Made by a program: the position numbers and the translations under genes. Shown here in pieces: positions 1 through 64,000 of a stretch of DNA of 64,000 nucleotides. Under the pieces are notes generated by a model. It saw nothing but the letters and a program-made list of their open reading frames with translations, made no database searches and was not told the origin of the DNA. Position 1 is the stretch's first letter; every line of letters starts with the position of its first letter. The stretch comes from Polytrichum commune (lineage: Eukaryota > Streptophyta > Polytrichopsida > Polytrichales > Polytrichaceae), in the NCBI GenBank assembly GCA_950295325.1, contig OX485806.1:54307169-54371168 (forward strand). Reading direction: 5' to 3'.

Positions 1-285
1 ACATATGGATAGGGCTCTCAAAATCAAGAAGGAATCTTGAGTGGGTGAATTGCGCCTCGATGGGTTGGACACCCACCTGCCCGCATTATTGTAAGAAACC
101 TTGGTTCTTGTATACTAATTGGCCTCCGCCCTTGTATGTAGCACCAGGAAAAAAATCCACCAACAAAACCCACTGGGGATTCAAAATTAAGAAGGATGTG
201 CACACCATATTCAACAATCTTGATGAGGTAGCTAATATGTGCAATATCGGGGGTCGGGTAGGATCCAAACATCAGATTTTGCTTG
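1..285. other. Non-coding flank, no gene seen
   Basis: Short open frames are present on both strands, but none has a recognisable domain, splice context or homology to anything else in the window. It leads directly into the palindrome-bearing tandem repeat array. Confidence 0.5.
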
Positions 286-590
286 GTTGAGTGTCCCGGT
301 TCCGAGAGGGAAGAAGGCTAGGCCAGATTCTTAAGTTTGTTTGACAGATTGAATGTGTGTGTTTTGGTTGAGGCTCCCGGTTCCGAGAGGGTAGAGGGTA
401 TGCCAGATTCTTGATAGGTTGAATGTTTGTATTTTGGTTCAGGCTCTCGGTTCCGAGAGGGTTGGGGGTAGGCCAGATTTTTAAGTTTGCTTGATAGGTT
501 GAATGTCTGTTCTAGTTGAGGCTCTCGGTTCCGAGAGGGTGGAGGGTAGGCCAGAATCTTAAGTTTGTTTGATAGGCTAAATGTTTTGTC
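286..590. repeat. Tandem array of ~70-bp palindrome-bearing repeat (left copy)
   Basis: About four units of a repeat with the consensus order: palindrome CTCTCGGTTCCGAGAG (7-bp stem), GGTAGAGGGTAGGCCAGA, TTCTTGATAGGTTGAATG, TTTGTTTTGGTTGAGG. Palindrome cores fall near 294, 374, 444 and 524, so the period is 70-80 bp. The same repeat in the same orientation recurs at about 10745-11360. Function is unknown. Open frames through it (for example minus strand 318-626) are products of the repeat and are not genes. Confidence 0.85.
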
Positions 591-1452
591 GGAACACGGG
601 ATTGACAAAAATGTTCGGTTAAGCATTTTTAGTGCTTAATCCGGCTATCCGGATGATCCGAGTGTCGTTTTGTGGGAGCACATGAACACCAAAAGTTTCC
701 GGATAGGCGTTTTTCAATGCCTAATCCGGTATGTCCGGATGATCCAAGTATCGTCCAGGGATTCTGTGAAGTGCAGGATGTCAGGGACCCTCTTTTCCTG
801 CTTGAAAATCGACCACCGGCAGGATCGGCTTCCCGGATCTGGATAGTCCTTTGGAAGTCCTTGTTCCGGGACTTGCCTTCCGGAATGAACCTCTATAATT
901 AAGTCTTACTCCTACATGTCTCTTTCTTCAATACCTACCTACCTATATCCTACCTCCAATGATGATTTGGTTCATCCGGCGAAGACGTCCTTGTATGGTC
1001 AGAATCCGTATTTCTCTCACAACCAGTCCGGATCTGCCTAATCTTTCCTAGCAGGTCACACAGAGAATCCGGATGGTTCCCGGAATTACAACGACAAAAA
1101 GGTCAAGATTCGGCCGAAGATCTATTAATCCGGGATAACTGGGCGATCTGTGCCACTTTCCGGATTACCCCGCCCAAAGAATGTGAGACCTTTTCAGAAG
1201 GTTGGATGGCGTAAGTCCGGCACCTCCCTGATCTTACCCAGTCCTAACGACGGCTATCTCACATGGACGTTACCCAGGCATCCGGATTAATGAGGTTTCC
1301 TTCCCACTACACTCAGAAAGGATCCATAGTACTGCAGTCGGATCTAATCCGGGTTTCCTCTCCTTTGTCTTATCCGTACTTCCTACTCATTCATTCCCTC
1401 TAGATCTGCAACATTCTCCTAACAGTCCGTGCACAAAACAAGTCAAAATAGA

Positions 1453-2435
1453 TTGAGTGTCGCGCACCTCTCCATGAGGAGTGCCCGAAACACCATGGGC
1501 ACAAGGGGGACCCCGGAGTGACACCCGGGACTTGTGGCGCCGTTGGTGAGAGGGCCCAAGTGATCCTAGTGTGGGTGAGAGCCCCGGGCGTTGGGAACGC
1601 CTCCCACCCACAAAGACTAGGAGGCATGAGGGTGAGGCCATGAGCTATGCGTAGCTCATGGCGTGGTGATTCTAGAATGCTCAAGATCACCTCAATCGGA
1701 GGTGTGAGCTAGGAGTTATGGCCATTTGAGTGGGGTGCTGTCCCGGGACAGCGCCCTGGTACAGCAGTGCCTGGGAGTGATTCCCGGGACTGCCAAGGTT
1801 CAAACAGGCATAACTTCCTCAAGACTTGCCCGAATGGGGCAGGCGATGAGTCCATCGGCATCTACGTGAAGCGTAGATGAGGATGGAGTGGTTGGTTGTT
1901 ATGATCAGACATCATACAAGGAAGTTATGATGGTCTGAAGCTGCTAGGGGGGTTCTAGGCCCAGCAGCTAAGGGAAAATGTCCACTTGGCCCCAACTCTT
2001 GGTAGAGAGACAAGAGGTTGGTTGGCGGTGGGGTAGGGGCTCCGTGTAGAGTCCTAGAGGCTTATATGGGTGAGGTGGTGTGGCCTCACCCACCCGAGGC
2101 CGAACGGCAAGGCCTCCATGGGCTTTGGCCTATTGTGAGGCCATAGTTGCCTAGTATGGTTCGGGTTGTTGTAGTGTTGCTCCGGCAACGCGATGATCAA
2201 CATAGGATTGGACTTCCATAGATGGAAGTCCACATTGGGGAAATGGGTCACCGATAAAGGGGTGAGTCCTGAAAGCAAAGTAGGAGGGTTGGTTCCCTCC
2301 TATGAACTATTGGTCCGGGGTAAGAGGAGCTATCCATTAGCATGGCGGAATGCGAAGGGTTAGCGCTCGTAACCTTTGCTAGAAACAAAAATTGGCAAGA
2401 TTGCTAAGGGGGCTAGCAATGGTTGCGACATTGAG
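1453..2435 (+). mobile_element. Solo LTR, family R (copy R1), with 5-bp target duplication
   Basis: A 973-bp element at 1458-2430 starts TGTCGCGCACC and ends GGTTGCGACA, so it has TG...CA ends with a 6-bp inverted TGTCGC/GCGACA. It is flanked by a perfect TTGAG duplication (1453-1457 and 2431-2435). These are the hallmarks of an LTR. No internal retroelement coding region adjoins it, so it is a solo LTR. The same sequence occurs at 30665-31606 (inverted) and 31655-36289 (interrupted). Unit B lacks the insertion at the matching place (about 6040-6070), which gives an empty-site comparison. Confidence 0.9.
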
Positions 2436-2745
2436 AACTAGAGCTTTATTGAGTGGGGAGCGACAAAATACAACATCGGAGAGAAGAACCCTTCTCAAGC
2501 TCCTTATTCAGCCTTAAGTAGAGGCTACAATGCCTAACTACTGGTGGCGGCCCAGGCGGCCGCCCTGAAAACCCCAGGCCACGAGAAATCCGGAAACGCG
2601 TCAATCACGGAATTTCCGGATCTCGATCCGCTTTTCGCGTTGACAAAAATTTGAATTCACAGTTTTGCCAAAAACTCAAAAGGGGTATCCTAAACTTTGC
2701 CTACCTAATTCTGATCTGCCTAATGCTGATCTACCTAAGTCTAAT

Positions 2746-4843
2746 CTAAGTGGTGCGATGTTTTTTCGAAGTCGTCCCGTCTTTGGATTGATTTGCGGGA
2801 CCGCTAATGGCGGAAGAGCTTCCTCCAGGGGTCAAAAGTCGTCGCTCCTGCAGCCTCGTAAATACCCTCCTCATGTTTGGGGAGGGGGCGATCTCTTCCC
2901 CGGAATTGTCTGCCGCAGGCGGATCCTCTCTTGAGCCGTCACCCGATCCGGAACGTGTTGTTCCGGATGCCTTCTTCTCCTTCTGGGAGCTCTGGATGGG
3001 TGAAGCGTCACCTCCAGGGATCCGTTCCTTGTTCCGGCCACAAGAAACCGAAGTTGTCTGCGGATCCCTTACTAACATCGCGTGTGAAGGCGAGGGTGCC
3101 CACTGCTCCATTATCATGCAATCTGGAGCAGGAGCTGGCGAGGCCTGCGACATAGGTGCCTTACCCCGATCCGGAATCTTCGTCTGATCCGGTGTCCTCA
3201 TCTTTTCCGGAGTTCTGGCCCTCTTCGGCGTTCTGGACCGCCCTGATGCCCTGCCCTGATCCGGATTCGGTGATTGCCCACGTCTGGATATGGCTGACCG
3301 TTCTGTGGTCTTCCGTCGAACCTGGGATGAGCGGGTCCGTTCCGGGACAGGAGTCTTCTCCCAATCCGGAAATCTTCCGGATTCCGGTGGCTGGGAAGTA
3401 CCTGCTAGCTGACTGGGCCCCGCACCCGCCTTTGAGGCCGGAACTAGTTCCACCTCCCCAATAACCTCGTACAGAGTGCTCGTCGGAGATCCGGGTGGAC
3501 CCGGATAGAGCATCCGTCTGGGGGTACCACTCGGCAGAAGCTTCTGGATCTCCTTGAGCAGATCCTTCATCGAGCGGGAGTACTTTACCAAGATCTGGAG
3601 TGTTTACCGGGCGGAAGACAGATCCGCTGACTCCATCAGCTGGTCATAGAGGTGCGCCTTGTTGACGACTTCTCCCGGATGGCCTACCAACTCCCGGACC
3701 CGGCTTAGGATTACAGCTTGTTGCGCTTGGTACTTCCGGATCTCTTCGCTCTTCTGGGTGAGTTCCTGCGTCATGGCGGCGACCTGTGCTGCGAGCTGCG
3801 CCTTCGCCATCTCCAAGGTCTCCACCTGCTTCCGGTCCGTCCGTTTGGCCAATTCCCGGAGGATATTTCCGGGCCCACAATTATCTAAGGCCCGGTTCAC
3901 TCCGCGAGTGATATGCTCCATCAGGAAGTACTAGTTCTGGAGTTCCGTCAAATCCTCCCGGACGCGTTTGAAAGGGGCTTACGGAAACTCAAATGTTGAC
4001 AGGTCGATGTCCTTCCAGGGGACCTCCCAGCTGGGTCTGGCTTCCTGTCGGGGTGGCGGCGAGGCCGGTTTCCGGACCTTCAGAGGGGACGAAGCGGGAG
4101 GTGGTTCTGGAACCGCGGTGTCGCTCGAGTCCTCCGTTCCGATTTCCGCAATCTCGACTTCCGGACCGAGCTTGTACACCACTTCATCTTCCGCTATTGT
4201 CAACATGTCTTCTTCCGCTTCGTTGATGCAGCCGTGGTGCTGGTAGAGGTGGAGGATGTAGGGGGAGAGATAGGAGGGTTTCCGGCCAATGTGGGGGAGA
4301 GATTTCTCTACATATTCCTGAATTAATCTACCCCAATTGACGGGTCGGACTCCGGACATCGCTCCAAACAGGGTGTTGGCCATAGTGATGCTAAGCCGCT
4401 TAGGCTTTTCCGGACTAAATATGGGGAGGATGAATTCTATCACTCTCTGCTCTCTAAGGTTCTGGCAATTCCTGGGATGGAACCGTCTTTCGGATCAGGT
4501 TCCGTTCGGAATCATCCTAAAAAAAAAATTCCCGGCGGCTAGCCCAGCCCTCGCCCTTTCCTCTCGAAAATCCGTAAACCCCAGCCCATACCTCTGACGT
4601 CCATTTCTCCGGATCCTGCCTAATTGTCCGAAACCAGTGATTGCCTCTCTTGAATAGAAATTCCCGCAATGTGGCTTCCGCCCGAAGATTCCAGGGCTTG
4701 GCGAGTAATCCCTCGCAATCCATCCGGCTAAGGTCCTCTATGAGCTCCTTCAGCGCGGAATCTCTCTTTGGGGTGGCCGGTGATACAGGTTTCACGGGAA
4801 TTGGGACCTGCTCCCTCTCATCTTCCTCTCGCGCTTCCGGCAT
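2746..4843 (-). pseudogene. Repeat-family protein gene, unit A, broken
   Basis: Reading the minus strand from ATG at 4841-4843 (MPEAREEDEREQ...) to a stop at about 2746 (...KKHRTT), successive blocks match the unit B protein: CEGLLAKPWNLR, EKPKRLSI.MANT, SPYILHLYQ, TIAEDEVVYKLGPEVE, HITRGVNRALDNCGPGNILREL, SRMKDLLKEIQKLLP and RLQERRLLTPGG. The blocks lie in several frames separated by stops (near 4517, 3979, 3604 and 3591), so this copy cannot make the full protein of about 700 residues. The middle is heptad-like and probably coiled-coil; the C-terminal third is low-complexity, rich in S, P, R and K. I do not recognise an enzymatic domain. Being multi-copy suggests a transposon-associated gene, but no transposase or RT motif is visible. 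Confidence 0.7.
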
Positions 4844-6347
4844 TTTGCTTCACAACCTCAGACCTTCAACCATCCCCGGATTCTTCCCTTCGGAATTTTA
4901 CTCGCTAACCACTACGGAATCCTAGCAAACCAACTGTTGGTGACTCGAAAAACAGCTCACCACTTGTTCTCTCAACAATGCCGCTCGTGCAAATGGCTCG
5001 GAAAGGAGGAATAATTCCCTTAAGTACTCTCTCCCTCTTCTTCTAACGGGTCTGGGTCCGTAATCGTTTCCCTCGCAACCGTTCGGAATCCGTTGCAACG
5101 GTCTAACGATCCGGACGCTCCAGACCGGACCGTTTCTAAACGGTCTTCCCCGGTTAATATCCGGTCCGGCCAAAGTATCCGTTTTAACCATTTTAACGCG
5201 TAAGGCGAATGCCTAGAACTTTATTTCTTAAAACAACTAACCTACCCTAGGAAACCCTACTTTAAGACCATTACCAGGGTATTATCCGGATATTAATCCG
5301 GTTCGGAAGTCAATCCGGACTTCCGTGGATTTTTGGGCTCCCACACGTTCCAGGGACCCTATGAAGTGTAAGATGGTCGCTCCTCTCCTTCTCTGCCTGA
5401 AAATCAACCACCAGACGGAATGGCCTTTCCGTTTCTGGATGGTCAGTTTGGAAATCCTTACTTCCGGGACTTGCCTTTCGGATGAACCATTAAATCTAAG
5501 ACTTACTTCTACTCCTATCTCCTCAAATCCTACCTCCTATAGTCCTATTTCCAGTAGTGATGTGGTTCATCCGAGGAAAATGCTCCGCTATGGCCACGTT
5601 CCGGAATTTCCTCACAACCAGTCCAGATCATCTTTATCCGGCCTGGCAGGTCACATAGAGAATCCGTAACATATGCCCAGAACTACAACAATAGATTGAT
5701 ATGGATCCACCTGGGGTCTATAAATATGGGATAACTGGGAGACCCGTTCCGCTCTTCGAACTACCCGTCCCACAGTCTGTGGGACCTCATGAGAAGGTCG
5801 GATGGCGTAAGTCCGAGTACCCCTTGAGCCCTTACCCATTCCTAACAGCGGCTATCCCACATAGAAGTTATACAGGCAAACGGAACAGCGAGGTTTCACC
5901 TCCCACTACACCACAGAAGTGGTCAACCCAACCTTGTAGCCGGATCCGATCCGGGTCTTTCCCTCTCGTGCTCTCCTAACTTCCTAACCCTCTTATTCTC
6001 CTTGATCCTTGGACACACTCCGGACTGCTCATGCATAAACACACCATGGCTATAGCGAATCAGAGTTGTATTGAATCAGAGAGCACAAAACAACACAAAG
6101 GGGAAAAAAAACCCCTTCCCCAACTTCAAAGCCTCCTAAATAGTGGTCTTTGACCTCAAACTGAAGGGGCGGCGCCGTTCTCCGCTCTACCCTACCCTAA
6201 CTGAGAATGCCCTGGAATCGACGCGTTTGCGGAAATTCCGGATCTCAGATCCTACTTTTACGCTGACACAAAATTTAAACTGCCTAGTCCTAACAGGATC
6301 TCCTAATCCTGACTATCCAACTGCCTAACACTACCTAACTATCTAAA

Positions 6348-9313
6348 TCAAGTGGTGCGGTGTTTCTTCGGTGTTGTCCCTGCCTTGGACTGACTGGCTG
6401 TCCTAGCTGGCCCACTGATTCCGGATGCTCCGCCACCTGGGGTCAGCAATCTCCTCTCCTGCAGCCGAGTGAAGATCTTGCGCATGCTGGGAGAGGGTTC
6501 TCTTCCTCGAACTCCTCTGCTGTTGAAGGCCCTGTCTGCTCCCACGATCCGTCATCCGAGCCGGAACGCTCCGGGGTCGAAACCTTCTTCTTCTTCTTGG
6601 AGCTCTGCTTTGGTGAAGGCTCGCTTTTCACTGTCCGTCCTCTATTCCGACTGCTCGGGGTCGAAGTGATCCGTCGCTCTCTAACCTCCATAGGGAGTGG
6701 TTGTTCCCAGGGCTCCACGATCATGCAATCGGGTGCGGGTGGCTACGAAATTTGTACCGCAGGGCCTTACCGCGATCCGGAGTCCTGGTCCTCTCTGGAG
6801 TCCTAGCAATCTCATGCGGCTGAGCCCTTTCCTTCGACTGAGCCCTTTCTGGCATCAGAGACTGTCCTGACCTCGCAAAACGCTCCGTGTTTGTCCTCCG
6901 GATTGGAGGTGACTGGACCCTTTCCGGCTCTGAGGTCTTCTCGCGAGCCGAAGCCCTGCCAGATTCTTGCTGCCTTGAGGTCCCTGCGGCTTGGCTAGGC
7001 CCTGGAGTGGCCTGGGCGGTTGGGACGAGCTCCAGGGTTGTCTATCCCGCCGTTATGACGGTGTCGTGTCGTGACGGACCCCTCCGTCACGACACAATAG
7101 GGTCCACGTAGGGTCAACCTAGGGGGAAGCTAGTAGGGTGGGTAAAATACTTACCTTCTTGCCAAGGTGGCGTCCTATGTGGCAGAAAAGGCCGACGTGG
7201 ACGTGGATATGCCTAGCGCCAGGTAAACCATTTTGCCATTATGTTTATCATTTTGTTAAAATCAAAGTAGTAAAATATGACTAAGGAGGGTGTGGGGCGG
7301 ACGGGGTCGGGAACAGAGCGGACGGGGGCGGGAACGGGGTGGACGGGTCAGGAACAAGTTTTTTTTTTTTTTTGGGAGGGGGGGGGGACGGGGGTGGACG
7401 GGGGGGGGGGGGGGAACGGGGCGGACGGGGTCGGGAACGGAGCGGACGGGGAAGGAACGGGGGCAGACGGGTCGGGAACAAGTTTTTTTTTTTTTTTTTT
7501 TGCGGACGGGGGTTGGGAACGGGGGCGGATGGGGGGGGGGGGAACGGGGCGGACGGGGGAGGGAACAAGTTTTTTTTTTTTTTTCGGATGGGGGTTGGGA
7601 ACGGGGGTGGACGAGGGGGGGAACGGGGCGGACAGGGGGGGAACGGAGCGGACGGGGGAGGGAACGGGGGGGGGGGGGCAGACGGGCGCTAGTAATTTTT
7701 TCCCCACTTTACCTCTACTTTGCTGACATGTCATTACATGTGGACATCTTACATCCTACGTGTCCGAAATGGGGTAATGTAATTACACACAAAATTCGGT
7801 AAAATTCAAGTCCGTCAGGATAAAGACAGCAATCGGCATAATGTCGTGACGGATACGTGTCGTGACGGAACGACATTATGCCGAGATTAGCCTCCGTCAC
7901 GACACAATAGACAACCCTGACGAGCTCCACCTCGCCTACCACTTCGTAAATCTCGGCTGTGGGTGATCCGGGCAGGTTTGAATCCATCATCCGCCTTGGA
8001 GGTCCGCGCGGGGGCAAGAGCTTCTGAATTTCCTTCAACAGGTCCTTCATTGACCTGGAGTCCTTAACCAGAATCTGCAGGGTCTGCCGGGCAGAGGAAG
8101 GATCCACCATCTCCACGAGTTTGTCGTACATGTGGGCTTTGTTGACGATCTCTCCTGGATATCCGACCAACTCCCGGACCCATTCCAATACCACTTTCTG
8201 CTCCGCCTGGTAGCGGCGGACTTCCTCGCTCTTGTGCGCAAGCTCTAGGGTCATAGCTGCCACCTGCGCGGCCAATTGTGCCTTCTCAGTCTCCAGTGCG
8301 TCCACTTTCGACCGGTCCGTCTTCTTAGCCAGTTCCCGGAGGATGTTTCCGGGTCCGCAGTTATCCAACGCCCTATTTACGCCCCGGGTAATATGCTCTA
8401 GCTGGAAATAATGATTCTGGAGGTGGGTCAGCTCCTCCCGGACTCGCTTGAAGGGAGTCTCCGGATATTCAAAGGAGGACAGGTCAATGTCCCTCCAGTG
8501 CGGCTCCCTGCTTGGGCCGGCTTCGGTTTGGGGCTGAGGAGTGGCTGTTCTTCTCGCTTTGGGGGTGGGTGCAACAGGAGGCGGCTCAGAGACGGCAGGG
8601 TTGCTCAATGATTCTTCCGTTCGGGCCTCTGTCAACTCAACCTCCGGCCCGAGTTTGTAGACGACCTCGTCCTCCGCAATTGTTAAGGCATCCTCCTCTT
8701 CTTCCTTAACGCACCCATTCCGCTGATAAAGATGAAGAATGTAGGGGGAGAAAGGAGAGGCTTTCTTGCCAATGTGAGGGATCAACTTCTCCACCAATTC
8801 CTGGATGAGCCGTCTCCAATTGAATGGCCGCGTTCCGGATAGGGTTCCGAAGATGGTATTGGCCATTATGATGCTTAACCTCTTGGGTTTCTCCGGATAG
8901 AGAATGGGGAGGAGAAATTCTATTACCCTACGTTCCCTGGGGTTTCGGCAATCTCTCGAATGGAACCCATCCTTTGGATCATGCTCCATTCTGAACTTGC
9001 CTACAAAGTAAGTATCCTTCCGGTTTGCCCACCCTTCGCCCCTCCTCGGCGCGAACCCATAGACATCAGCCCAAACCTCTGCCATGCACTGTACCAGAAC
9101 TTGTCGCATTGTCCTCTCGCACTAATTCCCTCTCTCAGACAGAAACTCCCTCAATGTGGCCTCGCTCCGCAAATTCCAGGGCTTCGCCAGGAGGCCCTCG
9201 CATCCCATCCAGGTGAGGTCCTCTCTCAACTCCTTCGGCTCTGACTCCCGAGTCGGGATGGTAGGCGCTACATTCTTAAGGAGAATTGGAACAAGATCAT
9301 CGTCCTCCCGCAC
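6348..9313 (-). pseudogene. Repeat-family protein gene, unit B, interrupted by an insertion
   Basis: The minus strand starts at ATG 9311-9313 (MREDDDLVPILL...). An early in-frame stop at about 9122 separates the first 63 residues from a long open frame, 9109 to 7715. That frame contains KPKRLSIIMANTIFGTL, SPYILHLYQRNGC, an acidic TIAEDEVVYKLGPEVE block, a Pro-rich linker and a long heptad-rich segment (HITRGVNRALDNCG to KEIQKLLPPRG). At EIYEVVGEVELV the frame runs into the 885-bp element at 7034-7918; the original C-terminal part resumes beyond it and ends in ...KKHRTT near 6348. The last ~60 residues of the long open frame are therefore element sequence. Function is unknown; there is no catalytic motif that I can name. 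Confidence 0.7.
7024..7928. mobile_element. G-rich terminal-inverted-repeat element, copy 1 (885 bp)
   Basis: The element at 7034-7918 begins AGGGTTGTCTAT and ends with its reverse complement ATAGACAACCCT. A perfect 10-bp target duplication GACGAGCTCC flanks it (7024-7033 and 7919-7928). Unit A, around 3445, shows the uninterrupted site. The ends carry hairpins: 7066-7095 is a 13-bp perfect stem (GTGTCGTGACGGA) with a CCCC loop, and 7835-7883 has a 14-bp stem CGGCATAATGTCGT. Between conserved ends of about 240 bp lies a G-rich core (7277-7680) of GGACGGGG/GGAACGGGG-type repeats with G runs and T runs. There is no coding capacity. The 10-bp duplication suggests mobilisation by a MULE-type transposase (inference). 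Confidence 0.85.
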
Positions 9314-9408
9314 TTATGGCATTGTGCACTAACCCCTGTTTGTCCTAAAGTAGAATCTCAGCAATCCAACTGTTGATGATTCGACAAAAAGAAAACACCT
9401 CACCACTC

Positions 9409-10365
9409 TTTCTCTTGCAGGGTTGTCTATCGCGACGTCATGACGGGGTCGTGCCGTCATGACGCGTCGTGTCGGGTCGGACCCCTCCGTCACGACACAA
9501 TAGGCTCCTCGTAGGGTCAAACTAGGGTCAACCTAGTAGGGTGGGTAAAATACTTACCTTCTTGCCAAAGTGGCGTCCTATGTGGCAAAAAATGCCGACG
9601 TGGATGTGCATATTTCCCTTGGCATGTAAACCATTTTGCCATTGTGTTTACCATTTTGTTAAAATCAAAGTAATAAAATATTACTAAGGAGGGTGTAGGT
9701 CGGACGGGGGAGAGGGTCGGACGGGGGGAACGGGTGGGGAGCGCGGGCGGACGTGTGGGAACGCGGGGGAACATGGGGTCGGACGGGGGCGGACGGGGGG
9801 AGGGTCGGGCGGGGGGGGGGCGAGGGTCGGACGGGGGGGGGGGAAGGGTCGGACCGGGGGGGGGGATGGGTCGGACCGGGGGGGGGGGGATGGGTCGGAC
9901 GGGGAGGGAGGGTCGGGTAGGGTGGTCGGAATGGGGGTAGGGTCGGGTGGGGGGGTCGGACGGGGGGTCGGACGGGAGGGTCAGACGGGAAAAGGGAGGA
10001 CGGGGGGGGGTCGGACGGGAGGGAACGTAGGGAACGGGTTAAGGAACATGTTAATGGGCTAAAGGAGCGGGGTTAGGGTACGGGGAACGGGGGGGAACGG
10101 GGGCGGATGGGAGGGCGGACGGGCGCTAGTAATTTTATTCCCCACTTTACCTCTACTTTGCTGACATGTCATCACACGTGGACATCGTAACTCCTACGTG
10201 TCCGCAATGGGGTAATGTAAATACACAAAAAATTCGGTAAAATTCAAGTCCGGCAGGATAAAGACATCATCCGGCATAATGTCGTGATGGATACGTGTCG
10301 TGACGGCACGACATTATGTCGGGATTACCCTCCGTCACGACACAATAGACAACCTTGTTCTCTTG
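9409..10365. mobile_element. G-rich terminal-inverted-repeat element, copy 2 (937 bp)
   Basis: Second member of the family, at 9419-10355. It starts AGGGTTGTCTAT and ends ATAGACAACCT (one C fewer than copy 1). The flanks share TTCTCTTG (9410-9417 and 10358-10365), consistent with a decayed 8-10-bp duplication, and unit A has the uninterrupted sequence near 4960. The terminal blocks match copy 1 closely (GTAAAATACTTACCTTCTTGCC on the left, CCCCACTTTACCTCTACTTTGC on the right). The core, about 9690-10120, is again GGTCGGACGGGGGG-type, but differs in order and number. No gene. Confidence 0.85.
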
Positions 10366-10744
10366 GCATTGTCGCACTACGCAAATGGCTTAAAAGGAGG
10401 GTTGATTTCCCTTAAGTGCCCCCGTCCTCCTCGAGTTTAGCCCAAAATCTAGTAGGGTAACCGTTTACAGTAACCGCCCTATTCCCGTACAATTGTCATT
10501 ACTCCGGCCGCTTCCGGAGTTGACGGTTATTTAACGATATTTTTGGTACGGTTTCGGCTAGGCTAAGAGGGCCGTTTTAACCATATTATTGCGATTGGAC
10601 AGACGTGCAAAGAATTATTTCCTAAAATGGCTAAGCTACCCTAAATTCCCTTAACCTAACCAAAACAGACTACCTATTCCTACTCTAAAGACCGGTTTGG
10701 TTGTTAATCCGGACTTCCGGGCATTTACCAGCTCCCACATGTTT

Positions 10745-11360
10745 GTTTTGATTGAGGCTCTCAGTTCCAAGAGGGTACAGGCTAGGCGAGACTTGAGTTT
10801 GTTTGATAGGTTGAATGTTTGTTTTGGATGAGGCTCTCGGTTCCGAGAGGGTAGAGGGTATACCAGATTCTTGATAGGTTGAATGTTTGTGTTTTGGTTG
10901 ACGCTCTCGGTTCCGAGAGGGTATGCAAGATTCTTGATAGGTTGAATGTTTGTGTTTTGGTTGAAGCTCTCGGTTCTGAGAGGCTAGAGTGCTAGGCCAG
11001 ATTCTTGATAGGTTGAATGTTTGTTTTGGTTGAGGCTCTCGGTTCCGAGAAGGTAGAGGGTACGTTTGATTCATGGTAGGTTGAATGTGTGTGTTTGGTA
11101 TGAGGCTCTCGGTTTCGAGAGGGTAGAGGGTAGGCGAGACTTAAGTTTGTTTGATAGGTTGAATGTGTGTGTTTGGTATGAGGCTCTTGGGTCCGAGAGG
11201 GTAGAGGATAGGCCAGAATTAAGTTTGTTTGATAGGTTGAATGTTTGTTTTGGATGGGGCTCTCGGTTCCGAGAGGGTAGAGTGTTAGGCTCTTCACACG
11301 AGATTCTAAAGTTTCTTTGCAAGGTTGAATGTTTGTATTCTAGTTGAAGGGGGGTAGGCT
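10745..11360. repeat. Tandem array of ~70-bp palindrome-bearing repeat (right copy)
   Basis: Eight units with palindrome cores starting near 10758, 10834, 10904, 10967, 11036, 11106, 11184 and 11260 (spacing 63-78 bp). The repeat and orientation are the same as at 286-590. The core CTCTCGGTTCCGAGAG can form a 7-bp hairpin with a 2-nt loop. Open frames translating it (NREPQPKHKHSTYQ-like repeats) are artefacts of the array. Confidence 0.88.
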
Positions 11361-11408
11361 CTTCATACATCTTTAAGGCTTTGGTTTAATTTGTTTTCTA
11401 TTTGTGCA

Positions 11409-14400
11409 GGAATCACAAGCTATGGATCTCATTCTATCTGAGGAACCCTCAATAGAGGACCGTAATCTTCAATTGGAGCCTCATGTGTTAGGAGTTGGGA
11501 CCCTAGTTGATGTCTTAGGCGGAGAGGTGTTTCTTTCATAAACTTTTCCTTTGGTTTTCAATCACATCAGGTTCTTTATATTTTTTATTGTTTTGGGCTT
11601 TACCTCATGATTTTCTGTTTACCTTTGTAAAATGATGCAACTATTGCATCTGACTCTTTGCGTCCTCTTGATGAGTCCAATCCAGAGGAGACTGAGCTCT
11701 TGATTCTGAGATCCCAAAAAGAAAACTCCAATGATGTGATTCACCGGGTTCGAATCAAACCTCTTGTTAAGTCACGTTTCTCTATTCCATTGTACCGCTT
11801 GCAATGTCTTCCTCTTGTTCGGCCCATCAGCGAGGTTGATGTCGCTTGGTTGCAAAATGAGTTCGTTATGGGTTACCGTGCCATGTATGTCTCTTTGTAC
11901 AACAACCTTGATAAGGTGCTTCATGTTTCCGATGACATTCGGGCCTCCTGGAGTTCATTATGGCAGGATGCCAATGAGGAGTTTGATTCCATGCTCCAAA
12001 ATGACCCCGACCTTGCTCACTTTGTTGGCAAGATGTTTTTCGTCGGTTGACGACTTGGTGGAGGCACATTAACAAGCATCACTCCATGGACAAAGATTGG
12101 CATATCTCCATAGATTCTATTGTCGTGGACCCGAGAAACTACACCGCCGTCTTCCTTAATGCCATGAATAACATCAACTGGTGAGTTTTTTTTTCTTATT
12201 TATTTCTTGTAGGTCCACGGAGCATGATCATGTCAAGGACAACCTTCCGGCCAAGTTACTCCGCATTCGTACATTTGGGAAAATGAAGCTAGAGGAATTC
12301 AAGGACCTCATTTCCGTCACCGACTACAAGGTGTGCGAGTCCAAAATGGATGAGCATCCTCCTTGGTATCCCCTTACCTTGGACGTCTTCGTCAAATTCT
12401 TGTACAAGGTAATTCTCCCATTATTTATGCTTATGTTTTTTTCTTTTCATTTTTTTTCATTCACTTACATTTTTTTTTGTTTGTTTTCGAGAGAGTTATC
12501 CAACGCAGTAGATAGTGCAAGAAGGTTGTACCATGAGGCTACACCCGAGTCACTCAAATCCGCTCCTGAAATTTGGGACACTATGACAAAGGCCCAAGAT
12601 AGATTTATCAAAAATATTCAGTCTCAAAAGTTTAAGAAGTTCATTTCCGTCGCCCATAAGGATAATGACGAAGATTTCTTCCATGAGGTGCACCTCCTAT
12701 CTCTCTTTTTATTTTGCTTATGCCCTCATCTTTAAAGTCTACTTTATTTATTTTTCTTACATTACAGTTTTCTATGTTGGAGATTGACCGTCATTATTCC
12801 ACCTTCCTCGTCACAGATATGACAATAGAGAAACTCCAAAAGGTGGCAACCACACATGTCGATGCCTCCTTCAAGGCCAAATGGCTTCGGTGGTGAAACT
12901 CTCCCGTCGAGGTCAAAATCAGAAACAAATTCCGCTTTGCTTTTCCTCTCCGAGAGAAAGTCCTTGACAACTGGCTCAACAAAGCTTCTTTCTAGGCATA
13001 GGTACATCTTCAAGTTTTTTTTACCCATTTGTTTATTTTATTCTTTGACATTCCTTACTCGTTCTCTCTCTTGACATAGTTGGAAAAAGGGGTTGAGGCT
13101 GAGATCGCATCATTTGAAAACGAGTGTTCCATCGACATCAACTGGATTTCTACAAAGAATATTTTGCAACCATCCAATTATGTTGAGCATTGAAGGCTCA
13201 TTTTGTGGGACAAGGTTTTCCGGGTGTATTTTGACGACAAGGGAAATTTGAAAATTGTTAAAGGCCTTGATCTCTTGGAGTTCGAGGAAGGCCCCATAGC
13301 TATCCAACGCATCGCTTACCGATAATATTTTGAGTTCTCATTTGGTCTATACTTTTTTTGTTTCCTTTCTACCACCATTTTTTTCTCTTATGTTTAACAT
13401 TTTCCAGGTACATTCACCGTGAGCTTGTTGTGAAGAATCCTCTGCCTCCTTCATCCTTGCCCACTTTCCTCTTAGATTGGATTAATGTCAACTCCAATCT
13501 TTGTGTGTACACGCACATGCAACTTACAAAATTTCCACGCGTGCATTTGGTGGCTGGTGGTTGGTACTTGGATTGTTTTTGTGGATTCGTGTCCAAGGTG
13601 GAAGCAAAACTTTACAACACCCTTGTTAGCTTTGCCCATGAGGTGATTGAATTAGAGGAAGAGTTGGATGAAGATATTCCCGCTCCTCCACCCACTGAGA
13701 AGGATATTATTTTGGTCAAAGACAAGGGCAAGGGTAGGAAGGTTGTTGCCCATGCTTCTTCCCAAGTATCCACTGGTTCTTTCACGAAGGCCTCCGTTCA
13801 ACGCAATTTTGCTCCAGCCACCACTGTGATTGGAAGTTCGACCGCCACTCCTTCTGCCCTTGCCTCCGATCATGTTGCCGTTCCTTCCCATAGCGGTGTC
13901 ACCATCCCCTCCATGCCGCGCAAGAGGAAGGTTGCCGCACCGGATACATCCGCAACTTCTTCCGAGAAGTCGTCTTCTCTCTCTTTGATTGAGAATGTCG
14001 ACATGGGGGAGCTCATAGAGGATCTCATGCGGACCAAGATCCCCCCTCCGGCCTACCGTCGCATCCAAGAATTCCTTACTAAGGTTTGTGCGACATTCTC
14101 TTGTTTTTCCATTCACTCCATATAATTCAACACTGGTTTTTTCTAATTTTCTTTGCATTTTTTCTTTGCAGGTTGGAGTAGGCCGTACTCGTCCAAATAC
14201 CAAGCCTAAGATTCACACAAGGATTGATCTACTCTTTGCAGATGTGCTCGAGAACCTCCGTGTGCCGAGCATCTTATCCTTATCGTCGGATGTTTCTTAG
14301 TGGAACAAGCGATTTTCTACATACTTTGAGGTTTTATTTGCCTTTGCAAATGCCAACCTCTATGATGACGGCGTCTCTGTACATACGCCGCTAATTCTGA

Positions 14401-15515
14401 TGCACCTAGATCAATTCTCAACTGGACACACACTCAAGAATTCTACGTTGCCGAAAACTGGTTTGGCATGAATGACCTCGATCTCCAATCGCCCATTAAT
14501 CCTTTCGAGTTGGTAATTCTTTTGTAGCCTAATAATTTTTTTTTAATTTTTTTTCCTTACATTTCTGTATTCCTAATTCTACCGTTCACATTTGGTGCAG
14601 ACTCGCAAGTTCTTCATCAAGGTGCTCGTGCGTAATGAATCTGTTTTGAATGTCCGGACCTCGAACTTCAAAGGTATGGGTTACAATCTCAAGAGAGATG
14701 GTTGGCTCAACAGCTTCGCCAATGCGAAGAATCAGTCGATGAGGGAAGACAGGGTGCCTTGGAAAGGTGCTCGTGAAAAACGCCCCGAATTCTTTTCCAT
14801 CATTTTCTTTGCCCTCACGAACAATGACGACATTATCATGAATTGGCAATGTGGCGTTGGTTGGTTTTTCATCTCCTTGTTTTTCATGTCTTTGTTTTTT
14901 AATGTTTTATTATTTTTATATTTGTTCCATTTCCCATTCATTTCCTTATACTTACCTTCTTGCATTTTGTTGCTATAGGAGGTTCCGTCATTGCATGCCG
15001 CTCCATTCAACGCCATATTATGGCGCTTGAGTTGGACATCGACATCTTCAAGTCCATCCTCCTTCCCATGCATGAGCCTAAGCAAGAACACAATTCTGAG
15101 CATGTTGCCCCTCAACGAGGGTCGGTTTTTGCTCCTCCTCCCCGGAAGATGGCGAAGTACAATTTTGATTTTCTGTGTGCGTAAGTTCGTTATTGGCTTC
15201 TAATTTGCATGCTTGCATTTCTATCTTCTGGGATCGGAATTTTTGGCTTGTGCTCATTTTTTTGTTTTCTTGTCTTATATGTTTATAGTTCAAATTGAGA
15301 GCCCGATTTGTGTCCTTAATGCGGACATGTTTGCAACCCCTTCGACGACGTTTGAGCTCCCTTTGTATGCTGTTGACCTTGCCCATCTTTTGGCGGAAGC
15401 ACCGTCCCCACCTCCTAGTCGCACCCACCCTTTCAACAAACTAGTATTGGATTTCGTAGACATAGAGGCCGAGAAGGGCGAGGATAGTGATAGACATGGT
15501 AATCCAAGTTGTTGA
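11409..15515 (+). pseudogene. Multi-exon gene of unknown function, decayed
   Basis: About eleven exons keep good GT/AG borders. Exon 1 is 11409-11526 with ATG at 11422 (MDLILSEEPSIED). Further exons: about 11650-12180, 12213-12408, about 12492-12687, 12768 to about 12999, about 13081-13320, 13408-14083, 14172-14512, 14601 to about 14850, 14979-15180 and 15289-15515 (ending ...DRHGNPSC and TGA). Lesions include a frameshift near 12045 just before a LTTWWRHIN block, TGA at 12894, TGA at 13191 and TAG near 14297. Exon 7 encodes a Ser/Thr/Ala-rich linker with a basic PRKRK stretch (possible nuclear signal). No domain is recognised. A paralogous exon lies at about 24000-24547, so this is a repeated family, probably transposon-associated (inference). 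Confidence 0.6.
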
Positions 15516-18500
15516 CTGTGCCTCGTGCGTTTGGAACCTCCATCTTATATGTATTGTTTATGTTTAAGTTTTTTATAAGTTCATTTGTTGACTTTTCATG
15601 TACTTTTTGCAAACCCCATTCAACTCTTTCATCTTATGTTGTTGTTTGATTTCAATTGTTGACATCAGCCCTAATTTAACCCTTAACCTTTTGAAAACTA
15701 CAATACAAGATCCTTGATAACAAATACATTCTTCCACTCCTTCACGTTCTATTTGTTTCTCGAATTAGATTGTGTTAAAAAATCCACGGGAATGGGGTCA
15801 TTTTTCAACAAATTGAATTTAAAGTATCTCCAAAATCCACAGTCATAGGCACAGTCATTTCCTTTTATGAAAATCGCCCACCATAATTCAAATTTTTTGC
15901 TCTCCGCTCACAAAACTAAGTTTCCCTTACAGAGGCCATGAACATGTATATAGGAAAACACCTAAGAGGATGCATGTCGAAGACACTAAGGCAGTTGACA
16001 CTAACATACCGGACGCCAAGTGTGCCTCTAACGCATGGTAACAACCATACAAACCTCCAATAGTAGTCACAAAAAAAACTCCTGTCAATGACATCAATCT
16101 TGAGGCCAACCATACCTCATATCGGAACCCACAACAATTGCAAGAAAAACTCCTACGTTGCATGTACCACCATTTGCAATGCCTTGCATGAGATCTTCTT
16201 CTAGCCACCTTTGCTAGAGGTCAGCCATATTACCACCCAAATCATGAAGATCAACATCATCATGAAGTGTGTAATTTAAATTTTTTTTCATCTCAATGTT
16301 CATACGCAATGTGTTTGCATTGAAGTATCTCATGTTTGTGAAAATTGTATCAAAGAATACATTGGAGATGTTTTCCATCTCAATGTCATGGGGATTCATC
16401 ATGCTTTTTCATATGAAAATGGCCCTTTGCACATCCATGCCTACAAACCTCAAGAAAATAACCTATCTGTTAGAAGGACGTTCATCCCATCCCAAATAAA
16501 AATGAAGTGTTTTGTTCAACACCTGTAGACAACCAAAAAATCTTTCACTGCCATTTGGAAATGATTGTATGTCAATGTACCCCCTTGCTCAATAGAATAA
16601 AACTCAGCCATACGTTCGTCTTCAATGAACTTCCTCCCAATGTCAATATCTATTCCTCCCACCACAATTGTCACCAAAGTTTCAAAATACTTGAAAGAAA
16701 AACGTGTTTGCTTTTGAGCTTGCAATCAAAAAACTCTTGCATCCTTGGGGCCATGGTTGATATGAAAACAATGCAATGAAATGTTGTGCTACAAATCAAT
16801 GGCCACAATATATCCCATGTAGACATAGAAGGCAAATAAATTGGAATAGTTCAACGACGACTTTGCTCTACCCACACATGGTTGCCTTCCACCCTAGATA
16901 GTCAATGTTGCAAGACCATAGCCCACCACTTGTACTCCACAAATAGCCAACATGGCTCCATTTATCTCCCACATGTCACCATCCACAAAAACTTTATGCC
17001 CCTTTCCTAGCCTATCACGTAAATGTTGGCCCCCAACCCCCAACCAATGCGCCCAAGCAAGTCTTACTTATTTGTGAGTTGATTTGAGATTCAAAATTGT
17101 TTTTTTAATGAAAGAAACATTTTGGCATCTGGAGATGATTTGAATGGAGGTTTGCTTAAAAAACCAACCATAATTTAATTTCTAGATTATTGCCTTTCAA
17201 GACGACTATTGACATTCTTATCAATCCTTTGCATAGAATTATACTATTTAAATTTAGATTGTGAATAGAGATGCCTATTCTCAATTATGACCTCATCGGC
17301 ATCCTATACGATATTGGAATTTCGATCAAGTTGGGATGAAATTTTAATTAGATCAAAACCAATAATACCATCACACATGTCTAGGTTTTGAGTGCTAAAA
17401 TGAAGAGGAGTGAGCGGTTAGAATGAGAGGTAATGGCAAACTCTTGACATTGGTGATATGTTTGGGCCAACTTTTGGTTATAAAAATCCATAGTAATCCA
17501 ATTTAAGGAATGAAAATATCATTTTTTTTGCAATCATCATGAATTTTTTTACACGGGAGAAATTTGCACTACCTTACATTTCTCCAAATTTGGCACAAAA
17601 TTTATTAAGTAATTGGTTATAGGCGCCTCATTTCTATACAATTGGATTTGTCAATAAACTTTAGATCTTCAGTAATGGTAGCAAAAAATGAGGTCACATT
17701 TTCTAGGCGGTTTTGAAGGAAATTAAGCATAGGAAGTTAAGGGTTAAACAAAATTTTCTTTATGATGGGCCTATTGTTTGCCTTGAAAATGTTTCATTTA
17801 AGGGTTAGTTTCCATGTAGTCCACTTGCCCACCATAATCTGGTTAAAGTCTAGATTTCACCTAGTGGCATGTATATTTTCATTTAAAATTTGGTGGGCAA
17901 GCGGCCTACATGAAATCCACACCTAAGTAGAGTAAGCACCTATCCTATCTCCCTACTATATGTATTTTGACCTTGTCACCGATTCCATTTTTTTTGGTAC
18001 CAAGGTTATAATAAGTTGGTATGCTGCAAATGCCTATGTAGTAGCTCTAAGGTATGTTAGTACTCACCATTGTCGCTTCACCCTTATCTCAATGGTTGTA
18101 TTTAGGGTCCTCTTTTCTTCCTTGGGATTATCTATAACAAGGGAAGCTAGCATGTGAGCCATGAGCGAAGAGCAATGAGCAGTAAAATGTGAGTACTAAG
18201 GAATATTATATAAGTTGAACTATCATCTTTAGTAAGTTTTGACATAAATTAAAATTCATTATTACATGAAAAAAATATTGGTTAGCGTGGCAAAAAAACA
18301 CTAGACCTATTACCAAGGATTGTTTGGATTGCATATCATGATTATAGGTTCTTTATTCACATGTGAACATATGTTATAAAATTCACACCGTCATTCAATG
18401 CCAACTTTAACATTTATAAAGCCTATACCTAACCATCATCCATCCCGATATACTTATCATTACTCACCACACTAGCAAGCTCAAGTAGACGCATGAATGA

Positions 18501-18700
18501 ACTAATTTGTGGTGTAGTCAACCTTACAGAAAAATTGTAAACATAATACAAATGTTTGCATGAAAATCCATTGAACCCTTATCCTCACTACCAAAGAGGA
18601 CATTCTTATAAAGTTTGGGCAACTGCAATGTGGAATATCAACTCTGGACATAAGATATGTTTTTTTTTATCCTTGGAGACAATTGTTATAATTCCTTCAC
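15516..18700. other. AT-rich decayed DNA, no intact gene
   Basis: Minus-strand open frames at 15927-16208, 16214-16402 and 16516-16725 have protein-like composition but no domain or consistent splice borders. They may be remnants of the same kind of decayed element seen downstream at 18.7-21.7 kb. Nothing else is supported here. Confidence 0.4.
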
Positions 18701-18718
18701 CAAGTTACAGAATGGCAA

Positions 18719-21700
18719 TTACAATGACCACATAATGCCCATCCATTTATGTAAAGCGCTCTCCCATGTATCTTGTATTCCAATGTAGGTGCACATGGGT
18801 TGCATTGCATTATCTTTGAAAAATTGGTACTCCAATTTTAAAAGCAAACAAAAATACGCCCATGGGATGAAGAAGTTCGGCGTAATACCCAATTGATGGC
18901 GGGGAGACACTACCTCCCATTGTTGTAACTAAAACCTTGGGTCCTCCAATTGAAAAACCTCCTCCCATGAAAGGTTAATGCCAACATTCATTATCCATGT
19001 GGATAGAATGTTGGACCAATCAAACACCCATTTCTTGTTTCCCTTCACGCATCAATTAATGTTGTCACTGCAAAACCAAAAATTACACAAAATGTGGTTG
19101 TTGGACATATTTTCTTCATTCCAATGTAATTGATACGAGAATGCCATGTGTGCCCTACTAACTTTGGCCTTGCACAAATGTCTTGTGTTTGCCCACAAAA
19201 CCTAATACTGTCTATTGGACGAATAAAACAACCAAGAAATGTGCCAATGGGATTCTAGGCATTCCCACTCCAACACTTGTGTAATGTGTGCCACTTCATT
19301 GTCAATTGGTTTCAAACGACCCTTGATTTTGGCCGTTTTAGATATTGTGTTCAATCAAAAGATTGAATAATTGATTTTGTCTAAGCAATGAGATTTGTAT
19401 TTGGATTGATAGGGCAAGTTCAATTTTTTTTTTGTTGATCCAAACAATTATGACCCCTCCAATGCACAGTCTTTTGTGTTCGTTTCTTGGGCTTCGGTGC
19501 ATGATTTCATGGCTTCAACCAAAAGCTTAAAGTCTCTTGTGTATATTGTAGCTTCTAATTTCAAACTTGCATGGTTAGGGCCTTTACCATATGAAAAACC
19601 TTTCATCCAACTGTAGTTATTGGCAATTTGCAAGAAAACCCAGATTATGTTGCCAATGGTGGCATCGTAGAAACATGTCATATTGTTTCCAAATTGTTGA
19701 AGCCATTTGGAATGCATAGTTTCTACAAGATTGAATGAGGGAATCTCAACACGATCCTCCAAAGTTAGATCATGCTTGAGAAAAAAAAATCAAACCACAA
19801 AAAAAAACCTTAAGTATGATTAGCAATGGGATGAATACAAACAATGATGTAGGGACAGAGGTGGTGGATGAGTGAATGGGGGACTTACTATGAACATTTG
19901 TCCACCCCATTAGGCATAACATTAATGCCAAGATTCCAATCCCTCGGACAAATTGAACATGTGTTTCTTTGTTTCGGCTCTTGATGACAACAACCAAGCC
20001 CAAATTACATGGTATTTGATATCAAACTTTTCCAAACTCTTGGCATCTTTGTATTCTTTGCAGGGTTGTTTGTGTTGGAACTGTAAAAAAGGACAAATGT
20101 GCTTTTGGGTGATTTTGTCAAGGTTGGTAGGCTAGTGGAAAAGACAAGTATGATCGTGCCCCTCCATATGAATTGGAGGGTCTCCACATCCATAAATCTT
20201 CCTCATAGCAATCCAATTTTCTTGGGCATTATTTGCCATGAAACCTTTGAGGTTCACACTCAAAATTACAATTTTTTGCATTATAACATTAAGAATCTCT
20301 TGGAAAATCATATGGTAATGTCCATTCTCATATTGCATATAGCAACAAGCTATTGTGAAGTCCTTGCAATATGAGTTTTCATAGACATGAGTGCCACTGT
20401 AGTCATGTACAAAGGCGCTTCACATGATTAAACATGATCCATGAATTTCCATGTTGCCCCCAATTTGAAATATTTTCATTAGGTTAATGCCATCTCCAAG
20501 GAGATTGTTTGACACCTTGAAAACAAAAGTTTTTTTATTTTGGTTGCCTTGGAGATATACTATCGTGGAATTTTTTTAAATTGGTGTGGTCCTTCAACGC
20601 CATGATACTATGTAGTGAATCTATTCCATTTCGAATGAACCATTTAAATCTTGACAAAAATAAATTCTACAATTGGGGGACGTAAAGGCGGAAATTCTAT
20701 CCATGACCACCTCTAATGTGGCCATGCAAATAGTTTTCTCTTGCAAGATGTGTTTTAGCAAGTAATTTGCTACAAATTGTTTGTTTGTTGCCATAAAATA
20801 GCAATTTTTTTTGCATTAGGTGTTTTGCTCACTTCTCTTGCAATTCATTGATAAACCATGTTGATGAATTCATGAGATATCCCTCAAGAAATTGGGTGTT
20901 TATGAACTCCCATATGTAAACATGCACAAGACATCCCAGGTGTTGTAGAATGTACATAAGAAAACTGGCCCCACATACATCTATGCAAGCAAATGCTACA
21001 TGACAAACCTTGTAGTGTAGCTTCAAATGATAAAGAGGATCCAAATCCACACAAAATGTAGAAATTGTGATGCTTAACCATTCATTGTTCTTGCAATGTC
21101 GTCAATTCTTCTATTGGTAGTTGCATTTGTCATTCAAGCACACCACATGACCGGCACAAGAGGAACGTCAAATTGTTAATCCAAACTCATTTTGGATATT
21201 TGTGGTTATTGTTGTGCACCATGCATGGTTGCCGTATATTTTATCCAAGCCATTCATCCCCATGCCATAGGTACTAGGGACACCAATGCTTAATGGAGGC
21301 AAGATATGAAGGACATCACCACCAAAAGACAAATGCAAGTAAGTGACATTGTTGACGTCAATTGTATCAAGGTCAATGTGAGATGTGAAAGAAGCAGTCT
21401 TCATCATTAATCCAATGTCAAAAAAAGATGTATCAGCCAAATCTACTAATGGCAGTATATTATCTTTGAAGACGTTGTGCACCATCATGCCTTAAATCCC
21501 ATGTTCAATTTCCATATTACAAAGAGGGAGATGAATGATGTGGTCTTTGATTCATTGGTCAACAACACTGTGGATGCATCCTTGATAATCTCCAACATGC
21601 CTATCACACTATATGACACAACCAACAATCTCCAATGATAGCATGTTTCCATTCTGGCATTTTGGATGAGTAAAATTTTAACGACCTTTCCAATCGTTTT

Positions 21701-21736
21701 GGAACAATTTTTGTCTAATGTACAATGTATTGGCAC
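18719..21736 (-). pseudogene. Decayed transposon-like gene with a Cys/His motif
   Basis: Reading the minus strand downward, fragments in several frames appear in a sensible order. First is a segment at 21488-21168 (MMVHNVFKDNILPLVDLAD...). Then comes a zinc-knuckle-like CAGHVVCLNDKCNY motif at about 21165-21115 in another frame. Next is 21081-20829 (PGMSCACLHMGVHKHPIS and EGYLMNSSTWFINELQ), then 19762-19448 (FNLVETMHSKWLQQFGN...YATIGNI-type block), then 18910-18719. Many stops and frameshifts separate them. The Cys/His motif followed by a 'NLVE.MH.KWLQQ' block is reminiscent of large repeated transposase-like families in non-seed-plant genomes; that assignment is from memory and unproven. No catalytic triad can be confirmed. 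Confidence 0.45.
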
Positions 21737-21739
21737 AAT

Positions 21740-23310
21740 AATTCAATTTCAAGCATAGCAACACCTCCTCTACTACCTTTGTCCCATCTTTGTTCAAAGG
21801 TTAAGTAAAATACACCGCACAACGGATAGCTCAAAGCGTTGCCATGTTGTTGAAGCAAAAACAACAAAAATGTTGCCTTGGAATTTAGACCACAAAGAAA
21901 TACTAAAATGAAAGGAAATCAATAATTATAGTGGAAGAAACAAATGACATCCCCAATTTTGTATTTAGGCTCACCCAATATAGTATGGTGGTGGTGCAAA
22001 TGACACCTATAAAATGTGTTAGAATAAGACAACAATGTCATCCAGTATGGGTTTATAATAATGGTAAGAATCTAATCCAAGTCAATTGTGCATGTTTTAC
22101 ATTATAACCGTACTCATAACAATAAAGAAAAAATTGTCCATTGGAATACTTGCAAGACATTCACAACACCTAAGAAAATATAACAACAAATTTTTTTAAT
22201 TTCATTTTGTGAGTGTTGAACAATGCTAGTGAAAGATGCTAGAGGGCATGCAAGTGCTAGAACATGTTATGCAACCTCAAAGGTAGAAAAAAAAGATGAA
22301 ATGTTTGTTTCGATATTCAAGTATTGGCAATTACGACAAACCAAAATGAAAAACAAAAACCCAAGCTTTCATAATGCAACATTTCAAACACAAAAGGGAT
22401 AGTATTATATGGATCGGAAGAGGATGGGGACTTTGAACAATGCAATATTGTTGGTGGCAATCCTAATGATGTTGTAAATGATAGCTTGAAAGATGCCATT
22501 GATGCAAATGAAGACGTCAACACACAAACATAGGTAACAACCACATGAACATGTGCAATATGTAAATATTTTGTCAAAATGACATAATTTTGCCAATTAC
22601 TTGGGGGTCTATGTGGTCATACAAAATGCAAGTTTTAAGGTTTTGGCCTTTATTTGAAAAATGCTCAACTGAAGAGGTGGTTGCATGGGGGCTCCCGAGG
22701 GTGGATAGAAAGACAAACTTGCGGAAGATTATGAGGGAGATACAAGGGAAGAGGATGGCAAAATAGATGTGGAGGAGCTGGATCTTGTGATCCCTTCACA
22801 AAAACCATTAAATGAAGAAGAAAAACAATTAAAGAGATCTCATCGGAAGTTTGTCTCCAAAACATCTGATTTGGAGGAGGACAACTCCACATTCAAACAA
22901 GCAAAGGTGCGTATATCTTACATAATGTTTTTGGAAACTATCGTGCAGATTTAAGTAAAAGATTGGATACATGTAGTGGATTTGTTCCATCCATTTATGA
23001 TGGTTTTACATCCATGTGAAGGAATGGGGAGTCCAAGAAGACCATGTAGCCTTTCTTATTTGTTGGGATTCAAATTTGTGTTTGGATGTGTGTAATGGGG
23101 GTGAATACAAATGCTAGCCTCCTTTTTAGCCATATCATTTGCTCATGAGCATGCCAAGGATTGCGGATTCCAAAGGATCTTGTAGTCCTTAATTTTTTCA
23201 TTCAAAATTTGTGTATGCTCATGTTTATTTTCAATTCAAATTTAAGGGGAATTATAGAATATGGAAATAAAGGCCTCTTATCCATATTTACAGATGTCCT
23301 TGTCATATTG
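21740..23310. other. AT-rich DNA with weak coding remnants
   Basis: A plus-strand open frame at 22769-22954 (MEELDLVIPSQKPLNEEEKQ...) ends at a possible donor (GCAAAG/GTGCGT near 22904). It could be a 5' exon of the paralogous fragment near 24 kb, but no link can be shown. Nothing else is supported. Confidence 0.3.
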
Positions 23311-23312
23311 GG

Positions 23313-23845
23313 ACATAGAAGAAGGGAGTTTTAGAAATTTAGAAATAAACGCCTTGGTGTTGAGGCATCTATTTCCATATTTTTGGAAATCCTCAATATC
23401 ACAGAGACAAATCTGAAGGCAAGTTCTAGGAATTTGGAGATAGGCGTGTCAACACTAAGGTGGCCATTTCCAAATTCCTTGAACTCCCCTTCACATGTGT
23501 ATGTGGAATTGTTTGACAAGGTATAGATTACATTTTCACAAAAACCTTAGAGGAAAAAGAAATATTAAAATGATGGGGTGAATTGGAAAAAATTATGCTA
23601 GGAGGGAGTGTTATCTTTTTTCTCCAACCACCTCAAAGGCTTCCACACACACATGTGAAAAAGGGTTATAAAAAAAACATCTTTGTGCCAATGCACCTAT
23701 CTTCCAAATTCCTAGAACTCCCATTCGCCTTTCTCTTTGCAATATTGAGGACCTGCATAAATTTGGAAATAGACACCTCAGCATGGAGATGCCTGTTTCT
23801 AGATTCCTAGGATTTTTTGATTTGTCCCAAATTGTTTTGTGGGTT
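23313..23845. repeat. Foldback (inverted-repeat) element, arms ~200 bp
   Basis: The sequence at about 23313-23515 recurs in reverse complement at about 23630-23845. Matching blocks are TAGAAATAAACGCC with TAGAAACAGGCATC, TTGAGGCATCTATTTCCA with CTGAGGTGTCTATTTCCA, TCCTCAATAT(C/T), TTCTAGGAATTTGGA(A)GATAGG and CACATGTGT(A/G)TGTGGAA. Arm identity is moderate (roughly three quarters by eye). The spacer is about 110 bp. Terminal duplications were not identified, so the outer ends are approximate. It is probably an old MITE-like hairpin. Confidence 0.6.
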
Positions 23846-23989
23846 TAGATACAAAGTTTTCTCACCCGTTTCTAGGCATTTGTTTTCTCATGTATATGCT
23901 AGGAATGAGGGATTCTATTTGGTTGTTGGTTTCAATTTTGAGTTGAGATTGTTCACATGCATGATGGTGTTGACTTGCCCCATATTTTG

Positions 23990-24547
23990 ATTGAATGCAA
24001 TATATAGTCAACTCTATAGCAAACAATGGTAATTTTCCAAAAGAGTTGCATGATGTTGACGATAACATTCAAGAAATAAAAAATTTGCACAACACAAATT
24101 TTAAGTCAATGTTTTTTGACAATGTTACCTACAAAGAAATTCCACATGCATGTTCCATTGTGTTGTATGATTCCTTTCTTTGTAGTGAAACCAAATCTAG
24201 AGGTGGATGTGCGCTTGTTAGAAAATAGGTTTAAGAATGGGTATAGGGATGGTGACATGGTCTTGTACATGTCTCTCGAGGACAAAGTTGGTGAATCACA
24301 AAACATTACCACTGATATTATTCAAGCATGGGATTTGCATTGGGGCAATGCAAATGATGTTTTTGAATCATTTATTTTCCCTCAATCTGGATTTTGTCAT
24401 ATTAAAAAATAAAATGCTATATGTATCGGAAAGTAATCGTAGACTAACAACTTGGTGTCACCACATCCAAAATTTCCATATCAGTTGATTTTATGTGTTT
24501 GGACCCTAGTAGAGTTGTTGGCGTTCTACTCAATGCAACATCAACCG
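23990..24547 (+). pseudogene. Paralogous exon fragment of the 11.4-15.5 kb gene family
   Basis: The plus-strand translation in shifting frames gives LEVDVRLLENRFKNGYRDGD, LYMSLEDKVGESQNI, IQAWDLHWGNANDVFESF and, after stops, NRRLTTWCHHI, FMCLDPSR. These line up with SEVDVAWLQNEFVMGYRAMY, LYNNLDKVLHVSDDI, RASWSSLWQDANEEFDSM, RRLTTWWRHIN and IVVDPRN of the exon at 11650-12180. It ends at a plausible donor (ACCG/GTAATT, about 24547), equivalent to the donor at 12180. It is broken by a stop at about 24410 and frame changes. Confidence 0.55.
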
Positions 24548-24969
24548 GTAATTCCAATGCCCATATTTTCTTTGTTTTCTTGTGTTTGATACGTTAAAAT
24601 TTTCTTCATTGTTGTTGGTAGATTTTCATTAGTATTATTGAAAAATGTTTGGTCAACATGTGACCATACAATTTTGTTGAGTATGTAGAAATCATATTTT
24701 CCAAGTTCTTCCATCATAATATCTTCTTAATGTTCATTCTTTCTTTATGTTTTCATATTTAATTGGTTATTTCTCAAATTCGACCTCTTCAATTGTAACT
24801 TGAGGTTAGTTCTCCCCATTCATCAAGACACATATTCTAGTTACATGCCTTCCATATACCTTTGGCAAATCTTATCAGATTATGCTTTTGGCATACTTAA
24901 ATCTACCACTATTGAGATTTTAACACATTACATTAAATATCCTCAATTTTCAAACACATCGTATCAAAT

Positions 24970-25895
24970 TGTGGCGTTTTTGGGCTACCCCCCTCCAAAG
25001 GAGCCTAAAAATACCACACAATTCCTTCGTTAAGGGTGGCATGCACTTACATGTGCCCAAGCCAAACCTGAACGGCAGGTGTATGAGGTGATTACTTACA
25101 TTTTGGAGGGGGGTTAAAATTGTGGTTGTAAATCTCCGAATTTTTTTGTATTTATTATTGTGGCTTTAAAACCCATTAATCATTTTTATACTTAATTCTA
25201 ATTTAGAGCTATGATCTAGTCTAAGTGCAAACACACTAGCCTTGGAACCAGGGCAATCCTAACTTATGAATTAAGATGGCTCTAGTCACACCAACCGGTG
25301 TGATTCATACCAACCCTAGTTCCATGGACAAAATAGGTACAGTTTGATCAACAGTTCAGTTTCTTCCTACTTCTTTATATAATTGTGTTTAGATTTCCTA
25401 AGTAGGGGGACTTGGGTTGAGTCCACCATTTACACAATTTTAAGACCTTTTGGAGGTCTTATTGTTGCTCACAGTGGTACCTTTGTCATATATCTAGGAC
25501 ATCTTGCATCAAAATCAAAAGCTAAAGATATAGTTGGGACAACTAAAGGTGGAACATGAGGTGTCCTTTTTTTTTTTGCCCTTCCGTCTTCTTCGCATCT
25601 AGTGCAGCCTGCTTTGCAAAGTCTTTGCCAACCTTTTTGTTGCGCTTCTCAACCTACTTTTTGGCATTCTATGGGTTTGTAGATAGCTGTGGCGTTTTTG
25701 GGCCACCCCCTTCCAAGGAAGCCTAAAAATATCACACAAGCCCTTCGGTGAAGGTAGCCTCCATTTGCAGGTGCCCAATCCGAACTCGGACAATAGGTGT
25801 ATAACATGACTACTTAGATTTTTAGAGGGGGATTAAATATGCATTGTAGTACCTCCGGAGGTTGGACCTTAGTTTTTTATTATTGTGGCTCCTAG
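24970..25895. repeat. Direct-repeat pair, possible TRIM-like element
   Basis: A block starting TGTGGCGTTTTTGGGC at 24970 is repeated at 25688. Similarity runs at least 190 bp: CC(C)CCTCCAA.G.AGCCTAAAAATA.CACACAA, then AGGTGTAT, a G-rich stretch, and TTATTATTGTGGCT. Both copies have the same orientation and lie 718 bp apart, with no coding region between. TG at the start is LTR-like, but clear CA ends, a primer-binding site and target duplications were not found. 'Terminal-repeat retrotransposon in miniature' is only a hypothesis. Confidence 0.5.
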
Positions 25896-25899
25896 CATC

Positions 25900-28800
25900 C
25901 TAACTAAAAGTGATCCCGCGGAGTGGTGGACCACTCTAGGGGTTCACAATAGTTTTGATTTTAAAGCGCACACAAATATCTTATCCACCTTTTTCTGTCC
26001 TATCTATTGATTTGTACTCGCAATAGAATCTATTAGAGAACCATGTAAATCCATCAGAACAGTCCCAAAAAAATCTGATATTGTAGGAAACCCTAAAACC
26101 CTTAATCATATTCATCAAAATGAGAATTCCAAGTTACTTAATTGACAAGACATGGTGCAATTTACTTAATCTTTTGTAGCAAGCTACCTTCTTTTGTGTT
26201 ATTCACATGACTTTTCTTGTGCCCTAAATTAGAAACCTCATTGAATACGCACGGGTAATCTTCCATACTCTGCTTACCAACAAAAAATTCATGGAGGCTA
26301 TCTCAAGGAATGATGGCCTTGCATGTATTTGTACTTTTGCCCCGTCCCTAGTTGGTTTTCTCCTCCTAATAAACGTTAATCTTGTCAAAGGGCTCGGGGG
26401 GTGGTATCTGCAAATTTGCCCACAAATCTTTGAGAGTGACATCCCACACCTTGAACCTTTCTTGCACATCGGATTTCAAGCTCATATTGTTGTGATTTTG
26501 GGCGGATGTACCTGCATGAACCTTCAGATTGAAAACCGGCGCCTTTCCATCCTTTAAATCCTCCAGCGCTTCTTCTACGACAAAATGAAAACCTTCCTTG
26601 AAGGGGACATGTTCAACTCCCATGTCTACAACGTCAACCTCCATGGTGAGTGAAGTTGCAAATCTTCCAAACCCTAAACCAACACCATGGTTCCCAAGAT
26701 AGGTGTTTTGCGGCTCCGGAGCTCACCTACAACACATGGGAGGAAGAATGATAGAGAGAGGGCTTGAGGTGGCGGGATGGGGTTGGACGGACGGACAACG
26801 GCGGAGGGCTAGATGGATGGACGGACAACCAAGTTGGGTAAGGAGGATGGGAGCAGGTTGCCCGGACATCAACACTGCCCTTGGGAGGTGTCTTACAAAT
26901 GCTTGTAACACTAAAATATAGATCATGTGGAATTTGAGCTCGCTCCCTCCAAAATAATTTTGTTGGATGATGTCAATAGTCAGAGAGGGCATAGTTTTGC
27001 CAAACAAACATGCATGGTTGAGACTTACTTTAAGATATGAAGAAGTGACCTTTTGATTATAGCGTTTCTTAAATTTTGCATGATAGAATTTATATTGAAT
27101 GCCAAACATGATGGTGCGACCACCCTAAAGTAGAGGGGACGCTTCAGACTGTGCGTGCTCGGGGTGATCACATTTCCTTACGTTTTGTAACCACGTGCAA
27201 TAATGGGATATTTAATGGGAGGATATTCGTGCACCTTTCAAGATTTTTCCCCTCCCTATTTTGTGTATAAAAAGTTATTTCTGACACCCTATATTTATTT
27301 GTAATTGCTTAAAGAGGTTAATTTTTGGCATATTTTTTTTATAAATCGAACTAGTATGTGAGCCCAATATGGTGCCCACATGTGTTCTTAACACCAAAGA
27401 ACTATAGAAAACCTTAGTGTTGTGCTTACTTGTGTTGTCAAAGTGATAACAAACGCAAAGCATTAGAATTTGGACGTGATTTTAAGTTGTTGGATTTAGT
27501 TGAGTTAAGTGTAGGATCGAGGCATTCAAATTGAAAAGATAAAGAAATAACAAGTGATTAGTTAGTTAAGTTTTAGTTAGCATTTGAGCTTGAGTGATTC
27601 TGACTTGAATTATGGTTGGTTGTGAGTTGAGATATGGGTTGTTTTAGGCTTAGGAATTGTTTATTTTAGGGTGTGTTCACGGCCAGTGTGGGTTGCCTCC
27701 GTCTGGAGATGAAAGAGGGCTCCTGACCTCACCGGGAACCTAGAGATTTCTGGGAGGAGGAGAGGTGGCACCGGAGGGGTATGGGCAAGGGGGCTCTGGT
27801 TTTGACAGAAGGGGGCACTTTGGATATGGCAAAAAAGGGAGCCTGTCGGGCGGCGAAGCTCTGCAAGGATTTTTGGGCATGGGTGTAGCTCGAATGGACC
27901 TTGGGTTTCTGATTCGGAGTCAGCTCCTGGCAGCTGAATGAGCCGCAGTCACAAGCAGGAATTATATGGCCAGTGACACAGACGGCCATTGAACTGGTTG
28001 CGGTGGTAGAAGAAGTAACCATGCTGGCCGAGGCCGCTTGGATTGCACATAGGGAGCACATAAAGGGGAAGCTGCAAAGATGTGCGAACTGGAAGTGGTT
28101 GCTCGCCCAATGAGGGAAGGACGTTGAGCGTTAGGGGCCTGAAGAGGGAGAGGCATTTGGACAACGACATGCCAAATCCAAAGGTGAATCCTGGCTAGAA
28201 CCTGGCAGCATTGCGGTGCTACTGAACGCTTTGTCCGTTGAACACTGAGGTTGCAAGGATCACGGCTGGTTCCACTGCCATTTAGGGGAGAGTCAGGGAA
28301 TGCGGGAGGATTGGAGGTGGCGGTGTGATGGAAGCATCTGAATGCCGACCGGCGAGAGCATCATGAGCATCAAAAGGCCATGTTGGGCGTTCAGGAGGAA
28401 TGTTGGTTTTTTTTAATGCGGTGTTGAGAATTCCAGAGCATGAATGCGGAAGGGACTTACAATCGTGCTGGTCAGACTAGCACGGTGTCACCGAGGAAGC
28501 CTGAGGAAGAGGCAGCATATAATTGAGTTTGGGTGGCTGAAGGAAGACGACTGAGGCATCTGAAGTGGGAGAGCTTTCAGGGCGCAGGGCAATGAGGATT
28601 GAGCAATTGAATGAGGCGACTACTCTGGAACTGGCTGGGAACCTGGTTGGTTACTACTGCTGCAATTAGATAGCCAGGGAGTGAAGCTTCTAGGTCGGTA
28701 GATTGAGGCACCCAGTGGCAACCAAACAGTTGGGGCTGCATGACGTTTCTTACACACGACGACCAGTATGGAGGCTTAACAAAAAGACTATTTCAGTTGA

Positions 28801-30660
28801 CAATGCAGACTAGCATTGCGGGAGAGTGGTGAGATGGCTTGGAGTATGCAAGTGATTAATCAATGCCCCTACTAATGGATTAGTAATACTAGGTGAAGTA
28901 GCGCTTATTAGGACTTTGACATTGAGTAGTGAATTAATTAGTTAGCTTGAAGTAGGGAGGGAATGATCCTCACCCAGTATGTGACTTGGTGTTGGCATTG
29001 ACCCAAAGATCTGGATAGTCTATTGTGGTAGGGTTTAGGATTCTGGTAGTGGTGTGGTGGAGATTTGACAATTGATTTCCTTGCACTGATCACAAGGGCA
29101 GAAAGTATTTCTCAATAATGAGGCCATGTGATGTTTAAATAAAGGTTGTGTGTTCAATGTTAAAGTTGGAAAGCATTCAGAGTTGGACTTCAAGGCCAAG
29201 GAAATTAAGTGAGTGCATGTGAGCCATAGGCTCTCACCCGGATTACGACGCACAAGGGTGGGAGTTTAAGGTTGCCATAGTACCAGATAGTAAACATAAT
29301 ACTATAGCATTGCAAAACTGACTATGTGAGCAAAAACCTTTCCATACCATTTAAATTGTCATTCGTTTGGTTTCAATTAGTATTACCAATCTTAAATCAT
29401 TCAAAGTATCATTCAAAACACAACCAATAGCCTTTGGATACTAGTTAAAAGGTTACCAATAAACATGGACATAACAAAATATACAAGCTGAAATAATAAA
29501 ATTGTATAAACGGATAGAACAAAACAAGAAATATAATCAGTTGTGACAAGACATGAAATTTTGCATAACTACCTACTCCAAAACAAGGTTTCATTGAAAT
29601 ACAAAAATGCTAAATACAAAAAATTAAAAACATTTATTTTAATGAGTGTATACACCTTCATCTTATTCATTCCCATGCCAAACTATAACCATGAATTCAC
29701 ACCTTACAAGACCATGCCCCAAACCCCAAAAATAACTCGTGTAATAAAACCAACAAAGAAAAGACGAACCATAAAAGCTAAATCCTAAACCAAATACATG
29801 CAAAGAACATTGCAAATGAAATGGCCACTCTGTTCCATCAATTTGCATGAAAGAAATCCTAGAAAATGCTTAGAAAAAACACGAGTTTGACGATCGAAGA
29901 TCGAGGTTGTGACAAAACCAAAACCAATCGCAGGAAGCGGTTGAGGGTGATGGTGGAGGTTCTCAGGTTCTAAGCATCCAACGAGGTTCCCACATGTTCA
30001 ACGCCATTGCAAATCCCAACGGCCATTGAAAAGTGCCAGCACAATCCTTCCTCCCAAAAAATCCCATGTTATTTTCCTTCATGCTAACGTGTTTGATTCA
30101 AATTTGGACCAAAACTACACACTTCCTCATCCAAGTAGCCAAACTCATAATTATTTTATTGATCCTACTACACACTTTTAGGGGGATCCTATGTCTATGA
30201 CCTTATTTTTTTCTATTGATTATTAAAATGAACAAATTATCCATGATCCTATTTTATATATAATCATATAGGGGACATAAATCCAATGTTGTGGTAGATC
30301 TTACGCAATTATAAAATGTACCCTAAAAATTTAAATTGACCTTATCTTTTAATCTCACGTGGTTTTCAAAAATTCCGATAATCACCTTCCTAAGTGTGCA
30401 TGTTTAAATGCTAATTTGGCAAAACTCAGCCATTTGTGGGTGTTTTTATTGAGGATGAGTTGGATGGGTTCTCAAATCACGGAGAATAACTCGATCTTCA
30501 TGTCTTTCAAATGGGAACAAAGTAACCACATACTTGGTGATTGGAAAATTTGAAGTTGCGATCAAAATAGATGATGAGTTGGTATTTGGGGGTAAAACAA
30601 GTAGTGGCATCAATGTGTTGGTGGCACGGCAGGTGAGTGATGTGGAGAAATTGGTAATCG
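25900..30660. other. Intergenic DNA, no supported gene
   Basis: A minus-strand frame from 26644 (ATG at 26642, MEVDVVDMGVEHVPFKEG...) to 26366 reads like a plausible 92-residue protein or a first exon, with a GTACAT donor inside it. It lacks any recognised domain or partner exon. The 27.7-29.2 kb part has higher GC but no coherent frame. The rest is AT-rich. Confidence 0.35.
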
Positions 30661-30664
30661 GCAC

Positions 30665-31606
30665 TGTCACTATCCTTGCTAGCCCCTTTAACATTCTTGC
30701 CAATTTTCATTTTTAGCAAAGGTTACGAGCGCTAACCCTTCGCATTCCGCCATGCTAACGGTTAGCTCCTCCTTCCCCAGACCTTATAGTTCATAGGAGG
30801 GGAGCCAACCCTCCTACTTTCTTTTCGGGACTCAACCCTTAATCGGTAACCAATTCTTAGATGTGAAGTTCATGGAAATTCAATCTTATGTTGATCATCG
30901 CATTTCCGGAGCAACACTACAACAACCCAAAGCATATTAAGCAACTATGCCCTCACATTGGGCTAATGCCCATGGAGGCCGTGCCGTTCGGCCTTGGGTG
31001 GGTGAGGAGGCCACACCCCCTAACCCATATAAGCCTCTAGGACTCTAGGCATGGCCCCTACCCCACCGTCAAGAACCTTTTGTCTCTCTACCAGAAGTTG
31101 GGGCCAAGTAGACATTTTTCCCTAGCCGCTGGGGCTAGAAGCCCCTAGCAGCTTCAGACCATCATAACTTCTTTACATAATATCTAATGCTAACAAAATA
31201 CCAACATATCTTCATCCACGCTTCACGTAGATGCTAATGAACACCTCACTTGCCTCATTCAGATAAGTATTGAGGAAGTTATGCATGTTCAAACCTTGGA
31301 AGTCTTGGGAATCACTCCCATGCCACTGCTGTACCAGGACGTCACCCCGCTCAAAATGCCATATCTCCTAGCTCACACCTCTAAATGAGGTGTTCTTGAG
31401 CATTCTAGAATTTGCATGCCATAAGCTATGCATAGCTTATGGCTTTACCCTCATGACTCCTAATCTCCGTGGGTGAAAGGCGTTCCCAACGCCCGGGGCC
31501 CTCACCCACACTAGGATCACACGGCACCACAAGTCCCCGGTGTAACTCCGGGATCCCCTTGTGCCCATGGTGTTTTGGGGCACTCCTCATGGATAGGTAT
31601 GCGACA
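30665..31606 (-). mobile_element. Solo LTR, family R (copy R2, inverted)
   Basis: A 942-bp copy of the R1 LTR in reverse orientation. It reads TGTCACTATCC...ATGCGACA on the plus strand, the complement of the canonical GGTTGCGACA and TGTCGC ends. Shared internal blocks include AGCAAAGGTTACGAGCGCTAACCC and the Pro/Gly-rich block near 31480-31560. Flanks GGCAC and AACAC match at only 3 of 5 positions, so the target duplication is decayed or was lost. It lies head-to-head with R3, 48 bp away. Confidence 0.8.
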
Positions 31607-33217
31607 AACACCATCAGGATCAGAGTTGGTGTAGAGGAGTTGTTTGACACGAGGTGTCGCGCACCTCTCCATGAGGAGTGCCCGCAACACCATGGGCACA
31701 AGGGGGACCCCGGAGTGACACCCGGGACTTGTGGCGCCATTGGTGAGAAGGCCCAAGTACTCTTAGCATGGGTGAGGGCCCCGGGCGTTGAGAATGCCTC
31801 TCACCCACGGGGACTAAGAGTCATGAGGGTAAGGCCATAAGTTATGAGTAGCGTATGGCGGTGGAATTCTAGAATGCTAAGGAACACCTCAATCGGAGGT
31901 GCTAGCTAGGAGATATGGCCATTTGAGTGGGGCGCTGTCCCGGGACAACACCCTGGGACAGCAGTGACCTGGGAGTGGTGCCCGGGACTGCCAAGGTTTG
32001 AAGAGCCATAACTTCCTCAATACTTGCCCAAGTGAGGAGTCCATCGGCATCTACGCAAAGAGTAGGTGACGATAGAGTGGTCGCTTAATAGCATCAGACA
32101 TCATATGTAGAAGTTATGGTCGTCTGAAGCCGTTGGGGGGGGTTCTAGCCCCAGCGGCTAAGGGAAAATGTCCACTTGGCCCCAACCCTTGTAGAGAGAC
32201 AAAAGGAGGGGAAGGCTAAATCCCCTGCAATAACGCACAGCTGGCTCACGTGTGGCCACCGTGGCACGTGGGCCCCGCGCCGGTGCCTAGCCCATTTGAC
32301 CCCCCAGGGTTTAGGGTACGGTCGTACCTTGCTAACGCCCGAGACACTGCACAGTGTCCCGAACTTGAGTCGCCGGAACACTGCAATGCCGGAACACTAG
32401 CCCCATCCATCGCCATGCCATCCCCTCATGCCCACGCCATGGCTGTGGGGCTCACCAATACGTCATCTCCCGTCAACCCAAAGTCTCGGAATGCGCGTTA
32501 GGAGACTAGAGTGAAGGAGGAGCAGTCCTTTTAACCCATATTGTTTGGGGGACAGCTCAAGGGTAAGCTTATAAGGAGAAGTGGCCAGCACCTCGTTCGA
32601 GAACAAGATGCTGACTTGGAACTGGTTACTTGCTACTTGTTGCTAAGACTATGGCCCCCTCTGATGAGAGAGGTTACTTGGAACTGGTGACTGGTTATTG
32701 GCTCTTGAGACTATGGCCGGATACTGAGACTATGGTCCTAGGGATTAGACTCTTCGCTTAGGCCAGTTCGCTTAGCTCGGTCACTCAGTTCCCGTTACTT
32801 TGCCATTGCTTTTGCATGTAATCCCAAAAGTCCAAAAGTCTTTTTCTTCAGGGTGTTTTTTGCTCAACTCGTCTAGCTTATCTTTTGCCCAAGTTGTTGA
32901 TTCAAAGCCACTAGGTGAAGTCGTATCATACATCATGAGACCCAACTCTTGAAGAACCATTGCACGTCGTACAATGTCTTTGATCTTTTAACAAGAGTGT
33001 TTTTGCCATGCACGACGACCATGCCACAAGCAAAGGAATATTGGAGTTCCAAGTTACGTCTCTCTGAAACATGCGAAAGATCAACCATGTCAATGTGAAC
33101 ACTTTTTTTGAGTAACGGCTTTCACAATGATATAAAATGACATTTAACAATGAATATGAGATAAATGGGTGGAATATATGTCAGGAATTGTTTGACTAAT
33201 TCAAACATTCGTGGGAA

Positions 33218-33387
33218 TGTAACACTGATTTTATAACACTGAAGTTGTAACACCGAACTTCTAACACTGAAGTTGAAACACTGATCTTGTAACACAAAAG
33301 TTGTAAAACTGAACTTCTTACACTGAGGTTGTAACACTGAATATGTAACACTAAAGTTGTAACACTGCAATCCTAAACACTGAAGTT
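33218..33387. repeat. ~14-bp minisatellite inside the MULE
   Basis: About eleven to twelve degenerate units of the type TGTAACACTGAAGT, each carrying (T/A)AACACTGA. It lies downstream of the transposase gene, inside the left arm boundary. Open frames through it are repetitive (VLQPQCKKFSF-like) and are rejected as genes. Confidence 0.8.
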
Positions 33388-33741
33388 TGTGTACGTATTA
33401 GCTATAGAATTACTATGGTTATCCGAGTAGCAAGAAACTATGAACAAAACTATAACTGATGTAATAACCCATTCGCAATTTCAAAATACAACAGAGTTGA
33501 TACTTACACATGCATGGCTGCCTATTTGAGAAAAACATATAACTACAAATATGATGATGGCTTTCTTGGTAGGAAATTGCATAAAAATCTTATATGAAGA
33601 GTAGGACATTGGATGTCAACAATGTATTCCGTGACACTAGAATCCTCAGAGTCCACATTTTTTCCTAAAGTTCCAACGGGGGTAGTGTCACGCGAGCAAA
33701 CACTGATATGATGTCAGTGCTTGAATTAACAGCCAAACATT

Positions 33742-34974
33742 CTAAGATGTCTCGCCACAGTTTTTCCCTTTCGCATAAGGTAGGTTCCAGTAACCTACCA
33801 CCCACATGTGAGCCTTACTTTGCCATTGTTTTTGTATGTAATTCCAAAAGTCTTTTTCTTCAGGGTATTTTTTGCTCAACTCGTCTAGCTTATCTTTTGC
33901 CCAAGTTGTTGATTCAAAGCCACTAGGTGATGTCTTATCATATATCATGAGACCCAACTCTTGAAGGACCATTGCACGTCGTACAATGTCTTTGATATTG
34001 TAACAAGAGTATTTTTGCCATGCACGACGAACATGCCACAAGCAAAGGAAAATTGGAGTTCTAGGCCACGTCTCTCTGAAACATGCCAAAGATCAACCAT
34101 GTCAATGCGAATACATTTTTTGAGTAACGGCTTTCACAATGACATAAAATGGCATTAAACTACGAATATGAGATAAATGGGTGGAATATATGTCTGGAAG
34201 TGATTGACTAACTTATAGATGGAGTTAGAGTAACATACGTTAGTGCATTGATCTTCCCCTGCGCACAGTCCACAATGAATGCAGACGGTTTCCACTCTGG
34301 GCAAACTGTTTTCATACGTTGTTTCAATGATGCCATCCAGGGAGTGAGGTCTGCCTCCACGCATCGTGAGGTGAGAATCCAGGCCACCGGAATTCCTTGA
34401 TAACGAAACTGAATCAGTCTCAAATTAGTCTTAGTATAGTGGAAGATTTTATCCGGATTCTTCTGGACCCACATGCGGACACTTTGAGCGTCGTTAGAGT
34501 GCAATATATATGTTTCCCTTGCTAGCTTACGGGCAATGTTACGAATGTCTTTTGGGGTGATAAGTAAATCCCGTGTTATTTCTTTACCATCTGCCTCCCA
34601 CTTCCGTAGAAATTTAAGGTGTTTCTTCATAATCTGGTGGACAGTGTAACCCTCGTGCAAGCATCCGCCAATGAATTCCTTCACAATTGGGGACAAATGG
34701 GCTGAGAAGGCACCACGGTCACCGAACTTCATTCCACCATGAACCACCAATCCATCCTTGTTGACATGTTTGAACTCAAAGATACAAATCTCTGAAATGT
34801 GAGGCGCATGCAACAGGCTCTTGATCGTAAAACGTGTTGTGCACCCCCGTTTAATAGACAATCCCCACTTCTTCTGCGAGTCTCTTTCTTTGGTGGAAGA
34901 GGGACCTCTGTATTCTTGACGTGTGCATTACATTCATCATGTATTGCTCCTTCCGTCTTCTCATCTTCAAGCAT
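33742..34974 (-). CDS. MULE-type transposase, partial or damaged
   Basis: The minus-strand frame 34861-34208 begins near a Cys/basic segment (RGCTTRFTIKSLLHAPHIS, FAR1-like in appearance). It continues through FRYQGIPVAWILTSR and ADLTPWMASLK to FIVDCAQGKINAL, the usual region around a catalytic Asp. An intron of about 150 nt (about 34238-34087, GTATGT...TTTCAG-like) leads to the second block at 34087-33742, with TPIFLCLWHVRRAWQKYS. CLWHVRRAW is the conserved MULE C-x2-H block. A C-terminal SWIM zinc finger is not evident, and N-terminal frames at 34974-34729 and 34861 do not join cleanly. The gene may be non-autonomous or have unseen introns. Product: DDE transposase, nuclear. Confidence 0.7.
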
Positions 34975-35040
34975 TGGATTATTGTCGTTTGAGACAAATG
35001 CCCCTGTGACCTCCGACGCAACGTCACGGTGCCTAAAAGT

Positions 35041-35315
35041 TTCGTTATCAAGGAATTTCGGTGGCCTGGATTTCCTTTGCTTGTGGCATGGTCGTCATGC
35101 ATGGCAAAAACACTCTTGTTAAAAGATCAAAGACATTGTACGACGTGCAATGGTTCTTCAAGAGTTGGGTCTCATGATGTATGATACGACTTCACCTAGT
35201 GGCTTTGAATCAACAACTTGGGCAAAAGATAAGCTAGACGAGTTGAGCAAAAAACACCCTGAAGAAAAAGACTTTTGGACTTTTGGGATTACATGCAAAA
35301 GCAATGGCAAAGTAA
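35041..35315 (+). pseudogene. Inverted transposase fragment forming the inner right arm
   Basis: Plus-strand sequence reading FRYQGI.VAWI at 35041-35071 is fused directly to the CLWHV-exon sequence (TCCTTTGCTTGTGGCATGG onward). It matches, in opposite orientation, two separated parts of the minus-strand transposase (about 34405-34380 and 34060-33815). It is an internally deleted copy. The CLWHV exon is also present as a third, direct copy at about 32795-33200. Confidence 0.75.
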
Positions 35316-36294
35316 CGGGAACTGAGTGACCGAGCTAAGCGAACCGGCCTAAGCGAAGAGTCTAATCCCTAGGACCATAGTCTCAGTATCCGGCCATAGT
35401 CTCAAGAGCCAATAACCAGTCACCAGTTCCAAGTAACCTCTCTCATCAGAGGGGGCCATAGTCTTAGCAACAAGTAGCAAGTAACCAGTTCCAAGTCAGC
35501 ATCTTGTTCTCGAACGAGGTGCTGGCCACTTCTCCTTATAAGCTTACCCTTGAGCTGTCCCCCAAACAATATGGGTTAAAAGGACTGCTCCTCCTTCACT
35601 CTAGTCTCCTAACGCGCATTCCGAGACTTTGGGTTGACGGGAGATGACGTATTGGTGAGCCCCACAGCCATGGCGTGGGCATGAGGGGATGGCATGGCGA
35701 TGGATGGGGCTAGTGTTCCGGCATTGCAGTGTTCCGGCGACTCAAGTTCGGGACACTGTGCAGTGTCTCGGGCGTTAGCAAGGTACGACCGTACCCTAAA
35801 CCCTGGGGGGTCAAATGGGCTAGGCACCGGCGCGGGGCCCACGTGCCACGGTGGCCACACGTGAGCCAGCTGTGCGTTATTGCAGGGGATTTAGCCTTCC
35901 CCGACAAAAGGATACTTGATGGTGGGGTAGGGGCCCCGCCCAAAGTCCTAGAGGCTTATATGGGTGAGGCGGCTTAGCCGACCGACCCCCCCGGAGCATA
36001 CTTGGCAATGTGCTCCGGGTAGTTGTAGTGTTGTTTTGGCAACACGATGATCAACTCAAGAGTGGACTTCCATGGATGGAAGTCCACCTTAGCCATTGGC
36101 TACCTACTAAGGGGAGAGTCCCGAATGCATGTGTAGGAGGGTTTGGTGACCTAGCCATGAGCTTGAAGGTCCGCGGTTTTGGGAGCTAACCATGCATGTG
36201 CGTGGGATGTGCAGGTTAGCGCTCGTGGCACTTGCTAGGTTGGAAAGGCGGTCAAGCTAAGTGAAGGAAAACTAGCAAGGGTTGCGACACGAGG

Positions 36295-37235
36295 GAAGAA
36301 TTTGATTTGGTTCAGCTTGTTCTTGTATATTCCCTAGTTGCATTAGGGTTATGTGAGTAAGAGAGGACGTGTACAAGCTTACGAGGGGGATGGCAAAGGA
36401 AGTTGATGACTCTAGGGCTTGGGGGGAGGTAAGGGAGGTGGGTGTTATATAGGGGATTTTTGAGGAATGTAGCGGAAATGAACAAAAAATTGTCATAATT
36501 TTTTTATTTAATTTTTCATGTTTAATTTAGTTATGAATTTTTAAAGTATTATGCTAAAGTGTACTATGATAGATTTCAAAAGGTCTCATCTTAGAATTGA
36601 ATATCCCCTCTCATAGAATCAAATGTTGTCTATTTAATACCTCTAAGTGTATCTTTACACACTCATCATATGTCTTGGAACCAACACCTAACAAAATGAA
36701 ATAAAATTGATCTTAAAGTTAGGGAAGCCGAAAGCTTTATGGGACTAAAGATGCATTAGGGCGGTGTCAAACTGGCTAAGTCCCTAGAGTGGCAGAGTGC
36801 GGTGGCCTCCATGAGGTAGAGGCTAATATCAACTTGATGGTCTAATTGAAAGAAAAACTTGAGACTTCCCTCCATAATATTGCCTTCTCAAATAGTGATT
36901 GAAAGTTATCTCTAATGGGGTTGTAAAGAGGTTACTCAATCACAAAGTATGTTTCATTTTCAACAACATTATAAAAAAAAAGTGGCATGGTCTTTTATCT
37001 ATAGAGATAGGGATAGTTGACCACGGTTCACTTCTGATGGCAAATCAAGGATTCAAGGTGCAATATTCAACAATGATCTTGTGTTGTAATGGTGTCAATG
37101 GTTACTTCAAGTACAATTCACATTTGTATTCGAGTGAATCCTTGAGATGTAGGCAATTTAGTTTCTTCCCCAAGAGATGGGAAAAATTCTATTCTTTAGC
37201 AAGAAAAACCTCTTCAATATCATCAAATATGATTT
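36295..37235. other. AT-rich flank, no supported gene
   Basis: A plus-strand frame at 36899-37297 is open for 132 residues, but it overlaps the end of the LINE remnant on the other strand and shows no domain. It could be a chance frame. Confidence 0.35.
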
Positions 37236-38115
37236 TTAATGTTTTGGGTTGTCCATATGATGAGATAGACCCCAAGATTCTTTCCACATGGTTGTAGATT
37301 GATGCCGGGTGTTAGCCTTTTGTTCGGCAAAGTGATGAGATAATGAAACTGCTTGATTGACTAACCAAAAGGCTAGGTGGCCAAGTTGTTGAAAACTAAT
37401 AATGAGGTTTAGAGTGTATAATTCCATAGGAAATTCTCCAAATTTGGCCAACAAAATATGATAGGTTATCGAAGAACGCACTTTGGTGTGAGGGATCATA
37501 TGTATCTTCATGCCTTTCATGAAAACCTTCCAATGAGAGTTTTCAAGTCATCTGCCCATAATTCAATGCAATATGTGAAAGTTGGAAGCACCAAAGCATT
37601 TGAATAAATGTGATTTGAGTTCTCAACATGTAAATTTCCAACTACTACGTCTTTCCTTAAGGTGCTCATCAGGGCTTTCAAACCTACAATTCTACGCCTT
37701 TTACTTGATGGTTCAAAGTGGCCATGTGAGTAGAAATTAATCTTAAGGTATTTATATTCATGGGTTATCTCAATTTGGTCCTTGCCTAGGTAAAATGCCT
37801 CTTGGTTTAATTTCCTTTTGTTGCGGCCAAAGATTAAGATTTTGGTATTAGATAAATTGACATCAAGGCTAGAGAAAGTGCAAATCTCAAATAACTTGTT
37901 CGAAAGTTTTGTAAGCTTGATCATGATTTAAAGAGTAGAACAACATCATCAACATAGGGGTGAATGGCAACCACCTAATGAGCTAATTACACAATATTTT
38001 GGCTCTAAATATCATCACCAAGTGTCCTCTATCCAACACCCTAGCCAACAAATCATAGCAAAGGAATAGGAGAAGTATCTTGTCTTTAAATCCAAGCTTA
38101 AGTTACCTTGTCATA
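37236..38115 (-). pseudogene. Non-LTR (LINE) reverse transcriptase remnant
   Basis: The minus strand contains LLLFLCYDLLARVLDRG at about 38085-38030, the catalytic motif HPYVDDVVLL (YVDD codons at 37956-37945), then after a frameshift LFEICTFSSLDVNLSNTKILIFG and ITHEYKYLKINF (37924-37517). Last comes a downstream block TKVRSSITYHILLAKFGEFP (37520-37236). The order palm (FADD-like) then thumb (VN..KTK, EYKYLG) is typical of LINE reverse transcriptases. The 5' part (endonuclease) and 3' end are missing. Frameshifts and stops make it dead. It is a 5'-truncated, old copy. Confidence 0.75.
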
Positions 38116-39226
38116 ATTGGAGAGATTGTGCCTCTCCCATGTAAATGCCTCTAAATTTCATTCATGGAGATGGGCTCCACCTAACTCCGACACCTCCCCT
38201 CCCTGATTAGGGAAATTTGGGAACCCTAGAAACCTATTTCTTGGAATTTGTTCTTTAAAGATAGATAAAAAGGCACTAGAGCTTGATGAAAGGGCACCCC
38301 CTTGGTAATAGGAGTGGCTGGTGTATTATATAGTTTTGGTGCTTAAAGGGACTCTAATGGCTCCTGTGTTTTCTGTAGGGGGTCGGTCAAGTAGTCTGGA
38401 ACGATTGGGTAAAGGCTGGCATCTATAACTGTAGTGGTTAAGAAGAAAAAATGTATTTGGGTAGCCAAGGGTATCAGGGGGGATGTTAGGGGTAGACAAA
38501 TACTACCATATTTATTGTAAATTTGTGTAAATTTGCCAAAACATTTATGACTTCCAAATTAACTCAGCATCTGTTATTAAAACGCCAAAATATCTTAACA
38601 AATGATGTCACGATGGCAACTAGCGCAAGTGACATATATAGACAACGTAGTGCAACCCTTTGCAAGCAGTGTGCCTTGATATCATGAACAGTGACCGTAA
38701 ACTAAAATTAATAGTGTGATATTTCCACTCATCGAGGAGGAGGCTTATAGTCCTTTCCCGAAATGCCGCCCTCTCTGAGGCGGCCACGTCATGGCTTTGC
38801 GAGGGTTTTGAGCGTTGGAGAATTCAGAGCAGAGGAGCTTCCGAGCTTTGTTCATCGAAAGGTAATGTTGCTGACGCTTCACGTTCTGTTTTTGATACAA
38901 CCTGTACAATGTGATGTTACTTACGTTTCCAAAAAAATCTTCTAATAAATTCTACTCGAGAATCGCGCAATATTTCGTCTAAATGTGAAGATAGACACCA
39001 AATAGCCGATGGGTTGCAATCTATTTCGGTACTGTGCAATCAAGTGCACAAATATTTCATGTGCATATTCTGTTTATTATTCAAATTTTGTTTCCATGTG
39101 TTGCCAGTACTAAACTTAAGTTTGTCCTTGATGATGTCATGAGTAGGCGATACTGTTTTGTTGCGTTTCTCTTCAATCAATTCGGGTTGCGTTAAAGTTC
39201 TGTGGTGTTTCTGTAATGCTATAAAA
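38116..39226. other. Intergenic, 5' flank of the TAF5-like exon
   Basis: No domain-bearing frame. A GC-richer patch at 38760-38870 (GCCGCCCTCTCTGAGGCGGCC, an inverted GCCGCC/GGCGGC) may belong to a promoter or 5' leader of the exon at 39227. This is unproven. Confidence 0.35.
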
Positions 39227-39429
39227 ATGGAGGAGAAAAGAAAGGAGGAGAAAGGAATGGAGGATGATAAAGTCACGCAAGTGGTGATGGCATACTTGAA
39301 GAGCAAAGGTTATCGACAAGCAGAGCTTGCATTAAGTGTTGAGCAGCAGAGTCATCGTAATGACAGCTTAGAAAGTTCAGATGGTCCTGTGGATCCCAGC
39401 ATAGCCAACCCGATTCTCTTCTACTCAAG
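39227..39429 (+). pseudogene. Orphan first exon resembling TAF5 (LisH motif)
   Basis: From ATG at 39227 it reads MEEKRKEEKGMEDDKVTQVV, then AYLKSKGYRQAELALSVEQQ (a LisH-like helix pair, residues about 14-40), then a spacer and DPSIANPILFYSR. It ends at a good donor (TCAAG/GTAATG, 39429/39430). The N-terminal LisH followed by a 'DP.I...I.F.SR' segment is the opening of plant TFIID subunit TAF5; there the next exon would carry a GYSKLRSW-type block. No such exon or WD40 repeats appear before TFIIIA starts at 40169, so it is an orphan exon or truncated copy. Identity is inferred from short similarity only. Confidence 0.5.
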
Positions 39430-39738
39430 GTAATGTTCACCCTGTCATTAAATTCTTATAGTTTGGGATAGTTTATATATTAGATGGAAGGAGGAAATAT
39501 AATTGATGAGTTCGTGGTAACTGTGGCTTCCAGCTTGCTTCATTTTCTTGGCACATTCGGAGGTCCAAGGTTTTAGGATTGAAGAAGCATGTTCTCTCAT
39601 GGGAGCAATCTTGAAGTTAAATGTGTCACTACTTAAACTTGTTGTAGACGATGTTGTAGCAGAGGGTTAGTTCGTCGCGAACTTCTTTCGTAAAGCGAAC
39701 ATGTTGTTTGACACCGTAAAATATTTGAAATGAAAGGA

Positions 39739-39754
39739 TTAGGGTTTAGGGTTT
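39739..39754 (-). promoter_or_regulatory. Tandem telo-box (AAACCCTAA) upstream of TFIIIA
   Basis: The plus strand reads TTAGGGTTTAGGGTTT, giving two overlapping AAACCCTAA motifs on the minus strand about 415-430 bp 5' of the TFIIIA start codon. Telo-boxes are established promoter elements of plant ribosome and translation-machinery genes. It could also be a chance short interstitial telomere repeat. Confidence 0.45.
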
Positions 39755-40168
39755 AAGGTTTGAGGCTCCCGGCGTATGATGATACCTCTGTGAGAATGTA
39801 ACCATAACCATAAGATTTACGAATATATTTTAAAACCAATACTTGGTATTTTGGTTTCAGGGGTGCAGGTGTCGGTGCATGGAAGTGTGCTTGCAGGGAG
39901 CCGGATGGAGAATTCTTTTGTGGTCTTACCGAAGCAAAGGGGGAGTGAAACCATGATTCTTTCCTCCTCGACCTAGGACTGGGGGGTTGCACTACTCAAC
40001 TCCAGGTACCTATTCTTAGAACAACTCCTATGGTCACCCTAAACGATTCTCTTTAATCGTCTTTTGCAGTTTTAGGGGGCCATTCCACATGCTCATCTCT
40101 TCCAAAACACACGAGGAAGGCCACTCTTGGATGTGAAGTAAGAAACAATTTTTGCTCAAAGTGGCTGA

Positions 40169-42883
40169 ATGCAATCTTCCAAAATTGAAGGTGATGACGA
40201 AAGCGGAGAGAGCAACGGCAGGAGGGAGAGAGAGGTGAAGTACACGTGTTTGGTGTGTGGAATGTGTCTCCACAAACCCGCGTTGCTAAAGCAGCACATG
40301 GCTTCTCACTCTGACAAGGTAAGCGCATAGTGTTAGGGTTACGAGTTTGTGTGGCTTGGTGCTCTTCTTGATGCATTGCCGATGTTTTTAGTGTGTTTTG
40401 GATGTATTGTAAGCCTTTTAGAATTGCTTTTGAAATGGTGCCGGTAGTTGCATAGTGGGCATTATTGATTGCCTATGTTGGAAGAGGGTCTTGGAGTTAG
40501 GGTTGAGTAGGGGTTTGTTTACATAGGATTTGAGTTTATGAGAATATTTTGTTGAATTGGTGGCGTTGGTTTTTTTTCAAGAAATGAACAGGTTGCGACT
40601 TGGAGAAACGAAGGCCTACCAGATCCCATCCGAACTCTGAAGTCAAGGCGCCTTAGGCTGGGTTAGTACTGGGAGGCTAGCAACCCTCTTGGGAACATCC
40701 AGTGCTTCATTCTCCTACTACGCTACTTGTTATGTCACTTCTGATGGTTTTGCTCTCTGATGCTGCTGCTCACAGTGATTGTTTTGGAGAAACTAAGGCC
40801 TACCAGATCCCATTCGAACTCTGAAGTCAAGGTGCCTTAGACTGGATTAGTGCTTGGAGGGTAATAACCTCCGAGGAACATTCAGTTGCTTCAATCTCCT
40901 TTTACTTATATCATTGTTGATGATTTGCTCTATGATGCTGCTACTTACAGCAATTTTTTGTTCTGCAGAATCTTGCTGTTAGGGATATACGACTTGTGAG
41001 ATGTATTTTTGGGTAACTCGCCCAAAAATCTGGTCAATGAACTTCATGATATGAGCTATCATAGAAAGTAGAGTTGTTGCAAGCTGTGAATGAATCACTA
41101 AGACTCTCAACTCTGCTTGTATTGCAGAGATCATATACATGTCCTGTGGAGAATTGTGGCAAATCTTACAAGCAACAAGATCATCTCAATCGCCACTCTA
41201 ACTCACAAAGGGAAGCTTTTCATGTGCCCAGTGAAGGGTTGTGATGTTTCATTCACGTTGAGTTCTAATCTTTAGAGGCACGTGGGTCTGCATGAGAAAT
41301 GGGACTCAGAGTTGCTCTCAGGACAGAAAGGAGTAGCACCTGACAGTTTGAAGTGCCCAGAACCTTGCTGTGGCAAAAAATTCAAGTACCCATCTCTTTT
41401 ACATACCCACACCAGTTCTGGCATGTGACCTTTATTATGTAATGATTTTGTAGCTATGTTGTTGTAGCTTGGTAGTTGGTATTTTATAATCTGGGTGAGC
41501 CTTGTTTTCTGATGTTTGTGCGAAATCAGGTATATTTAGGAGTTATCCTACTAACAAGGTTGAAAGGTCACACACACGAAAATCCAAGTGATGCTTGAGC
41601 AACTTGAAATGTTGATTTCCTGAATGTATTTTCCTTTGGGTTTGCAATGCAGAGTCCATGGTGGTTGACCAAGTAGTGTGCATGGAACCAGGGTGTGGGG
41701 AGGTATTTGCTGATGTTTCTCTGCTACAAGCACACCACAAATTGTCACATTGTCACGTCATCTGTGATGTATGTGGCTTATCCATGTTGAGAAGACAGTT
41801 GAAGATGCACATTTTACTGCACACTGGAGGAGCTCCTAGGATCCAGTGCCCTCATCCTGGTTGTCTGCATACTTATAGCTCGGTATGGTTCCTAGCTTCA
41901 TTTGAGCACATCCTTGCTTCTCCATGGTTATAGGACTGTGTGGTATATATGTTATTGTGAGGTGCACTTACAGCCAAATACTGTGAGGATACATAAGCAA
42001 TTTGTCAATCAAGTGAGTCCCTTTGGATGCAAATTTTTGTCCCTCACCGAGTAACATTAAGAGATGAAGGAATTAGGATGATGGATTGATAGTCAGTATG
42101 CAAATATGTTCAGATCGTGAACATGCTTGGTCCTGCTCCACGAGGTGTGCATTACTAGGTAATTGATATTTATAAGATGATCTGTTTTCAGAAATCCAAT
42201 TTGGACACACACATCAGAGCAATTCATATGGAGTTAAAGCCTTACAAGTGCTCACAGTGCACTATGCGAACTCCATACAAGGTTGTGCGTGACAAGCATG
42301 AAGCTGTTGTTCACTCAGAGTCATCAAAGGTACTAAAGGTGTTGCACTCAATTCTAGTAAACCATCATCTCTTCATTGTGGAAAGTCTGCATACATGAGG
42401 TCTTAGTTCTCACACATGTGACAAGGCTTCTCCAGCTGGCTGTACTTTTCCTTCACATTGGATTTACTTCTTGATAGGAATGTAACTGTTATGTCTTCAG
42501 GAGCAAGTATTCTCTTGTAGGTTATTGAACCAAGTCTAAGTGTACAACAATGATATATGAGCTATTTTTTGGTGATAGGTGTCTGAATCAATGTTCCTGG
42601 TTCTCTTAGGAATATACTGTGCTCATAGAGCACAGTGACTGCTTTGCAGCAGATCTCATGGCAAAGAACGTTCTGACCTAATACTACCATCTCTCAAAAT
42701 TGACCTATTTATTGACATTAGTTCTGGCTGGTACAGGTTGTAGATTTTGAAGCTGAAGATATTGAATTCAGAATGAGACCACGAGGTGGTCGGAAACGTG
42801 TTATGATTCAACATGTTGATGACCTTTTTACCAAACGATCTGCCTTCAAAGTCTTGTCTGAGTTGTCAGCAAGGAAGTGTTAG
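40169..42883 (+). CDS. TFIIIA: Transcription factor IIIA (5S rRNA gene factor), with a damaged second coding exon
   Basis: Coding exons: 40169-40318 (MQSSKIEGDDESG..., finger 1 YTCLVCGMCLHKPALLKQH), 41128-41420, 41653-41882, 42192-42329 and 42737-42883 (VVDFEAEDIEFRMRPRGGRK... ending SARKC, stop). The C2H2 fingers and the C-terminal RPRGG.KR block match plant TFIIIA, which binds the 5S rDNA internal control region and 5S rRNA. Exon 41128-41420 opens with finger 2 (YTCPVENCGKSYKQQDHLNRH). It then shifts frame at 41197-41200, giving stop TGA 41242-41244, and has an in-frame TAG at 41273-41275 in the downstream frame. Its donor appears to be GC (CTG/GCATGT). The other exons are open and in phase. 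Intron 1 contains two P5SM elements. It is either a recent pseudogene, an unusual spliced gene or sequence error. Confidence 0.85.
40602..40715 (+). ncRNA. P5SM: P5SM (plant 5S rRNA mimic) element, copy 1
   Basis: A 114-nt 5S-rRNA-like element in TFIIIA intron 1. It opens GGAGAAACG and closes ATTCTCC, so the terminal stem GGAGAA/TTCTCC pairs perfectly. It contains AGATCCCATCCGAACTCTGAAG, the equivalent of the 5S loop B-helix III-loop C region, and GGTTAGTACTGGGAGG with AACCCTCTTGGGAA, equivalent to loop E/helix IV. In studied plants this exonised 5S mimic binds ribosomal protein L5, which promotes skipping of the exon and so productive TFIIIA mRNA; inclusion adds a stop and triggers decay. 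A candidate acceptor is GAACAG/GTTGCG (40591). Confidence 0.9.
40786..40899 (+). ncRNA. P5SM: P5SM (plant 5S rRNA mimic) element, copy 2
   Basis: A second 114-nt copy lies 70 nt after the first. It opens GGAGAAACTAAGG and closes AATCTCC (5-bp terminal stem). AGATCCCATTCGAACTCTGAAG preserves the B/C region. The helix IV equivalent GGAGGGTAATAACCTCC pairs better than in copy 1. Identity to copy 1 is about 85% by eye, highest in the first 70 nt. Flanking introns are duplicated as well (TTTTGCTCTCTGATGCTGCTGCTCACAG before copy 2 resembles GATTTGCTCTATGATGCTGCTACTTACAG after it), so the duplicated unit is about 184 bp and includes a splice acceptor. Confidence 0.88.
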
Positions 42884-45219
42884 TCTTGTTAAATCTGGTA
42901 GTAGTGTGTATATATTGTCCCTTTACAGAGGAAATCATTCAATAGGAATACAAACTTGTAGGGAGAACTTTACTGGGAGCTAAATCAGGGCTCTTTTGGT
43001 CATTAAAGAATCATGAACATAAACTTCAACACACATCCTCAAAGGGTTATTTAGGAAAAACAATCGACACATCAAAGTTTTCTTGGGACAAGTATTAGCT
43101 AAATTATGAGACTGTAGTATACTATGTGCCATCTAAGAGATTCTCTTACCCCGGGCAATTGGACATCAGCACTAGGCTGCCCTCCCAACATAAGTTGTAC
43201 TTTTAGCATTATTATATAAAGTGAAATGGACTTGGTCGACAATTTATCCTGCACTTGTGATGTTGTGTGCTGTTTGTAAAACATTTCAGTTCATTATGCT
43301 TACTTGACTGTCCCTGCATGAAACCTACCTGTTTGTGAATAAACCAGGTAATCTACCTGCATACACAAGTCCAAAATATTTCGAGAGGGGGAATTATTGC
43401 ATACAAGCATATATCTCATCCATCCAACATGAAAACTTGACCCCCAATAGGTTTGTTGTTGATTCACCTCATATCACTTGAACTAGACTAATTTGGGAAA
43501 GAAACTTAGATAATAAGGAGAAATTGATGTTGGTATGAATAGCATGAATGTTGTGAATAATTTTACTATGAGTATATTATTTATAGTAAATAGTGCTGGT
43601 ACTTTCAGTGAATAGTGCCAGGATGAACAACGCTTCCTAGATCTTATGGTCACTAATTTCATAGCATGAAGAAATTTAGTATCACCTTCACTAATTTTCC
43701 ACATACACTATTATCCCACCCTCACTAAATGAGATAAATAGTGTAGTCAAGTGTTTGAGTTTTATAGCAAGCCTATTTTTATTTTACAAATAAAAATTGT
43801 AAAAACACCCTACTAGAGTAATTAATCTTCTTTTTACATGCTGGAAGGTTTCAGATTTCGGGTTTGGTGTGCATGAGATTCAAATGGAGTTATCTTTGTG
43901 ATCCTCAAATACATAACTTGTATTGTGTTCTTGATTTGATCATTTCGTCTTGCACGAAGTCTTGGTAGATTCTCTTTTGTTTGCTGATGCTATCGATTAC
44001 CTCCTTCGTGTAGTTCCAGTTACCATCATCATTTTGCTAAATCTGATTGTGCTTTCCATGCACGCTAGGGCCACCTCAAAATGTAAGTGGGATGCCCCAA
44101 AGGAGTTACATTAAGTTACACTAATCATAAGTTAGCTTGAAATGGAAGCCTATTGTGAACAATCTACATTGTGTTTTTTGGATGAGGAAATGTGAAGATT
44201 ACAAAGCCAACATGTAATTATACCTTTGAGATATCAATCTAAGGGGTTTTTTTTTTTTTTTCCTCCTCTGTTATTGAGCAGATCATGATCGAGTTTGGTC
44301 TTAACTTCACACCCGCATAGTCTTGTTGCTTTTCAAATGAACTGCCTCTCCTAAGAGGGCCTCCTCCTCCCACCAACGGTGGGGCCTTGGCCCCGACTGG
44401 CTCGTTTCACCTTTGAGTTGGATTCATGTCAATAACATGTCTACTAAAAAATGAAACTATTGAAGCATAACCTTCAAGGAAATGATGACTTTCAATCAAT
44501 GCATGTTCTTGTTTATGATAAATTCTTCTCAACATGTATGACACACTTTTGGATTGAACCTTCAAGTATTCTGCGGCCATACCCACCTGCCTATTCACCC
44601 ATATACCCAGCCAATATACCATGGTCTCACAGGTGTAACTTGCAAGAGCCAACAGGTTCACTCAGCCAGGCCGCGCAAGCAAGTCCTCTCCATTCTAAAT
44701 CCCATGGTTCTCAGACAGCAGTGAAAGAGCTTAGAAAACAAGAAAATTGCTAACCATATACTCTGCTATGCTCCATCCATGATACTGTCCTCTCCACCAG
44801 AGAACAGTGGTAGAGCTGGCAGTAAGTGCCACTCAAAAATAAAGGGATAGTGATTACAACCAGCATCACAATCTAATTGCCTCTGCGTTGTCAAGCAACT
44901 TCCAGGTGCAGCCTACAGTCTGTACAAATCATCAGCACTATCAACTATCAGGGAGGACACTAGCATCATATTGCATCATGCAGCAATCCGACATGCCACT
45001 CCTTTCCATTTTCAGCAGTGCTCCACTAGTACCAAGATTCAACCACTTGTCACTACCTTTTCTCAACGATTGCTAGTGCCTGACTCTTCAGGAAGACAGG
45101 GTAGGAATTAATCTGTTCAATTACTAATTCCTGTATGGGTAATGAGTCTCAGATCCTCTGTCAGCCATACCAAGGCAGCTTTACAAGCTCAAACAGTCTC
45201 TCTCTTCCTCTCCATCTGC
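42884..45219. other. Intergenic region between convergent TFIIIA and EDC4
   Basis: Mostly AT-rich with no domain-bearing frame. It must contain the 3' untranslated ends of both genes. A T-run lies at 44247-44262. No mobile element was recognised. Confidence 0.5.
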
Positions 45220-48200
45220 TCATTTGCAAGATGTTAACAGGGAATGTACTACATGGATGACAAGTCTCAAGTTAGCTTGCTCCGCTGGTATAGTTGTCAG
45301 CTGCACTTGACGATGTAAATTCTGATATAGCTGTTCCAAAAATGGACGCATATGTGGAGCAAGTAAAGGGTCATCTGGATTCAGTGCTAGTGCTGCCTCA
45401 CGGATCCATGAGAGCTTCCGTGCAGTGTCTTTACCCAGATCACAGCCAAGCTGCTGCACAAGGGACAGTAGCACTCCTTGACTCAAGGGCAGCGGTACTG
45501 TATTGAAAAGGTTGACTTGATCCATCTGCATGCCCAGAAACAGAGTCCTGTTCACTTTGAGCAACACAAGCACTTGCAGGAAGACTTGATTTTTTCTGAC
45601 TAAGCCTTGATGAAAGAATAGCAGATTATTGTCGAGTTCTCTCAGACAGCTCTCACAAATAGCCAAAGTTTTGAGCACAACAAAAAAACAGGTACCTGCA
45701 TGCATAGCCAGGAGACAACAGCCACATCACTGAGAGAAAGGGCCTTGTTGAAAGCCTCCTCAAGTTTACGCTCCTTCACAAGCCTCGTGAGCTCAATCGT
45801 AGGGTCCAGAGATTCCTCCAAGTGTTGCAGAGAAAGCACCTGTCATGTACTGAGAGAGTTATGTCCAAAACAAAGTGATAGAATGTACCACCACTTTAAG
45901 TAACTCGTGATTATTATGAGGTGGAAACTTTTATCATATGATTATTCATTCAGATGAGAGAAAGAATGAAGACAATCTTTAACTGATGATTGTGCACCCT
46001 AAACGAAAAAATTAGTGATAACGGGAGTGTTGGTATGAGGAAACCTTAACACTTGACACCTTACTGCTTAACATTGGTATCTTTCCTCATTAAGAGACAA
46101 AAATGTTCACCACACTTATAAAGATAACACTTCATAGAGGACCAATGATAACATTTCCTCGGTCAAATGGCAGTCATGGAATATACATTCTCAAGTCTAC
46201 TTCAAGAATGCAAAGACCATGCACAGCTGAGAAGAGACATATCTCCATTTGGAAGTCAACTATCAACCTCATGGAAGTAACCTATGAAGACCATTTACAC
46301 ATGCTAGTTGATAAGAATTGGGTATGTAATGTTGTAATAGTGTTGAATAATGATCTCATTCATCTCTTTTTCAAACTTTGCCTGTGTAACTCTTGTACTT
46401 TGCAATACAATTTGAGATTTCTTACCAGTTGATGTTCACTTATAAAACCAGGGCACTCCAAATGCTTGCACATGTGGGGTGGGCTCTGAGGGGTCTCTAA
46501 AAGAGGCTACCAATATGATTAGCAAGCCATAACAAGAACTGATGGCAAGTATGCCTGACTTGTACAGGAAATAGCCTGAAATATGCATATAAATATGGAG
46601 TTGACTGACAGGGCCTGTTATGAGAGGGAAATTCTATACAAAAAAAGCAGCAACATCTCAAGCAGGATGTGATAGAGGGCCCTGGGAATCCAACACATAA
46701 GGACCTTCTTAACCATGAATTGTCAAAACACCTTCAGGCCAGGGCCAACAAACTCTGAGGTTTGAGTCTAACTTAGGGCTTTAGGAGGGTGACTGTTGAA
46801 TTAACACAACCATTGCTTGTCCAGAGATGTTCCTTGTAAATGCCCTCGATAAATGTCATGGCAGAAAAGCAACACAAAATGGAGACAGTACCTTGTCAGG
46901 GAGGCCAGAATTGATCTGCTTCGAAACAGGCGGAACACATATTGCAATTGCACTTGCATTCTCTGCAAGGGTAATAAGTTTCTTCTGGCCATCTGCTATC
47001 TCTCCCTTCAAGGAATCTGCAAGCAAAGTTGCCGATGCCACAGTTTCCTGCAGAACATGCAACTCAGCCTGTGATTGCTACTCTCTGAAAAATTATTGTG
47101 ATTCTAAAATGATTGCCATACCTCAGTAGAGGGTCTGTGTAAGCAAGGAGAAGCACAAACCTGGAGGGTGGAGGCAAGAGCGGTATGAGATGAAAGTAGT
47201 TCTTGTTGAGCATGCTGGGTGTACTCTGCCATGCCATGTTGAAAAGATGATTCCACATGATCAAACATGGATCGGCATGTCCGCTCAAATGCTGGAAGGA
47301 CAGTACTCTCAAAACAAGAACGTAATGCTTCCTGCTTCCCACCAAAAAAAACAGCTTCTAGTAAGGAAAAAATTTGAAAGGACTGCAAGAAAACCTGAAA
47401 TACACATAAGTTTGTGGAGTGTCCAACTAAGCCATGTGTACTTTCCTGACCTGTAAGGCTTGTCGACCAATAGTTTGAAATTGTGTCTGTATCTGCCGAG
47501 TCACTGTCCCCTCCAATTTTGCTCCTACAGACTTCTCCAGCTGAGGTAGCATTTTATCTGCCATACCCTTCTGTGCAGCCAATCCACCAACCATCCAACC
47601 CTTCTTTTTAGTTCATTGCCCAAGTTACAAGGGACTGATGTTTGGAAGTCTATCAAGATGATACTGACTGAAATATATAGAGCAAGTGTATATATACTTG
47701 CATTCAAGACCTAAAGTAGACACACGATATTTAGAAACATGACTACAATAATTAGTGATGCACTTCACCACATAAAAGATTCACATCGACTACTGGAGAG
47801 AGTTTGGATTGTGAATACCTGAAATGACTCTGCCACAGTCATAGAGACAGCTTTCTGAAGAGGAGGTAAAACTGCCTGAGCAACAACTGGACCAATGGCA
47901 GCAAATTCCTTCTTAAACCCTCGCTCCAGAGCAACTGGCATATCTTTGCTGACAAAATTGTTGAGCAAAGCTGTAACCTGCTGAACCCTTTCGCGCTCTT
48001 GTTTCTCTCTCTTCACATTCTCCTCGGCTAATCGTGCCCACATAGCATCTACATGCGCTTTGAGAAGTTTCTCCATTCTCTGACCAAGTGCACCTGGAAC
48101 AAGGGCTGAAATTGAATTTGCATATACATGTGCATACAGCAATGTGCCAGATGTTATCCTTCAAGTATTTTAAATAGAGAGAATTCCCTGACATTAAATT

Positions 48201-51200
48201 CATGCCAGAAATACTTGAATTGAGAATAACTGGATGGCTATGGGTCAGGAGATCTTGCACCCTATACATACTTACAACGTCAATGTGGAGGACTACTTCA
48301 CCCACACTGAGGGTGACCTTCTTGAGCTGTGTTACATGGATAAAATAATTATAGGAGTGTCTTAGTTATCATTACCAGGGCACACCATAATTTGACAGGC
48401 ATGTACTAACTGTATTATTATGCATCTAATCAAGCATCAATCCATCAGATGAGAACTCAACTCTGTTACAGATGATATTGTTAATGACAACCCTACAGTA
48501 TCCAGAAAGGGATAGGCTCTTCTGCACCCTTTCATGGAAAAGCTCACTGACAGGTTATCACAATTAGACTTTTCTTGATTTGGTCCCAGGAAAAACATCT
48601 TTGTGATTGAGGGAGGTCCAGATTTCAGCCCTTGAAAATCAAATTCAATAGGAGAAACTTGGTGCTTGTTTCTTCACTTAAGATGTGCAAATCAACTTCA
48701 AGTGAACATGGATTGGGCTGAAGGATTTAATGTGCAAAAGTCAATGTGCATCGGTAGCTGACTTGACAATCAATACCTACTTTGCAGATCTCTGACACTA
48801 GAGGATTTACAGTTGCATATAAATTTACTAAATAATAGAGGTGAATGCAAAATAACCATGAGATCATAGTACACACACTGATATTTGTAAGTTATCAATA
48901 GGACTCACTTGCAGAGAACATCCAATAACAAACTGACTTAAGGAAGTGCTATTTTCCAAACAGAAGGATACCTTCCATCCGTTTGCCCTCCTTTGCGACA
49001 GGGACAGCCACCATTACTGTCATTTGCTTTTGAATCTCCTTCTGCATGGTAACCAACTGCACCAATCCCAGACCACATTCACCCGGGATATAATTGTAGC
49101 ACGATGCCATGTAATGCAAATGATATGCATAATAGCCAAGAGGGTGGCTTTCATTTCAGGAAAAGAGAAAAAGGTCAGGGTAAAGCGAATGTAAACAGTC
49201 CAATCGCATTGCAAAAGCAGGTATTCACCTGATTCAGGGACTCTTGCATTGATGCCACCTGTGCAAGAAGAATGGGGTCAACTGGAGCAGGACTTGCTTG
49301 GGGTTGCGTTGGTATTGGAGCTGAATCTACACTCTGACTGGATCCACCTTCTGGCTTTGATCCAGAAGTTGATATGATAGCCATCTGTAATGACAATGGT
49401 ACAGAGGCAGGCCCAACTCCACCAACATTTGTCTTGTTCTTGTTCTTTCTCCCTTTCGCAACTGCAGACAACTGTGGAGGTAGTGAAGCGGCTTCAGTAA
49501 CCCCATCCCTGATTGCAAGGTCTTGCAGCTGCTCATTGACATCATCTCTCGGCAGGTTCAAAGACCTATCTGTGTCTTCAATATTTTCATTCATTTCACC
49601 CTGTAGGATTTCCTCTTCTGTATACATGTCAGGAAGGAACCCAGAATTGGACTTGCTCTCATGGTCAGTAGCCACATCATTTTCGACATACTCTTTTGCA
49701 ATTTCAGCAGCCTCCAGGGACTCTATTGAGGATGAGACTGCATTATCCTTCTCTAGAACAGTATTCTCAAAAGCCGTGCTGTGTCGCTCAAGTACTTCGT
49801 TGTCTAGGATAACATTGGACTCGAGAGCAATACAGCCCTCCAGGCTTGCACCACTTTTTGGACCTCGGGGTTTTCCATCCTTGGCATTCTGTTCTTGACC
49901 TACAGTTGAGGTGGGTGTACTATATGTTTCTGGAAACTTAGAGCCAACTGCAAGGTTCATAAGCTCTGATGGAGTTATCAGATGAAGCCCCTGGTGTCCA
50001 CCTTGCTGTGATTTTGCGCTGCCTGTTTCAGAAGATGCATCCTGCCTATCCATGTTTTCCTCTACAGAATTGCTGCTCGAGGAAGAATGACCCCTATCTA
50101 AAATTAGAATATTCTGTGGAGCGGCAAGAGCAGATGTTTCTTGTCTGCTATCAAAGGCATCTTCGGACTTTTGCTTGGCAGACATAGACCCCACAGGGAC
50201 ATAAAGCATATCTGGGCCTTCAGTTGGACTTCTTGGACGTGGTTGTCTTGCATATTGATTAGAGGTAGGCAGTTTCATGTTGCCTGCTGATGGGGCAACC
50301 TCTGACCTATGGACAAATTCCAAAGTAGGTGCATTACTGGACTGAGTCCCAGGTGGCAAACCAGAAGTAGGCTTGACATTATCAGCAGGAGCTTGTAAGA
50401 ATTTAGAAAAGTCCATCACAATACTCTTCTCCACATAATTTGCATTTGAGACCTCCCGATGACCAGCTTCAACAGGACTCCCAAACGCCGAGGAAACTGC
50501 TGGTCCCCTTGCAGGAATAATGACACTTGATGCAGAAATTGTTACATTGCTCAAACCAGATGATGATGTAGGTCCCATATCCATCAAATTAGGTGGCCCA
50601 TTTTCACAAGAAGCTAGACCAGTGCCTTCCTGTTGGAATGGCAAAGGCCGCTTCTCAGAACTAGCTGGAGAGTCTAGACTGGAGTCCACAGGAGAAAGCG
50701 GTACACACAGTGAAACATCCAACCCATACTGTTGTATAGCCTGAGTTTGCACGCAGTAAAGTTGCACCTTGCCTTCTCCAGTCTCTCCGACTGTCTCCTC
50801 AGTAACTGTCAAGCTCAAAATCGGCATTGTAACTGAGAACTCTGCCAGGTAGTTCATACGTGCAGAAGCTGGGCTGAGACCAAATTCAACATGGACTGCA
50901 TAAATTGAATTCCTCTTGGCATTGGCCAGCAAGATAAGGCTTGCCCGAGAGGCCACGACCAAGTGATTGAAGATTGAATTGTCATGTTTGCCTTCCAGAG
51001 CACCTGAGCTCTGAAATTCAAGGGTTTGTATGCATCGCCACAATCCCGTACCTGACCTTGAAGGTAATTCATCAGGGCTGTTTGTTGGAGCCCATAATTT
51101 CAATTCTCTATTTAAAGGTCCCTGGGACAACATTGTAGTAAACAAACAAATTAGCCAACTTCCTGCATGGAAGTCTTAACAGTTCCTCTCTGTACCCTTG

Positions 51201-53879
51201 CAAAGAAATATTCCAAATTAAATGCATGATAACAATTGTTCCTCTAACCAACAAACCCCTAACTTCAAACCAGACTGAAATGGTGCAACACATTGAGATA
51301 CTGTTAACCTTTACACCACTAAATAGGGAGCACAGAAGCATGGAGCTGTACCGCAGTAAGTAACACATGATAGTCAAGGTGTTGCGGTGCTGACAGAAAG
51401 GCCACTGAGGACACAGCCTCCCCTCCATGTGGACTAATACTTAACAAAGGTCTCTTCATATTGTCTCCCCATATGCGCACCTGAAATACAAATACATCCA
51501 CAGATATTTGTCAGCAAAACACAGCCACTGTTAGCATCAAGAAGTAACAAAAGACACAAGGTTTTGTTCCATAACTCAGAGGCAGGTCCAATCCAATGCT
51601 TTGAATGTAATTGAATGGGCAGAGAAGTCCTTACTGTGCCATCTTGCGACGCTGATGCCACACGAAACGAGGGAATAGATGACACTGCTAAGTCTGTAAC
51701 ATCTCCATGGTGAGATCCCAGTAGATGGACACCTTCTAATGGATTATCCACATGACAGACAATAGGCTGATCTGGTACAAAATAGCCCTGTGGTGCAGCC
51801 TGCTGTACCTTGATTACATTGATGCTTAGAACAAATTTCCCAATGGCCACCTCCAACACATCCTGCATTAGATTCATCCCAATCAGGCCAGTACAACACA
51901 AGGTAGACTTGCAGGATCTAACAGGAACAGGTTCATCACTAAACCTATACACAATACTCATGGCTTGTCCGCCTGCATGAATAACTAAGCTAATCTATTT
52001 GGTGAGAAAAGAAACTGACTATTGATCCACAGAAACTCAGATTATCAAATCTGACCTGCAATTGCAGACTCCAGCAGACAAGTGGATGGCAGGACTCCCA
52101 ATCTCCTTTGACTTGGATTGCTAGCAAAATCTGCTCGGTAATGAATACTTTGCCATCCTCTGCTGGACCTTCCAGAATCTTCCTCACAAATATCCGGCCA
52201 TCTGCGCTCGCACTGCAGTATCCACAAGCAACAACAGGTCATTCAAACCATGCCCAAAGCCAACCTCATTTCTAGTGGCTGAAAAAGTAGGTTCAGCTTC
52301 CCATTTCCATGAGAGGAAAGGAGGATCATCTTGGAAACTAATGGAGCAAGTGAACTGTATGGAGAAGAGTGTAGAAGAGGGGATCCATATCTCTCACCCC
52401 TTCATTCCTTGTGATAGGTCACTTGCAACCTCTATACAAATTCTTGGAGGGCGAGTAGGGGTTGCAGAGGTCGAACAGCCCCTACAGGATGCACTCCCTC
52501 TGTTTTAAGGTTATTCCCAGGGTTGATGCACCGTCTTTGGGTTTTTCTAGAGTATTGACAACTAAATCGCTGAGAATAAGGTAAGTGGATATTAAGATAT
52601 AGCAATTACCTAAAGAAATGAAGGAGTGAAGGAAATGGGATCCCCACTCATTAGATGCGTTCATGTACTTTCTTAATCGACACACTGTCTTGGTGTACAC
52701 TGAAAATGTCAATAGAAATGTAACTTAGTCGTGTAAAACTACTTCAAAAAATGGGAGCAAGACAAGTTCATGGTCCAAAACGGTCATCTTACCTAGCAAG
52801 AAGATGTACATCCTCTGCCAAGAACGCCATATCCGTGACTCTCTGTCACCACATACCACCCCTCCACTAATTAACATACCATCAGACAAAGAAATGTCAA
52901 ATCCTCATTTGCCTTGCCTTGCCCAATGTCATTTAGATAGATGGATACATAGATCTAGGCCAAAGATAACTACTGTTGAGAGTACCTGTGTATGACCTCG
53001 AAGGAGGGCTCTTAACGCTGTGTTTATATTAAGAATTCGGATTGTGCCTGCTCGCAATCCGTAGCAAATATACTTCTTGTTCACTGCGATCTGCCGGCCC
53101 ACGACTAAAACGGGATCTGATCCATAGACTGTAATAGGGCTCACTTCTAGCTGAGGTTGAGCTTCCCCAGGCTTGCGCACATCAATGTCGTAAACAACAT
53201 GTTCTCCCCAAAGATGTCGACCATTGGGTTGCTTGCCACTTGACAGCCTAGCTGACGAACTGGAGTTGATTGGGGCAGGTGGGGCCGTGGGCAATGCTGG
53301 AGATAGTGCAGGAGGGGGAACAGAAACATTTTGGCCGCTCCCATGAGACGACCGAGGCCTTTCGTTAGAATTTGGCTGAGTTCCTGATATCGAGGACCCC
53401 TCTTCACTGTTAATTGCTTCAGTTCCAGGGCTGGTGGTAAGAAGTGCCATTAGGCGGGCGCCATCCAGAGGCATTACTGACAGATTTGGCCCGCCACTGC
53501 CTTGAGGTGTAGAAGATATGGGGAGAGACGAAAGAGGAGGACTAGAATGTTGAAGAGAAGGGAGAGGACCAGGAGATAATAACTGTGCCTGCGGTTGTTG
53601 GTTATAAGGAGCACTCGTGAAGGTAGGAGAGCGCAATCCATGCTCCTGATGATAATGCATGTAAGGATGGTAGACAGGAGACTGTCCTTGCTGTTGTGGA
53701 GGTGCACTATACTGATAATTTTGTGGAGGCATGCTGGGAAAAGAACCAGGATTTGGGGGAAATTGATTGGCTGGATATGGTGGGTGAGATGTGTATTGGG
53801 GGAGAGGATATGGGCTTGGAGGCGGCTTGTTGAAAAAATTATGAATGTCGAAACCCCCTGATGGTCCTGTAGCGCCCAT
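45220..53879 (-). CDS. VCS: Enhancer of mRNA decapping 4 / VARICOSE (Ge-1) scaffold
   Basis: Thirteen in-phase coding exons: 53879-52986, 52842-52793, 52212-52056, 51862-51635, 51480-51352, 51121-49229, 49056-48972, 48093-47819, 47570-47451, 47331-47161, 47047-46892, 45839-45696 and 45525-45220. Total 4608 nt, 1535 aa, all with GT/AG borders and no lesion. Residues 1-200 are Pro-rich (start [20 protein letters not shown]). Residues ~225-560 hold WD40-like repeats ([38 protein letters not shown] across an intron, [10 protein letters not shown]). Residues ~600-1100 form a Ser/Glu-rich linker, and ~1130-1535 a helical Ge-1 C-terminus ending [13 protein letters not shown]...[10 protein letters not shown]. 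The family scaffolds DCP1/DCP2 decapping in cytoplasmic P-bodies. The gene is single and looks functional; it is longer than the roughly 1340 aa remembered for Arabidopsis VCS. Confidence 0.96.
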
Positions 53880-55098
53880 TACAAAAGTAATTCTATGCAA
53901 AGCTTGTGAAATGCTGACTCCTGCTTCTGAATCTAACAGCCAAATTCAGAATTAGATATAGATACAGTTTTCAACATTTACACAGGCAACAGGATAGGAT
54001 AGGAGGATACAACAACACACGCAAAAAAACAAAACGTGCGTACATGACAGACCAATGTAAAGATTAGAAGTCAATGCAATGCATTGTTATACTGAGAAAT
54101 CGTCAAACTTAGTTGCGAAATGCAGCACCAACATAAATTTGAGAATACTTGCACCCCAAACCCTTCCGTTCAGTTGCTTTACTAAAATATACACCAGTTT
54201 ATCATAAAAAGGTACCAGCAACCTGAAATAGTTCAGAAGAGTGGCCATGAAATGCTCACAACCACTGCAAATTAGTTTGAAGCCAGTTCAGATAGAGTGT
54301 CACTGACTTAAGTTCCTTGTACACACGTTATGATCTGGCAGTCTTGTAAAACATCGTCTTCCCCAAAATCTAACACAAAGCCCCAAACTCTTAATTCAGC
54401 TCCACATATTAGTTGTTCTAAATTCACAGTGCATGTCTTGCAAGTTAGAGTAACTAATTAAGCAGACTGTCACACCCAAGACAATTAATAAACACAACTC
54501 ATACCAAAATCACGTACATTTGCTTCATGTTTCTGAATGCACTCAAAAATCACTATGAGCCACTCTACAACAACCAACGTCGTCTTCCAATCCGCTAGCT
54601 TTCACCAACGTGCCCCTTCCGCAGGATGAGGGTTGACTTACCTTTAAGTGCACAAGCTTGAAGCGTCCAGCTCAGACACTCCAATACAACCAAAAGTGGG
54701 CATCGCAATTTAAATTAATTTGCAAGTAAGTTATCACACTTAACAGTAACTGATACCAACCAGGCAATCAACAGAAGAACGCATCCCTCTACTAACCAGG
54801 ACATCACTGCACTTTTGCACCACACCTTTGCGCTCAGCAGCACCTCAACTAGCACTCCAACTATTCCAACCTTCCAATCGAGCATCGTTCACATGAAACA
54901 ACTTAGCCCCTTCAACCTCTAATTGTTAACCCACAAAGGACATTCCAGTAAACCAACAAATACAATCACAGACGAGAACATCCCCCCTACATCCACCCTC
55001 TCCTTCACCGCCCATGCCATTAATCCGTGCGCCGCCTACACCTCATTCAGAACCGAGAGCATAACCAGAAGCCCTACACGCAAACCTTAGGGTTTACC
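53880..55098 (-). promoter_or_regulatory. Predicted 5' UTR intron and leader of EDC4
   Basis: Upstream of the start codon a 5' leader exon (53932-53880) is preceded by a good acceptor (GGCTGTTAG/ATTCAG). A matching donor, GCGCAAG/GTAAACC, lies at 55098/55097, predicting a leader intron of about 1.16 kb. No upstream in-frame coding sequence is needed. Transcription start is probably within about 300 bp beyond 55100. This is inferred from splice signals alone. Confidence 0.5.
55087..55095 (-). promoter_or_regulatory. Telo-box AAACCCTAA at the EDC4 leader intron donor
   Basis: The minus strand reads GTAAACCCTAAGG, so a telo-box overlaps the predicted 5' splice donor of the leader intron. Telo-boxes near transcription starts are known in plant translation and growth genes. 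Confidence 0.45.
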
Positions 55099-55399
55099 TT
55101 GCGCATTGATCGATTGCTCACGGCATAAGAGTATGGAAGGAGCCCTGATATCTCCTGCGCGACAGCTAATACCTTCAGGCATACAGAAATTGACTAAATA
55201 GAATCGAACAGACAACAAACGCTGCCACAGAAGTGCCGTGGACAAGGAAAAGGAACCACCTTGACTAGCATAACTTAGAAGGAGGCAGTTTAGTGAGGGG
55301 CTGGGATTGAGGGCCTCGGCGTGAGGAGGCCGGTGCTGGGCAGGGCAGCCACAAAGTTTTGGCACTTGGAACAAGGATGCAGATTTTTATTTATTGTTG

Positions 55400-58300
55400 A
55401 GTTTCATGCTTGAATATGACCAGATGTGCCCTATGCCTAGCCTGGGTTGGTTTTTGTAGGCTTTGTGGCTATGAATGATGTTTGCTGGACTCAAACTACC
55501 TTGGACTCGTGTCATCCCCATAAGTTGCACATGTTCACTTGTGCACATCTTGGGCCACCTCAACCCCCATAAGTTCAATGAACCAATATGAATTGCATGC
55601 ATTATGGTTCCTCACACATCATATATGCATAAAAAATGTGCTCTATATTATTTTACCACATTGCATCATATAACAAGGACATTATCCACGTTTCCTTGGT
55701 CCTTTCCTCGTCATCTCCAGGTGAGGTTCAATGTGGATGAGACTAATTTAATTGTATTTAATTAAAGTACTGCAATGCTCCACCCAACCATTGACAATGA
55801 TATGTGAGTTAGGTAATGCAAAACAAAAACCAAATGATATTTGTTATATTTATTTAGGATATGATTTGTATTGTCAAATGTGTATAGATTTGAATTTGGA
55901 TATTGAGATCGATAAGTTGTTTATTTGGTTATTGACATATACCAAGGGGGCAATGAAAATTGCCACTTGTAAGTTCATTTTTTACAATCATTTTCATCAT
56001 AATAATAATACATCATGTTTTGTGATAATGCCCTATATGATCTTAAATGGAAGAATTTAAGGGTAAAATGATTGTTTGAAGGCGTTGGAGTTCAAAGTCA
56101 AATCAAAGATGTATTATAAAATGTCATTTGATTCTAATGATTGCATTGGAATGACTATACAAAATAAAGTTGTATAAGGTGAATTTAAAAATACATCCAT
56201 ATAGTTGGAACTAGCAACATAATTGTTGATACTCAACAAATAATTTTAAGAGGCATTTGACTACAAAAATATAGACTAATTGATATGGCTTCTTGAGTAA
56301 GATTCAAAAAGAATCATTGCCTTGCAAACCCTTGATATTCAATGTTCTTGATGGATTTATTATTTGTCAAACCCCTAGGCTACAACTGGTGTATGTTTAA
56401 AAAAACAAAAAAACTCTACATATTGAGTTTTGACCTTCAAGATTGTTCAGATGTCTACAATTGTGTACACAACACAATATCAAGACAAAACGCCTTCGTA
56501 TGAGTATTAGAGCAATGTCAGTGGATGAATATGAAAGATCCCAAGGCAAACGATATAGAATGTGGAAGCGGCAAATCCAAATCATCTTCAATTGAGTCAA
56601 AAGATGCACTTAAAACTTGGCAACCAAAACATCCTACCACAACTTTTACAAATATGAACATCATGTTCAATGCAACTTTTACAAATATGAACATCATGTT
56701 TCATTGGATGCAATTAGTCCACTGTAAGTTTCAGTGCACCCCTCTAGTTTTCAAGATTTCAAACCCCAGAAGATTCCAGACAAATTTGATTTAAACTCAA
56801 ACACCAAAGGTGACGAAAAAGAATAAGAAAAACACATTTTCCAAACATGTAAGGCACATCCATGGGGGTATATGTGGATTTTTAAAGCTTGTTGGAAAGC
56901 AAAGAAGCCATGGTAATGCATCTTCAACCTCAAGATGGACCATAATTGGGAATCATGATATTTTCCATATGCATGCATTTTGCAATTTTAAAATCAGTGG
57001 GTTGTAGTTTTATGAGGTCATCGATAATTTGAATTTTTGAAGAAATTGGAATGCAATGCTGATCATAGATCCATCATGCCACTTTGTGAGGCTCAGCAAA
57101 TAGCATTGGCAATTAACCCCATGCCACATGATAGAGTCTTGTATCATTTTACAACTATTTTTTTTATGGTGGATCTTAAAAATGCAAACTATGAAGCAAA
57201 TTTTATATTGCATGCCTGCCCTGTTAGGATGAAGAACCGTCATAGTACACAAAAATAACCTAATTCCAATTTCAATTTTTGATACAATTCACTTGCTTGG
57301 GTATTTCTTAAATGGACATTGTTGTGACTATAGTACGACATCCAAACACTTGGGCAAGTTCTACATAATGTACACCTTAAATGAGGTCATCACTATAAAA
57401 ACAAATGCATGAAAATAATCCAACCAAAACATGAGGGTCTAATTTGTAAGAGGCCTAGTAATTTATAAGGTTGTAATATTTTAGGACAAAGTATATCATG
57501 AAGGTGATAGTTTTCTTAGATAGTTGCTTTCCCTGTCCACATATTTTTGTGCATATTATATTTATTTATTTCTAAAAATCATTCAATAGATGAGGTTGAA
57601 AGATTTTGTACAACTTGTAGTTGGACATGTTGTGAGAATATTTTCTTACAATCGAATGTGAAATTGAATTTGTTGAGGCTATAACATATGAGTCCACATA
57701 TAAATCTATCTATCAAACACATGCTCAATTTTGTAATGCTCTTCAATGAAAGACCAACTAGCCAAATGTTAGCTAAATGTCACAAAATATCATCGTGATA
57801 CATTGTAAGTACAACAATGTGTGGGATGGGTTTCTTAAAACAAATATGCAATCTAAAGTGCTTAACGTTATAGTTGAGGTTGCACACACCCGATGCATTG
57901 ATGTGTGAATCTCTATGCCATCATGGATTGGTCGACTATCACATAACAATTAAAAAAAATGTCAGATAGATGAATTTTAAGTTTGGATTGATTTCTGTAA
58001 GGATCTCAATATTTTATATGTTTTTTCAACTCTAAACCTTCTATATTAATAAACACATTTGTAAGCCTTCATGAACTTCATTGTACCCTTATATGGATAA
58101 TGAGGTCTATACAAATTTTGTGTATTATCTACTATGGAAATCAAGCTCATGATAGGTCTAAAGTGGTCAACATCACTTGCAATATGACAAGGTCATATAA
58201 ACCATGTCTATCACAAAAATGGCAACTTTGTCACATTTTGGACGTTTTCACCAATCTTTGCAAAAAAATACTTGAAAGTGTATAATAAGTTTTGCAATTT

Positions 58301-60380
58301 CACCATGAATGAGAGAGAAAGAGAGTGTGTGTGAATGTATGTGTGTTAAAGATTTTGAAACATTCTTTTTTACACAACAATCCATCAAAAAAACCAATTT
58401 CAAATATGTAGTCCATCACATGACCAATCATAATTTTTGGTAAAGATGAATAGTTTGCCCATATTACAATATGCATGTATGCCAACATAATAAAATTGTA
58501 GATTTTGGATGCTTGGTGGTTCCATGTTGAGATGTACGTAGTTATATGATTTTTTATGGATGATATTTGAAAAGGAAAATTTGTTGAGCCATATGTATGG
58601 GTGTGGGGTTTCTATGTGTTTTTTTGGAGGGTTTAGTAGCCTTGTGATTTTATCAAGGAATTTTAAGGTCTAGTCAAAGTCTAGTTGATGTTGTAGGTGT
58701 ATGTCACATGTTTCAATGAAAAGATCGATTATTACAATAAATGCATTAATGATTATTGGAAGAGGGTGGCTAACAAGTTGTTGTATGTAAATGTGTAGGT
58801 TTGGAGTGAAAGCAATTATGTACATTTTGGGGGTATGTGGATTGGGAGAAAATTTTGATGGTTTTAGCTAGATGTTGATATTCTAGTTGGAGTTTTTTTG
58901 TTCGGCAGAAAAAAAATTGTTTGACTTCCTCTATGGATATTTGGGCGTGTTTGTAGAAGATTCAATATTGGTCCATTTTTTGTTTCTATATCTCCACAAT
59001 TTACAAAAAAATGATTAGGATTAAAGTATATTTTCAATGTGTTTAATTTTGGTAATCTAGTGTTGAATCTCGTTGGATGATAATTTTTTTGGCATTGGTG
59101 GAGTGTGTTGTTTGTGTATACATTCATCTTATCCGATCTCATGATGATTTTGTTCAGTGTTTCTTGTCAGGATATGACCCTAAACCCTGAATTTTTAAAC
59201 CAAGCTAGCAAGTGTCAGAGATATGAGGGATTGACTAAGTGAATATAGAGACATTGAGCAAGTGTAAAGACATCAGATGAATTTAGTGACATATGAGATC
59301 AAATACCCAAGCAACAATTGAGGAAAACCAAAAAGTCCCCACAATTATGTAGTAGCGACCATGCAACTCACTTTGAAGGCAACCATAGGGTAGGGCCATC
59401 TGCCTCAAGAAAAATTGAAAATCTACAAAAAAAACTTCTTCAAAACATTCAATAAACAATTTAGCAACATGAGGTTGATTTCAACTTTGAAAATCTGGCA
59501 CAATAATTGATATGTAATCAAACCAAACATTCATATACCCAATCCCAACTTCCAACACCAACAATAATTTAATTGCCCATTTGACCATCGGTACTAGTTA
59601 CACCCAAACAAATCAAAATAAAGGAGTTGCAAAGCTACGTGGTGAGTGGTAACCTATGAGCAATTTAGAATGAGAAAAACCTTTGAAAATTAACCCACTG
59701 GGTGAAAATACGGTCAAGTGGACACCTATTGAACGTTGCATAGGTTTAAATAAAAATGATTCAAAAATATATACTAAGTTTAAATTTTATGAAGAAAAAA
59801 TCATAAATAATATTAAAACACATTGATCCGCAACGCCAAAATATTTCAAATAAAATCTACATATCCTAGAAGATAGTAAAAATGGTTTGTAAATAGGTGA
59901 TATTGAAGACATAATTGTGTAGAAAATGTTTTAAGTAAGATACAATACATTAGATTGATGTTTTTCTAAAGTATATAGTAAATTCAACGAATACAAAAAA
60001 TCCAATTTCAAATTATTTAAGGAAATTTAACATTTTTTAGCATTTTTAAAATCATAAGATTTGAGGATCTCAACTTGATATTAGATGCTTGAGTATTTAA
60101 CAAAAAATAAAAGCATCTATGAAGAAACCAAGTTAAAAAAACATTTTTCTACTATTTTAGGCGTTTAATAAAAAAATTGTATGGTTGAAGTATATCGAAG
60201 TAGGGGGAGAAGAACTTAAGATTTATTGCAAAAACATACAATCTTCACCTTACACAAGCTTTCTCCACACACTCACTCACAAGATTTGACTTGGCAAGAA
60301 TGCCAAACCAAGGAGGAGGATCCTCATTGAGAAACCTTCATTTTCACATCTAGATTCATCCATCCAAACCTAAATGAATG
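55400..60380. other. Long AT-rich intergenic region, no gene
   Basis: No frame with a recognisable domain on either strand. A short perfect-like tandem duplication of about 33 bp (CAACTTTTACAAATATGAAC...) lies at 56640-56706. The remainder shows only simple AT-rich sequence and unassigned old repeat material. Confidence 0.5.
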
Positions 60381-60913
60381 AAGCCCAATGGATAAGGTGC
60401 GGCCGCCGACGCCGCATACCGTGACAACTGTCATGTAAATAGCGATCGTGTGCCACTGCAACTCGAGTACCAACCACCACTAACAAACAACACTAAAACA
60501 TAGCAAAGTCACACATAAACAACACACCTCGACATGCCCCCCCTCACCTGACTATGAAGTCCCGCCAAACAGCTAGGACCAAAGCCAATCCAAATGGCAA
60601 GGATAATAAAAGATTGCTCCGCAACTAACTAGTGTGGTGAATGTTATTCCAAGGAACTGTAGGTTGGGTGCAATGTGAGCCCCATCCTTAATCGCCTCTG
60701 ATGTTTGGCCATCAGATTCCAAAGAATTAAATCCACCGCCTCATGTTGATTGCGTCTCTAAGCCATAACTCCTTATTTTCCATTTGGGCATGTACACGAT
60801 GATGAAAACTACACATGATAATTAAGTACGATTGGTGGAAGCACCAAGTACCAAAGATCCTCGACAGTGAGGACAACTCCACTGTCTAGATGGTAGAGAA
60901 GTCAAGGGTGGCC
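60381..60913. other. 3' flank of the gypsy remnant, possible LTR material
   Basis: Higher GC than the preceding DNA, with a GGCCGCCGACGCCGC patch at 60400. It lies downstream of pol, where a 3' untranslated region or LTR would be expected. No paired LTR is present in the window, so its ends cannot be set. Confidence 0.35.
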
Positions 60914-62935
60914 TCAAGCATGCCATGTGCCAACCACGTTGACACTGATCACACAAAGCATAGTAGCCGTTCCTTTCTTCTCTCCACACACAAAACATGG
61001 AAGACCCTCTGGCACGACAACCAATTTAGGATGAACTGTACCCTCAATGGGTAGATGACATGGGGCACAGTTTTTGGAATGCTCGCAACACTCCCTGCCA
61101 TCCTTACCTTCCAACAGTAACAAACCACTCGGCAACACCTCTTTCACCCGAAGGATAGTGCGTCCCGCCCTGACATGCAATGTCATAGGCGCCTCACATT
61201 GGAGATAAACATAATCCCCCTGTTGGAATCTCCGCAACTGAGGTCGGTAAGCACCACTGCAAATGCATGCATAATGCAATGTGTCACAGTGCTGAGCAAT
61301 GGACAAATTCTCCATGGGCATAGGCATGGCCCTCTGGAAGAATAGAGCCCGCTCCTGCAAACACTCTGCCCAAATGTTTGGGTCATCCAAGTCCATAACA
61401 TGAGCTAACTTTTCTCGGATAGAACTTGGGAGTATAGGCTCACGTCCATACAACAACTGATATGGGCTGTAAGACGCCAAAGAGGCATGCCTACTAAATT
61501 GATAGCCCATAGCAATCCAAGACAACATAAGGTCCCAATCCCGGTGGCTTCCTCGAAGTAATCCATACTTCCTCAAGCTACGTTTGGTTGTCTGAACAAC
61601 CCGTTCAGCCAAACCATCCGCCTCTGGATGATCCCGAGAGGTGGTGGGGTGATCTATGAGCGCCTTAGTGCACAAGTCCTCAAAAGCACCGAAGAACTCC
61701 CTCCCTTGGTCCGTCAATACCTCAGCCGGTGCTCCAAAACGTGCCAACACACGATCCAAAAAGGCGGCCGCGGCCAACTCTGCAGAGTTTTGGGGAAAAA
61801 CAACAAATTCAATCCACTTGCTAAAATATTTCATCATCACGAACACGTACTTTGCTCCACGTGGCATGACAACCAACGGTCCTGCAAAGTCCAGCGACCA
61901 ACGGTCGCCCTATCCCATGATAGGTAAAGGTTGTAACTGAGGTGACAAGGTGTTAAAGCTAGACCTGACTCGGTTACAAACTTCACACCTCTCGACATAA
62001 GCAACCACCTGTTGATACATGTTAGTCCACCAATATTGGCCACGCAACATCGAATGTGTCTTGCGTATGCCAAAATGGCCAAGTTCCTCGTGCACTTGTT
62101 GCACCAAGAAGGCCCTTTGATTCGGCCTAGGGACAATGCGCCTTGTCCCATCCGACCACAATCGAAATAACAAACTGTTCTCCCAACGGAACCTTGTTAT
62201 TTGATGTCCAATCCTATCCCTTTCCATTGCCGATGTCGACGAAGGAAATATCCCTTGCTGAAGCTTATGCCATACGGGAAGATTTTCCCATATATCCACA
62301 ATAGCTTGAGGTCGATCAGTCTCATCATCCGAGCCCTGTATCGGAATCTCAATAGATGCACCAGAAAATAAAGTGAAGTAAACAGCCGCGTACCAACGTG
62401 GAACCGCCTCTCGATCACAATCTCCATGCCACCTAGCCCCGGTCAAATCCTCATCCGAAGGACTTGGATTGCGTGAGAGTCCATATGCATCCAGGTTGGT
62501 AATCCCAGCACGGTGTACCTCTTCAAAGTCATACTCCTGGAGCAACAAATCCCACATGGTGAGCTTGCCAGTAAGCTTATCCGACTCCATAAGCCACCGT
62601 AACGGTTGATGGTCAATTACCAAAGTAAAGTGTTGACCATGAAGATATGGCCGGAAATGGGCAATAGGCCACACCGCCGCCAATGCTTCTCCCTCATAAG
62701 ATGAATAATTGGCATCCGTCGTATTGTTGCTTCGCGACGTGTAAGCAACAACATACTCCCGGCCAAAGTCATCCTTCTGAGTGAGAACTGCTTCCAAGCC
62801 CAATGAGCTCCAATCCATATGCAACTGGAAATATTTGGAGACATCTGGACGTCGAAGCACTGGAGCCGTACCCAGTCTTTGCTTCAACGTTTCGAGTGTT
62901 TGTTGTTGCTCACGACCCCAAGTCTAATGTTGGTC
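60914..62935 (-). pseudogene. Ty3/gypsy pol fragment: RNase H and integrase
   Basis: One minus-strand frame from about 62935 to 60914, broken by a single in-frame TAG at 61910-61912. First comes an RNase H domain (62900-62450: FQLHMDWSSLGLEAVLTQ, YSSYEGEALAAVW, LVIDHQPLRWLM). Next is the integrase zinc region (about 62110-61960: HEELGHFGIRKTHSML...CEVC). Then the integrase core, with Asp in DRWSLDFAGPL, Asp in LTDQGREFFG and Glu in ADGLAERVVQ, then SPYQLLYGREPI and a C-terminal tail. Order RNase H then integrase is Ty3/gypsy. The reverse transcriptase that should precede RNase H is absent, so the element is internally deleted. Confidence 0.88.
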
Positions 62936-63700
62936 CTTGCTCGTGAGAATGGTGAGCAAATAAATGCTCGTATTTTCCGTGCCTCAGCACCAGTGAGATG
63001 AGGGCCCAATTCCAATGGCCAATCATCAAACTCTGTGCTTTCCTTCTCCACTAGAAAAGATCCACCTGGTGCTGGCACGGACTCTAACTGCTAATGAGAG
63101 GAGGGGGCATTAATCGTTCGGTTTCTCCAACCATGATTTCAAATACTTCTCCATGGATGTGGACCGCTGTGCCCCCTGACTATAATTTTCTATCCCCTGA
63201 GACAACAGTTGGTCACCATGATGCTGTTGCAATGCAAGGCATAAACCAACAGTCTACACCATGGTAGGAAGATCCATGGCTTGGCCCAACACGAAGTGCC
63301 GTTGGCCCTTAGAAAGGCCAAGAGCTGCTGTGGTGCTAGTGCGGAATCCCATGGCCCGCTCCTCTTCGTTAGCCAATGGTTCGGTGTGGGTTTTGGTGTG
63401 AGTATCCCACACCATACCCGGGCCCCGATCGCGGAATGCGAATGACTATGGAAACGTCATAAAGGTGAGAGATGCCTGCCGTGATGCCCCCACTTTGTTG
63501 ACCAATCCCAACGGGGGTAAATCATCTCGAACAATCGGGAAAGAGGTCCGGTTTGGATCCAAGATGTCATCCACCTTTTGATCAAAGGTGAAGGCACTAT
63601 AGAAAATGTTGCAGCTAAAGTAGATGACGGTTCGAGGTTGGTCCAAATCCATCGAGGCTGTGAGCCCAATGTTGTGTTCACATGTAATCTTGACCATTAA
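62936..63700 (-). pseudogene. Upstream gypsy polyprotein remnants
   Basis: Two minus-strand pieces in the correct order lie upstream of the RNase H fragment. The first is 63697-63446 (ending ...SRQASLTFMTFP) with decayed sequence continuing to about 63270, where a 'MGF.TSTTA.LGLSKGQR' string appears. The second is 63078-62940 (PAPGGSFLVEKESTEFDDWP...). They look like the region between protease and reverse transcriptase of a gag-pol protein. The join to RNase H near 62930 marks the reverse-transcriptase deletion. Assignment rests on position and partial resemblance. Confidence 0.45.
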
Positions 63701-64000
63701 GAATTGAGGCTTTTGATTTATATCAAATATTCAAAAAAAATAAAATGGGTTAGGTTTTAAAGTTTAGATTTGGATTGAGTTAAAGGGTTAGATTACGAGT
63801 GGTTAGGGCTAGTGGGGTAGAGGAACTAAATTAGAGATTAGAAGGAAGTTAATTGGCACCGAGGTTAATCGTTGGACACCCAGTTTTATGTTGGTTTTAG
63901 GCTCTTACCTGGTCGGTTTTAGGAGTGGGCTGCCGGGCTAAAATTTCGGCCGCAAGGAAGTCCACAAAAGTAGTTGGGGGAAGGAGGCAACTCGAGATGG
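63701..64000. other. Window end, no gene seen
   Basis: AT-rich then mixed sequence upstream of the gypsy remnant. It could hold leader or LTR sequence of that element continuing outside the window. No feature can be supported. Confidence 0.35.

Follow-up and report, generated by a model that had tools for sequence, protein, structure and literature searches.

P5SM is an RNA element known to sense a ribosomal protein through its likeness to the rRNA of that protein. In land-plant TFIIIA genes it forms a suicide exon, a 5S rRNA mimic whose inclusion leads to an early stop (Hammond et al., 2009; Fu et al., 2009, as described in excerpts of PMC5568362, PMC5972288, and PMC6164485). In 5S rRNA itself, ribosomal protein L5 contacts helix II and loop C (excerpt of PMC6164485). 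The HyP5SM cassette, which is derived from P5SM, is engineered and has been put into other genes, where its exon is retained by default and skipped with rice L5 (OsL5); unlike the tandem considered here, it is presented in the excerpt of PMC4538838 with no mention of tandem use. The locus described here, from the moss Polytrichum commune, resembles the land-plant element as portrayed in these excerpts in that a 5S-like RNA lies in an early TFIIIA intron and its inclusion would lead to an early stop. It differs in that two copies stand in tandem rather than one and in that the host gene in the window is dead. Among the literature matches listed, no title or abstract beginning names a double P5SM. 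We judge the moss tandem to be a P5SM switch of known type with two elements as its new feature.

Tandem 5S mimics in a disabled TFIIIA copy

The window, the whole stretch of 64,000 nt of contig OX485806.1 that was analysed, holds two 117-nt units at positions 40600 to 40716 (copy 1) and 40784 to 40900 (copy 2), on the forward strand like all window features given below. They are separated by 67 nt, start 184 nt apart, and are 81.2% identical without gaps or 87.1% identical (101/116) with two gap positions. The preliminary description had reported tandem 5S-like elements here, 114 nt long, 70 nt apart, and about 85% identical; the elements are confirmed and the figures were about right. Against the Rfam 5S model, which has a gathering score of 38 bits, copy 1 scored 41.4 bits (E value 3.8e-05 in a 64-kb search) and copy 2 scored 37.2 bits (0.00048), and the assignment of copy 1 is also backed by comparison with the copies at C2, C7, and C1. 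At the gathering threshold the window therefore yields copy 1 alone, which touches on the refutation named in the preliminary description, a covariance model scoring a single copy as P5SM. However, the Rfam search of the window returned the 5S model only and no P5SM family, copy 2 falls short by only 0.8 bits, and the pairs at C2 (46.0 and 51.9 bits) and C7 (48.6 and 42.8 bits) all pass. An assembly duplication is ruled out since the tandem is present at three chromosomal places in a DNA search, C2, C4 (the window), and C7, with differing letters. A 5S gene or gene cluster is likewise ruled out, as TFIIIA exons flank the tandem on both sides and the scores are far lower than those of the genuine 5S genes scanned in this genome (103.4-109.6 bits), from which it follows that the mimics are divergent.

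The splice sites considered here are predicted and their scores come from a generic plant matrix. The predicted exon carrying copy 1 opens with 40592 to 40599, after the acceptor AACAG/GTTGCG. No other acceptor in the scanned stretches of C2 and C7 scores higher than this one (5.2), which ranks second in that of the window. Copy 2 had been described as preceded by its own acceptor; the CACAG is present in the spacer inside the 184-nt duplicated unit (40717 to 40783; CTCACAG/TGATTG, with an exon that would begin at 40776), but it is weak, scoring 0.2 in the window and 0.1 in the C2 gene. The second spacer copy, the tail of the duplicated unit, occupies 40901 to 40959, and the two spacers differ at 13/58 positions. 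In the helix IV loop, copy 2 keeps a donor-like GG/GTAATA at 40861, and the corresponding GT of copy 1 is mutated to CT at 40677-40678. The predicted terminal stems are 6 bp in copy 1 and 5 bp in copy 2. A perfect 8-bp hairpin, TTTTTGGG-TAACTCG-CCCAAAAA, can be read directly from the sequence at 41006 to 41028, with a donor-like GG/GTAACT (score 0.8) at its stem-loop border; identical letters are present in the C2 gene.

Around the tandem lie a remnant of TFIIIA exon 1 (40179 to 40318, the first zinc finger of the gene, followed by the donor GTAAGC at 40319) that is 5'-truncated relative to the C2 gene, a broken exon 2 (41128 to 41401, delimited by comparison with the C2 gene), exon 3 (41653 to 41881), exon 4 (42191 to 42329), and exon 5 (42738 to 42883), which encodes a conserved RPRGGRKR stretch and stops three codons earlier than its C2 counterpart. 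Relative to C2, exon 2 carries a 2-nt deletion after 41195, an in-frame TAG at 41273-41275, and a 33-nt deletion at 41401/41402 through which the end of the exon and its donor are lost. These three lesions rule out a functional TFIIIA in the window; the copy lacks an intact frame with intact splice sites and, judged by its sequence, is a pseudogene. The earlier placement of a tandem P5SM in TFIIIA intron 1 is thus upheld by the anatomy of the window and by the C2 gene, with the qualification that the window copy itself is dead.

The gene copy sits within a 5.7-kb stretch with transposon-like ends (38732 to 44404) that starts with TCGAGGAGGAGG... and ends in a GC-rich palindrome followed by ...GGCTCG; the assignment of the two ends to a single element is inferred. 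The 3' end, located in the window by blast, recurs at the eight repeat loci compared, and the 5' end recurs at two loci (L027 and L028), with 60 nt of it also present at C7 and C1. Gene capture by transposons is known for elements of the Helitron or Pack-MULE type, and canonical Helitrons start with 5' TC, end in a 3' hairpin followed by CTRR, and insert between A and T. The stretch resembles such captures in that a 5'-truncated gene body with its introns lies between ends that recur elsewhere. Its TC start agrees with a canonical Helitron, whereas its CTCG end departs from CTRR. At the two junctions with a TC start the preceding letters are T and G, not A; the 3' end reads CTCG at 7/8 repeat loci, with T next in 6 of those 7. 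The window presents a regulated gene body that was copied, together with its mimics, into a transposon-like stretch.

It is very probable that the element in the window is an inert relic, given the broken exon 2, the lost donor of copy 1, a copy 1 fold no better than that of shuffled sequences (z 0.02), and the surrounding transposon-like ends, even though copy 2 still folds better than its shuffles (z -2.60) and keeps its donor. This is compatible with the explanation preferred below, which concerns the C2 gene, and the copying of the gene body into such a stretch cautions against taking this copy as functional.

An open TFIIIA gene and the dispersal of its copies

The only TFIIIA with an intact frame found in the genome lies on another chromosome, at C2:59.43 Mb, where a model drawn by hand from homology gives five exons with GT/AG ends and an open frame of 362 codons. 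The predicted protein is 53% identical to a homologue in Physcomitrium and 56% identical to one in Ceratodon. These homologues bear generic names, one match (P0003) carries the JGI name general transcription factor IIIA, and Pfam recognised only C2H2 families in the gene product, such that the identification as TFIIIA rests on homology. The Physcomitrium protein, used as a query (25 matches, 53 candidates scored), found a whole match for its residues 149-253 only at C2 and a broken one in the window. The single TAG counted in the C2 match sits just behind the exon-2 donor. In the last finger of the C2 protein the Cys-Cys spacing is shorter than in the homologues. The C2 tandem lies between exon 1, which encodes the first finger, and exon 2, likewise in C4.

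Exons and introns differ at 43/922 and 100/1517 positions, respectively, between C2 and C4 (p 0.051), and at 37/622 and 68/1117 between C2 and C7 (p 1.0). As an oddity, C4 and C7 diverge more in exons (36/622) than in introns (35/1120; p 0.011). As raw counts over 205 codons, changes on the C2 lineage were 9 synonymous and 5 not, as compared to 11 and 16 for C4 and C7 together. Any coding constraint on C2 is weakly visible at best, the exon and intron comparisons giving a mixed picture. The C2 gene, as read from its sequence, is apparently functional and presumably expressed.

P5SM sequences were recognised at at least 4 of the 12 places found by DNA search (best candidates scored), including C1 (41.3 bits); 6 of the remaining 8 places are 5S genes by cmscan, and the place at C7:15488537 was without a match in Rfam at E 0.1. 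The C7 tandem carries a deletion in its spacer. The mimics differ at 7/234 positions between C2 and C7 (introns 68/1117, p 0.06) and at 12/234 between C2 and C4 (introns 100/1517, p 0.47); divergence of the P5SM does not clearly appear lower than that of the introns. Within C2, the two copies differ at 10/59 positions outside the block described below and their spacers at 16/58. These values exceed the divergence of the C2-C4 introns, and the tandem duplication is therefore older than the dispersal of the gene. A 184-nt piece of TFIIIA intron 1, comprising a P5SM and its 67-nt downstream spacer, was duplicated head to tail in a moss lineage. The part of the gene that runs from within exon 1 to past the stop codon was subsequently copied elsewhere with its introns and both mimics, and the window contains one such dispersed copy, within a transposon-like stretch and now dead.

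Conservation, splicing, and the proposed double switch

The explanation favoured here, at a probability of roughly 0.7, is that the double P5SM has been kept in the C2 gene and works as the known switch with two L5 sites. The C2 copies are identical over the half that comprises helix II, helix III, and loop C (57/57 nt) and differ at 10/59 positions with 2 additional gaps elsewhere (Fisher p 0.0013 for the contrast). Such identity could instead reflect gene conversion or a recent exchange, leaving a double element that has no regulatory meaning, and it does form one uninterrupted block, as conversion leaves. That block, however, coincides with the L5-bound part of 5S rRNA, and its loop C region is, by eye, nearly the same as that of the genuine 5S of this genome; moreover, the C7 copies share the identity (0/57 differences) and those of the window differ at 3 positions. 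We consider conversion without regulation unlikely, and the C2 mimics, in which the L5-binding half is conserved, may bind L5.

Pairing was counted by script on a hand-gapped alignment of the C2 copies. Of the 21 pairs checked in helices II, IV, and V, copy 1 keeps 20 despite its 10 substitutions; in one of these both partners have changed, and a pair in helix IV is lost. Equal retention was reached in 3.8% of trials with random letters at the same sites and in 7.1% of trials with random positions, such that retention is only marginally above random. The copy 2 fold beats 200/200 shuffles (z -3.57) and that of copy 1 beats 192/200 (z -1.83), with predicted terminal stems of 8 and 6 bp, respectively. 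In the fold predicted for the whole C2 tandem, copy 1 contributes its 5' strand and copy 2 its 3' strand to a shared stem (approximately 18.5 expected cross-copy pairs), and the mimics may therefore not fold independently.

A more serious competitor, albeit one to which we give somewhat less than even odds, is that a single exon is used in C2, from acceptor 1 to either donor 1 or donor 2, with the other mimic as a bystander in which a 5S-like half persists. The near-zero score of the copy 2 acceptor beside the top-scoring acceptor 1, the position of the best internal donor of C2 in copy 2 (2.9), and the marginal pair retention would all fit a bystander. Both C2 copies nevertheless exceed the gathering score of the 5S model, and the 57-nt half has stayed identical while the rest diverged. 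In addition, the copy 1 donor, moderate in C2 (1.6), is stronger than in the C7 pseudogene (-1.0), a strength that a bystander would not need, and the change that strengthens this donor is also the one that breaks the helix IV pair.

Returning to the switch with two L5 sites, little free L5 would let the spliceosome include one mimic, both, or one long spanning exon; judged by the site scores, a single 269-nt exon bounded by acceptor 1 and donor 2 would be as likely as two exons. Exon 1 ends at codon 88, and 4/4 inclusion forms of C2 tested with the predicted sites run into a premature stop at codon 89 or 95. The frame would thus stop within 0-6 codons of the included exon and full-length TFIIIA would not be made. 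Each form leaves a downstream frame of 242 codons, which resembles the TFIIIA-7ZF of other plants as outlined in the excerpt of PMC6164485. Because all forms stop early, the full-length protein would need both elements to be skipped, a state presumably reached when L5 on both mimics hides their helix IV loop donors. The preliminary description had suggested that two serial exons could give four splice outcomes or let one copy act as a decoy; four outcomes are possible in C2, but the copy 2 acceptor is weak and the premature stops reduce the outcomes for full-length protein to two.

Since any inclusion kills the message and full-length protein thus needs both mimics bound, two mimics in series might respond to L5 in a steeper, threshold-like manner than one P5SM, possibly helped by the cross-copy stem, and the mimics of C4, C7, and C1 could soak up L5 if transcribed. 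We regard this extension as rather doubtful and offer it tentatively. From the double P5SM it would seem that such an element can undergo duplication and be retained, and a natural double P5SM in an apparently working gene would permit a direct test of whether 5S rRNA feedback becomes sharper with two L5 sites.

The tandem 5S-like elements of the window

The tandem pair of 5S-like elements claimed in the preliminary description is present in the window (C4:54307169-54371168) at 40600-40716 (copy 1) and 40784-40900 (copy 2). Each unit is 117 nt, their starts are 184 nt apart, and they are 87.1% identical with gaps (101/116 aligned letters, 2 gap positions). A covariance search of 40300-41200 with the proposed Rfam 5S model matched both copies, at 41.4 and 37.2 bits, respectively, but only copy 1 is listed at the gathering threshold. 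The lone non-5S match there (Rfam, E up to 10) was L10_leader at 20.9 bits (gathering 44), and an Rfam scan of the whole window (E 0.05) found no further 5S-like places. Naming the pair a double P5SM (5S rRNA mimic) in TFIIIA was right, although its host in the window is a dead copy. The spacer between the mimics is also present twice (repeat family D2), and thus the P5SM and the 67 nt downstream were probably copied together in a single event.

Elsewhere in the window, a eukaryotic small-subunit rRNA fragment lies at 33211-33509 on the minus strand (46.6 bits, just under the Rfam gathering score of 50). A minus-strand series of open reading frames at 45220-53900 resembles an EDC4/VARICOSE-type mRNA-decapping protein gene, a putative label.

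A predicted intact TFIIIA gene on C2 and its decayed copies

The assembly comprises 408 Mb in 64 contigs, with about 406 Mb in C1 through C7 (77.9, 70.3, 59.2, 59.1, 52.9, 44.7, and 42.1 Mb). A DNA search of this genome with 40580-40975 found 12 places, of which 4 carry P5SM: the window, C7 (98%, query 1-363), C2 (94%, all 396), and C1 (96%, query 1-138 only). In a hand-drawn model based on homology and splice consensus, the C2 gene has a longer N-terminus than the window copy and 362 codons open over five coding exons. The nearest proteins, among 11 hits in total, are from the mosses Physcomitrium patens (58%) and Ceratodon purpureus (60%), over 94% of the query; the genome is accordingly taken to be that of a moss, and a set of seven chromosomes would fit the Polytrichales. 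Querying the genome with the Physcomitrium protein produced 25 matches out of 53 candidates. C2 alone matched query residues 149-253 in full (E 2.4e-40), with a broken match in the window; the single TAG counted in the C2 match is part of intron 2, directly 3' of the exon-2 donor. The identity of this gene as TFIIIA rests on homology: one hit carries the JGI name general transcription factor IIIA, and Pfam reports C2H2 families only. In the last finger of the C2 protein the Cys-Cys spacing is shortened (CSQC), a departure from its homologues.

Exon 1 of the window copy is open and encodes the gene's first zinc finger, ending in SDK ahead of GTAAGC. Exon 2 starts at 41128, preceded by TTGCAG, and reads RSYTCPVENCGKSYKQQDHLNRH up to the frame break. 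Compared with the C2 gene, it is missing 2 nt after 41195 and 33 nt at 41401/41402, the latter loss removing the exon end and donor, and it carries a TAG at 41273-41275. Judged by these lesions, the window copy is a pseudogene. In the C7 copy, exon 2 and the 3' portion of intron 1 have been deleted. A perfect 8-bp hairpin at 41006-41028, about 105 nt 3' of P5SM copy 2, has a donor-like GGGTAACT at its stem-loop border and is identical in letters in the C2 gene.

The divergence data give a mixed picture of constraint on C2. Exons and introns differ at 43/922 versus 100/1517 sites between C2 and C4 (p 0.051), at 37/622 versus 68/1117 between C2 and C7 (p 1.0), and at 36/622 versus 35/1120 between the C4 and C7 pseudogenes (window 40179-42883 against the C7 locus), where exons are the more divergent (p 0.011). 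Over 205 codons, lineage-specific changes were 9 synonymous and 5 nonsynonymous in C2 and 11 and 16 in C4 and C7 combined; across all exons shared by C2 and C4, the changes were 23 and 20. C2 is nonetheless the likely working TFIIIA gene, on the strength of an intact frame and intact splice sites rather than of proven constraint.

Dispersal of the window copy

Both ends of the stretch 38732-44404 recur elsewhere. Its 3' end (...GGCTCG) is present at 8/8 repeat loci compared (L017, L018, L019, L020, L021, L022, L024, and L026), reading CTCG in 7 and CTCC in L024. Its 5' end (TCGAGGAGGAGG...) opens a region common to two other stretches, L027 and L028, and about 60 nt of it matches C7 and C1. 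Alignments of the repeat loci to L020 span 2083-2149 nt at 95.1-99.6% (858 nt for L024). Each locus codes for TFIIIA residues in the range 189-303, and L021 aligns with pieces of window intron 2, exon 3, exon 4, and the 3' end. These loci appear to be relatives of the window element that have undergone internal deletion, and the repeat probably represents a transposon that captured gene sequence and spread once internally deleted. One complication for a simple element picture is that the C7 copy matches the window no further than 44261 and that the element's 3' end was not found in the C7 locus. In some features the element resembles a Helitron, a class to which it may belong. Window 40098-40173, just 5' of the TFIIIA remnant, matches a segment downstream of the C2 gene (L010:8209-8284, 96%), as though the copied segment had been linked up through a circular or tandem junction.

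As read from these comparisons, the tandem duplication of the P5SM within the gene came first, followed by dispersal and finally by decay. Duplication is placed before dispersal because C2-C4 introns have diverged much less (100/1517) than the tandem spacers (16/58 in C2).

State of the mimics and predicted splicing

The C2 mimics score 46.0 (copy 1) and 51.9 bits (copy 2) against Rfam 5S. Their first 57 nt, covering the helix I 5' strand, helices II and III, and loops B and C, are identical, whereas the other 59 aligned nt hold 10 differences and 2 gaps (Fisher p 0.0013); the corresponding differences are 0/57 and 10/59 in C7 and 3/57 and 12/59 in the window. RPL5 binds 5S rRNA at helix II and loop C, according to PMC6164485. 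Pairs in helices II, V, and IV are kept at 21/21 in C2 copy 2 and 20/21 in copy 1, with one pair altered on both sides (T-G versus G-C). Random letters at the same sites gave a mean of 18.0 pairs and at least 20 in 3.8% of trials, and random sites within the 3' half attained 20 in 7.1%. Across the 7 units, C2 copy 1 and window copy 1 each have a single broken pair in these helices, the C1 fragment has two, and the other four have none. MFE z-scores are -1.83 and -3.57 for C2 copies 1 and 2 and 0.02 and -2.60 for those of the window. P5SM divergence, tested against intron, is 7/234 for C2-C7 (p 0.06) and 12/234 for C2-C4 (p 0.47). From these results, the L5-binding half appears to be conserved in each of the two C2 copies, with modest evidence for maintenance of the remaining half, and window copy 1 is decaying. 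In the predicted fold of C2 (L010:3071-3420), the 5' terminal strand of copy 1 pairs with the 3' terminal strand of copy 2, with about 18.5 expected cross-copy versus 56.5 within-copy pairs (window: 0.9 versus 69.1), which lowers confidence that the two sites act independently.

Splice sites were scored with a generic plant matrix. The C2 acceptor ahead of copy 1 (AACAG|GTTGCG) scores 5.2, the top of 60 AG in the stretch, and that ahead of copy 2 scores 0.1. The helix IV loop of each C2 copy holds a donor-like GT, GAAG|GTAGCA in copy 1 (1.6) and GAGG|GTAATA in copy 2 (2.9), which rank fourth and second among 62 GT, the true exon-1 donor (6.3) being first; window copy 1 has CT in place of this GT. 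These predicted sites would define two candidate exons of 85 nt each, used singly or together, or a single exon of 269 nt. Exon 1 ends at codon 88, and all predicted inclusion forms would stop at codon 95 except copy 2 alone, at 89. Every such form would leave a 242-codon downstream frame that starts in the third finger and resembles the TFIIIA-7ZF form described for other plants in PMC6164485.

According to PMC4374538, mosses were among the groups in which Fu et al. (2009) compared the exon-skipping event. The double P5SM of C2 is judged a variation on a known switch, with a putative double-site behaviour, and the arrangement in the window matters because the apparently live C2 gene shares the double element.
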